Of a stretch of DNA of 64,000 nucleotides, positions 1-64,000 are shown one piece after another. The stretch comes from Polytrichum commune (Eukaryota > Streptophyta > Polytrichopsida > Polytrichales > Polytrichaceae), in contig OX485807.1 in the NCBI GenBank assembly GCA_950295325.1, forward strand, positions 26,755,666-26,819,665. The letters run 5' to 3'. A model generated the notes under the pieces. That model saw only the letters and a list, made by a program, of their open reading frames with translations, had not been told where the DNA came from and did not search any database. Position 1 is the stretch's first letter. Each line of letters starts with the position of its first letter. Position numbers and translations under genes: made by a program.

Positions 1-76
1 TGATGTGGTTCGTCGGGTTCTTGAGCGCCACGATGGTCGCCGGCACGCCCCCGTGCGCCACCGACTCGTTCGCCAT
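1..76 (-). CDS. Possible N-terminal exon of mitochondrial Rieske iron-sulfur subunit (partial)
   Basis: Reading leftwards from an ATG at 76, the minus strand is open to the window edge (25 codons) and is strikingly GC-rich compared with the AT-rich flank. The peptide contains VPATIVALKNPTNHI, which resembles the segment just before the first conserved block of plant cytochrome bc1 Rieske proteins (VPAT..ALK.P..KIV). That subunit carries the 2Fe-2S cluster of complex III in the inner mitochondrial membrane. Only this short stretch is visible, so neither the cluster-binding box nor the membrane helix can be checked. An AG immediately upstream of the ATG could be a splice acceptor, so the ATG need not be the true start. 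Identification rests on one short motif and is tentative. Confidence 0.38.
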   Translation of the reverse strand, partial: MANESVAHGGVPATIVALKNPTNHI

Positions 77-166
77 GCCTGCATGCATGCGTCGTGGCCA
101 AAACCAAAAGGGGGACGCAACATCGTGATCGATCGTAAAAAGCAAACAACCAAAAAGGAGGGTGTA

Positions 167-764
167 CTGTCTACCCTCTATAAATGTTAACCCTCGGGAG
201 TGGATCAAAGTTAACATTTATAGAGGTGTTAACAGTTAACAATTATATAATTATTTTCTGGAGCAATATACAAATCTTAACATTTATAAATATAAGCAAT
301 TGTGAAGAGTCCTTGTGAGAGAATACCATTCATAAAATTGCAAACCCAATCAAAACTTTATTCAATATCAAGTTTACAAATCACGGGTGAAGTATGAATC
401 AATGGTTCTTTGGTGAGATTCATCTGCATGCACAACTTGCAAATATTTCTCAATCTGCACCAACAAACCCACATACTTGGACACATCACATGAACGCCAC
501 CCCACCCTCGCTGCCCTATGCCTCGCCCTAACGCATGGTGAGAGAGAGAGGAATGTAACTGGATGTGTAGTTTTTATCATCCATATTATGGTTGTATTTC
601 ATTCGTTAACATTTATAGAGTCAATTTTACAAAGAAGGGAGTACCATTTTATTAACAGTTAACACGTTTAACATTTATAGTGTGCAATATGTGGGGAGTA
701 GAAGAAAGTTAACATTTAGAGAGGGTTAACACTTATAGGTGTAACATTTATAGAGGGTGGATTG
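167..764 (-). mobile_element. Pogo/Tigger-like (Tc1-mariner superfamily) remnant flanked by TA
   Basis: Inverted ends are visible: the left end CTGTCTACCCTCTATAAATG (from 167) matches the reverse complement of the right end (CAATCCACCCTCTATAAATG, ending 764). Each end is flanked by TA (165-166 and 765-766), the target expected for this superfamily. The motif GTTAACATTTATAG and variants recur near both ends (about 180-290 and 600-760). The interior on the minus strand (374-560) encodes a decayed peptide ending in QRTIDSYF, like the C-terminal tail of plant CENP-B/Tigger-like transposases. The element is 598 bp and internally deleted, so it cannot move on its own. Confidence 0.6.
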
Positions 765-766
765 TA

Positions 767-1226
767 TAAGGAAATGATGGATAATCAATAGTATATTGAA
801 TCCATACCTAGTGGTGTTTAGTATACGTTGCTTTCATAGAGTATTAATTTAGTGTGTCTTGATTTTGTAGCAATGTGCTGGGTACGGACTGTAGTGGTGC
901 ATAGTATGGAAGAAGGTGACTAGTGTTTAGGGAATTTTGGACTTTTGATGAGTTTGGAGATAAGCAAGCAGTTTTGGGAGTGTGGACACTTATGCTTCAA
1001 GTGTTGTTAGTTGTACTCGCTATGTAGTCATTATGTAGGTGGTTGTATATTAAAAGACCGTGAACATGATGTGCTCAAACATTTTGGCATCATAGTGGAG
1101 GTTGTAGAGTGGGCATGCGGCGACAATGCAGTCTGGAATTGACCAAAAAGTCCGGAATTATCTACATATTGGTTTAGTAAGAAACTCATGTAGCTTTCAA
1201 TTATTACTAATTGGAAATTTTAATGA

Positions 1227-1270
<44 letters not shown>

Positions 1271-2805
1271 CCAACCTTTGGTGTTGGTGTCAATGAGGGA
1301 TGCTTCACCTTAATCATAGCTGCAAGCTCGTATGTGAACTTGAAATGGGTTTACTGAACATGATTATGAGACAAGTGCCGATGTGACTTTTGCAATTAGT
1401 TTTTCTACGTGATAATTTTGCCTCCGATAGTGTTTCTTCGCCCACTGCTATTCCCTCAATCAAGAGGTACACTCTTTGTGATGGACATAAGCATGGCAAC
1501 ACAAACACCTACTGACCCTTCCCTTCTGTAGAAGGCTCACCGAGTACCCACACTATTTAAGATGAACAATTTGCCATATGAACCTTATTGAATGGATGGA
1601 ACTAAGTGGGACGTAAAATAACATTTTGAAGGATTTATGACAATTATTGCAAAGAAAAAGTTGTGCAACATCATTAGAGGATCACATCCATATGGCTCCC
1701 ACATGGTTGAAAATTACCCCCTAAAAAAACACATTTGGTCCTCTTAAATTGATAATAGAATTGAGAACTTTGACACTTCACCACAATTGGATTTCTCATT
1801 GTGTTGATGAGAAACCTGATAGATTGTCAAAATGTCTTCTTGAGTTGTGAGCATTTCAAGAGCATTTCATGTGTTCATGAACTTCTATGATAAAACTCAT
1901 GAAGGTCATAGACGATTTTAATAGCTACATATGGAATTGTTTTGGGTGTAATTCGATTTGCACTAAAGATGTGCTAGAGGGGGTTTGACGCCATATATAT
2001 GAGGAACAAACGACCTTCTATATATTTGCTCAATTGTCGGAGTTTCATGGAATAGTTACGGCTCCCAACATAAGGTATGTGTTCATGCTTAGGGAAGTCA
2101 CCCTTCTTGAGTCCGATGTTTGGTTCTTCTGTGTGCACCCTAGAAAGATGCCGCTCTCGTTATTTGAGTTCCGGATGACCTTGTATGTCATCGGCAATGA
2201 AATCAAACGTGCCATTTTTCTCCAGGATACCCCCCCAAAAAAATTTATGTTCCTAAGCCTCATACTTCCCCACCCTTTCTAAACAAAAGCGATGCCATGT
2301 TCCATGGAAACCTTGCTGCGACACTAAAACTTTGGACGGTCGTAATTTGAGAATCACAACAAATTTATTCCGGAACCTTGGCCGTACTATTGTGTTGCCT
2401 AAGGTAATGGCATGTGGAGCTTGGCAATGTTATGAACAATTCAAATTAACAAACAAACAGAGAGAAGGACGAGATCAATCACCTCGGGAGAATGAAGCTT
2501 GCCAAGCTCGGGGTACAAGCCATAGCTCACGGCTCGATTGTGTCTCTGGCTCACGATGTTTCCGCCATGGCTCGCCCGAGTGCAGAGTAGCGTATGTCGC
2601 TGGGAACAGGTGAGAGGAAGGGCAAGCTGGCGATGATGGAACAGAGGATCTCCACAGGAACGACGGATGACCACACCTTCTTAGCGCTCGCAAACTCATG
2701 GCTGTCAATGGAGACTCGGATGTTCTTGTTGCCTTTTTTGTTTTTTTTTTTTTTTTTTCCCTCCTCTATTGCCCTAACGTTCCAAGTTTGCAGACTCTGA
2801 TGCGC
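767..2805. other. Intergenic stretch, no gene recognised
   Basis: AT-rich, with only short open frames that lack coding character. It holds a compound (TG)n(GA)n microsatellite at about 1227-1270 and a run of T near 2739-2758. I see no RNA gene or coherent exon series here; distal 5' exons of the downstream plus-strand gene cannot be excluded. Confidence 0.5.
1227..1270. repeat. Compound (TG)n(AG)n microsatellite
   Basis: About nine TG dinucleotides pass directly into about twelve AG dinucleotides without interruption. Confidence 0.9.
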
Positions 2806-3065
2806 CTAGAAGAAAGACTGTATTGTCGAAGAAGTAGAGGATCTGGAGGAACATTGGAGTTCTTGATTTAACCAATGCTGGAAAGAAGGACGCTGACATC
2901 GGAGACTCTTGTAATGTTTTAATTTTATTTCACTATCGCCCTGAGGTTCCGAGATTGCAGACTATGAGGGACCTAGAAAGACTGTATCTCAATAAATTTG
3001 ACTTCGTCGTAGACGATCTGGAGGGGCATTGGAGATTTTGATTCGACCAATGCTCACAAGAAGAA
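2806..3065. repeat. Diverged tandem duplication, about 160-bp period
   Basis: The block around AGAAAGACTGTAT...GATCTGGAGG...CATTGGAG...ACCAATGCT occurs near 2811-2880 and again near 2977-3055, with small indels. Neither copy has a convincing reading frame. Confidence 0.6.
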
Positions 3066-5297
3066 TGCCTGCGGTGTAACTGATATAGAGCCTGGATGTC
3101 TTCATTGTTGTGCGTCATTCTGTAATTTCTGAGTGGCTATCAGCAATTTTCGTGCCATGAGGTGAGCTTCAGCTTTTTTAGGTCCGCGCTCCAGGTTTTG
3201 TCTTCGGGTTGATTGATATGGAGCTAGAAACAGTAATGGACGAGTCGCAGACGATCACCATCCAGTCTCATTCGATGTACAGAAAATAAACTATGACAAG
3301 TATCAACTATAGCTGTGTGTATGCAGTGATGTGGATAGAGATGTCTCGTAGCGAGTTCAAACTTGAATTAATTCCTCTCACGTCGGTGCGCCAATCTTGG
3401 CAGACATTGTCAGAGTCCTCAGTGCGTTGCAAAGGATGCAACAACAATGTCCGAACCTGTAGATCCTCGCTGCGAAATCGAAAATTTTCAACAGCATCCC
3501 CGAAAAATCACGCATGCATTGGTGTAATTGTGTCGATCCGTCTCTCTCGGTGGAAACAATGCCGTAGGAAGGAGGAAGGTGGTTATTCTTCCCAAAGTCC
3601 TTCACACTGTCAAGAACATAGTTCTACGTGACTCAGCCTCGGTGACAGAATCTGTGAGGGGGATTAACGATTTTGTGTTTCATCCATCGTTCACGAATCT
3701 CTTAGGCTAGAGGTGTACGTAGGGCTCTCTGTTGTCTCCCTAAACATTCACGAGACAGTCATCGGAGAAACACGAAGACATCAAAATTTCGCTGATGAGA
3801 ATCCGCTCTGCTCGAGACCAAGAAAACAGGCTGTGCCTTCTTCTGGTGCAAGCTTATAAGTTTTTACCTGTAATCTTACTAGTTTGGGCCCGCACCGACG
3901 GGGCCCGTTGCTGCACGTGTGCATATAAATTAATGTCGTCGGCCATCCCCACCGTCCCCTCCCCTCAACATGACGGCACCAACCACCAACCGTATTGGAA
4001 ATTTGGAATGGCGACTGCGTTAACACCCACGCGCCCATCACTGCTTCAAAGTGCCCAAATGTATAGTAGATCCCTTTAAAGACAACTGAGATTACACGGA
4101 TTCCTTGCGGCATCGAATGAGGCTACTCTGTTGAGAAAGACACCTTTGGTAAAATGAGGGTGACAAGTCAGTGATATTGTGCAGGTAATGTATAAGGAGA
4201 AATGTGGACAGTTACGTTACGTTAGTCAGTAGTCACAAAACGAGCGGAGAGGCACGAAGATGTGACGGGTCCTGGCCCACTCTCGAGACTGACTCTCCAT
4301 TTCCCAACGGCTTTCTTAGTTGGCTAGACACTAGACAGCCAGCATGGACTTGGGAATATACATTCAATTGTGGTATGCCAGGTTCACCGTTTGAAGCCGC
4401 GAGCTAAGTTACTCTCTCTGGTTTTGCAGCAGGAGCAGGGGAGTTTTGCTTACTCATGTGGCTATGGTGTTCCCTGGTTGCAGGATTGTGGTCTGATTTG
4501 AAGAGTCGTTGACATATTGCTCTATGGTCAATGTCGGAAAGAAATCGTATAGGTTACCACATTATTCAGCTCTTGGTGAATTTTATCAACAGTTCCTTCG
4601 ACTTGAGCATACCTTGCTAAAACTCCCTTCGACACGCAGTTCTATTTGATTGAATACTTCATAGACTCGATGATGTCATTAACTCTAACTCTACAAGATT
4701 TTATGGATTAGGTTCTTCCGAATGACTCAAAAAGCTCGTCAATGTAATAATACGTCCACTTATTCCGAACTTAGATATTGTAGGTCTTTATTACATGTAC
4801 CATACATAGAAACGACTCTTGCAGATGACAAAACGAAAAGGTAAGGAGGAAGGAATTCACACCTCAAACATGCATTCGTTCCGTCTTGGAGGTGATATAC
4901 GATAACGACATCAATGTGAAGAAAGACTTTGATGATTGGATTCATATTTTTCTGCCAAGTGTTGGAAAAATGAAAGGAATGTTGATCGATCGCAAATTTC
5001 CACGCATTAGATGGTATGCACCTGTAGATTCTTCCGAAAGTGCGAAGTCCTTTGTTGTCGTTGACACAGTATATTGTTTGTGAACTAAAAGGCCAATCAG
5101 GAGGAGTCGCTTTGCGGCTTTGGCTGGAATGTTGAGGCTCCAAGATCCTTGCCTAAGGTGATTCTGCAGGTAAATAAATGCTACATCAACGTAGCATTAT
5201 GTAATCAATTAAGCTTAGTCAGCAACGGTCTTGATCATGCAGTTCTTTGCTTGGTGATCAGAAGGGGTGGACACAACAGACTTTTTATTTTGTACAG
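3066..5297. other. Stretch upstream of the first supported exon; nothing recognised
   Basis: Several short ORFs occur on both strands, but none has good splice borders and a sequence I recognise. It may hold the promoter and first exons of the plus-strand gene at 5.3-11.0 kb. Confidence 0.4.
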
Positions 5298-8200
5298 AAC
5301 ATGGTACACAGGAGACGCAAAGGATAAGAATGGAGATCCAGGACACTAATGTTACGTCACAGAACGGTAGGCTTCACTGTGGACTTCCTTCTCCAATGCA
5401 GCTCAATGTTCTTAACAAGGTCAGTATTTCTCAAGCATTGAACACCGTGGCCGTTCTACCTTTGTTGAGATCCTTGTTTTCCTTGAACTATAAGCTCCAG
5501 AAATATCTACATCAATTTCCACACCATTTTACTGTATTCGGATACCTAGTCTAAGTTCAGTTATTATAAAGTTTCTCCTCTCTTTGTAGTCCCCTCCTCA
5601 CCACCCATTACACGTGTAAGCAACCCAGGATGCTGCAAGACTGACACAAGTATTTGTGCACCTTAATTCTAGTTAACTGTAGTTCAAACCTTCCGTGATT
5701 GTGGTAGACACCACTAGTGAATTAATTTTTCCGATTCATTTCAAAATAGTTCCCTGTTTACTTATCTATTGACCTCTACTCGATCTGTTTACTGTTGAAT
5801 TGCTCGAATCACTATGAACAATTGATGGCTCTCTCATAATTTTAAACCATTTGATATGTTTATACATGTCATGGCATGTAATGGATCGAAGCATTTAGTA
5901 CGTGTGCTATGTCTAGAGTAAGGTAAAGAGGTATGGTGATCTCATCCTGAATACTGGGTTGGAAGACAGAGCACACTTTGATTTGTTTAAGCGGGGAGCT
6001 CGACTTTCTATTGTCTGTGTGCTTCTGTAAGGGAGTAAAAGAGTTTGTACTTTCTCACACAGGAATCACCACGTGAGCGGATTTTGTCAGCTCATGGGCG
6101 AAATCAGAAGCTTTCTCAGAAGAGTGTATTTCCTCTCAAGAACCCTGAGATCCACACAGGAGAAGCAGAACTCATCCTGGCTGCTCATACTGGCGGTGGT
6201 TTGACTAAAAAAAAGGTTTCTGGGTGTCTGCTTCCATTCATGCATACTGCTAGGAATGTGGGAAAACCTGGATTAAAGCACAAAGTTGGAATCAATGGTA
6301 TCAACTGTGGACAGACACTTGAATTCAAGGCCAGCGGCGGAGAGAAGACTCAGAGGCCAGGTCCAGCTGTACTTCTCGCACATTCTAAAAACTTTAATAT
6401 TGCGAGGTTCAAGGGCTCTTTTTCTAGAGGAAAACAAAATTTTTGAACATTGTTAACCTAAGGGGAGCTGTATGTGCAATTTTAAAATTAAATAGCAAAG
6501 AACCTTCGTACGTCATGCATTAATTGAACTCCAATGTGGTTGTGGTATATCACCTAACTTCTTGTAGTTTGTTCCGAGCCAGTTTGTACATCCAATGGTC
6601 TTGCAATTTTTGAACAGGTGTTGGAACTAGTTTGGATGCGAGTGATGTCCTGAAAGTGGTGGCTAAAGCTGCTTTTGGACGAAAAAAGGGAGGGTGGCAG
6701 TTTAAAAAAAAGGTCAGAAGCAGGGTTGTAGCATTGGATGAATGTATGAAGGTTTGGATGTCCTAGCGTCCTGCATTAGTCCTTCACTTAAACCCTGTAT
6801 GAGTGTAGTTAATGGAGCGAATCCATCTTCTGATTCTATTTTGATTGCTTGTACTGGAGCAGAAATCAGGAGACACCACTTGCCCAGTGGAATAATGTTA
6901 CGTGATAGATGATTGAGTGAGCAAGTCAGGAGACATAGTTCCCCTTAGTTGCGAGATGTAGCCATGGATCACGTCATTCCGCCGAGAGTGTATTTTGAAG
7001 TTACTTATTGACCACTGCGAACTTGATACCTGCAGGCTGGTCATAGGTTGATTGACTTGACAAACGTTGAAGTCTGGTTGCAGCGGTTTGGTACATAATC
7101 TACCGTATCTTGATTGTCCAAATTATGAGGGACTGTCCTTTGAGCATGTAAATCAATGACGTCAAGAAAATTCAGAACGTATAGTCATGTTTACTAAAGA
7201 ATTTATTATTATTATATTGCAGATCTATTGGAAGTTGTCAATCTGATTCAGAAATATTATGTCTAGGCGTGGAGAGTCCTATATATCTATCTTATTCTCA
7301 CTCTGGTGTGTTGAGGCTCTCGTTTAAGACCAAGCAAAGGTGACAGTGTTCTCTTGTGGTACCAATATGTTTAGAAAGCTCAGTGCTTCTGGTTGGGATT
7401 TGATGAGAGGCATCTATATTCAAAACATTTTGGTCGAGAACCAGCTTAACATTTTCATGAAAAATTTGGAACATTTTAGAATGACTTGTAGATGTGTTCT
7501 ACCACTTTGCCAACAGCTGACACAACTACCAGCAAAGAAGAGACCCTTGGGCTCTCTCCAGCCGAAGAGACGGAAGATTTTCGAAAATTGGACGAACTTG
7601 AGAAGAGAGATGACCGGATACCTCTCTATCCAGAGGCTGCAATACTTGAAGAATCGATTCGTAAGAGATTGGCCGTGAAATCCATCACAGAGGTTTGTAC
7701 ACATTATTGCTAGTGTTTTTGGTCTTGTAGGAAATTCTGTAAGGTATGCAGATGAAGGGGTGTTCATACAAATGAGTATGCTGGCTTTCTCAATTTCTCT
7801 TGGAATTGGCAAACTTGAGTGAGAGACAAACCTACAATACAGAGAATGAGTGAGAGTATAGGTGAGTTTAAAAATTTTACAGAATTGTGACAAAGACCTT
7901 CTAAATCCTGGTCACATTCCAGGCGAGGAATTGATTCACCTTTGAACTCTCTTCAATTTCTCTGACCACCCCTGTTCTCTTGGTGACAAATTTTTGAAGG
8001 TTTGCGTACTCTAGTAATGGAGACAGACCTTTTCATATAGGTTGATAGTGTGCCATGTTCTCGTGGATGGTCCAGCAACTGATGCAGAAACAAAGAGCAC
8101 TACTGGCGGCTGCCAAGAAGCTTATGGATGATAAGATGCTGGATGTAATTTTCTAGCTAATCCACCTGCTGCTAGAAATTGCAAGCTATTGGAATAAATT

Positions 8201-10992
8201 ACTGATCTTCAAGCCATGAGTTACCAGGGTAGTCGCACTTAAAACTAGTGAAGTAACTAGTTGAAAGGAGATGGAATATGTTTGTGACACTATATGCATC
8301 TTTTTTTTCTGGTTCCTATACATTCTTGTTGTCATTCTATAGACGGGTTTTTCATGATGTTGAGTTTTTTCATGATGTCGTCAAGGTGCAGTGCAGAACG
8401 ACACCTTGCGGGAGTTCATGAGCAATGTTGACTATTCGGTACACTCTTGCTATGACTGTGCCTTGTACTTCCAAGTTTTTCTTTTTTTTCCTTGAATATG
8501 ATAAAGCAATGTTAGGCACTCAAACCTGTAGTAACATAAATTCGTCTTCCTCCTATGGATCTGCATGTTTTCACTGATGAATGACTATAAGTATGCATTA
8601 CGGTTCCAGGATGCCTTCACTTCATACTAAGTTCACTTGAAACCGAGACAGACACACATTTCTCTACCGATTGACTTTCACATCTCCTCCAAAAAAATAT
8701 TGTTTGCAAAACGTATCTCAGACATTAGAATACATTAGAATGTCTTATCTCAGACACTCTAATTTGATCACACCTGAATTTGTACTGAAGGCTTGGAACT
8801 TTTGAGTCATTGGGGTTTCTTCAAGCAGATCCTACCTAACTGTATTGTCGTCAACCTCGTAACCTCAGCAAGCCATAGATTGTGAGTTGGATTGTGAAGG
8901 TATCGTCCGAGATTTCTTCATGTGTGACTATGAGAACAGATACTTTTAAATGCACCCCTGCGACCGTACCCAAGAGCAAGGGCTCTTAATTGGTAGTTGC
9001 CGAGCGAACCCTTGTCATGTCTTTTTTCTGTTCATTGTGGGAGTGTGTGAGTGCATTGTCTTAATGTGATGAGTGAGCAGGAAGCTATATTGGGTGATAG
9101 AGTCTACGTTCAAAAGGCCCCTATTTTGACGTTGCAGTTCAATTCTTTTGAAATGCTCCACACCTCTACTGAGGAGACATCTGATTTTGAGAGTGTTTGA
9201 TGTGAAGTCCACGGTAGAATAATAGCCATCACTATTATTTCTTCTAATGGCTGCTCTTGTGTTGTAGGAAGCTGAGGCGCACCTCCTGGCAATTGGGCAA
9301 CCTGTATGCAACGGAACTGATATGATATTGTAGACATAACCATTCTATAAAACTACTCTAATCTCTTTGCCTCCAATAAATATACTTGTGAAAGTTCATG
9401 ATCCTCATGAAAATTGAAATGCCCTGCTCCAGTGTGCAGGACGGAGAACCTAGTGTGATCTTCAAAAGAGAAAATACTACTTCTGACAAAAGTACATCTC
9501 AACTACTACTGACATGTTATCGGTGGCTTAGCTTCGTTAACATGAACTTTTTCCTTTTTATTTGCAATTTATACGCTGCGGCCCACTGTCTGATAGAGGG
9601 ACCATCAAAAAAGGTGGTTGACAGCTAAGGATGATAAAATAGCTCACTTGTGTTGATATTAGGTTCTTAGTTTTAGCCCTCCAAGTTACAGGTGTTGCGA
9701 GATTGAAGTGCAAATATGTATGTGCAGGGTTGAAAAAGAGAACAGAATATTTTGACGATTACAGTGATGGTGACGGGGGAGCTGATCCCGTACCAGGAGG
9801 GCAGGAAGGAAGTGTACTTTCAACTGGATATAAGCCATCCACTGCCAGAAGTGAGCGGTCACTTGGCTGTAAGTCACTTAGTGCCAGAAGTAGGTGGTCA
9901 CTCGGATACCAGCCATCAAGTGCCAGAAGTGGGTACTTCTCAGAAGGTGACAATCCATTCATTCACCCTTTTAGAACTGAAAACAAATTCTTGCAAGTTA
10001 CAATTTCTAAGTGCAGGTTTAGATTGATGATCATATGCCTCCTTTAAATCTGGATATCCACCAATATTGACATCCCTGTGCTTGGTTCATTGGAGATTCA
10101 CTCGGGATGAAGTGAAAATGGAGGTTTAAAGTCAACTATGTGTATAAATCTCTGATTACACCACTTTCTGCATAATATAAAGATGCACAATTAAGCTGAT
10201 CAGGTGGTTCATTGCATTGTGCTCAAGACTTATTTGGAGAATAAACAGCCCTGTTTAAAGTCAACTATGTGTATAAATCTCTGATTACACCACTTTCTGC
10301 ATAATATAAAGATGCACAATTAAGCTGATCAGGTGGTTCATTGCATTGTGCTCAAGACTTATTTGGAGAATAAACAGCCCTGTGCTAAAGCACCTGTGAC
10401 TCACAAACTGAGTTTTGATGCCCATCAAGATACAGGGACTATGTTCCGCAAAAGTGACAAGTTTGGGGAGCTCACTCAAATGCACAAAGAATTGGTAATT
10501 TCTACTTGCCTTTTACAAGCAAACAGTTTACAGAGTTGCATGATGGTAGAGTGAGTGGTGATCAGATGTTTGACTAGAGTACAGATAAGGTGAAACTGAT
10601 CTCTGCCATTCTTTTTCCCTGAACAGCTTATCTTAAAGCAACAGCTACAGTTTTCAAGAGGACGAAGCTGCACTTCTAAACAACGCATTGTACTGCCCCC
10701 CACCCCAACCAAGACTGTCAATGAAGTGCCAGCAAAAGATGAATCGGAAATTATGCCTGCAACTTACCGAGCATTTCATACAGAGCACCTGCCTCATAGA
10801 CAAGGTTTGGTCATGGTGCCCTATTTGGAGAGAATCAGTGTGCAGCAAGGAAGAGCGAAACAAAAATTCCAATTACCCAGGCTTCAACTATCTGACATCC
10901 AGCAGCTAAGAGAATCTTCGTCCCTAGGCACTATTTCCTCAAGGTATACACCTCCTGCAATTAGATCCTTCAAAGTGATGAGTATTGTATAG
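5298..10992 (+). CDS. Unrecognised multi-exon gene (3' exons)
   Basis: I infer a gene from a series of open segments bounded by AG and GT. Best supported are 7492-7692 (67 codons, acidic, includes DELEKRDDRIPLYPEAAI), 8049-8144 (32 codons, includes QQLMQKQRALLAAAKKLMDD, helix-prone), 8397-8438 (14 codons), 10333-10494 (54 codons) and the last exon 10627-10992, ending in TGA-like stop context after MSIV. These are all phase 0 at both ends, so they join without shift. Less certain are 5298-5419, 6063-6446, 6618-6712, 9268-9303 and a segment near 9728-9996 whose phase does not fit. The predicted protein is hydrophilic, with no signal peptide or membrane segment seen. I do not recognise the family, and the start codon was not found. 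The gene is convergent with the rhomboid gene at 11623. Confidence 0.45.
9826..9945 (+). repeat. Three 39-bp (13-residue) coding-phase repeats
   Basis: Three consecutive units read approximately GYKPSTARSERSL, GCKSLSARSRWSL and GYQPSSARSGYFS in one plus-strand frame. The 39-bp period keeps that frame open, which suggests the segment is or was translated as part of the surrounding gene. Confidence 0.6.
10124..10381. repeat. Apparently exact 129-bp tandem duplication covering a splice acceptor
   Basis: Copy 1 (10124-10252) and copy 2 (10253-10381) look identical by eye. Each contains the same CTGATCAG|GTGGTTCATTG acceptor and the first 49 bases or so of the 10333 exon. Only the second copy continues into the full exon. 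Confidence 0.85.
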
Positions 10993-11622
10993 GCATCGCA
11001 TTCTGCACCTATCTGCTGTTGTCTCACTACCAGCTCTTTGATTTAAAACCAGATTTGATTGGTTCCAATATTGACTTCTGATTTTTATCTGATAATTAAC
11101 TCACCAACGGAGTGGTGTATTCAAGGTATGAAATCTTCTCCGGATCATCACAAAAGGAATCACCAAGGAAGCAACATACAAATAAGGGTAACATCTCTCC
11201 ACACAAGAATCTGCTTCCCATAGCAACCCCGAGTAGTTGAACTGCCCAAATACCTCGACTACAGCCCTTGGAGCCTCTGGAACTGTACCCTTTGCTTTGA
11301 GTAACTTGAGGCACATTCATGAAGAATCTATCCTCTCCCATCACAAAAAGGAATAAGGTACTGGCCTGATATCTGGCAGTCTAAATTGTCTACAACCCAT
11401 ATGCGAAGTGACTACAAATCAAGAATCATGGTGCATAACGACAGTCACCCACGTTTGAGAAGCTGGAGCATGCCAATCAGATGTGTAAGGGGGTAAAACT
11501 CTTGTCGCAGACGCATCTTCAATTTCCTGCTCAGTGTACAAAGAAAGCCGTGTTGGGCTTAATCGCTATATGTTACAAGCTATCTACATTCCTTAGAATT
11601 GAGGAGGCTTTTCCTTCTTATG
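10993..11622. other. Convergent intergenic region between two 3' ends
   Basis: This 630-bp gap separates the stop of the plus-strand gene from the stop of the minus-strand rhomboid gene. It should hold both 3' untranslated regions and polyadenylation signals. The short ORFs here are not supported. Confidence 0.5.
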
Positions 11623-13125
11623 CTACCTGTTGAAGTGGGCAAGGCGTGCCCGTCTCAACTCCTCTCTAGATCTCGGGGACAGTGACCTTCGCCTTCTCAC
11701 AGGCCAAGGTGGAGCTGATGGGGATGAGGTTTCAGCGGATTCCCTATCTTCCCTGCCACGGTATGTTCCACACATGTCACAGGCTTCAGCTGCTATAATG
11801 TTGTCATATGTACAACTCTGGCACCTCCAAACATCAGGTTCTGGCTGCTCATCCTGAATTCGTGAGGGATTTGCTATCCGGTGTGAGTCTCTTCTCGAAC
11901 CAACAACTCCCCTACCGTGAATCCTGCTTCTTGGTCCCCACAATGGCCAACCCAGGGCCCTTACAGGCCATGAGACAACAGAAATCAACCTTGGCATCAA
12001 CGACCACAAGCTAAGGCTGCTGGAAAGGACTCTTGGTGAACACATGTAGATAATTCCTGCGAAGATCCCACATAAGTGACCGAGGAAGGAGGTCCCCGGA
12101 ACAAACATCTGGATGATTATAAGCTCCACCCACGCGGCGTATCGTGAAGGCACCAGCACTCCATATACGTTTGTGTGACTTGGGGAGTTCCAGTTAAGTA
12201 CTACCTTCAATGCAAACAGGACGCCGGAGAAACCCACAGAGCATTCCGAGTAGAATGGGGTTGAAGTCTCTGTGAACATTGTCAGAAGCGTGGAGGATGC
12301 AACAACAAGGCTATGCGAGAGACCAAGGAGCACAGCCACCATGGTTGCGAACTTTTGGCTTCCCATGGCGCCCTCCAATTGCACACCCTTCCACATGAGT
12401 GAGATCATGTTGTACACCAGATGTGCTTCGTCAACATGGTAAAATGCAGATAACCACAACCGCTTCAAGTCCCAGTCCTGCATTCACAGGTGCCATAGAA
12501 TCACTTAATAACCATTGAAATATTCCCAAGATGACACTCAAGGTTTTCAATTCAAAGTTTGATGTCAAATCTCTGTGCATTCCTTTGGTGCTAACAGGAT
12601 AGGAGACTAGACTCGAAAACAGCATATCCAGGGTACTACGATTATGGTGTAATCAGCTGGAAGTGAGATGAAATCCATGCATCAACAAAAGATACATGCT
12701 TACGTACAATAGGGACATGGATAACCAATTCAGCTGTTCGCAAGATGACACTGGTGTTGTAGTAACTCTAGGTTTTCAATTCAAAGTTTGATGTCGATTC
12801 TCTGTGCATTTCTTTGGTGCTGACAGGATGGGTCAAGAGACTCAAAACAGCATGTCCAGCATACTACGACTATGGTGTGAGATGAATAAGACAAGGAGAG
12901 AAGTATACTTACCTTCAGAATAAAGTATGGATTGAGACAGACTTCATTTATAGTTGGAAGCACATCCTCAAGCTTGCCAGGTCGTAAGTGGATCAATGTT
13001 TGCAATGCTATTAGTGCCGCAGTTACTGGAGGCTTCCTAGGCAACTGGACGAATTTCGTCGCAGCATGCATTGCCAGCATATAAAGCATTCCATTTCCTT
13101 GCACGGGCCTCCTCCCTCTCGACAT
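11623..13125 (-). CDS. RBL14: Rhomboid-like intramembrane protease with C-terminal RanBP2 zinc finger (RBL14 type)
   Basis: Two exons: 13125-12913 (71 codons, ATG start) and 12477-11623 (284 codons plus stop), joined in phase 0 across a 435-bp intron with GTAAGT donor and TGCAG acceptor, giving 355 residues. The N-terminal part ends LNPYFILK. Exon 2 continues DWDLKRLWLSAFYHVDE and the rhomboid HxxxN-type region. The Ser of GFSG (around residue 155) and the His of GHLCGIFAG (around 210) form the expected catalytic dyad among several hydrophobic segments. Near residue 290, W.C..C...N......C..C is a complete RanBP2-type zinc finger, followed by an Arg/Ser-rich tail. Length and order match the plant RBL14 class, which is predicted to be mitochondrial. 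No premature stop is seen. The upstream GC-richer tract (13126-13450) probably holds the promoter and 5' UTR. Confidence 0.9.
12530..12890. repeat. Imperfect direct duplication within the rhomboid intron
   Basis: A block containing GGTTTTCAATTCAAAGTTTG, CTGTGCATT.CTTTGGTGCT and ACAGCAT.TCCAG..TACTACGA occurs at about 12530-12656 and again at about 12743-12889. The copies are perhaps 85-90% alike and separated by about 90 bp. They fill most of the intron. Confidence 0.75.
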
Positions 13126-13994
13126 CTTGTAATCTGCGACCAGTTTTGCGAATTCAGGCGCTGCGGCTTACGTATACGTATCTGTTCGCACCTCTAAGCT
13201 CATTATACCAAGCCAACTGGCGAGGAGCTTGCACACTACCTCTCCGAAAAACCTGCGGCTGAGATTTAGGCAACCGACGGAGTGCCCACGGCTCAGTCGA
13301 AATCTTCCCGAATCGAGTCTCTCCAAGGGCAACAATCAGACAACTCAAGAGTCCCTGCCAAAAGGTTTCCCAAACCCTAAAACTCCCGCACCAAAACTTC
13401 CCCTGTCTCCTTGCTAATCTACAATCCTCGTGAAAGATGGGTAGCAAATTTGAGTCGAATTCAAGTGGGTTATTGAGAATTCCAGAGACTACGACTTCGC
13501 TAGAGACTGTGGGTCATTTGCAGGCGGAATCTGGAACCCTGCTCTCATCAATCTCCGTTGCCACAATCTGCGTGGCACCATCTCCAAAGTTGAGATCATC
13601 GAGACTCAGTTACTGCGCTGCGGAATGAAATTGAAACTCGTGCAGTCCTCACAATTCGGGAGTTGAGAAGCCCTTTATGTTAGTACAGTATGTGGGGCAC
13701 TCTTTCGTTTAATGGGTGCGGGACGTCACCAAAGACAGTCTTCCCGAACCTTCTCGGAGGAGCTATAGCGAAGCTTCTCGGAGTTATCTTTAATCTTCTT
13801 CCATAGCTACACTCATACCGTAGAGGGCACTCCATTTCATTTGAAACCGCCTGTGTGAATAGGATCTCACTTTGTTGGCGGCCTCTCAAATGCACAATAT
13901 TATTAGAAATATCCATAAGAAATATTGTAGCCTTCCAATGTCACATATTGTGGGCTGGACTATAGTGTGCATCCATAGTTACATTCTCATTGTT

Positions 13995-14219
13995 ACTACA
14001 GTGATTATCTCAATTAGTGTGTGTTACTCTTCGGAGTTACGGAATGCAATATTGTCTTACTCAAGAGTTCAATCTTTGCTTATGAAAGTTCAATAGATTG
14101 TTTGGACATTATAGAACATAAATGACTTTGCTTGGTAAAATATTACATTCTCATTAAATAGTTACAGCAGTGTGGAACTCCAAGTAGTAACACACACTAA
14201 TTGGGATAATTAGTGTAGT
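13995..14219. mobile_element. MITE, 225 bp, with long terminal inverted repeats
   Basis: The left end ACTACAGTGATTATCTCAAT and the inverted right end ACTACACTAATTATCCCAAT continue into shared TAGTGTGTGTTACT. GTT flanks both sides (13992-13994 and 14220-14222), a plausible 3-bp target duplication. The inverted right end can also be read as starting CACTA. There is no coding capacity. Confidence 0.7.
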
Positions 14220-14933
14220 GTTGGTTTCTTTGTTAAAGTGTGGCCCACAGTGTTGACCATAAACATTGTAGTGTTGGTATGTACATGTGTTGGTCCAATA
14301 TAAGTATGAGTGAATGAATGGTACCAACACGCAACATCAATATAAAGTAATGCTAATCGTGGGTATCAAATTTGTAATACTACACTAAATACTCCTCCCC
14401 ACTTCAAGAACCATTTTTCAAGGTTGAGTCCAATGTTAGGTCCAAACCTCATATCCATTAAGGTTTCTTTTAGACCCCAACTTTCTTGGACCCAGACCCT
14501 ATTGTAAACCTACCCTTAGTATAATCATGACAACAACACATGCCCATGATATTCAATTTGGGTGAGGTAAATCAACACATCAATAATGTCATTCAATGTC
14601 CCAATTCTTAAATTTCTAGTAAATCATTGTTTTGGAGGGAGCACAAGTCTAGCAGGCTTATGTTCATTCTATTTTAGGCGGATTACAAAGGCCCATTGAA
14701 AATGAGAATATATGTATACAAATTGAATTTCAATGTGTTGGGTGCGTGCACATGGGCAGGAGGATGAACCCACATCCCGAAAATCTCCCAATCATGCTAG
14801 CCCTATTCTTGATAGACTTGACGGTGGAATAATCAAATTATTTCTCAATCATTAAGAGTACGGTGGGGGTAAGATTATGATGCTCTGCTCATTGTTCCAC
14901 AGCTTTCAAATGGAACTTTGTGGGTCAATGGAA

Positions 14934-15144
14934 ACTACACTAAATATTGTATTTAGTGTCACCTACTATTTGGAATTACTCAATGGTAAATCTATAAAAT
15001 GCATCTTTTTTTATGCCAACAAAGATCAAATTGGTTGTTTGGACATTATAGAACCTTAACATCTTTACTTGGTACCTAGTAAAACGATAGAGCATTGTGT
15101 AACTCCAAACAGTAAGCAACACTAAATACAACATTTAGCGTAGT
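14934..15144. mobile_element. MITE, 211 bp, related to the one at 13995
   Basis: Ends ACTACACTAAATATTGTATT and, inverted, ACTACGCTAAATGTTGTATT. Both are followed by a GTTACT/TTGGAGTTAC-like inner stretch also present in the 13995 element. No matching target duplication was seen. Confidence 0.65.
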
Positions 15145-16641
15145 GTGGACCACACTAAATCAGATGTATACTGTAATGGGCTCCAAGAAGTTCACTTGCT
15201 ACAAGATATTCATAGATGATGGCAAATAGACAATAGTACAAGCAAGCATGGTAGTGTGTGCACTAATTGGCATTAAATCGACATAGCAATTCGTATCAAA
15301 TCAAGCTCTGAGTCTTCAATTGAACTACTAGTAACAGTTTACGACATTTTAAACTAAAAGTAAAAATTGCATGTCATAGTTAAGTCCAAAGGATTTTATC
15401 AATCCAAGAACTGATTACTAAGCAATTTCAAAATCACTTTCAAGACGGTGGAGCTTTTACTACACCTATCATTTTCTCGAAAGAACACCAGAATCTGCAT
15501 GTACATGTCCAATCATTACTGATACACCCCTTTCACTTTGAGTCGAAGTTGCACATCGTAAAGTCAAGAGCAAGTTTATATACTTCAACACAAATACTGA
15601 AAAGAAAAGAAAAACCCTTTGTATACTCTTCACTCTCATTTTGATGATAACCTACCTCAGTTGCCTATTAGAACCTGGTGAGTGGGTCAATATTATTGCG
15701 CCCCTCTTGCCCTATAAGCATACATATTTGGTTCCTTCCATGGCACACCCAATTTAACGGGACTCAGACTTGAGCGAAGTCTGCAAGAAAACATTAGACG
15801 TTATCACTGCATGTGTAATTTGATAGTACTTTGCTGCACATTTTCATGTGGCTGAAAAAACTTGACAAGGATTTCTGACAAACTACTGGGCACCAGTGAC
15901 CTTGAAATTCTGCAGAGGTGTGTAATCAAGACTATATAGAAAGTGTTACACTCTGCAAACAGAACAGTCCTGTGAGTCACTATGATCTAAAATATCACCC
16001 AAGAGTGCTCTATAATATTTCATCTCATTAGACTTATCCTTTAACTCAATTGGACTTGTCGTCAAGAGTCGATTTAACTCAATTGGACTTATTGTCAGTA
16101 GTTCGTTAAGAGTGCTCTATAGTAATATTTGGATGCACTCTTAAATTCGCATACAATATCAACAATTTCTTTTCACTTGTAAACATGGAAGGTTCAAGGT
16201 ATTGTATTCAAAACAACCAACTCCTGACCTAAAGTCATGTTGACTTAGAGGATAACCCTAGTATGCTGACATATTTGGATTCTTAAGTCTCATTAAGATT
16301 GTTTCGCTACCCAACCCTGTTTGATTCGAATAAAATGGAAGAGAGAGAAAGAGAGGAAGATCACCACAGTTGCATTCAACTGCAAGGTTTGCTGCCCTAT
16401 CACAGAGAACATCTAGACCAATTGTAGCAGTTAGAGAATTATATGTTTCTTCAAGAAAATATTATTGCAAATCAAGAAAATGAATTCAAGTCTCCAATTT
16501 GTATTTCATATTTTTGGGACATAACATGAAATAGGTAAAGTGTTCTGCTGGGTTGATGTATAATGGACCCAATGACAACTCACATTAGATTTCAAGTAAA
16601 CTCATCATAGAAAATAACGGTTACCCCTGTTGTCTATAACT

Positions 16642-17065
16642 CACAGGGAGGTCACTCCATGGTGAAGTTAAACAACTACGTGCGAACACTTTACATGTAA
16701 AAAATTATACTTTTTGCATAAAGCATCACTAAAATGGGTCAAAATTTTATCAATTTTTTTCATGAGTAGATATACATGGTACCTATTACATAATTAAAAA
16801 TAATAACTAAATTTGATGATTTTTTATTTTTTTTATAAAACATACCGTTTCTAACTAGGATGATGTAGAATTGAACTAAAAAAATTACTAAAAAAAAGTG
16901 AAGATGACTAAAAATTTCAAAAAGTATACAAAAGATATTATCAATGGTTATGTATATGTAGAAAAAATATCATAAATTTTAAAATTATCTATGGCATGTA
17001 ATATAGGGGTAGCAAACTTTGTTCACACATGGTGTTCAACTTGACAATGGAGTGACCTCCCGGTG
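16642..17065. mobile_element. hAT-type MITE, 424 bp, with 8-bp target duplication
   Basis: The terminal inverted repeats begin CACAGGGAGGTCACTCCATG (left) and CACCGGGAGGTCACTCCATT (right, inverted) and continue for about 30 bp. The 8-bp duplication CTATAACT flanks both sides (16634-16641 and 17066-17073), which is diagnostic of hAT insertions. The interior is very AT-rich and non-coding. Confidence 0.85.
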
Positions 17066-17500
17066 CTATAACTACATGATGTTCGACCTGTAATTTGATA
17101 TTTTACACACTCATCATGTGTCTTGAAACAGACAACTAGCAAGCTAATTACACACTAACTTGGTTCTAAAGACCTTCACCATGTGTCTTGAATCCAATGA
17201 CCTAGCAGCCAATCATAGCAAAGGAACGTGAAGAAATTATCTTGTCCTTGAAACCACGCTTACTTTGTCATAATTAGAGAGATTGTGTTCTTAATTTCAG
17301 TACTTGCCTCTCCCATGTAAGTGCTTCTAAATTTCCTTCATGGAGATGAGCTCCACCTACCTGACACCTCCCGTCCCCCATTAGGTCACTGCATTGGGAA
17401 CCCTACAAAACCATTTTTGGATTTTTTCCCCTAAAGCTCGACGAAAGGGCACGCCCTTGGCAATAGGACAGCATACCTTATATACAAGTGAACATGCATG

Positions 17501-20500
17501 TCATGCCGTTGATCGGTCTTTCAGGACGATGGTCGCTGCATTGCGGCCTGGCGCACCCATGACACCGCCACCTGGATGAGAACCAGCACCACACATGTAC
17601 AGTCCCTTCACAGGCGTCCGATATCCAGACCTGTTTTCAAAAAGAGAGGCACAATCAGTAAACACATTCGTAGCATGTAGGTTGGCTTCGTATTGATAAG
17701 GGCCAATAAATATATCACCATGGATTGAAATTATTCAGAACCGAACGAACTCATCAATACCATGGTGGCTCAGAGAACTCACCAGCCCTTGATTGGACGA
17801 AGAAGAAAGAGTGCATCCAACCCCATAGCACCATGAAAGATGTTTCCACCTGAGATACATCACATGGAGCTGTTAAAGAGTGATGGTGATATACATTTGA
17901 GTGCAGATTATGGAGTGAGAGGTGGTCACAGAGGACTCTTACATCTTGGTAATTGAATTAGAGCTTCAACCTGACATACCAGATCTTCAGCATGAGCAAC
18001 AAATCATAGCACACTAGAACTGGGTTGTGAGCTGTGTTTACCAGTCAGCCCCAGTACTCGCTCCAGATCCGGAGGTGTGAGCATGTCATAACCCACTATA
18101 GAGTTTGAAAATCCGGGGGCATACTCGTCTATCAAGTCAAAACACCTCTTTGCAAAATGGTCCTACATGAGGAAAACAAAGAGGATCAGTTCGCTGCCAA
18201 GCATGTGGACAGGAATTAACAATCAAGCCCAGCGTGCCAATGAAACCTGGAAATGTAGATATTGAAATGACTTTATACCCATGGACGACCAGAAAACACA
18301 ATATGAAATCCGCATATTTAGTCTGGAAAAAAGACGGATGACTGCTGCAAAACCTCATGCTTACTCTTGTAACTTGGTCTTGCCAATCTCCATTTTTGAG
18401 GTCAAAAGGTGTATACTGGATGAACAAGTTAATCACATGTTTTCCTGCAACAGTATCGACAAGGCTAGAGTATGAGGCTACAAACGTAATATAGAAGAAC
18501 TGGTTACAAGATGCAAGAACTTTGGGCAGAAAATCAACCAGGTGGTGCGATAGTGCGGTCCAATACTGAAGGGATCGTCATCTCAATGAGAGGCCTAGAT
18601 GATGCTCGACCCTGCATTGCCTCCCTGTAAGCTATGTCAATTTCGTCCATGCTGCACACAATATATGGCAAAGTTTTGAATATATTAGTCCCACCTTACG
18701 ACTAGCATGCCCCTGCCCACGCAGGTGGTGCGTGAGTGCACATGATGAGCTACCATGAAAGGATAATATTTGCAAACTCCAGCAGCTACAAAGTATGCTA
18801 CATTCGAATGTACTGCTGAGACTACATTGAAGAGTGAAATAGACATGTCCTTCCTCCAAGCCCACCTGTCTGTACCAAGATGGATGGTTCCATAATGCTC
18901 CGGTCCAGCTTGGCCTGTATTTGGACATGCTCGAAATACTGGGAGACAATCCACTGCAATGTTCATCTTTGTCGTTCCCTAGTATTTTCACAAGAAAACA
19001 CATTTGACATGCATCATGTACTTGCATACCAAGATCTCCCTATACCAAGTTGCCATCTAAAAGTATGAAAGCTGAGGAATCTAGAGGAATCTGACCCCCT
19101 TACCTATACCAAGATGAGAAGTGGTGCAGTGCTAAGAGAGTATGTTTTAAGCCCACTCACGATAGTACACTGTTTATGTTTATAGTAAGTGGCACTAAAT
19201 ACCATAAACAGTGTAGTACATTATTATTACGAACTACTTCAACATATGGTTAGAGTTTGAGTTGTAAACCATGTGGTTTGTCGTCTAGTAGGTAGATGAG
19301 ATAGGGGATGTTACCCGACATTGTAAAGTTATCCTATGATAGTGATGATTGTGGCCAATACCAATGTTTTTACCAACTGGAATATACTCTAGAGTAAATC
19401 TACAATAGTGAATATATCGATAAATGCTCACCATATTCATGATACAAAACATGAGCATGTAATTTGGACCAATGGCAAGGGTGCAACAACTTGACTGCAC
19501 CACCTGGCCACACCGGCTCCAGGCTGGCTGTTGGGAGAGCCACCCAGCTGCCCCGGTGTGGCAGGTTGGCTTCCCCGTAAACCAACAGAGTCGCCAGTAG
19601 GGTTTGATGCCCTTGCCCGGCACAAAAATTATGGTGCCCGGGCCAGTAGAAAAATTATGAAGACATATATGAATATATATATATACTTGAAGCCTATTTG
19701 GCATATATTTATGGAAACTTGCATATTTTGTTGGAAAAAAATTGAATATTTATTCTACCTCCACAAATAGTTTGTCTCATTTGTTTTCACATTCTCTAAC
19801 CAATACTCAAATAATGCATTTCTATTGAAGGTGCCTGCACATTGTGACGCCGCCTCTCATAATCGTCTTGTTTGGATAGGAGGTTGAATTTAGAAACTAC
19901 AAGTCAAGTGTAAAAGACAATATATTTAGGGTTTGAACTATCACAGACTAAAGTTAAATTAAAATTGCTATATTAAAAGATAAAGTTAGAAAAAGGTAAA
20001 AATCATACTTGATGTACCTAATTGTATTTGACCCTTATATACCAAAAAGTAAAAATCATTAAGTATCTAAGGGTGGGACCCTAATTGTATTTGACGTTCT
20101 GTAGAAAAGAATTTTTGCCTGCTTGTTTCTATTGCAATCGTCATAGATTTTACATAGTTGTTTTGTTGTTGTTTGTAAACAACGATGGAAGGTAGAGGAG
20201 GGGAGAGTCCAGGGAGACATAGTGAAGCGTAGTTAATGGCAGATGCACTCACCAACTTTGGTTTAGTATACGCAGCAAAAGAGGATGCAAAACTTGAAGC
20301 TCAAGTACAATCAAGTCTTCAAATCGCTCAAATGAACGTGCTAGCACAAGAGAGGGCAGTACAAGCACGTATGGAGGCAAAGGAGCTTCGGGATCGAGCA
20401 CGTCTCGAGGCCGAGGAGCGGATGGCCAAGAGGGCCGAAGATTTTCAATTCATGATGGAACAATTTAGGAAAGATCATCCCCACAACCCTCAGAATTAAT

Positions 20501-23500
20501 TATAGTTGCTGGGGCGGCGGTGGTGCCATCCGCACAGCTCCACCACCGCCCCGGCAGCTAGCTACGATGCTAAACGGGCAGGGTTTTTTAATATATATAT
20601 ATAACATTGTTTTAATATAATTAATTCTGAGGGTTGTTGGGATGATCTCTCCTAAATTGTTCCATCATGAATTGAAAATCTTCGGCCCTCTTGGCCATCC
20701 GCTCCTCGGCCTCGAGACGTGCTCAATCCCGAAGCTCCTCAGCCTTGAGACGTGTTTGATCCCTCCGCTCCTCTGCCTCGATACATGCGTGTACTGCCCT
20801 CTCTTGTGCTAGCACGTTCATTTGAGCGATTTGAAGACTTGATTGTACTTGAGCTTCAAGTTTTGCATCCTCTTTTGCTGCATATAATAAACCAAAGTTG
20901 GTGAGTGCATCTGCCATTAACTACGCTTCACTATGTCTCCCTGGACTCTACCCTCCTCTACCTAGGCCTCGGCTGGCTGGCTGCAGGCAGCCTCACTTGC
21001 AGCCGTCCAGCAGGCGGAGCTGCCTGCCCTTGCCATCCGGGCAAGCTTAAGGCTATCCCGGCATGGTTTTCTTTTTTTAAATTTAAAATTTTCACATCAT
21101 TCTTTGCATCATTTTCGTGCCGGGCAGGGGCATCAAATCCTGCCAGCTAGGTTCCATGTTTAGTTGGCTGGCTGGGTGCCACACCGGGCCAGCTGCTCCC
21201 CAAGCCCTAGCCACCGGCTGGCTGGGTCTGGCCACCCCGGTATGGCCAGGGAGAGCATGAAGATTTGTAAAACCTAGTTTGGCCTCACTTGGAGACACAA
21301 GATATGAATATTTGTCTCTTGCATTCGGACTCACTTGGAGGGACATAACAAAGAATATATGTCTCTTGTATATTATTGACACACCGATGACGAAGGCCAT
21401 TTACACTTAGAAGTTAGATCTCTCACTTTTCATTGCAATTTGCAACCACAAGAATGTCTACTAGGTCGGGATGACACCTACCGTTTGTACTTCTGGACCA
21501 CTACAGGACAATAACCACCGTGTCACTTTTAGGGTCACAACTATGCTTCGCTTGTGAAGGCATTGTCTTTCCTCCAAAAATATCCCACCTTGGGAAGACT
21601 TGGGATTTGTGCTGCCAACAGGCCCATATTTCTCTAGTGAAAGTATTGTTGTTATAACAGACTAGTACTTACAGATTTGTAGTCGATGGACTTGACACCA
21701 CTTAAGAAGTCTTCTGTCAAGACACGATCTGGCATCAGCTTCTGCAGAACCAAGTTGGAGGTAAGATTGCAAAGACACATGAGATATTGAATGTAAGACA
21801 AAGAGCTCATAAGGGATACCAGGCAATGGCTCGGTAAGAAAACCTGCATCCAAGTCAAAAGTTTAAGCAGCAAACTCAACATGGTCAACCAATGAGAACA
21901 TTTCTTCGACTCTTTAGTATCATTGACAAAATTTCTTCCACAAATCAATCACTTAACTACCTAGCATATTGTTCTCTTCTTAACAAACACCAATAAAGGG
22001 CCTTAAAGTGTGCTGCCAACTACAATTGGGAGTATGTATAGATACATGTTTACACTGATTTCTACATTGATTGTGCATGCCTAGGATGAGGTCATGCCAA
22101 GAGTGTGACAGTAGAAACAAACAGCTGGCTTAAAGACATGATATTCTGACACCGTACTGGAAAACAATGAAATCGTACCAAGAAGGTGACAGCAGGTGTA
22201 GCATTTGATAGAACTTGCTTTGCTCGAACCACAGACCCATTGGCCAAAACAACCTGATCACTTTTCAATTGGAAAATGTTACAATCAAAGATGGCATCAT
22301 TCCTGTTGGTTACAGAAAAATAGTAAATTTCGTTGTTGTCCCCGAATACTTTGTTAGAGGTGTCACTTCTTTGGGTGCAGTGAGACCTACTCCTTACCAC
22401 AAAAAGTATGGAATGGTATATTGTTGGGACAGATATGAAAAGCTCTGCAAGACTATAAGCAGTTAAAGGAATTCACGCTGGATAGAAAGCATACCCCAGT
22501 GATTCTCTTTTCTATACCCACTTTGTCATCCACCAAGAATTGCTTAGCCTGAAAGAAAAGTACAGCCACGGTTGGTCCTTGGAATACTACGGTATTCATG
22601 TCAAGCCATCAGAGACTGCCAAGAATCGTAATACAACTATGAAAGAATATGACCATAGATGAGAGAATTGATTATTCACCTCTGCATTTGTGGCTAAGGT
22701 CGCTCCAGATTCTGCTGCTGCTTTCGCTACTGCCATCGACACAGACCCCATTCCCCCTTCTACATATCTGCAGCAAAGCAACACCATGACCATTATTGCG
22801 CCTCATACACTTCAGCCTTCCAGTTTAGGTAGGGTAGGGTTTAAAATTCAGCTGTGACTTTGAAGTTCTGGAATTGCTGGTGATCTTGTTGATAACCTGT
22901 CAAATGGTCAGCTATAGACACAGTGGTAGCCTCAACCAGACATATAGCGTCTACTGATGGAGGACATTCATTATTTAAACTGATTATTGGTCTTGGAAGA
23001 GTTCACTTGGTGCAAGTAAATCCATTCTATTCAGATTTTAAGGTGACGAGTTAAATGACAGCAACTGAGTAAATCAGAAACGATAACCAACAAATTCCAG
23101 TGATTCCAGAACCCTCCTTAAGATATATTGAAATCTTCAGCGATTGCTTAAGGGCTGGCCAACAAGCTGATAAAGTCCCTCCTTCCAACCGTCAGAAATG
23201 CAAATTCACAACCATCTGGAACCAGTTCTCCTATCATGACCTAGATTCCAGTGTGCACATGAGGTGGTCCATGAATGGTCGGTACACTTTTGTTGAAGTA
23301 AGAACTTCTCATCTTGAAACGTGACACCACTAATCAAAATAGTGAAACGGCCCTGGCAAAGCATAAGATTATTGTTTCTTGATAACCTCAGATGATCCAG
23401 ATCTTGTTTCTCAGGTCCACAGTTTCACAGTCAAAGCGGTGTCCTTTACCAAAAGAAACATCAGGAAGTGGAAGAGGAACTCACGACCAAATACCACGAG

Positions 23501-26500
23501 AGCCATTTGTTTCGCCCATGACGTGATGCAACAGCACGTATCCACTACCTGGTGTATGCACGCTTGCCTACAGTTCAAACAATTTTGAAGGTCATGCTTC
23601 ACTTTTAATTGTCAGCTAACCGACAAAAAACATGAAATGTTGGAAAGCTAACCATGGCTCCAATCACAGCATTTGTCGCCAACGTGGCCTTTAACACCTC
23701 TGACTGCATTGCACCAAGTCCAAAAATTAGATTTTCTGCAATGCATTCTAAGCTATCAAAGTTACTTGGTGAGTTTCTCTAGAAAGTAGAAAACCAACAT
23801 AGAGAATGACGACCTTTCTAAGCTGTCCAAAATCTTGAAATCAGGGTGCTTTGTTGTATAGTATGGAGCAAGAACTCCTTCATATCTGAGAAGTTGCATT
23901 ATATGGCTTGAAATCATCCCATGATATTCATTTATTGTTCGTTGGAGACTATAGAGTCCAACTCCAACAGGAAGTAATAGTTCCTGTGGTGCCTTCTGCT
24001 TTCATAAGCCTTGCATAGACACAAACACAATTCACAAGGCCAGCACAGTCTCTCTCTTTCAATTGGCACATTCAAGTACTTTATCCCAGTTTGAAAAATC
24101 ATGCACATTGTCGTCTTCAAGAACAAATCATTGTAAGAAGTACCTCAAACCAATTATTCAGCACCTTAGAAGCAGGTGCTAGCAGCAGCTCCACAAAGGC
24201 TCTACCAGAACCCATCACCCACACATGGCTCCATCAATAGCCCTTATCATGCAGCTTTATGCTTAGGATAATCAGGAGAAGAAAATCCAGACTTGCCTGC
24301 TTCTAAGTTTACAGGTATAATGATTATGATTTGCACATGAATATAGAAAAACTCCACTTAAATCATGAAAGTCACCTAAAAGTTAACTGGAACTACTAAA
24401 GTGAGAAGTGGCCTGTTTACCAACAGAAGATGATTGAATGCTCTTGAAGAACATTCATACAAATAAGTGTGCAGGTCACTTACGCCATTTCATGTTGCTC
24501 CATGTTTGAAGATCGTTTTAATAAGCCTCCCACTACTTTTGTTCTGGACCAGCCATCTACCATTTTTTCCAGGAAAGAACCTCTTCCCATAGCTGCTTCT
24601 GGAGGGACTGTATCCAAGAGTGGGTCCATCACTGAGCAAAATTTCATCAGCATATGTTCATACCTACATCAGGGATATGGAAAATTCTCAGGTGTTTGCA
24701 TGAACAAAAACGTGCTCCAAACTAGTTCATGAGTAAATCCTATAAATTCAATTTGCATGTACTGACAGCAATGACATTGTTCAGGACAGAATATCTTGGA
24801 CAGAAAAGGGACATTGAGTTGACAATGAGATAATGTGAAGATTCCTGAAACAGTTGAGATGACTTACTTCGGATATGCAGCTGCATCATTTTTGGAAAAT
24901 TTGGAGATTTCTGCCTCATTGAGCTTCACATCAGAGCCCATAAGAAGAAACTTTCTATCTCTTGTAGGGGTGAAAGAGGATGGGTTCCTAGGTAGCAACT
25001 TTAACCCGTGCCTTATCAAATCAAGCTCCCTGCATTACATGTGGTTACAGAAATCACGCAGTGTTCTCACTTTTCTTCACCTCCATAGACAGAAAATTCT
25101 GCTGTTGTTTAAGTTACCAAACAACGTCCATTCCCATGTATCTCTGCAGACTGCTTCACACATGTTGGTGCCGATTCTGACAGCCACAAGATTTTCTGCA
25201 ACTTCCTCATCACATTCATCCGTGGAAGTTGTGATCTCTAGTGGAATGTGTGATTGTCAGAAAATCTTGCCAGAGATTCAAATTTTTTAGAACGAGAATA
25301 GGTTTTTGTAAATTGGTCTCACCTTAAGCAAATCAAAGTCCTTGGAGCTATATTGGATTTTATTTTTTTATTAACAGAGGCAGGATAGATGATAACGCCT
25401 GAGTACAACCTTCAATAAGCACCGACCTTTCCACCAGGTTGCACTATCTTCAAAAGAGTGTTAAGACAACATGGAGTTCTTTGCTTGTGGGTATGACACA
25501 TTACTCTATCCCTTTGAGCCAAAAGAAGGAGAGAGCTCACCGAATAATTCCAGGCCGCAGAAGACTTTGGAGGTAGCTTGCTCTCGAGAACTTAAACCCT
25601 GGAACAACCTCCTCTGTGACTGCTGCACCACCCAACACATGGCGCCTCTCAAGCACTGCAACTTGAAGGCCAGCTTTGGCAAGATATGCAGCTGCTGTGA
25701 GGCCATTGTGACCCCCACCAACCACCACTGCATCCCACACCCTGCAGAATGAGCATGCTATGTATAAGAACAATGTGGTGGGACTACAGAGTTTGTGATA
25801 CATAAATTCATGAACTCGTAAAATAGATATGTTGCTTCACACAGCAGATTAAGAAAGTATCATGAGAAGAACTGGGTTCCACCGAGCAGACACTTATGCA
25901 CAAAAAAGGCACCACGAGTACATATACGTTTTCAATCAAGTATCGTCACACCTATCACGTTTTTCTGAACCACTGAATCAACGCCCATCTAAGTGAATAT
26001 CATCATAGTCCGTTCTCCATGACAAGCTATACCCACAACAGGATAGAATGTGTCATACGACCTGCAGAATTTCAACTCATAGTAGCGTATGAAACAGTGA
26101 AGTTCTTAATTAGTAGTCTGTAATTGTCACTGATGTTCATTTCTCTGAAAGGGCAAGAAAATTTCTAGTACAGTGCTGGAAAGAACTACATGGTGATGAG
26201 AAGTATGTTGAACCCTGTCAAGCTCTAAGAAGCTTGGTTCAAACTTACTTACAACACAAATAGCACCATATATAATTGAAGTATACATGCAATTTCTGCT
26301 GTAAGTGGGATTTTTCAATATGAACACTGCTCCATATAGAGTTATCGGTGACATGTAACCCGTCCTGTGATTATTTCCTGCAACAATTTAAATATTAAAA
26401 TCCTTGATCAATGACCAGACAGACAAGCTGCCACTAATGACCACTTCTAAACTTAATGAGCTCTTCGCGACACTTTTAAAACAAAACAATCAGCTCAACA

Positions 26501-28393
26501 GCAAGAGTACATTCACATAATGCAGAATACAAATACTACCACCCCAAGGATATCACGTGTCATTTTATTCTGTTCCCCTTATTTTGGAAAGTGAGATTCA
26601 AACAGAGTCAAAATTCAGCTTGAAGATTGTCATCATTACCTCTGCAAATTAAATTTAATAAATTTAGCTCAGAAGTTGTGGGATTGACGCGATAATGCCA
26701 ATGCCCGGTAGCAAAACTAACGAGCTCTCAAAAATACTTTTAGTACAAAACAATCAGCTGAACCAGCAACAAACACATCCACATAATGCACTATATAAAT
26801 ACTACCACCCCAAGGTATCATTATCATTTTTTTTTTGTATTCCTCTTAGTGTGGAAATTGAGATTCAAACAGAAGCAAAATTTGGTTTGAAGATTCTCAA
26901 CATTGCTTCTGTAAATAATAATAAATCTAGCTCAGAAGTTGTGGAAGTGACGCAGTAACATCAATGCCTGCTAGTAAATTTAATGAGCTCTCAGAAATAA
27001 TTTTAACAGGAAACAATGGGCTCAACCAGCAAAGACACATTCACATCATGCAGAATACAAATATTACCACCCCAAGGATATCACGTGTCATTTTTATATT
27101 TATTCCTCTTTATTTGGAAAGTGAGATTCAAACAGAGAGGAAAAACGGCTCAAAGAATCTCAATTCTACATCTGCAAACTGAATATAATGTAGCTCAGTT
27201 GTAAAGTTGACACAATAACGCCAATGCCCTCCAGCAAACTTGATGGGCTCTCGATTATACTTTCAGTTCAAAACAATGAGCTCAACCAGCAATGACACAT
27301 TCACATCACGCAGAACACAACAAACTCTACACTGCTTATCCCAATTAGTGCGTGTGGTACTAATTCCCAAAACACACACTATTTGCCAAGTCCCAGTGAT
27401 ATTAAATTCATGAATACATGCTCATTTACCATGTATTTCAAGAAAATTAGTGCATGCTCTAAGGTGCTTGTAGAGTAATAAAAAAACATTACTTGCAAAC
27501 ACATGCTTGTCAGTGAATTCAGCGAGGATGAATAGTGCTGGTACTTTGAGTGAATAGTGCTGATATGAATAGTAATTTTGGTCAATAGTGCCAAGATGAA
27601 CAGTGCTTCCTAGATCTTTTGATGGCACTAATTTCATTGCGTAAAGGAATTTAGTATCACCTTCACTATATTCCCACACTCACTATTCGCCCTCCATTAC
27701 TAATTGGAATAATCAGTGTACCCCAAGGATATCATTTATCATTTTATATTTATTCCTCTTAATTTGGAAAGTGAGATTCAAACAGAGGGGAAATTCAATT
27801 CCAAGATTCCCAATATTACATCTGCAAACAGAATGTAATCTAGCTCAGTTGTGGAATTGACAAAATAACGCCATTGCCCGATAGTAATCTTTAATGAGCT
27901 CTCGACTATACTTTAAGTTCAAGAACATGAGTTCAACCAGCAACGACACATTCACATCATGCAGAATACAGCATATACTATCCCCATGATATCACGTGTC
28001 ATTTTAATTATATTCTTCTTTGGAAAGTGAGATTCAGACAGAGGCGAAATTCGGTTTTGAGATTCTCAACGTTACCTTTGCAAACTAGATGTAACTCTAG
28101 CTCGGGTATTGTGTGGAAGTGACGCAGAAATAACGCACAATGGCGAGGATCATGCAAATCAAATGGCCCTCCTAGTCCTAAAGACTGCACAAACGTGGCC
28201 GCAAATTCACTCCCTGCAAGAAACTGCCAATTGGATCCAAGCGACATAGAAGCAATAGAGACCTAATACAAGAAACTCACTTCTCCGTAAGGAAGTTTGT
28301 GCCATCGGCCTTGGCGTCCTTGACAAAACAGCGTGCGAAGACGCTGGATCGACGCACACGAGTAGGAACTTCCAATTTGCGCCATAACGCCAT
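17501..28393 (-). CDS. PYROXD2: PYROXD2-type FAD-dependent oxidoreductase (phytoene-desaturase-like), 17 exons
   Basis: Exons on the minus strand: 28393-28281, 25741-25541, 25029-24868, 24663-24484, 24201-24144, 23703-23653, 23567-23485, 22767-22680, 22548-22495, 22253-22179, 21741-21673, 18978-18866, 18651-18539, 18444-18374, 18162-18042, 17849-17783 and 17630-17501. All have GT-AG borders and compatible phases, giving 582 codons plus TGA, close to the family length (about 580). Exon 1 is Arg-rich ([17 protein letters not shown]), consistent with a mitochondrial transit peptide. Exon 2 carries the FAD-binding GGGHNGL and the [14 protein letters not shown] segment. The last exon carries [20 protein letters not shown], the C-terminal FAD site. 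No break was found. Its in vivo substrate is uncertain; the family resembles carotenoid desaturases but is mitochondrial in animals. Introns 1 and 11 are greatly enlarged by repeats. Confidence 0.93.
19164..19219. repeat. Short inverted repeat (hairpin) in PYROXD2 intron 11
   Basis: AGTACACTGTTTATG at 19164-19178 pairs with CATAAACAGTGTAGTAC at 19203-19219 (one extra base) around a loop of about 24 nt. Probably a very short MITE relic. Confidence 0.65.
19497..21252. mobile_element. Nested inverted-repeat element in PYROXD2 intron 11
   Basis: The outer arms pair about 19497-19639 with 21098-21252; both contain CCGGTGTGGCA and TTTGATGCCC.TGCCCGGCAC in opposite orientation. The inner arms pair 20188-20502 with 20621-20971 and are nearly complementary, apart from about 45 extra bases in the right arm. 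A third stem lies in the central spacer (GGGGCGGCGGTGGTG against CACCACCGCCCC, about 20510-20550). The left outer spacer (19640-20187) is longer than the right one, suggesting an insertion or deletion. The whole would fold into a long double-stranded RNA if transcribed. Terminal boundaries and target duplication are not clear. Confidence 0.7.
20236..20499 (+). CDS. Captured coding fragment in the hairpin arm, 87 codons, charged coiled-coil type
   Basis: The ORF starts [20 protein letters not shown], continues through a Glu/Arg/Ala-rich helical stretch and ends [13 protein letters not shown]. The inverted right arm (20917 towards 20621) encodes a second version, also beginning [10 protein letters not shown], with an extra 15-residue repeat and a disrupted end. 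The composition resembles the C-terminal coiled-coil tail of plant Myb/SANT-like or NAM-associated proteins found next to PIF/Harbinger transposases, but I cannot assign it. More likely a captured fragment than a working gene. Confidence 0.4.
   Translation: MADALTNFGLVYAAKEDAKLEAQVQSSLQIAQMNVLAQERAVQARMEAKELRDRARLEAEERMAKRAEDFQFMMEQFRKDHPHNPQN
26440..28140. repeat. Tandem array of about 262-bp units in PYROXD2 intron 1
   Basis: Units recur with GAGCTCT near 26458, 26721, 26986, 27245 (as GGGCTCT) and 27896. Shared blocks include CAAGGATATCACGTGTCATT and GAAAGTGAGATTCAAACAGA. The last unit ends shortly before exon 1. One unit is split by the insertion at 27328-27720. Copies have diverged, so the array is old. 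Confidence 0.8.
27328..27720. mobile_element. MITE, 393 bp, inserted into the intron 1 repeat array
   Basis: Left end TACACTGCTTATCCCAATTA; right end, inverted, TACACTGATTATTCCAATTA. The terminal motif is shared with the 13995 element. It interrupts a repeat unit between CAAACTC and CCCCAAGG. Confidence 0.65.
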
Positions 28394-31300
28394 CACCAAC
28401 ACAAGCAATCTCCAATTCCTCCTCACGCTTGCCGATCCGCCATGAAAGCTCTGCCCTAAATCTTCTTGTGTAACACTCATCAGAATCACGATCATGCAAG
28501 AATCGAGCAGGACATACGGCAGGAAGTAGATCGCTCGGTAACGCGCACGGATGCACGCATCGTTTTACGCACGGATTGAACAAAGCTTTACCGTGTTGGT
28601 TGAAATGATAATTCGTTGCGCATGGTTTGACGCCTAGTGTCCCACAAGGACGTTTTAGTCCAAATGATCATTTTTGGAAGGTTGGATGGGATGCAAATGA
28701 AATCACTTTCCCCTAAAAAAAACACATTTTCCAAAAGATGGCATTTTTTTTTTCATTTCATTTCATTTATAGTTTTATTTATAGTTTTATGTATTTACTA
28801 TATTTTGTGACCAAAAATGAAATTAAAATTATCACAAGGAGTGTCCTTTTTATTTAAAGGATTTGAAACTTGAATGTGCAATTGGTGAACAATTGTCACC
28901 AATTGAATGCAACACAATTACAAATCCCTTAATAAACATAGGCTCCTTTAACCATATTTCACTTCTCATGATACGAAAGTTGTAAGTGGATTTTTATAAA
29001 AGACAGTCATGCAATTTTTACATGACTTGGATCCTATGATGTCCCAAAGTTGATTTAAAATAGACATTGAGATTTATAAATCATAAGAAATCCACATCAA
29101 ATTATAAGTAAATGAAACTCGACACATGGACATGAATCATCATCAACAATATCTTACAAAATGGTCGCTCCAAATTATCTTAGTTTAGTATTAATTATCA
29201 TTGAAACTAATGTTCCTATTCAAATCATAAATACCCATAATTGACTCTCATGTTTTTACACATCAGATATCCACATGTTCTCATGACACCTAAGACATTT
29301 AAACCAAAAGCTACCTAATCTCGGTTTGCGAGAAAATTATTTCATTTGAAACTTAAAAAAATGCTTACATGGGGTTCAACAAATTATTCCAAGACACCCA
29401 TCACATGGATGTGAACTTCAAGTTGATTTCAACAAGTTTGATTCACAAAGTATTTGCTTTCTAACCTTGCAACCTACCTTTTAGTTAGCTTATGAAGAAC
29501 TTGTGTTTCTACAGTCTCACACTCGATTATACGACACCTCGATTATGTGACACATTTCCTGTCAACCAAACTCTCTAGTGTTGGTTTACCCCCATAATAC
29601 AACTATGATGCTTGTAATACAACATCCTTTAGGCGTGATTTGTTATGTAAAAAAGGTAATTAATGTGCATCAGTGGTGGGACCCACACCAAGGATTTGCC
29701 TTGAAATTAAGGAGTTGTTCCAAGTACAAAATGAATCAGTAGAAGAACATGAATCATGATCATTGGTGGGCTAGCTTAACTTAACTCAGGTTATTTGTTT
29801 CAACCCTTGGTTCCAGAGCACAAGTTGCATTTTTGAATCTTTGGGATTGGGTGGAGGTTGAAGTAGAAGTGAACAAGATTCAAGTAAGCTTAGGTAGTTG
29901 TTACAAAATTCTTCCAAGTTTTGGTTGAAGGTTGAATGGAGGTTGGGTGGAGGTGGCTCACTTACACTAATTAGTAGGTGAGAGTTGGTGAAGGTGTTTG
30001 AAGGGTAGAGATTTTGTTAAATAAGAAACATGTTGGTGGGGTTAGGGGAATTCATTCATGTGTATTGGAAGAGTCTAGTAATAGGTGCTAGAATCTTGGC
30101 AACATGTTTGTTGGGGACATTTTCAAGTTAGAGTTTTGTTGGTGAGGTGGTGTTTCGTATTTGAAGAGGATTGGGCTAGGTTAAGGGTTTTGGGTATAAG
30201 GACTCCTCTCCTCTCTATATTAGGTTTAGATTCAAGAATTGGGATAGGGGAGTGATATTTGCTAATGATTTAGATGGTTGGGTAATAATCTCTTGAATTT
30301 TGCAATTGATCGATGGATTGCAAGTGCAGAGATCAATCTTGCAATTTAGGTTTAGTCTTGAACGGTGTGATGGGAGGGATGTGTTAAAGGCATGGTTGAG
30401 TTGGTGGATTTGGCATGGGGCATAGAAGTCCATTTGGGTTTAGATTTGAATGAAGAGCCAATGAAGGAGAATGATGTGGATGACTAGCCCACACCAATAG
30501 TCCAACTTCTTCGAGCCCGTGAGTATGCCCAATTACTAGCAAATTTTGCAATGGAGCATTCTTCGAAGTTTTCAATTGCACATGTGATGAACATGCAACC
30601 TTTTATGGATAAACTGAACAAGATGTCAATTCCAACAAACCTCATCAAAAGACGATGGATTCTTACTTTTCATAGTGTGTGATATAATGAAGACATCATT
30701 ATGTGACTATTTTTTTATATTAAAACTCCATATTGTGTGATGTTGTGAGCATATATCTTCAATATCAAATGTTATTTCTTACATGTGTATCTTCATTTGT
30801 ATACAAAATGACATTCTACATCAAAATATGTCATTTTCTTGAAAAACCTCAATAATACAAAATTTGAGGCTTAGATGTCGTATTATTGAGAATACGACAT
30901 TTGGATGACACAACACTTTTTTGCGCGACCAAACATGTCATAATAAAGAGGGAGGACAATATTTGGAAAAAGCTTGTACCTTTAAGGATTAAAGTTAGCA
31001 GGTATTAAACAATCGCCTTATTTTGGACACCCACTTCTCCTTAGATATGGAAAGATGCAATAAGTGCACTTGATGAGTAGCAAATCCAAAATTGACAATG
31101 TCCATAACCATTTTCTTCACAGTTGTTGGAGCTCGTATAAATATCATGTTCATTATCAAAGTGAAGATTCTTCAAGTCATTAAATGATCATAAACCCCCC
31201 CCCCTAAAGTATGTTAACTTTTACATCTAGAATGGTTATTAAACATTGAGCACGGAGTCCAATCTCTTTTCAGCACATGTCTTTTTGGTGTCCGCTCTTC

Positions 31301-33076
31301 AAATCACACCCAACCATACACCACCCAGATTTAGGTCTCCCTTTACAATGAGCAATTGAATTAACCCACATACCTCAACTTGTAGGCGTTCAAGAGACCT
31401 TCTTCATGCACAAAAATGTATGTTCGAACAATGTCATGACTACACATCTCAACATATACAAACCTCAATTTCAAATGATCAAATCTTACCTCAAATTAAA
31501 GTTTTCTTCATTACTTGTTTTCTCATGCACAACTAGTGAAATTACATATCATCTCCAAAAGCTTGACCATAACACTTCATCTACACCTCATGAAATGCTC
31601 ACATGAAGTGAGACATCTTGATAGTTCGATGGCTGATAAATCATTTCGAAAGATACCGAAAACATTCACGACATAAGTTATTTATTTACTTCATGCAAGT
31701 AAGAAACAAGCAAGATGTGAACGTCGATGTCACATGACTCATATAAACTTGAAAGCCCAAAATATTCAAAGAATGGCCTTTACGAGGTGAAATCCTCTTC
31801 TTGGTTAATTGAACTTGTCATATCAATAGGACCCACCAATCTTGTGTATATCACATAGTACATAAGACCGTACTCCCATTCTAAGATATAAATGGGGTTT
31901 GTAGTTTCAACATTGAAACATGTCCTGGCAATCATTAGTCTACCAACCCCCACAATCACACCAAACAATGATGCTACATTACCTATTTATTCAACATTGA
32001 TTCGGGTTCACATTTGAGCTCACAGTTATGATCAAGGTGATCTCTCTCTCTCTCTAAATGAGATTAGAATATATATATAAAAAACACAATAAAAGTGGGT
32101 TAGAGTAGTCAAGAAGGTGTGAAATATTGGGCTTTGAGAACCCAAGAAAATATTAAATACTTTAGTGAATTATCATTCATAATGGTACATGATCATATAC
32201 AAACCGAGGAGATGGCTTTACATGATAAAGGGATTGGCCCATACCCGAGTTTGATAGGTTGCCACATGCGAGCCATCTAAGCCCTCTAAGCCATCTGAGT
32301 CACATGTAAGATAGTTGGGCCATCCATCACAAAAGGGTAAGGAAAAGGTTTAGGATTAAGGCAAGCCCTTAAACCCTACTTAGGGTTTAAAAAACTACAT
32401 GGTAAACCCACGGCTCAAGGTAAGAACTCATCCGGGCAAACGATCAACCAAAGCTTTGATGCATCATCTACGCTTAGTGCTACACAAAGTTATGGCGTCT
32501 TCTAAGGTGCAAAGAGCTCACTCCCATTGTAAAATAATGATATAGAGATTGGCACATGGCAGTAATTTTTTTATTCTTTATTAGATCTTGGGTGCAAGTG
32601 TGGTAAGGTAGACCAAAAAAGTGCTATGGTATCCTTTAACCATTGTTCTTTTTGGTAGTCAAACGCCTCAAATGTTGTTTGAATTCAATAGTTTTTCATG
32701 GTGACCTCTATTGTTGTGTTTAGTAATCAAAAGTAGACTACCAAGATGACATCTTCAAAACTTATCATTGAGGTAAGGCTCAAAAGTAAATGGCTAGATT
32801 TTATTTTGGATGTAAAATTCATGAGCTTAACGATTTTGAACTTGAATTTTTTTCCTGTAACTTAAATTCATTATAAACTTGAGGTCATCATAAAAAAATG
32901 GTAGAAAATCATCAATTTGATATAATATTATTTGTATAGGGGATTGCTATTTCCACACCTTTTTTGGCTAGATTCACACCTTTTTGCCGGTTCAGTTGTT
33001 GTGTCACTGAGGCGTTATATATGAGATTCTTCATAGTGCATCCGGACCGTTGATCCACCAAGGCCCATCGAAGTGC
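28394..33076. other. Intergenic region, mostly featureless
   Basis: AT-rich sequence with a Tigger-like relic at 30400-30692. No other gene is supported; ORFs here are short and unconserved in character. A CT microsatellite lies near 32040-32056. Confidence 0.5.
30400..30692 (+). pseudogene. Relic of pogo/Tigger-like transposase C-terminus
   Basis: The plus strand encodes a decayed peptide with LDLNEEPM, then an in-frame TAG, then LLRAREYAQLLANF, FMDKLNKMSI and, after a one-base shift, HQKTMDSYFS followed by a stop. This tail matches in style the QRTIDSYF tail of the remnant at 167-764. One frameshift and one stop make it non-functional. Confidence 0.5.
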
Positions 33077-33343
33077 CTCAATGATCCTAGGTGGCGGTGG
33101 GGTGGGGGGTGGGGGTCAGGGTGTATGTTTGACAAATTTCATGTGACGTTCAACCTCAAATCCAAAGTGTCACGTGACGTTTTCAAAAAAAAAAAAAATG
33201 TCAATTGACATCTACATTTTATTTCAAAATGTCACCTCAATTTTTGGCTTACACAATATTTAGAAAACTAATATTTTGAATAATAATAAAACAAACTTGA
33301 TTTGTAACAAAAATAATAAAAATCAATCGAGCGTAAGTATCCT

Positions 33344-35557
33344 TCAGTCTCGCGTGTTTCTCCAAATGTTGAAGATAGTAGCCCAATCCATTGCATCCAC
33401 TTCAAGCCCACAAAGAGAAACCCGCATAAGAGCATCAAGGGTCTTCAAGTTCAACCTATTGCGCAAGTGGCTTTTGATTGCATTTTGTTTGGAAAATCCT
33501 CTCTCACAAATAGCTATACTTGATGGAATGAGTATAATTTTTTGCCAAAGTTGCATAAGTTTAGGCCAATTTGTATGCCATTCCAAATTGCTACCACATA
33601 TGCGCCAAGCCTCAAATATTGTTTTGTTCTCACACTTATGTCGAAGTGTTTCCGTAAATTCCAAGAGTTCTCCCTTACACATGTCACTCTCTTCTTCAGT
33701 GTATTGAAACTTCAACAATATTCTTTCGAGCCACAATTCGGTATTTATGATTCGGTCACTATCATCGCTTGGATAATTACGAGGGCTGAAAAGTTTGGCC
33801 GCACTGAATATTGGAAGGTTTGGGAAACGATCGTTCAAAGCATGAACAACTCTTTGCACATAAGATGCACCCAACAATACACATTGTTGTAGTTCATTGG
33901 GCCCATCAGTTGCCAATGCATGAATAATACGATCTCCTGTATTATTTTCATAACTCAATTGAAGATTTTCTGCAGATTCTTTCAAGAATTTTCCCAAATT
34001 CTTGCTTGTACGACCAAACATAGGTCCATTCCCGGATAAAAAATGACGTGATAAAATTGAAATGGTGATATCGATGGTTGCACTAATAGTTGTGATATCA
34101 ACCATATCATACTGAAATTTGATATTCAATTTATTCAACTCTTGTAAAACATCCACAAGTAAGCTCAAATAAAAATGAAATTTGAAAGAACACATAATCT
34201 CATACCAATGTGGTTCTTCATCTCTGAACAATTCCAATAATGCCGGCATGCACTGTAGTAAGCGGGTCATAACATTACCTCGAGAAAGCCACCGTACTGT
34301 ATGAATTTGTAAAACCACTACATAATCTTCTTCAAATACATCTTTCAACAATCGTTTCAGCTCATTGCGTCGATTTGTACTACGGCCCACCCACTCATAA
34401 ACTTTGTTGGCAAAACGATCCAACATTTGAAAATCTGGAAAAGATCTAGCTGCATCTCCTGCAGCTAAAGCCTCACGATGTGCAATACAATGCACATTTA
34501 TGAAAGTTGGAACCTCTGCACGCATTCTAGCTGCTAGTCCTGTACGATGTCCCGTCATACTAGAAGCCCCATCAGCGGCTAGAGCTACTTGTTTTAGAGG
34601 CATCCAATGCATTTTCTCCAATAATCCAGTAACAACTTGATACATAGATTCAGCTGTACCATCTCGAAGAGCCAAAAGCTCAACAAATCTTGTAACATGA
34701 GGTCCTTTCCCATTATTTGATAAATAAACAACATAAACAATCAAATGTTGTTCAAGAGTTCGATCAGTGGCTTCATCAATCATCAAAGAAAAAAATGGAG
34801 AGGATTGCGCCTCTGATAAAAGTTTATCATTGAGATATTTTGAAATTGCCCATAAAAATTCCAATGCTGCATATCCTGAAGTATATGAACCATATTCATC
34901 ATTGACAGGCATATTTGGAGTTTGTAGTAGTGAAAGCAATTGGCATGTATCTTGATAAGTCAATATTGAACGATCATTCCATACTGTAAAATATAAAATT
35001 TTCATCACAGTGATGATTCTTGATTGTTCTCTATCTATCATGACATTCAGCCCTTGAATCACTGGAGGTGCATTTGCACGTTGAAGAAAATGTATATCCT
35101 CCCAACGAGTTACCGAATGTTTGTGATCAACACTCTTTTCATGAACCTTGACAGCTGATTTTTGTAAACTTTTGCAACCAATGCATGTCCCCCATCTGGA
35201 TTCAACACGCATTTCTTGGCAAGCAACGCATTTCATAAAACCTGTTGCTGGCCCATCATTTGGTCTATAATGTAATAACCATGGCCTACCAATTTTCCAT
35301 GAAGCCTTAAAAACTCTTCGATACCTTTGTTGATTGGGAATGACATGAGCAGGTTCTCGAATTACATCATTTCCAACATCATCATCTGATTGAGATTCAC
35401 TCTCATTATCCATGTTGAGAGAAAAAATTTCATGTTCAAATCCTGGAGTTTGTTGAGATGACTGAAATGAAGATTGAGAAGACACTCTTCCACCAAAAAT
35501 CTCATTCAAATTAAGTTGACGAGCTCTTCCACGGTTGTTGTTACTTCCAGAAGCCAT
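33344..35557 (-). CDS. hAT superfamily transposase, intact 737-codon ORF
   Basis: A single uninterrupted frame from ATG at 35557. A Cys/His zinc-finger-like region lies at about residues 105-150 (CVACQEM, C..C, then VDHKH). It is followed by MIDEATDR (first catalytic Asp region, about 260) and ALAADGASSMTG (second Asp, about 330). Next comes HCIAHREAL, the hAT-typical C/H..H motif. The C-terminal dimerisation region includes IPSSIAICERGFSKQNAIK near residues 680-700. This corresponds to the ZNF862/KIAA1586-like branch of hAT transposases. It would cut and rejoin DNA in the nucleus. No stop or frameshift is seen, so it may be young or domesticated. Confidence 0.85.
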   Translation of the reverse strand: MASGSNNNRGRARQLNLNEIFGGRVSSQSSFQSSQQTPGFEHEIFSLNMDNESESQSDDDVGNDVIREPAHVIPNQQRYRRVFKASWKIGRPWLLHYRPNDGPATGFMKCVACQEMRVESRWGTCIGCKSLQKSAVKVHEKSVDHKHSVTRWEDIHFLQRANAPPVIQGLNVMIDREQSRIITVMKILYFTVWNDRSILTYQDTCQLLSLLQTPNMPVNDEYGSYTSGYAALEFLWAISKYLNDKLLSEAQSSPFFSLMIDEATDRTLEQHLIVYVVYLSNNGKGPHVTRFVELLALRDGTAESMYQVVTGLLEKMHWMPLKQVALAADGASSMTGHRTGLAARMRAEVPTFINVHCIAHREALAAGDAARSFPDFQMLDRFANKVYEWVGRSTNRRNELKRLLKDVFEEDYVVVLQIHTVRWLSRGNVMTRLLQCMPALLELFRDEEPHWYEIMCSFKFHFYLSLLVDVLQELNKLNIKFQYDMVDITTISATIDITISILSRHFLSGNGPMFGRTSKNLGKFLKESAENLQLSYENNTGDRIIHALATDGPNELQQCVLLGASYVQRVVHALNDRFPNLPIFSAAKLFSPRNYPSDDSDRIINTELWLERILLKFQYTEEESDMCKGELLEFTETLRHKCENKTIFEAWRICGSNLEWHTNWPKLMQLWQKIILIPSSIAICERGFSKQNAIKSHLRNRLNLKTLDALMRVSLCGLEVDAMDWATIFNIWRNTRD

Positions 35558-35739
35558 ATGTTATGTCTGCAAAATAATTCAATTCTAATCATATAAATTT
35601 AATACACACATCAACAAACAACATTCAAATTTCATTCTTATCCAATAATAAGTCAGTGAAAATTCCCCTACAATATGTTTTCAAATTCACAAAGTCTTTA
35701 CATCATGAAAAGAATCCTGAACAATCTAATTTCAATGTG

Positions 35740-36145
35740 ATGTTGGTGACGCCCTTGAGTATGTAGAATCACAAAGGCAAATTAAAAATAGAATGATTAA
35801 TTTTATTCACAGTCACAAAGACTACACAATGCAAAGTGGAATTTTGTAAATAATTCATAAATTAAGAAACATGAATTTCGTAAACAAATCATAAACCCCA
35901 ACTTATGTATTGAATCCATCATGAATCTAGCCAAGGAAAAGCAAGCTTCAAACAAAATTGGCATCCCTATTCACAAGTTATGTTTCCAACTTCATGAAGG
36001 CTTGACATTATAGAAAAGAAAACCCTACTTATGTGAATTTCAATATGTAGATGTTGAGTGAAATCCCGCCAGTGCATCGAATTACAAAGACAAATTAGGA
36101 AAATAGTGATTAACTTTATTCACAATCATAAAAACTACACAATTC
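35740..36145. repeat. Diverged direct repeat, about 310-bp spacing
   Basis: A block with AATCACAAAGGCAAATTA...TTTATTCACAGTCACAAAGACTACACAAT near 35767 recurs in diverged form near 36081. Upstream of the transposase start, so possibly promoter-side sequence. Confidence 0.5.
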
Positions 36146-36251
36146 AAAGTGAAATTTCCACAGAAGCTCCACCAAACCATATACAACACTGAAGGGGGAA
36201 AACTAGCCTTTCCACTGTATCAGAACAAAGTGCACTACTGTATCAGAACAA

Positions 36252-36640
36252 AGTGCGAAACTATATCAAAAGTCAAGGCCATTTATGTGTTTCTTAATAA
36301 AAATGAAGGTCCCTGACCTCAAATCATTTCAAACCAGCAGAGACTCGACTACGCGAATTACTGTATCCTATGTCACTTTCAGAAGTTGCTTTATTAATCT
36401 ATACAGCCAACTACTCCACCATCAAGTGTGCCCGTTTGCAATTGTATCAGAACAAAGTGTGAAACTATATCAAAAGTCAAGCCCAGTTATGTGTTTCTTA
36501 ATAAAAATCAAGGTCCCTGACCTCAAATCATTTCAAACCAGCAGAGACTCGACTACGCGAATTACTGTATCCTATGTCACTCTCAGAAGCTGCTCTATTA
36601 GTCTATACAACCAACTACTCCACCATCAAGTGTGCCCGTT
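36252..36640. repeat. Tandem duplication, about 195 bp x 2
   Basis: Copies near 36252-36442 and 36448-36640 share GAAACTATATCAAAAGTCAA, GGTCCCTGACCTCAAATCAT and CATCAAGTGTGCCCGTTTGC with few differences. Confidence 0.85.
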
Positions 36641-37243
36641 TGCAACAAACTACTTCAGAATACGAAGAACCACAATTTCATGACAGAAAATCGACATTGT
36701 TCCCCAAAAACAAGAAACACAATATCTTGTCTTGGGAACTGAATGATTGCCTTCTCATGCAATGTAGCCTCTAGAAAACTCTGAAGTATATTGACTCGCC
36801 TTGGTAATTTTGGCCTCACATTGGTTGGAAGCAAGAAAAAACTCATATGGAGTGGAGGATGTGCAAGCACCACGGTGATACAAACATTTGCCTCGCCATG
36901 TTCCTAGTTAGTCTCGCTCTCCGATCACCGTCTTAGCTCCCGGTTACAAAGGAAATTGCAAGAGCAAAGTTGAACTTAAGTATGTGAGTAAGTGTAGGAA
37001 GTTCTCCTACTGTTATGGGTTATGTTTTCCGGATACTTGAGCTGCACTTTATAGTACTCAAGTAATACGTGTCATTTCAATTTCTAGTGTGTCAATTGAC
37101 GTGTGGTTTTTTTCTTCACAAGTCACAGTACGTGTCAATTTCTAGATTGTGCGTGTCAATTGACGTGCATTTTTTTTTTGTGCAAGTTTTTGCGTGTCAA
37201 AAGAGAAAAACTTGCAAAAACTTTGTCAAACATATACGCTGGT

Positions 37244-37903
37244 GGGGGTGGTGCTTGCCACCAATGCGGGGTGGGGCCGTGGGCCTCATGTCTTTTTTGG
37301 GGAGGCCGGATTTAGGGTGGTGTCGGACCTAGTGGCTAGGCCTACTTATTATATAACTAGTTGGTTAGCCTTACTCTACTTACTAAATAACTAGTTGGTT
37401 AGCCTTACTCTACTTACTAAATTACTAGTTGGTTACCGTTACTCTACTTACTAAATAACTAGTTGATTCCCCTTACTCTACTTATGACATGATATGAAAC
37501 GTAAGGGTAACCAACTAGTTATTTAGTAAGTAGAGTAAGGCTAACCAACTAGTAATTTAGTAAGTAGAGTAAGGCTAACCAACTAGTTATTTAGTAAGTA
37601 GAGTAAGGGTAACCAACTAGTAATTTAGTAAGTAGAGTAAGGCTAACCAACTAGTAATTTAGTAAGTAGAGTAAGGCTAACCAACTAGTTATTTAGTAAG
37701 TAGAGTAAGGGTAACCAACTAGTAATTTAGTAAGTAGAGTAAGGGTAACCAACTAGTTATTTAGTAAGTAGAGTAAGGCTAACCAACTAGTTATATAATA
37801 AGTAGGCCTAGCCACTAGGTCCGACACCACCCTAAATCCGGCCTCCCCAAAAAAGACATGAGGCCCACGGCCCCACCCCGCATTGGTGGCAAGCACCACC
37901 CCC
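37244..37903. mobile_element. Foldback element with 34-bp subterminal repeats
   Basis: Long near-perfect inverted arms: GGGGGTGGTGCTTGCCACCA at 37244 pairs with TGGTGGCAAGCACCACCCCC ending 37903, continuing inward through CTCATGTCTTTTTTGGGGAG and GGTGTCGGACCTAGTGGCTA. Inside, a 34-bp unit (AACTAGTTGGTTAGCCTTAC...) repeats about four times in the left arm and about nine times, inverted, in the right arm. The centre is near 37490-37500. There is no coding capacity. It sits within the right end region of the hAT element. Confidence 0.85.
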
Positions 37904-37951
37904 GCCCCCCACCGCCACCGCCACCGCCACCGCCACCTAGGATCATTGAGG

Positions 37952-40900
37952 CGGCGTTAAAATACCCCCTACGAACTTGTAGGGGGCAGTCCCAGGCAAA
38001 AAATGCCATGCCCGCCCGTCAACGACCCGGTGACCGGACGCGCCGGTCACCAATGGATGGAATGACGTGGGACGTGACTTGCGGGCGGACGGGTGTAGGG
38101 CCTCCGAATCCAAATACAACAAGCAAGCTTACAGGCAGGGCGAGACGGACCAGCGAAGACAAGGGAATTCGGAAGCACAACACAACGGGTGTAACAGGGG
38201 AGAGTGAGAGCCAAAGGGACTGAGGGCCTGCCGAACTCGGAGCAGTGAGGGAGCCGTTCGGAGGAAGCCGGAGGGACCGGAAGCGAATGGAGGAGACAGA
38301 GAGCAAACTGGGAGCGGGAGAGAGAGTGACGAGCCACGTGGCGACAGGGGCGTGAAGGCCCAGCAAAGGGGGAGGCTGCGAGCCCGAAGAGGCTGCGAGC
38401 CGGAGAGGCTGCGAGCCCGAGAAGACTGTGTGTGAAAAGGCCAGCCACCTTTCCCTCTTATGGGGCCCACCGACCTACCTAGACCATAGGTAATTAGGGT
38501 TACGGGCTACCCATTAGTGAGAGCCCTTGGATTAGTAGGTTAGGAACCACTCTTGAGCAAACCCGTTAGTGACCTCTTACACTAATGAGTTAGAAGTTGC
38601 TCAATAGGATAGTAAGTAGACATAGTAAGGATGGAAGAAGGGATGAACTCTTAGTTGAATGGATGGAAGGACACAAGGATGACAAATTTTGGATGGGCTT
38701 AACCAACTCCATTACCGGCAATGAACAATGAGCCTATTTTGGGATGAATGGGGGAAAGGGGATGACAACTACCAATGGCACATCTAGGCAGTTAGAACAT
38801 GCCCATATGTACCTCATTAGTAGAGCTAATTTAAGCACGTGACAGTCTATTAATAGATCGGACAGGGCTGAATTTAGATTGTATGAACATTCAGGGCTAA
38901 AATTAGTAAATACAGACATTTAAAGACCTAACCGCCACATCTTAGATTACCCTAAATTCGAAGCCTATATAAAGGGCCCACATATGGCACCTAATTCACC
39001 TCATTCTAAACACGAGCCATCCGAGGTGGAGGACGACGCGCTTGAAGACTAAAGGATATAACCTATCCTCGCATTCGAAGACTAAAGGATATAACCTATC
39101 CTCGCGTTTGAAGACTAAAGGATATAACCTATCCTCGCGTTGAAGACTAAAGGATATAATCTATCCTCGCATTTGAAGACTAAAGGATATAACCTATCCT
39201 CGCATTTGAAGACTAAAGGATTGTAATCCTCGCAATTGCAAATTCAAAGGGATTGAGATATTATCCCCGAACTTGAAGGCGTAAAGGATTGAAGAATCCT
39301 CGAAATGATTCAAGACTTTAGAGGATAGGAAATCTTAGAGTTTCTTCAACACGAAGAGGATCAAGGATCCGTAGAAAATTGAGATTTTGGAAAATCAAAT
39401 AAACCGGAGGAACTTTTGGAGACATTGATTTGAGAGTTGATTAAACTTGAAAGCGTAAAGCCAAAATTGGCAGTACTCGAAAGAATTAAAAAATGGAGCA
39501 AAGCCAAATTGGATACCTAGAGCTACTCGAGTGTGATTTGAGGTAGATTGAGCTAGGTGGCGAAGTCGAAATCATGATCTAGAGAACGTGGTGGACGCGA
39601 CATGGAGATTATCAAAACATGAAATCATTTCAACTTGTGTACACGGAATGCGGCCGGCAAATGGAACCTCATCAACCTCTCAACTCGGAGCAAGATTAGG
39701 ATTTCAAACTCTACTTCATAGATTTAAAGAACTCAAAAATCATGTGATATGATTGAAGATTAATACTCGAATACGGAACAAACATTTAATGAAAGCTTTT
39801 CACGAGAACATTATGTAAACTCTAGGAATTGAGTAGAAGAATGAAATCTTATGAATATACTTTAGTGAGGGGGTATGTTTGGACCTTCAAAGGAATCGTG
39901 AACTTATCATAAACACACATTCTTAATGGATTAAGGATATTTTACGATCATTCAAACCATGAAAGATATTGTATGTATGAATGATGTTCTCCCTAAAACA
40001 CTTAACCCTGACATTAAGATTTCGGGGAACATAAACTTGACAACTTGGACACTTTATCCTTAGGGATTTATAAAAGGATTTTGAAACACTTTTCTTGATT
40101 ACGAAAAGTATTGTGTTGTTAAATCTATTTGAAGGTTTAGGATCACCTAACCTTGACATTAGATTTCGGGGGACATAAACTTGAAAACTTAGGTCAATTT
40201 GTCCTTGAGGATTCAAAAAGAGCATTAAGATTTTGTATCACAAAATTAAGATTATATGAGTGCAAACACCTTCACCAGAAATGGAAATCAAATGAAGGAT
40301 CTAATTTTGGTGGGAGTAACTTCCATGTAAACCGGTCAGCAGCGGGTTACACCGTCTAAGTTTGCTGAGGGTTTGAAGGTGACCTCGACAACGGGTAGGG
40401 TTTAGACTGAGGGTCGCGTCCTTCGAGATGTCGCGTCCTTCGAGACTAATAATGATGCCTCGCGTCCTTCGAGACTAGTAATGCCGCCCTCCTGCGTCTC
40501 TCGAGACAGAGGTTGTGTCCTTCATATTGTGTCTCTCAATGGCAAATCTTTCACATGTGTGCTTGTAGTTTGATGTCTACTGATTTGAGAGTGATTGATG
40601 TGGAGTGATTGATGTTGTTGAGAGATTAGACATATTTTGCGTGCATTTTGCTGTCTCTTCGCCATCTAGGGTTTAGGAAAAGTAGTAATTGCTGTAAAGC
40701 ATTGATTGCTTGAAAGCATTGATTGCTGGAAAGCATTGATTGCAAGGGTGATTCATGAAGAGGTTGAGTGCTTGCATTTTGTAAAAAAAGTGCAGATTTG
40801 CTGTCTCTTCGCCATCTAGGGTTTAGGGAAAGTTTAGATTGCTGGAAACCATTGATTGCAAGGGTGATTCATGAAGAGGTTGAGTGCTTGCATTTTGTAA

Positions 40901-41811
40901 AAGAAGTGCAGATTAGGTGTACATTGAGTGCAGATTTGAGGGGATAGTATGATTAGATCATGCTTTGATTCACATTGAGTGCACTGGTTTGGTGAGAAGT
41001 CCATTCGCCACCTAGGGTTTCGGCCATTGAGTGAGGCGTCCCTTCGCCATCAGCCACGTTTAGATCTCTTTCATCATAGCCCATTCATCATCTGTGGACC
41101 AGACATTATTAGGGTCAAGGGTTGAATTCTGGAGGTTTTTTGGGTTCATTTTGCTCTTTGATCAGATTCGAGTATGCATTTGTGATGGCTTCAGGAGTTC
41201 GTGATAGGAAAAATTGCTGAGGGGCGTTGTGTCATTTGTGCAAGAGTTTAGGTAAGCAGATAGGGTTTAGTTTCACAAGACGGTTGTTTCTTGGATTCGG
41301 CGCCGCTGGAGGAGCTTCGGGTTTGTGTCTTTTGCGCTGGAGGAGCTTCGGTGGAGTCTCTTTTGCGCTGGTTTTCCTTCGGATTTGTATCTTCTGGGGT
41401 GTCTCTTGTGCGGTGGACTCTTTCTTTCTTTTAGACAGCACCAAGGAGATTAGGGATTAGTGCACTGGATAGGCAGATTTTCACAAACGCTTGAAGTGTT
41501 TCATTCGGCGTCGTATAGGGTTTAGGGTGGTTGAGGATTTCGGTGGAATCCCTTGTGCGGTGCATTCTTGTGCACTGATCTCTTTCTTTGTTTTAGGATT
41601 CACCAAGTAGATTACAAATTACTGCAGCAGGTAGGCGGAGTTTCAGAAAAGAGAGAATATTTTTTAGATTCTTAGAGTCGGGGCCGTATATTTCTGCGCT
41701 GGAGGAGGTTTCGGATTACTCTGTTGGGGTGTAGGGTTCTTTGTTGAGTGTTTGTACTTGGTTTCATCCCCACATCGTGCCAAGAGAGCGATTCCTCACT
41801 GCGCTGGGGCT
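37952..41811. other. Gene-poor repeat-bearing stretch
   Basis: 38000-38450 is GC-rich, with open frames on both strands that I judge non-coding, and three copies of GGCTGCGAGCC near 38370-38420. A 33-bp array lies at 39043. A diverged repeat with CATTA(A)GATTTCGGG(G)(G/A)ACATAAACTTGA occurs near 40012 and 40157. Repeats of CGTCCTTCGAGA occur near 40425-40480. A duplicated block with GATTCATGAAGAGGTTGAGT lies near 40750 and 40868. No gene is recognised before the ATG at 41812. Confidence 0.5.
39043..39240. repeat. 32-34-bp tandem array, each unit an imperfect hairpin
   Basis: Six units begin GAAGACTAAAGGATA at 39043, 39077, 39110, 39142, 39175 and 39208. Each contains AGGATA...TATCCT (AGGATATAACCTATCCT), an inverted repeat, except the last, which is degenerate. 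Confidence 0.9.
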
Positions 41812-42242
41812 ATGGCGACCTCCTCGCAAAAGCAGCAACTGCCATGGACAACTGCGAAGTTGGTTCCTGAAGCTCTTAAGCACCGGCTGCACGTTCTTGA
41901 AGATCATGCATTGATCGCGATCCTTGGGCGCCCAAATTTTGTGACGATGGTGGTTTTCGGTGCTGCTGGTTGGCAACAGGGGGTGAGTCGTTTGCCCATT
42001 TTTTTTGAAAGAATTCAGTTTTGTAAGTTTTTTTGCTCCAATCTGCATGTAAATTGCTTGTATCTTCCAGATGTGGCCGCAGGCTTGTGATTCTTCTTGT
42101 TTGTGATGTTTGTGTGTGTCTTCTTGCTGGTTAGGGTTTAGAATGAGGAACACGTCCTTCGAGGTGTCTAGTCCTTCGAGACTATCATTCCTACCACTGC
42201 ACATCTTTCGAGACTAGAATGTTCTCGAGGTTAGGGTTCTGG

Positions 42243-42735
42243 ACAGAGGTTGTCCTTCATATTGGCTTCCCTCACTCAATGGCAATTCTTTTCCAATCCC
42301 AGCCTCACACTATAGTAAATAAGAAAGTTTGAACTTGCAAAAACCTCCCTTAGAATTGCTTGATGATGTCAGTCCTCTTCTTTTAGTTCTCTTCACTGGG
42401 TCATTTGAATTGTAACTTAGGTCTGAGTGCAGATTTGAGGGGATAGTATGATTAGGTCATGCACAAGACTACTCACTTGGCTCGTCGAATTTGTATTTCA
42501 TTGTCAAAGGATGTCCTTCATTCTAAACTCCCCTCTCTCAATTGCTAATCTTTTCCAATCCCATCCACACTCAAGTAAATAAGAGAGATTGAACTTGCAA
42601 ACAACTCCCTTGGAATTGCATGATGATGTCGGTCCTCTTCTTTTAGCTCTCTTCACTGGGTCATTTGAATTGTAACTTAGGTCTGAGTGCATATTTGAGG
42701 GGATAGTATGATTAGATTATGCACAGGACTTGCCA
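42243..42735. repeat. Direct duplication of about 262 bp in intron 1 of the 41.8-kb gene
   Basis: Copies near 42243-42470 and 42508-42730 share TGTCCTTCAT, TTTTCCAATCCCA, GATGATGTC.GTCCTCTTCTT and GTGCA.ATTTGAGGGGATAG. A related block with GAGGGGATAGTATGATTAGA also occurs near 40935, upstream of the gene. Confidence 0.8.
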
Positions 42736-45271
42736 CTTGGCTCACAGCTTCAGTCATTCGATTTCACAAAGCACTGAACATTTTATCTTTGTTATGATTG
42801 CAGATGTTTGGGGGACAAAGGATTTACAGGAGCACTATGACATACAATAGGAAGCAATGTGCAGCTCTGTTTTTGGAAGCTGAGTACGATGCCCTGATCC
42901 TTGAAGCCTATTCGGAGTCCAGAGTCACTACATAGAGGTTAAAGAATGGTAGGTACCCTTTCTCTTGTATTTTTTGCAAGGAAATACATAAAGATAAGAA
43001 TATGACATCTTACCATAGGATGTTTAACCTATGTAAGGTGTATAAACAACCCGCTGCGCTGAAGATGTATCCAACATGGGAGAAGAGCGACCACGCGGAG
43101 CTGAACAGGGTTGCGAAGAAGTACGGGAAAGTTTTCGCCTTCACAAACCCAACAAAGCCCTCTGCTGCACCGAAACGGAAGGCCGAGGACGTCCTGCATA
43201 CCCCCCGTGAAAAGCGTCGCCATTTCGCATCGTCTGAAGCATGTAAACCACGAGTTGAGGGTCCGTGCCAGGTTTCGCGGTCTAGGGCGAGTCCTAAACC
43301 TATGCATGTGAAATTCCAGGAACCCCAAGTTGAGGACTTGTCCGAGGAGAGTGACGAGAATATGGAGGATTGCTCTGAAGAGCAATGTCAGGAGCGTTCG
43401 GAGAAAGAAGACAGTGACAACAATACACCGGCTGATGCAGCCCGAAATTCGATGGATGCCCGCTCGACTTCTCCAGATACAACATCCGAGAAGGGTGATT
43501 TTTGCGTGGTGAGACACAGTCCTGCCATGCGCTCTCTCACCCATGAGGACATTGAAGAACGTGCGTGGGTTAAGGCCAGGTTGAAGTTTCCTGATGGAAA
43601 CTCTGCGTGTGCTCCTCCTCCGCCCGCGCCTGTAGATGTGAGTGGATTATACACCCTCATCACTGAGGTCAATGTCGACTGGCTTCCCAAAGACCTCCTC
43701 AATGATCCGCAGGGTTGCCTTCAGTTCCTGCATAAGATGGTGGAGGACGGCACCCTCGGCACGAAACTTGGCAGCGCATTTGGGAGATGGTATCTTTATG
43801 GCAATGCGGTACGTGTTAAGGATGTCATTCATTGTCAAAGTTTGTCATTCAGTATAAATTCTTGCTTGTTTTGGGTGACAGATGTGTGGGAACACGCGAA
43901 CACCAAAATATCCGGATTGGCGGTTTTAAGTGCCTAATCCGGGTTGTCCGGATGACCCTAGTATCGTCCAGGGATTCTGTGAAGTGTAGGAGGTCTAGAA
44001 CTCTCCGTACCTGCTTATTTCCTCTTCCTTAGCCAAATTTCCGGAAACCCTAATTTCCGGATTTTTGGTCTTTGGGGCACTCTTAGCCTTTTTCCGGAGT
44101 GTGCCTTTCCGGATGGTATTTCTAGGTCCTAATTATAATTCTTACCCGCCCTTCTACGCCTACCCTCTAGAATAGGTGGTTTCTTTCGGTGAAGACGTCC
44201 TTGATAAGATTAGAATCCGGAAACTCCCTCACAACCAATCCGGATTGATCAAGTCCGTCCTGGCAGGTCACGCAGAGAGATCCGGATTGTTTCTTGGGAC
44301 CACATCGACCAGAAGAGTCCGGATTCCGACCGGAGATCTGACTCGACGGGATGAGTGGGTGACCCGTACCACTTTCCGGATTGTCCCGTCCACCGGTGAT
44401 GAGACCTCTTCAGAAGATCAGATCAGTCCGGATCCCTTCTGGACCTTTGCCTAATCCTCCCCACGGCTGCCTCACCGGGACGTTACCTAGACCTCCGGAA
44501 TAATGAGGATCTTTTCCTACTACACTCCGGAGGTGGCCTCCAACCCGGAACCCTTACTGATCCGGACCTTCCCTTCTCCTTCCGACAGATCTATCCGGCT
44601 ACCTCTACCCTGGATTCTACTCAATCTGGGCTAACTGGGCGATCCGTACCACCATCCGGATTGGTCCGTCTAAGGGCGGTGGGACCTCTTCAGAAGATCA
44701 GGTTGGCGTAAGTCCGGATCCCTTCCGGATCTCACCCAACCTTCCCAGCGGCTATCCCACCTAGACGTTACTCAACCTGCCGGATTAGTGAGGTTTCCCT
44801 CCCACTACACCTAGAGAGGATCTACAAGGTAATAACCGGATCTGATCCGGATCTCCTCTCTCATGTCCTATCCGGAACTCCTATCCCTCATGCTCTCTCT
44901 CTCTTCCGCTAACAATCTCCGGATCATTCACGCAAACATCAATAAAGAGAAGTCAAGGAGTGAGAAACTAAGGCATTTATTCAAAGTAGGAGTAATCACA
45001 ATACAACAATGGAGAAGGAACCCTTCTCAAGCTCCTTATTCAGCCTTAAGTAGAGGCTCAAAATCCCTAAACTGAGGGCGGCGGCCCAAGTGGCCGCCAC
45101 TAAGAAAAACCCTAACTACACCCGGTCTCCCGGATTTCCCGGATTTCCCGGATCAAGATCCGGGTTTCCTGCTGACATGCTTAAGAGAGAATTTTATTAT
45201 TCATCTTCAAAAACTCCTAAGGCCTACCTGCCTACCTCCATTCTGCCTGACTAATCTAGCTACTCTCCTAA

Positions 45272-46075
45272 CTAAGAAGACCGGTGCTTCTTCGGAGCCG
45301 ATCCCTCCTTTGAGTGACTCCCTAACCCGCTGACTGCGGATGAGCCCCCTGCCGGCGATGCCTTCTGCAGCCGCGTGAGCATCCTCCTCATGTTCGGAGA
45401 CGGAGCAACCTCGTCCTCCGAATCCGCTGCCCTCTCAGTCCGCGGGGTCGCGGTCCCTGGTGTTCCGGAGACTGCCCCTAGGGTTCCGGAAGTTGTCCCC
45501 ATCCGGATGCTTCGGACTGGAGAAGGATCGCTTCCGGTGCCCTGCTCCGGATTCTGTCCGCCCGAGATCGAAGCCGTCCGCGGATCCCTGTTGGAGGCCG
45601 CCCTTGAGGGTGGCGGAGGAAAGGGACTCACCATTTGGCAGTCCTGCAGAGACGATGGTGAGGCGTGGGTCACAGGGGCCTTGCCCCTACTCGGAGTTGC
45701 CTCCCGATCAGAAGTCTGGTGCCGGATCGGCGTCCTAGCCCTATCCGGAGTCCGGGACCTATCCGAGTTCCGCGGAGCAGGGGACTGGCCTCTTCCGGAT
45801 CGGATCGACCCGGTGCTCTTCCGCCTCACCTGGGGAGAACGGACCCTTTCCGGAGCCCCTCCGGTACTACCAGGCCGGGAGCCGCCTCCCTGCTGGCTGG
45901 GTCCTGCAGAAGACGGCGGGTTCTGAACCAGGGCCACTTCACCAACCACCTCATAGAGGGTTCCGGTTGGTGATCCTGGCGGACCCGGATAAAGCACCCT
46001 CCGGGGTGTTCCGCTTGGCGGAACCACCCTCTGGATTTCCGCCAGGAGATCCTTCATCGTCCGTGAATACTTCAC
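45272..46075 (-). CDS. Ser/Pro/Arg-rich ORF B, probable C-terminal part of the same protein
   Basis: Opens at 46075 in a different frame from ORF A and runs 267 codons to a Lys/Arg-rich end (PKKHRSS). The first ATG in frame gives MKDLLAEIQRVVPP. It is low-complexity with many SRTP/RTP dipeptides and an acidic SEDEVAPSP patch, a disordered basic tail. The four-base overlap with ORF A suggests one protein separated by a single-base shift, either mutation or ribosomal frameshifting. Confidence 0.5.
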   Translation of the reverse strand: MKYSRTMKDLLAEIQRVVPPSGTPRRVLYPGPPGSPTGTLYEVVGEVALVQNPPSSAGPSQQGGGSRPGSTGGAPERVRSPQVRRKSTGSIRSGRGQSPAPRNSDRSRTPDRARTPIRHQTSDREATPSRGKAPVTHASPSSLQDCQMVSPFPPPPSRAASNRDPRTASISGGQNPEQGTGSDPSPVRSIRMGTTSGTLGAVSGTPGTATPRTERAADSEDEVAPSPNMRRMLTRLQKASPAGGSSAVSGLGSHSKEGSAPKKHRSS

Positions 46076-47415
46076 GAGGATGGGGAGGGTCTGCCTGGCG
46101 GAAGCGAGTTCTCCGACTCCATCATCCGGTCGTAGAGATGCGCCTTGTTGACGATCTCCGCCGGATGACCCACCAGCTCCCGGATCCGGCTGAAGAGCAC
46201 TGCCTGCTCCGCGTGGTACTTCCGGATCTCCTCGCTCTTCTGACTCAGCTCTTGAGTCATGGCCGCTACCTGTGCGGTGAGGTGGGCGTTCTCCGTCTTG
46301 GCCTGCTCAAGCTCCTTCCGGTCCGGCCTCTTTGCCAACTCCCGGAGAATGTTTCCGGGTCCGCAGTTGTCCAGAGCATGGTTCGCCCCTCTGACGATGT
46401 GCTCCAGCCGGTAATACTGGGTCTTCAGGTCCTCCATCCCCTCTTGGAACCGTTTGAACGGATTTTCCGGAAAGTCCCAAGCGGATAGATCCACATTTCG
46501 CCATGGGGTCTCCCGGCTGGGTCCGGTTTCCGGATGTTGGTGAGGAGGAGAAGGAGGAGAGAATGGTCTCGAGACGGCTGGCGGCGGGCTTCCGGGTGAC
46601 GAGGGAGGTGCTTCCGGAATGACGGGGTCGCTGGAAGTTTCCGTCTCGAAGTCCCCAACTTCCGGATGGAGTTTGTAGGTGACCTCGTCCGCCGCTATCG
46701 TCAGCAGGTCCTCCTCCTCGGCCGTGAAACAGTCAAAGTGCTGATAGAGGTGCAGAATGAAGGGGGAGAGGAAGGAGGGTTTCCGGCCTATATGGGGGAG
46801 GGCCCGTCCTACTATCTCCTGAATAATCAGCCCCCAGTTCACTGGCCGGACTCCGGACATGGCACCAAACAGGGTATTAGCCATGGTGAGGCTAATCCGC
46901 TTTGGCTTGTCCGGATTAAGGATGGGTAGGAGAAACTCTAGCACTCTCCGCTCCCTCAGATTCCGGCAATTCCCTGGGTGGAATCCGTCCTTTGGGTCCG
47001 CGTCCCCTCTAAACTTCCCGGTGAATAGGCCATCGCGGCGGCCGGCCCATCCCTCTGCAATTCCCCTCAGGAACCCATAAACTCTATTCCACACATCCAG
47101 AGTCCAATTATCCGGATCCCTCCTCTTGGTCCCTAACCACTGATTACCTCTCTCAAATTTAAATTCCCGGAGGGTGTTTTCCGCGCGGAGGTTCCAGGGT
47201 TTGGCAAGCAATCCCGCACAGCCCATAACCCGGAGATCCTCCGCCAGCTCCTGCAATTCCCTGTCCTCCCTTGGAATTGCAGGTATGAGAGCTTTGAGCG
47301 GAATCGGGATGAGCTCCCTCTGATCTTCTTCCCGTATTTCCGGCATCTTCCTCTCTTTCCTCAACCCCCGTCTCAAGTACGGGAACTCTCTCCCCTCTAA
47401 CCTTCCGGCTTGCAA
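46072..47415 (-). CDS. Putative plant transposon protein, ORF A (447 codons)
   Basis: An open frame whose first codon in the open stretch is not a convincing start; ATGs lie a few codons further in (MPEIREEDQ). Residues about 60-260 form an alpha-rich domain with MGCAGLLAKPWNLRAEN and ISLTMANTLFGAMSGVRPVNW, in the style of plant proteins annotated as putative plant transposon or mobile-domain proteins. A Pro/Ser linker follows, then a coiled coil (about 370-420, KELEQAKTENAHLTAQVAA). It ends SPSS-stop, overlapping ORF B by four bases. Function unknown; antisense to the host gene. Confidence 0.55.
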   Translation of the reverse strand: MQAGRLEGREFPYLRRGLRKERKMPEIREEDQRELIPIPLKALIPAIPREDRELQELAEDLRVMGCAGLLAKPWNLRAENTLREFKFERGNQWLGTKRRDPDNWTLDVWNRVYGFLRGIAEGWAGRRDGLFTGKFRGDADPKDGFHPGNCRNLRERRVLEFLLPILNPDKPKRISLTMANTLFGAMSGVRPVNWGLIIQEIVGRALPHIGRKPSFLSPFILHLYQHFDCFTAEEEDLLTIAADEVTYKLHPEVGDFETETSSDPVIPEAPPSSPGSPPPAVSRPFSPPSPPHQHPETGPSRETPWRNVDLSAWDFPENPFKRFQEGMEDLKTQYYRLEHIVRGANHALDNCGPGNILRELAKRPDRKELEQAKTENAHLTAQVAAMTQELSQKSEEIRKYHAEQAVLFSRIRELVGHPAEIVNKAHLYDRMMESENSLPPGRPSPSS

Positions 47416-48312
47416 ACTCTCTCTCTCTTCCGGATTTCTTCACTTCCGTCTACTGCTACAGGGTCCCGGCAAGCCAACTACCGGTGACTGAAAAGTGCTG
47501 AGTCCCAGCAATCCAACTGCTGGCGGCTCGAAATGACAACAACCTCACCACTCGTTCTCTCAACAATTTCGTCGTTTGTGAATCAGAAAAAAGTGGGAAG
47601 GAGAAGGAAGGGACTCCTAAATAACCCTCCCCTGTTACCGTTTGGGTTAACGGAAAGCGGTTATAACGGTTTTCCGACGGTCTTCCCCCAACCGTCATAA
47701 ACCCATTATAACCGCCACTTCCGGGCCGTTGGGTAATCTTGGCGCGTCCGTTACTTGGTCCGGACCAATGGTTCGGACCATGATTACATGGTCCGCCCAT
47801 TCTTTTTGACGGACCGGTCATAGTACTTATTTTAAGTCGTTTTATCGCACAATGCGGGGTTAGAATACTCTATTTCCTAGTGCAATTAATTTTAACCTAA
47901 AAGACCCTATTACCTTCAGATAAGCAAGGAAAAATACGGAAATGGAATCCGTATTTCCGTATTTCCATCTTTCCGTCGAATTTGGACTCCCACAAGATGT
48001 GTTTTGTGTCTGGTTATAGTAACACTTTGTATTACTTGACTGTGTTGATGCAGTTCCAGAATAATCGCAACCCAGACAAACACATGGCGGTCCTTCAGAA
48101 GATAAAGAATCAAATTCGATGCTTCAACAACATTTCGGACGTGCAGAGGTACGAAGAACTTATGCGCCTGAAGGAATATCTTGACTACAGAATCCGCACT
48201 CAGGAGTATGAGGCGAACCTAGCAGCGGCCAATGGGAACGCAGAGGAGTTGCGTACAAAGTACGTGAAGGCCAAGCTCGACAAATTTGACGATGCTGAGA
48301 AGAGTCGCGCCC

Positions 48313-48990
48313 ATGGTTGTCTATCCCGACGTCATGACGGTGTCGTGCTGTCATGACGTGTTGTGTCGTGACGGACGCCTCCGTCACGACACAATAGGGT
48401 CCACGTAGGGTCAACCTAGGGGGAAGCTAGTAGGGTGGGTAAAATACTTACTTTCTTGCCAAGGTGGCGTCCTATGTGGCAGAAAAGGCCGACGTGGACG
48501 TGGATATGCCTAGCGCCAGGTAAACCATTTTGCCATTCTGTTTATCATTCTGTTAAAATCAAAGTAGTAAAATATGACTAAGGAGGGTGTGGGGCGGACA
48601 GGGGACGAGGGTGGGGGGGACGGGGGTGGGGGGTGGGCGTACGGGGGGAACGGGGCGTACGGGGGGGGGGGGGGGGGGGGGAAACGGAGCGGACGGGGGC
48701 GGGAACGGGGGCGGGAATAGGTGCGGACGGGGGGGGCGGACGGGGGGGGCGGACGGGCGCTAGTAATTTTTTCCCCACTTTACTTCTACTTTGCTGACAT
48801 GTCATCACACGTGGACATCTTACATCCTACGTGTCCGAAATGGGGTAATGTAATTACACACATAATTCAGTAAAATTCAAGTCCGTCAGGATAAAGACAG
48901 CATCCGCCATAATGTCGTGACGGATACGTGTCGTGACGGCACGACATTATGCCGAGATTAGCCTCCGTCACGACACAATAGACAACCTTG
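48313..48990. mobile_element. Mutator-like MITE with probable 9-bp target duplication
   Basis: Ends GGTTGTCTAT (48315) and ATAGACAACC (to 48987) are inverted repeats. The flanks GTCGCGCCC (48304-48312) and GTCGCCCCG (48991-48999) look like a 9-bp duplication with two changes, and removing the element restores the exon frame. Near the left end is a perfect 15-bp palindrome, TTGTGTCGTGACGGA against 48380-48394, with a 4-nt loop. CCTCCGTCACGACACAATAG appears at both ends. The interior includes a G-rich tract. No coding capacity. Confidence 0.75.
48588..48752. repeat. G-rich tract with an uninterrupted run of about 20 G
   Basis: The plus strand is almost pure G with ACGG and GGGT interruptions, including a long G run at about 48661-48681. 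It has strong G-quadruplex potential. Sequence accuracy is likely to be poor here. Confidence 0.85.
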
Positions 48991-50131
48991 GTCGCCCCGA
49001 ACAGGAGAAGTGGGGGTGGTCCCCGCTTTACCGCATTTTCAAGGAATGGCCCCTGCCCAACTTCCAGAAATCTCCTTGGACACACACGCAGAATGAATGG
49101 GTGGAGTTAGAGAAAGCTTTGTTGGAAAATGTCAGTACTGAGCCGCTCTCCCTTGAACTAGAGTGTCCCCATATCGTGCGGGCTTTCCTGTTGTTGTTCA
49201 GGACATTACATGGTCGCACTCGTCCTCTTCCTCATCCTGACGCAGGTCTTACTTTGGACTACATTATAGACTATGCGGTGGACAATGAGAAATCTGTTGC
49301 ATTAACAAAAATAGTGCATAACTTAGCTGCAACAGGATGGGCTTTATTTCCAGGCATTCAATCTGTGGTTGATAACTACAGCAATCTCCATTCGGACACA
49401 GTTGCCCTACTTGGTTACGAGCCCAAGAAGCAAGTAGCAGTTGTTGAGAAGATTAGAGCATTCATTGGGAGAGTAGCACATAGGGTTGTCTCTGACATGG
49501 TTAGGCTGCAGCGATCTTCTGAGCTCGAAGACATGTGGTTTGCAGACAACGTCACTGAGCATCGTAGAACACTGTGTGACGAGGTACGCCCTAACCAATT
49601 GTCCTTCATATGATAAACAACTCTACGTACATGTCTTCTTATTGTCTTTTATGGTATCTCCTCTGTTTAATTCACTCACTTACATCTCATTCTGGTTTCA
49701 CTTGCAGGTTTTGTGTTCAGCAATGTTAGTTCGCGAGGATGCAGACATTGGATCGGTTGTTGTTGGCGACATCTACAAAAAAAGTACCTGTGCACAATTG
49801 CGGCTGGGTGATGCGATTGATGCACTGACAACATTGCGTCGCACGCAACTGAGCTTGTTGTACACTGCTATGGGACTTCAAGAACCCACGGACGACATTG
49901 CTGAGGACGTGGCAGTTACACACAAATTACTCGGTGAGTTACACACGTCTATCCAGGAGCATGGCAGGCATAATCCCAAGGGTTTTGTTGCAGAAGTACA
50001 AGATGCTATGCAGTTGGAATTACCTAGTTATGTTCCTCCCTCGTCACAAACCCACATGGGAGGGCCTGACAGCACCACCGAGGACATGACTGAGTCCCAG
50101 AAGGGAGTTGCCCTTACGCCAGTGAAGACAG

Positions 50132-51104
50132 TGTCGCGCACCTCTCCATGAGGAGTGGCCGAAACACCATGGGCACAAGGGGGACCCCGGAGTGACACCC
50201 GGGACTTGTGGCGCCGTTGGTGAGAGGGCCCAAGTGATCCTAGTGTGGGTGAGGGCCCCGGGCGTTGGGAACGCCTCCCACCCACAAAGACTAGGAGGCA
50301 TGAGGGTGAGGCCATAAGCTATGCGTAGCTCATGGCGTGGTGATTCTAGAATGCTCAAGATCACCTCAATCGGAGGTGTGAGCTAGGAGTTATGGCCATT
50401 TGAGTGGGGTGCTGTCCCGGGACAGCGCCCTGGTGCAGCAGTGCCTGGGAGTGATTCCCGGGACTGCCAAGGTTCAAACAGGCATAACTTCCTCAAGACT
50501 TGCCCGAATGGGGCAAGCGAGGAGTCCATCGGCATCTACGTGAAGCGTAGATGAGGATGGAGCGGTTGGTTGTTATGATCAGACATCATACAAGGAAGTT
50601 ATGATGGTCTGAAGCTGCTGGGGGGGTTCTAGGCCCAGCAGCTAAGGGAAAATGTCCACTTGGCCCCAACTCTTGGTAGAGAGACAAGAGGTTGGTTGGC
50701 GGTGGGGTAGGGGCTCCGTGTAGAGTCCTAGAGGCTTATATGGGTGAGGTGGTGTGGCCTCACCCACCCGAGGCCGAACGGCAAGGCCTCCATGGGCATT
50801 GGCCCATTGTGAGGCCATAGTTGCCTAGTATGGTTCGGGTTGTTGTAGTGTTGCTCCGGCAACGCGATGATCAACATAGGATTGGACTTCCATGGATGGA
50901 AGTCCACATTGGGGAAATGGGTTACCGATTAAGGGGTGAGTCCCGAAAGCAAAGTAGGAGGGTTGGTTCCCTCCTATGAACTATTGGTCCGGGGTAAGAG
51001 GAGCTATCCATTAGCATGGCGGAATGCGAAGGGTTAGCGCTCGTAACCTTTGCTAGAAACGAAAATTGGCAAGATTATTAAGGGACCTAGCAAGGGTTGC
51101 GACA
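50132..51104 (+). mobile_element. Solo LTR, 973 bp (family copy 1)
   Basis: Starts TGTCGCGCACCTCTCC and ends GGGTTGCGACA, with the 5-bp duplication GACAG at 50127-50131 and 51105-51109. No internal retrotransposon sequence is attached, so it is a solo LTR left by recombination. It sits in an exon of the 41.8-kb gene; the reading frame continues exactly across the site once the LTR and one GACAG are discounted. A TATA-like CTTATATGGG lies near 50738. Confidence 0.85.
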
Positions 51105-51482
51105 GACAGTCTCAATCGACGCACCTCTTTCACCCGACGGACTGCTTTGCTCAATGCACGCAAAGTCACCGTGTACACCTACTGACTTGAACAACAGGTC
51201 AACAAATGGGCCTTGGTTTCAGAGGACGCCAACTTTGTCCCATACGACTGGAACTCCGGCAGTGTTTGTCACACGCAAGTTGGAATTACCACCTAATCCC
51301 ACGTTTGGCCGCGATCCCGAGTTATCTTCCACGGAGCGAGCAGGTGCGAAGGACCTGAGTTGTGTTTCCGAACTTGTCGAAGGGATTGGCGAAAAGCGAA
51401 CGAAGCGCAAGGTGTCAACACCAGCAGTGGACAACAATCAGGATGATGTCATTTCCAGAATGACACAACAAGCTGATGGCAG

Positions 51483-51734
51483 GTAAGGGTTTAGGGTTTA
51501 GACATCAGTGTCCTTCAATGGTGTCCTTCGAGGAATGTTATTCTGTGAGCGGTGAGCAGTAAGTGATAACTTCCACAGTTTTTAGAAATTTTGTATTGAA
51601 AATAAAGCCTTATAATCAAGACTAGAGCAAGAATTTGAGAACTTTTGAGCTCTATGACCGCGGTTTTCACTGAAAACTTGAAAGTTTTAGAACACAATTT
51701 TTATTAAAGGGGCCTATATCCGTGACAATTCCTG
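51483..51734. other. Short AT-rich spacer between the zinc-finger-like gene and the pectinesterase fragment
   Basis: Contains GGGTTTAGGGTTTAG after the last donor site and a TGTCCTTCGAG motif also seen near 40430 and 42160. Nothing coding. Confidence 0.4.
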
Positions 51735-52019
51735 GGAGCTCAAGATACTTTGTATGATCAAGAAGGTCGTCATTACTTCAATCATTGCTACATAGAGGGC
51801 TCGACACTGCTTCTAAATCAAAGTAGCGTAGAACTCGAGGGTCAACATGATTCTTAGGAGTGAAGAAGGATGTCGAATTCCCAGAGCTACCATGGGCATA
51901 CGCCAAGGCCATGGCTTCAGCATATACAAGTAAGCCACGAGGACTTGGGGGCGGCGATGGAAAGTACCAAGTTGAAGGTGGAGTTCGTAGCGGTCTCGGG
52001 AAAAGCTATTTTGCGAGCG
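51735..52019 (+). pseudogene. Pectin methylesterase fragment (two exon-like pieces)
   Basis: 51735-51800 encodes [20 protein letters not shown], the highly conserved catalytic block of plant pectinesterases (QDTLYD....RHYF..CYI.G). The usual following VDFIFG is lost by small changes, and the frame stops at 51855. After a TTCTTAG acceptor, 51858-52019 encodes YQVEGGVRSGLGKSYFASG, resembling the later family block ending in SYLGRAW, with a GTGAGT donor. Pectinesterases demethylate cell-wall pectin. The piece is far too short (families have over 300 residues) and lacks an essential motif. Confidence 0.6.
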
Positions 52020-52196
52020 GTGAGTTTTGTAGAATATTGAAATTTTGTGTGGTGAAACATGCCCTATGACCGCGGTGTAGAGCTAAATATTGAAATATTT
52101 TTTGACAATTTTTTTGACAAAAAAACCTATAACCGTGGTTGAGGAACCTATAACCATGGTAGAGGAACCTATACTATATTTGCTTGCAGATTCTCT

Positions 52197-52806
52197 TATA
52201 AGGTTTGTAGAGTGGGAATGGGTCTCGGATGGTTACAGGTTGTCATTTGAGGTGGACTAAATCCCAGTTGGAGAAGGCCTCGGATCCGAGGCCTCATGGC
52301 TGCGGTATCATTTCAGATTGGGTATAAGGTTTGTAGGTTGGGAATGGGTCTCCGATGCTTACAGGTTGTCATTTGAGGTGGACTAAGTCCCACTTGGACA
52401 AAGCCTCTGATCCGAGGCCTCATGGCTGCGGTATCATTTCAGATTGGGTATAAGGTTTGTAGGTTGGGAATGGGTCTCCGATGCTTACAGGTTGTCATTT
52501 GAGGTGGACTAAGTCCCACTTGGACAAAGCCTCTGATCCGAGGCCTCATGGCTGCGGTATCATTTCAGATTGGGTATAAGGTTTGTAGGTTGGGAATGGG
52601 TCTCGGATGCTTACAGGTTGTCATTTGAGGTGGACTAAATCCCACTTGGACAAGGCCTCGGATCCGAGGCCTCATGGCTGCGGTATCATTTCAGATTGGG
52701 TATAAGGTTTGTAGGTTGGGAATGGGTCTCGGATGCTTACAGGTTGTCATTTGAGGTGGACTAAATCCCACTTGGACAAGGCCTCGGATCCGAGGCCTCA
52801 TGGCTT
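52197..52806. repeat. 126-bp tandem array, nearly five copies
   Basis: Units start TATAAGGTTTGTAG at 52197, 52323, 52449, 52575 and 52701. Each contains GGTTGTCATTTGAGGTGGAC and the palindromic CCTCGGATCCGAGG or a variant. Copies are very similar, so expansion is recent. Confidence 0.95.
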
Positions 52807-52859
52807 GAGCCCCTACATTCTGATTGTGTTTAAAGGGTGTAGCTACATTCAACCCGACT

Positions 52860-54020
52860 CCATAAATTTGAAGTCGAATCATTGGTTTCAATTTGGGTCT
52901 CTTAGATTTCATGTTCGGTCTCGGCATGGCCACTTTGGACAAGGCCTAGGGGTTTTATTTCTGATTTGAGGTCAAGTTTATCGCTTCGTGTTGAATGTAG
53001 GCATGCCATGTTTGGGTTTCATGCTTAGCTACTTTCAACCTGAAGCCATAAATTTGATATCAAATCATTGGTTTAAATTTGGGTCTCTTAGATTTCATGT
53101 TCGGTCTCGGCATGGCCACTTTGGAAAAGGCCTAGGGGTTTTATGTCTGATTTGAGGTCAAGTTTATGCTTTCCGGTTGAATGTAGGCATGCCATGTTTG
53201 GGTTTCATGCTTAGCTACTTTCAACCTGAAGCCATAAATTTGATATCAAATCATTGGTTTCAATTTGGGTCTCTTAGATTTCATGTTCGGTCTCGGCATG
53301 GCCACTTTGGAAAAGGCCTAGGGGTTTTATGTCTGATTTGAGGTCAAGTTTATGCTTTCCGGTTGAATGTAGGCATGCCATGTTTGGGTTTCATGCTTAG
53401 CTACTTTCAACCTGAAGCCATAAATTTGATATCAAATCATTGGTTTCAATTTGGGTCTCTTAGATTTCATGTTCGGTCTCGGCATGGCCACTTTGGAAAA
53501 GGCCTAGGGGTTTTATGTCTGATTTGAGGTCAAGTTTATGCTTTCCGGTTGAATGTAGGCATGCCATGTTTGGGTTTCATGCTTAGCTACTTTCAACCTG
53601 AAGCCATAAATTTGATATCAAATCATTGGTTTCAATTTGGGTCTCTTAGATTTCATGTTCGGTCTCGGCATGGCCACTTTGGAAAAGGCCTAGGGGTTTT
53701 ATGTCTGATTTGAGGTCAAGTTTATGCTTTCCGGTTGAATGTAGGCATGCCATGTTTGGGTTTCATGCTTAGCTACATTCAACCTGAATTTATAAATTTG
53801 ACCTCAAATCATTGGTTTCAATTTGGGTCTCGACATGCCCAACGGCTTAGATTTCATGTTCGGTCTCGGCATATATGGCCACTTTGGACAAAGGCCTAGG
53901 GGTTTGTTGTTTGATTTGAGGTCAAGTTGATAGCTTCAGGTTGAATGAGGGCATGCAATGTTTAGGATTCATGCTTAGCTACATTCAACCTGAATCTATA
54001 AATTTGACCTCAAATCATTG
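52860..54020. repeat. 186-bp tandem array, about six copies
   Basis: CATGTTCGGTCTCGGCATGG recurs at 52910, 53096, 53282, 53468 and 53654 (exactly 186 bp apart) and as a diverged copy near 53854. The middle copies are almost identical. It directly follows the 126-bp array but is unrelated in sequence apart from FGG/CTCGG-type words. Confidence 0.95.
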
Positions 54021-54655
54021 GTTTCAGGTTGAGTCTCGGCATGCCAAGTGGTTCATATGTCATGCGGGAGTGGCCACTTTGGATATGGCCCCGAATTTCT
54101 TGGGGTTTGATGTTTGATTTGAACATAAAACATAGGATGATGTCCATAATTTATGCACAAGCATTTTTTGGGTTATTCCATTCTTCTTCCAATCTATATT
54201 CTCATTTTTTAATTCTTCCATTCTTCTTCCAGTGTATCTTCTTATTATTTGTAATTCTAAAAATCGTATTGATATTCTATACTTATTATCTTTAATATTT
54301 TGGTTTAGTTGTTCGGTTTAGTTTTCCTTAGTCTTTGTTTCATGTTTTGATCTATATTTTTACAACTACATTTCTTTATCTTTTTTAGTTAACCTCTATG
54401 TCTTATTGAAGAATAGAGTGGAAGTTGGGTTTAGGGTACACTTTTCGTTGGTGTACACTTTAGTCAACTTGTAGACCATTGTGTAAGATAGGTGTGCATC
54501 TCATATCATTGTTGAACATACTCATGTAGAGGTATTAGAAAACACACTTGAATGCCAAGTTACATGAGGTGACACTAATGGTTTAGGGTCATTTATTCAA
54601 CACAACATTCGCCTAACAAATCGCAAGCAATCATTGAAAAAGTGTACGAATGCGT
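54021..54655. other. AT-rich spacer at the 3' end of the methyltransferase-like gene
   Basis: No gene. It should contain the minus-strand gene's polyadenylation region. Confidence 0.4.
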
Positions 54656-56201
54656 TCACTCCTCCTCATCACACTGAACAACTTCTAGATCTAGAAAACT
54701 CAAGCCTCTACGAGACAGAGAACGGGAGCGCGAAGTGGGATTCCGTATGCCCTCAGTTGCAAAACAAAAAGCGATTTCTTCGGCATATGTAGGCAACTCA
54801 AAGGGTTTAGGAGGGCTTGGGAAAAATGTCGGCCTACAAAAAAAAGGTCGATGCTGTGGAGAAATCAGGATCTCGCACCTGCAAAACGAAAGCCGAAATA
54901 AGAAGTGACAACAAAAAGAAGTAGCATAAATCAACATGATCTCAATAGAAATGCATACTTGAACGTTTAGACTTACTTACTGAATCGGGATTTCTTCACG
55001 ATCCGCTCAACTTCAATTTCCTCGCCATCAATGTCATCCACGATGGTGAGTGGATCTAGGTGAGGAGGCGAAAGAGCAGGTGAAGCCCGGATGAGGGGTG
55101 CCAGTAAGGCCTTGAAGATTTCCTCATCCGGCTCAAACGCGGCAATATGTCGGTTGATATTGCGACAAGCGTGTATGGACGACCCTAGAGAAGTGAAGAT
55201 GATTTAGGTGTTAAGTGAATGTACAAATAAAATTAAGTTGAAACCTTGAGGAAAATAAACTGAGACTGAGTAGGGTTTAGGTTGAGAAAACGAACCAGTG
55301 GCTGCAGTGTAGTCAACCATGAGATCCCCAGGAAAGGTAGACGCTTCTATAAGCATCTGCATGAGCAAGACGGACTTCTCCCGAGGGCCTCACCAAGGCA
55401 AATTGCCATTCATGAGCTGATCATCTTTCGTGACCAGGTTCATGAGGATGTCATCTCTGGCAACGTCTACTCCGTGGTGGTCAAGAGCAGGAATTGGCTG
55501 AAAAGAAAATGTAGAATTGGGAACCCCTGAAAGACTCCTCACCGCCAAACAGATGCCAAATCTCATGGTCTGGCATTCGAACAACAATATTAGACAAGAA
55601 TGACAATGTCCATGGATAATCAAATCATGTGTGAAGATCCTTAATGTCAAAACCGAATCAGAACACAAGACATAGTTTTGAACTTACAGTGGATGTCGGA
55701 TGTACTGCCGATGTCAAATGCAGACGGTTCATCCCCCACCACTCCTTGCGGATTTCAAATCCGTAGGACTTGCAGTATCCAAGTATGTTTGACTTTGTGC
55801 TCAATCGAAAAGGATGAATGATGATGAGTGCACCACCATCCTGGAGGTGTTGGTCGGCAAAATAAAAAATGGGCTCCAGCCATTCCTTAGAATCCTGGTT
55901 CCATAAGGGCACAGATGAAATAGGGTTCGAAATACCTGGAATTGGGAGACCTTCTGGTTGGTCCACAAGGATCAAATCCACACAAGGGTGGTTTCCAGAA
56001 GATCCTTTGTGCGCACGCCTTTTATCAGATGAATGCTGCTAAATGAGCAATTCAATGCATGTAAGAAACGTAACAATTTCAAAAGCAAACAGAAATGGAG
56101 AACTAAACACTACCAGTTGTAAAACATAACCACATCAGATGGGCAAATGAGAATAAAGATACCTTAGAAATAAAAGCTTTGAGGTCATCATAGAGGGGTG
56201 T
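54656..56201 (-). pseudogene. Beta-class amino-methyltransferase-like gene, broken
   Basis: Minus-strand exons read 56201-56163 (continuing beyond the LTRs at 58170), 56038-55688, 55497-55296, 55184-54977 and 54878-54656 (stop), with good splice borders. The second holds VDLILVDQPEGLP, in the place of the DPPY catalytic motif IV, then FADQHLQDGGALIIIHPF. The third and fourth hold GDLMVDYTAATG/SSIHACRNINRHIAAFEPDE, which has the D..AG.GS..AC....R..GFE.DE form of motif I. Motif IV before motif I is the beta-class order of N4-cytosine and N6-adenine methyltransferases. DQPE instead of DPPY, an in-frame TGA at 55392-55390 and the LTR interruption argue against activity. Substrate and origin are unknown. 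Confidence 0.6.
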
Positions 56202-57174
56202 TGTCGCAACCCTTGCTAAGCCCCCTTGACAATCTTGCCAATTTTCTTTCTAGCAAAGGTTACGAGCGCTAACCCTTCGCATACCGCCATGCTAATGGTT
56301 AGCTCCTCTTACCCCGGACCATTAATTCAAAGGAGGGGAACCAACCCTCCTACTTTGCTTTCGGGACTCATCCCTTAATCGGTAACCCATTTCTTGGATG
56401 TGGACTTCCATCCATGGAAGTCCAATCCTATGTTGATCGTCGCGTTGCCGGAGCAACACTACAACAACCCGAACCATACTAGGCAACTATGGCCTCACAA
56501 TGGGCCAATGCCCATGGAGGCCGTGCCGTTCGGCCTCGGGTGGGTGAGGCCACACCACCTCACCCATATAAGCCTCTAGGACTTTACACGGGGCCCCTAC
56601 CCCACCGTCAACTAACCTCTTGTCTCTCCACCAAGAGTTGGGGCCAAGTGGACATTCTCCCTTAGCCGCTGGGCTAAGAAGCCTCTAGCAGCTTCAGACC
56701 ATCATAACTTCCTTGTATGATGTCCGAGGCTAGCAACCAACCACTCCATCTTCATCTACGTTTCACGTACATGCCGATGGACTCCTCACTTGCCCCATTT
56801 GGGCAAGTCTTGAGGACGTTATGCCTCTTTGAACCTTGGCAGTCCCGGGAGTCACTCCCAGGCACTGCTGCACCAGGGCGCTGTCCCGGGACAGCGCCCC
56901 ACTCAAATGGCCATAACTCCTAGCTCACACCTCCGATTGAGGTGTTCTTGAGCATTCTAGAATCACCACGCCATGAGCTACGCATAGCTCATGGCCTTAC
57001 CCTTGTGCCTCCTAGTCTCCGTGGGTGGGAGGCGTTCCCAACGCCCGGGGCCCTCACCCACACTAGGATCACTTGGGCCCTCTCACCAACGGCGCCACAA
57101 GTCCCGGGTGTCACTCCGGGGTCCCCCTTGTGCCCATGGTGTTTCGGGCACTCCTCATGGAGAGGTGCGCGACA
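56202..57174 (-). mobile_element. LTR, 973 bp, inverted (family copy 2)
   Basis: Reverse complement of the 50132 element: reads TGTCGCAACCC at its left edge and ends GGTGCGCGACA. It is nearly identical to copies 1 and 3. The flanks (GGTGT on the left, CTCAC on the right) do not match, so it has no target duplication. Confidence 0.85.
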
Positions 57175-57198
57175 CTCACCCCCACCAAACGGAGTCGA

Positions 57199-58169
57199 TG
57201 TCGCGCACCTCTCCATGAGGAGTGCCCGAAACACCATGGGCACAAGGGGGACCTCGGAGTGACACCCGGGACTTGTGGCGCCGTTGGTGAGAGGGCCCAA
57301 GTGATCCTAGTGTGGGTGAGGTCCCCGGGCGTTGGGAACGCCTCCCATCCACGAAGACTAGGAGGCACAAGGGTAAGGCCATGAGCTATGCGTAGCTCAT
57401 GGCGTGGTGATTCTAGAATGCTCAAGAACACCTCAATCGGAGGTGTGAGCTAGGAGTTATGGCCATTTGAGTGGGGCGCTGTCCCGGGACAGCGCCCTGG
57501 TACAGCAGTGCCTAGGAGTGATTCCCGGGACTGCCAAGGTTCAAACAGGCATAACTTCCTCACCACTTGCCCGAATGGGGCAAGTGAGGAGTCCATCGGC
57601 ATCTACGTGAAGCGTAGATGAAGATGGAGTGGTTGGTTGCTAGCCTCGGACATCATACAAGGAAGTTATGATGGTCTGAAGCTGCTGGGGGCTTCTAGGC
57701 CCAGCGGCTAAGGGAAAATGTCCACTTGGCCCCAACTCTTGGTAGAGAGACAAGAGGTTGGTTGACGGTGGGGTAGGGGCCCCGCGTAGAGTCCTAGAGG
57801 CTTATATGGGTGAGGTGGTGTGGCCTCACCCACCCGAGGCCGAACGGCACGGCCTCCATGGGCTTTGGCCCATGGTGAGGCCATAGTTGCCTAGAATGGT
57901 TCGGGTTGTTGTAGTGTTGCTCCGGCAATGCGATGATCAACATAAGATGGGACTTCCGTAGATGGAAGTCCACATCGAAGAAATGGGTTACCGATTAAGG
58001 GGTGAGTCCCGAAAGCAAAGTAGGAGGGTTGGTTCCCCTCTGAATTATATGGTCCGGGGTAAGAGGAGCTAACCATTAGCATGGCGGTATGCGAAGGGTT
58101 AGCGCTCGTAACCTTTGCTAGAAAGGAAAATTGGCAAGATTGCTAAGGGGGCTAGCAAGGGTTGCGACA
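57199..58169 (+). mobile_element. Solo LTR, 971 bp (family copy 3)
   Basis: Same orientation as copy 1, with the 5-bp duplication GTCGA at 57194-57198 and 58170-58174. Only 24 bp separate it from inverted copy 2, forming a near-perfect palindrome of almost 2 kb. It lies in an exon of the methyltransferase-like gene: the minus-strand frame upstream (58170-58230, GVPTTSIVDEGID) leads into TPLYDDLKAFISK at 56201-56163. Confidence 0.85.
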
Positions 58170-58174
58170 GTCGA

Positions 58175-58984
58175 TGCCCTCATCGACTATACTCGTAGTC
58201 GGCACACCAATTCTCAAGTTGCCATCCTCTATGGCGCGGCATTGTGTTTACCTTAGGGCGCGACCCCCACAATGCATCTTCAAATTTGGCATAGTCCCAA
58301 AGGTGTCGTTCCTAGGTGGTCCGTTAGCGACCTTGGATCTCTCCTCCAAGGACCTAATCTACACTAGACCCACCTACTTTGGGACTCACTTGGGTTGCCC
58401 CTCCTTTGGGGCCTCCCCCGTTAGGCTCCACTAGCCTAACATGACACATCTAGGCGAGACCTCAACGCTTCCACTAAGTTGTCTCGGTTGCAACTCCGAG
58501 ATGGCTTTCCATTGTTAAGCCACGCCTCGATCGCACGGGGGTGATGCCAAGTCCCGCCCGACTCGGTTCCCACTTTGCTCTTTCGAGACATGGGTTCATG
58601 ACTCCCATGCGCCAACTTTCGTTAGCTCGCGGGTAGCACTTTTATGAGCACGCGCCATCACCTTGTCCCCGCCCGGACAAGCCCACAACTAAGAAGTTTC
58701 TTGGTTTTATCCAAGGCCCCTCCAAGCCATGGCCCCCAATTACTCGGCTTACCCAACCTAGTTTGGCATATCTATTCCCCCTCTTCCAGATAGATATGAA
58801 CACCTGCCCCCTTTTGAAGGGCCGGCGTGAATAGAGTGTCTGTTCGTCTCGTCAATGGGCCAGAGCCCACAGGACAAAGGGCCATTGAGTCAAGACTACT
58901 TTCCCCTTTCGGGAATAGACACTTTAGTAACTGAGGATGGGTACTAGTACCCTTAGTAGTGTTGATTTGTCGTATGGGTATTTA
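58175..58984. other. Unassigned stretch
   Basis: The first 60 bp or so on the minus strand look like the continuing exon of the methyltransferase-like gene. Beyond that the sequence is GC-richer and has no coherent frame, so it may belong to another repeat. Confidence 0.35.
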
Positions 58985-59225
58985 TAAGTGTTGGCTTTGT
59001 TTGAGAGCACCAAGTCATGGTTCCAAGGTTGGTTGGAACGTTTGTGCTACCATTAATCGGTCCGGGTTCGATTCCCTTTGTGTCCGTTTGAGCGTTGTAA
59101 TGGTATACTTGGCTTGGTGTTGCTAGTGATTCTTATCATAGGCAGGAAAGTTTGTTTAGAACCAACCGGCCCTATCCCTTCTTCCTGAGACAAGTGTTCG
59201 CTTTGAGCTAGCCATGTATTATAAG
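58985..59225 (+). mobile_element. Possible tRNA-derived SINE
   Basis: TGGTTCCAAGGTTGG (near 59013) resembles an A box, and GGTTCGATTCC (near 59067) is a perfect B box, at the spacing of an RNA polymerase III promoter. The sequence does not fold into a complete tRNA. The 3' boundary and tail are unclear because the LINE tail abuts it. Confidence 0.4.
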
Positions 59226-59299
59226 TAAAAGATTTATTTATTATTTATTATTTATTATTTATTTTTTCCTCCTATTCTTTGTTAGTTTTGTGTTATTTA

Positions 59300-62200
59300 T
59301 TAGTCTGGGGGTATGGGTTGGTTGTTTTCTATTTTCCTTTTATGTAGAATAATTGATCCGGCATGTTGTATGGCAATGGTGTTGATTTCCTTGAATGTGT
59401 GTTTAATGGTGGTTTCTGGTATTTTGAAATTTGTCTCAAGGAATTTTATTGAGGGGATGTGGGTTGTGCCTCTAGCTCCTGCTGTTATGACTATGAGTGG
59501 GTCGACTTTCCAACCTAAGTCTGCAATGTTATTTATTAGGGGTTGGTATTTCTAGATTTTGTTTGTAATTGTTTCTTGTGGAAATCTGTCGTTACAATAC
59601 GTGAATTCAATGAATTGTATTGTGAGGTTGTCTGATGGGTTTGGTGGTGGGTTGGTATTGTGTGGGTGACCTTTTACGCATAGGATGTCTGGTTTAAATC
59701 TGGCATTACAGTGACATCTTTGTTGTACACATGAGCATGCTAATAGCCATGGGGGTACTGTATTTTCTTGGGAGTTATTATTAAATGTTCCTGCGTTCAT
59801 GAGGATGTAGCATCTTGATTTTTCTGATGATAAGATTAGTTTTCTTAATTCCCATACTGCTTTGTTATGTCTTTTCACTCTTATGGCGTGGATGTGGTGG
59901 TGGTTGCATTTCAGCAGTACGTGAAGCCATGTGTCCGCATCTTCAGAGTTACATATAGAGCATGTTATTGAAGGGAATCTTTCTCTTCCAAAAAATAGTT
60001 GTTTTCTTGCATTGCCCATGTATTGACCGGTGCGGAATTTTAATATATTAGTTTTTTGTGCATCTGTGATCATTGGGTTGTGCCAAAAAGCATTGGATAA
60101 TTCATTATCAATGTCTAGGTTTCTAGTCCATTTGCTGATATTGGGGAATTGGTTTGTCATGATTTCAATGTTATTTTCTTGGTCGTGTTTAGTTAGATAT
60201 GTTTGTAGGCATCTCACAGGACCTTTATCTGGTCGTTTTATAGGACCTGGCCATATGTCTTTTTGAAAATAGAATGGTGTAGTGTGTGCATGCTCGTATG
60301 ATTTTGAAGAGATGGAGTATATTTTTTTGGTTCCAATTTTTGCAAGTTTGTCTGCTTGTTCATTTCCTGCAATGTTAATGTGTGCTTTGACTTTGTGAAA
60401 TGTGGTGGGTTGGGTGCGGGTTTTTAATATTTCTACCATGTTTGTTAAGATTGTTTTGTCTGCATGGTTATTGTGCATGGTAGGGTGTTTGATGTGTGTG
60501 TTTAGGTTATATAGGCAATTGAGGCAATCTGTAAATATATGTGCAGGTTCGTTTGGGTATTTAGTAGATATTAATTTGAGTGTTTTGTGGATGGCCATTA
60601 GTTCTGCTCGGAAGCATGTTTGTAGCCCTGGTAGTCTTTTCGAGATTTGTATGTCTATCTTGGTTGAATTGTATATTCCGTATCCGGCTTTTTCTTTTTT
60701 CCAATGTCTATTAGTTTTTTGGGTGGGAGGTATGAAGGAGCCATCAGTATAGTAGCAGTGTTGTGGTTGAAATTTGATTGTGGTGTTTGTTACAAAGTTT
60801 GGAAGTGATGGTGTGTTAAGTGTGCTTTGGTAGGTTGCGGGCGGGTATATGAGTTTGTTCCATTTTTTACTTTTGTTGATTGGTGTGTTATGCGGGGTGG
60901 GTGGGGCGTTATGGAGGTAGTATTGTGGGATTTGTAGGTTTTCAAGTATTGTTTTGAGTGTATCCATTTGGTGGGATGTCCCAATATTTTGGTTTTGATG
61001 GTGTATACATAAGATTTGTATTGCAAGTGGCTCTGTTTTCGGTTTTTGTCTGTCTTGGGGGATTGTTGGTTCTTCATATGTGATTGTGTCTGCAGCAAAG
61101 TGGGTGATGACGTGTGTATCTGGGAATGGTCCAATATACGGTGAGGGGTCTTGGTACCAGTTTATGTGTGGTATTACTACTATAGTGATGGTGTTTGGGT
61201 CATTTTTGGCTGCTAATCTCGCCCAGTGGATTGCTTGTTGGACTGTTTCTTCATTATGTGGATGAGCGTAGCCTATCCCTTTCCATTTATATTGGAAAGC
61301 GGTTCCTAGTGCTCCGAAGACTTTGTCTCTTGCGAAAGGGGAGTAGAATTTTGAAATTTGTGTTGAGCATGTTACTGGTGAGGAAAAGTAGGAGTGTGAG
61401 ATATTGAAAGTGTTTATGAGGGAGTCTATTATATTTGTTGGCAAGGTATGTAGTGTTGTTTTTGTTGAGCCATTTTTGGGGATTTTACTTTTGTATCTTT
61501 GGTAGAGCCATACTATTTCTTTTTCAAATGTTTGTGTTTGTGGTACTAGTCCATGTGAGTTGTATCTTGCTTTATTGTATTGTTGCCATAGCCAATTTAA
61601 TCTGGTTGTTGGTATGCTGATAAGGTGTCTCCCAGTATCCTCGTATATGTGGGTTTGCTCATTATGTATTTGTATGGTATCCTTATTGGTAAGGATGTCT
61701 TTTTCTGGGTTACACTCGTGTATGAATATTTGTGTGAGTGCTATAGTCGTGGCTGGGGGGATGAATCTTGTATCTCTATTTTGTTCAGGGGTAAAATGTG
61801 TATTCAAAATTGTTTTAAAATGTGCATGTTGTAGTTTTGTATAGTAATCTGTGAGTAGTGTAAGGTTATGCGCGATGACTGTTGGGTGGTTGAAAGGGAA
61901 GAGTTCTCTTTGTGGTATCCATTTGTGGTATATAATATTGTTTTCGAGAGTCCATTGACATAAGTATGTGGTGAATTTCTTTGTTATTTTGTATTTGTCT
62001 TTTATGATGTTTGTTTTATGGTCTATTATTATGTGTATGTTGAATTTTATGGGGTTGTTTTTTACGTTTTGGGGTGGGTTTGGGTAGAGCTGTTGCTGTG
62101 GGTTTGGGGATTGGGGTGGATTGTTTGGTGCTCTTGGTATTAAGTGTTGGTTGTTTGAAATGTATTTTGGTTTAAGCGTACGGGCGGGTGGGTGTCTTGT

Positions 62201-62572
62201 ACATGGATTTGGGCAGTTTGGTGTGCAACTTAGGTGACAAAACAATTGTTCGGCTATTTGAAGTGCGCTCTTTTCTAATTTGGATGGTGCTTTATAGTAG
62301 GTTTTGAAGTCGTCTGGTGTTATAAGGGTTGTGCCGTTGGGGAGGGTGATGTGTTGTATTTTGTAGATGTTATGGATTAATAGTTTATGTAGGAGTTTGA
62401 GTGATAGGTCAGGGTTGAGATGTGGGAGTTCATTTGTAGCTTGTGTACGCCATTCTTGTTCTAACTCTGTTGCATGTAGTAGGAAGTTTTCATTTGTGCT
62501 TTTGAGGTGAATTCCTCCGGCAGTTTTTAGGAGGAATAATGTACGTATAGTCGGTGATCTGATGCAATCGTG
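59300..62572 (-). pseudogene. LINE RNase H and C-terminal region, separated from RT by an in-frame stop
   Basis: In frame with the reverse transcriptase. A 500-residue linker includes FYSPFARDKVFGALGTAFQY and YAHPHNEETVQQAIHWARLA, which form a distinct domain. RNase H follows with all four acidic residues: YYTDGSF, FRAELMAIHK, IFTDCLN and GNEQADKLA, plus the KVKAH histidine. A CSICNSEDADTWLHVLLKC segment is the zinc-knuckle-like motif of many LINEs. After TAG at 59554-59552 the same frame continues 83 codons (WKVDPLIVITAGARGTTHIP) to TAA at 59302-59300. That conserved-looking tail suggests the TAG is a mutation. Confidence 0.82.
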
Positions 62573-64000
62573 TTATGTTATTCTTGGGATTTCTTCTGCG
62601 CCGCCGTACTTAGCTAGTATGTGGTGTATGAGTCCTTTATATATTGTTCCTAGTCTTCCTTGATCGTTAAGTGCGTTTTTTAATGAGAAGGCCTCTAGGC
62701 CAAAGAGTTCGTGGGGTAATTGTGTTATTACATTTGCTATGCATTTTGGTAGTCCGCATATTATTTTTTGGATTCCTATAATTTTTTTATCTAGTTTTTT
62801 GATAGTTGGGAGTGAGTATGGAACTGCATAGAAACTGTATGCTATACCTGCTCTGATGACTGTGTCGACCATACTGATTTTCTGTTTAATTGTGGCAGGA
62901 CATTTGGTTAGTTGTTTGCATTGGTGAATTATTTTGTTTGTGGTGATGTGTGTTTGGAGTTTCCATTTTAGTGAGGGTACTAGTTGAATGCCTAGATATA
63001 CATATGGTTCGTTTTGGTGTAGAACGGGAATTAGTTGGTTTCTGTAAGCTATGTTGTGATTTTGTATTTGGTTTTTGAATTTTTCAGGGTTTAGTTTGGA
63101 TTTGTTGGGACAACCTGTAATGGCATATTTTTGTACACCTAAGTCCATTCCCGCCCATTCACAAAATTTATCTAGTTTGTTTAGTTGTGTTTGTATCGAT
63201 TGGAGATTGTTTGTTATTGCGGCGAGGTCATCTGCGTAAGCTGCAGAGCTAATGGTTAATTTTGATGTGCCGAATGTGTACCCGTTTTTGCCTCTTTGTA
63301 GCCATCTAAGTAGTGGTTCAAGAAATATTAGAAATAAGTATGGACTTAGGGTGTCGTCTTGGATGGTACCTCTTTGAATGGGTATTGGTTTTGTTTTGCC
63401 GAAGTGTTCGCCGGTAAATATAGTAGTAGAGTGTGCGTAGATATTTCCAATTAGTGTTACTGCATCTAGTGGGTAGCCCAGGTCTTTCATTATAGCTAAT
63501 AGTCTAGCGTGGTCAAGGGAGCCGAATGCATTTTTGAAATCTATGTATAGGAGGTATATGTTTTGGTTTGTAAATCTAGCATCTTCCAAGGCTGCTATGA
63601 GTAGTTGTAGTTGTCGAGATGTGCTTCTTTCTGCTCTGAATCCTTCTTGACTGTCGTGCAGTATTTGGTATTTTTCACCATATGCTGATAGTATTAGCGT
63701 TAGTGTGCTGGTGAATAGTTTGTAGATTGTATTTGCAAGTGCTATGGGTCTGTGGTTTGTTAGTAGTGATGGGTCTCCTTTTTTGTATAAAAGTATGGTT
63801 AGACTTGTTTTCCATGATGCTGGTATTTTTTTGTTTGTAGCAATGTGTGAAAAATAGGAGTAGCATTTTATGAAATTTGTCAGGCATATTTTTTAGAATT
63901 GAGTTTGGAATTCTGTCTGGGCCTGATGCTTTATTGTTGGAAAGGTGTTTTAAACATAAGTCGTATGTTTCTTGGTCGAAGTACTTATATAATGGTATTT
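62573..64000 (-). pseudogene. LINE reverse transcriptase domain (partial, frameshifted)
   Basis: Fingers region NNKASGPDRIPNSIL reads in another frame from the window edge to a poly-A run near 63830. It then continues as PASWKTSLTILLYKKGDPSL and SQEGFRAERST. Motif A is YIDFKNAFGSLDH. Motif B-like is QRGTIQDDTLSPYLF. Motif C is AAYADDLA, with the catalytic YADD at 63238-63227. It ends at TAA 62575-62573, but the same frame stays open downstream. It copies LINE RNA into DNA at nicked target sites in the nucleus. The 63589 position sometimes taken as a start is TTG, not a real start. Confidence 0.85.

Follow-up and report, generated by a model that had tools for sequence, protein, structure and literature searches.

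Reports of bacterial-type amino-methyltransferases exist for a few eukaryotes, including bdelloid rotifers and Marchantia, in which the enzymes deposit 4mC (PMC8885841, PMC8566409). The bdelloid enzyme, N4CMT, is a bacterial permuted N6_N4_MTase residing in a eukaryote; it clusters with phage methyltransferases according to its authors, contains a chromodomain and is active with the tetrapeptide SPPY (PMC8885841). The Marchantia proteins MpDN4MT1a/b are presented as active, sperm-specific 4mC methyltransferases (Walker et al. 2025, as cited; PMC8885841, PMC8566409, PMC12344493). Among the literature matches listed, no title or abstract deals with a plant family of this methyltransferase kind other than the Marchantia work, which is not proof of absence, and a 'DNA methylase' match to the Ceratopteris genome paper (PMC9477723) was discarded, the passage being concerned with C5-cytosine CMT genes.

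Here we describe a gene in a 64-kb stretch of Polytrichum commune DNA (the window) that appears, like N4CMT, to be a bacterial permuted N6_N4_MTase inside a eukaryote, and that differs from the rotifer enzyme in reading DQPE instead of SPPY and in having no Pfam chromodomain match (exons A to D joined, with the tail scanned as an ORF). It can be likened to MpDN4MT1a/b, by description and not by sequence, as a putative bacterial-type amino-methyltransferase in a land plant, whereas those proteins are cited as active and sperm-specific and the present DQPE gene is broken. On balance, we read the locus as what is left, at the 3' side, of a disabled nuclear gene for a beta-class amino-methyltransferase, from a lineage in which catalysis had been lost or altered by the time this copy broke.

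Exon structure and the broken 5' side

Spliced exons on the minus strand, with a motif IV-like segment followed by a motif I-like one, had been proposed in the first-pass annotation, and both the positions and the motifs proved correct. Five exons are delimited here. Exon A (56201-56163) ends in ...TPLYDDLKAFISK, is in phase with exon B and has a GT donor; its true start is undefined, its 5' end abuts an LTR-like repeat, and it is too short for a homology test. Exon B (56038-55688) carries motif IV, VDLILVDQPEGLP, within which the tetrapeptide DQPE (55963-55952, minus strand) replaces DPPY, or more generally D-x-P-Y, together with the catalytic half that follows motif IV. Exon C (55497-55296) contains the motif X-like PREKSVLLMQMLIE and the start of motif I, and is covered by the Pfam PF01555, PHROG and PDB DpnA matches described below. 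Exon D (55184-54977), to which the Pfam and DpnA matches also apply, holds the remainder of motif I and the motif II-like AFEPDEE, so that GDLMVDYTAATG with SSIHACRN...AFEPDE spans the C/D exon junction. Exon E (54878-54656) encodes a C-terminal tail outside the methyltransferase domain, including the stop codon, and shows no similarity to the methyltransferase profile (hhalign score 9.7).

The four introns (124, 190, 111 and 98 nt) are all GT-AG with compatible phases, and their GC content is 33-38% against 48% in the exons (mean over the three codon positions). Bacterial contamination was rejected because of these phase-consistent introns and because LTR-like repeats, a LINE and a hAT-like ORF surround the gene. 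Joined, exons A to E form a 340-codon frame with a normal terminal stop, no frameshift and a single internal stop, the TGA already annotated, at 55392-55390 on the minus strand; 5000 mononucleotide shuffles of the joined letters contain 15.3 stops on average and never fewer than 3. A short intron hiding the TGA was rejected by eye, as it would be only about 16 nt long.

Upstream, LTR-like repeat a (56202-57174, minus strand) adjoins exon A and has no matching target-site duplication, and repeat b (57199-58169, plus strand), flanked by GTCGA on both sides, is inverted relative to it and about 95% alike. The earlier claim that two LTRs split an exon thus stands as regards the two real, inverted LTR-like copies; the three frames read for an upstream exon or coding half beyond them contained no segment attributable to the gene, and the split itself is a plausible reading. 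The present copy is broken, since its TGA lies ahead of motif X and the motifs for AdoMet binding and its 5' part is not recognisable. It probably yields no full-length product.

The single TGA, the unrecognised 5' part and the adjoining LTR-like insertions would also suit the decay of a plant amino-methyltransferase of the usual, active sort (with DPPY or SPPY, perhaps MpDN4MT1-like), in which DQPE, the ATG of motif I and the TGA are all products of drift once constraint had gone. We regard this explanation as rather doubtful; it is opposed by a frame of 340 codons that is otherwise open and free of frameshifts, and by part of the simulations described in the last section.

Relationship to phage and bacterial enzymes

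The methyltransferase similarity proposed in the first-pass annotation is borne out by profile searches of the joined exons. The spliced protein passes the cut-off of Pfam N6_N4_Mtase (PF01555; 29.7 against 26.7 bits, E 8e-7) with a match confined to residues 164-219, three methyltransferase families are found at E 3.2e-6 or better among the seven PHROG families listed, and DpnA is matched in the PDB (E 1.2e-5), all of these matches resting chiefly on motifs X and I. NCBIfam gives matches only far under cut-off (CcrM, 18.9 bits against 830). With tblastn at E 0.01, matches are obtained in 83 of 50,697 phage records and in 7 of 72,556 plasmid records; the best phage row is Proteus phage T2-2, aligned with residues 4-192 of the 237-residue query and showing 24.8% identity, with its coverage listed as 80% while the same search tallies 0 records at 80% or more.

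Comparison of the whole domain with five phage methyltransferases from the tblastn matches gives 98.4% in hhalign. Exon B alone scores 40.9 against the profile of these five, which was built from the query's own best phage matches, whereas none of 200 shuffles exceeds 25.4, and its own ORF tops the 164 ORF pieces of the window (41.2, with the runner-up at 19.4). When exon B is aligned with 20 viral rows, D21, D26, P28, G30, P76 and F77 are invariant. The structure predicted for exon B with 20 viral rows is of low confidence (pLDDT 55), insufficient for a structure-based search.

Both the alignments and hhalign place the motifs in the order IV, X, I, i.e., that of the permuted beta class, and the exon B test agrees with the early assignment of motif IV ahead of motif I. 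The same order is seen in the phage and bacterial enzymes of this class (PF01555; DpnA, CcrM and the Proteus phage T2-2 DNA methylase), with which the gene shares PxxK(P/S)V..LM, GD..(V)D(F/Y)T, AC.N.NR and the motif II glutamate, as well as PF...SNI after motif IV. It differs from them in DQPE for D-x-P-Y, in ATG for GSG, in a TRD region far shorter than that of its relatives, in its spliceosomal introns and in its extra C-terminal tail. Judged by these alignments, the gene is homologous to N4C/N6A DNA methyltransferases of the phage and bacterial N6_N4_Mtase kind, and the ancestral protein would have had the beta-class (IV-X-I) amino-methyltransferase fold of such enzymes.

No prokaryotic donor is visible among 35 scattered loci, the best of which shows 44% identity over 55 residues; a search of viral contigs with the protein alone yielded 10 stretches that fitted a pattern, of which 0 were confirmed as close relatives; and in a tree of relatives the plant row sits on a saturated branch (about 10) without a supported placement.

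A second C-terminal tail and the surroundings

A further version of this tail, sharing 37.5% identity with exon E, lies at 51966-51799 on the minus strand (tblastn E 1.9e-4 within the window). Differences between the two tails number 21, 23 and 33 at the three codon positions over 52 codons, which hints at past constraint. From this similarity, the second copy is most simply taken as the remnant of a paralogue, and it hints that this genome harbours a small family of, at the least, such tails; the tail of the ancestral protein would then have been common to at least one paralogue. Two adjacent tandem arrays with periods of about 126 and 186 bases (52197-54045) occupy the interval between the tail copies.

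The nearby second tail and the surroundings rich in transposable elements also speak for a methyltransferase-carrying mobile element, perhaps together with a plus-strand gene at about 48.9-51.5 kb, in which case the tail at 51966-51799 would belong to a second copy of the element. We consider this unlikely: within the 64-kb window, where the gene's 5' end is out of view, neither terminal repeats nor a target-site duplication nor a transposase could be linked to it, and none of the exon ORFs of the plus-strand gene, searched singly, reaches a Pfam cut-off. That apparent multi-exon gene extends over 48921-51486, one of its exons is interrupted by a solo LTR-like repeat (50132-51104) with GACAG on both sides, and one exon compared with phages gave no match.

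Elsewhere in the window, a hAT-like transposase ORF of 738 residues is open at 33344-35560 on the minus strand, with zf-C17orf113 and Dimer_Tnp_hAT above the Pfam cut-off, and a rhomboid protease domain at 11623-12483, also on the minus strand and accompanied by a RanBP-like zinc finger under the cut-off, probably marks a host gene. This rhomboid-type gene, the introns and the repeats are all in keeping with plant DNA. Rfam and tRNA scans of the 64-kb window gave no match.

A LINE-like element at about 59.2-63.9 kb (59552-63892, minus strand) comprises a reverse transcriptase ORF, one in-frame stop and then an ORF of 1006 residues. Residues 339-469 of the latter (61558-61166) match PCIF1_WW in Pfam (E 8.7e-12, 45.4 bits against a cut-off of 31.1) and precede an RNase H domain (E 2.3e-14). 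The PDB match to PCIF1 (6irv) is weak, at E 0.013 for the whole ORF and 0.0016 for the segment, and a single-sequence fold of the segment (pLDDT 38.5) is too poor for a fold search. At the position of NPPF in PCIF1 the element reads HPHN, and a cap-methyltransferase-like domain lacking the catalytic motif thus seems, from these matches, to reside inside a retrotransposon; the literature matches listed include no paper on a PCIF1-like domain in such an element.

The catalytic tetrapeptide and the order of events

The DQPE of exon B aligns with the DPPY of relatives, and it is read from a single copy, the catalytic half being present once in the window, which makes DQPE at best a candidate family trait. 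For comparison, the tetrapeptide was read without any motif IV filter in the best 80 of 174 confirmed viral relatives from an IMG/VR scan, a set that is partly biased because one of the two patterns used covered motif IV and accepted Y or E, and in 35 prokaryotic loci from a genome scan with patterns of motifs X and I only. Motif IV is legible in 71 of these best 80 viral relatives and is D-x-P-Y in all of them (41 DPPY, 16 DLPY, 12 DIPY, 1 DVPY and 1 DMPY); in the other 9 the ORF starts past the site, is too short or is broken. It is likewise D-x-P-Y in each of the 29 prokaryotic loci with a legible site, of which 28 were read by script (13 DPPY, 8 DIPY, 6 DLPY and 1 DMPY) and one, L112, by eye as DPPY; the 6 without a legible site include L111, a truncated ORF with a chance NRPH. 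All 100 legible sites of the two samples, which include some near-identical loci, consequently carry Y at position 4.

Position 2, by comparison, is P, I, L, V or M among the relatives sampled, and the unusual change in DQPE is therefore that of Y to E, the P to Q replacement appearing from the alignments to be a smaller departure. The altered tetrapeptide reported in the first-pass annotation is thus confirmed, with the correction that the change at position 4 is the one that counts. DQPE does not match the active-methyltransferase signature [DNS]-x-P-[YFWH]. Stacking on the flipped base is the usual role of the motif IV aromatic residue, and an acidic residue in its place should block amino-methylation. 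Motif I, set against the pattern D-x-F-x-G-x-G, reads DYTAATG for DFTMGSG, with D and the last G retained and the first G replaced by A (GSG to ATG), which makes AdoMet binding uncertain; with this glycine changed, that function may have been lost too.

Motif IV D and the second P, motif I D and motif II E are retained, as are several further positions in the AdoMet-binding half. The first four would be in keeping with an active enzyme whose catalytic site has changed from Y to E for a new substrate. Such an enzyme is highly improbable, considering the invariant Y in all legible relatives of both samples and the report that rotifer N4CMT no longer makes 4mC once its SPPY is mutated to APPA (PMC8885841).

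Neutral decay was simulated with assumed mutation and indel rates, and the figures are a guide only. Among the 1820 accepted runs, all ending free of frameshifts and with a single stop, the aromatic residue was lost in 45, a loss that drift can thus produce, and E arose in none, nor did E together with a non-hydrophobic residue at position 2. Dropping the no-frameshift condition raises the number of losses to 1390 of 15779, which is more favourable to simple decay, with E in 6 of 15779 and the combination of E and a non-hydrophobic position 2 in 0 of 15779. In a separate simulation with a different ancestor set, at least two tetrapeptide changes were seen in 6 of 482 accepted runs, and joint loss of P2 and the aromatic residue in 0 of 482. 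Since both changes occurred in 0 of 1820 neutral runs, which argues against decay of an ordinary enzyme, DQPE probably arose before the TGA under this model. This order speaks for a lineage whose catalysis was dead or altered, and the gene may descend from enzymes that were already no longer methylating.

Our preferred reading is, hence, of a lineage that would have lost or changed catalysis prior to the breakage of the present copy. More tentatively, the locus could be a recently broken member of a domesticated methyltransferase family of the plant lineage, phage-type and beta-class, in which catalysis was lost (DQPE, ATG), the fold was kept, the C-terminal tail was gained and the proteins became DNA- or partner-binding. 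METTL14, which reads EPPL, is a non-catalytic subunit for METTL3. Subunits of this type combine an altered catalytic tetrapeptide with a kept fold, as the present gene appears to do; they belong to the MT-A70 family, a different clade, and the functional likeness is by analogy alone. Intact members of the lineage, if any, would by the same analogy most likely be non-catalytic DNA- or partner-binding subunits.

Bacterial-type amino-methyltransferases taken up by eukaryotes would, if a plant member lacking this aromatic residue is borne out, be imports that can also become pseudoenzymes. PF01555 matches in plant genomes should therefore be viewed with caution, as they are not by themselves evidence for 4mC or 6mA.
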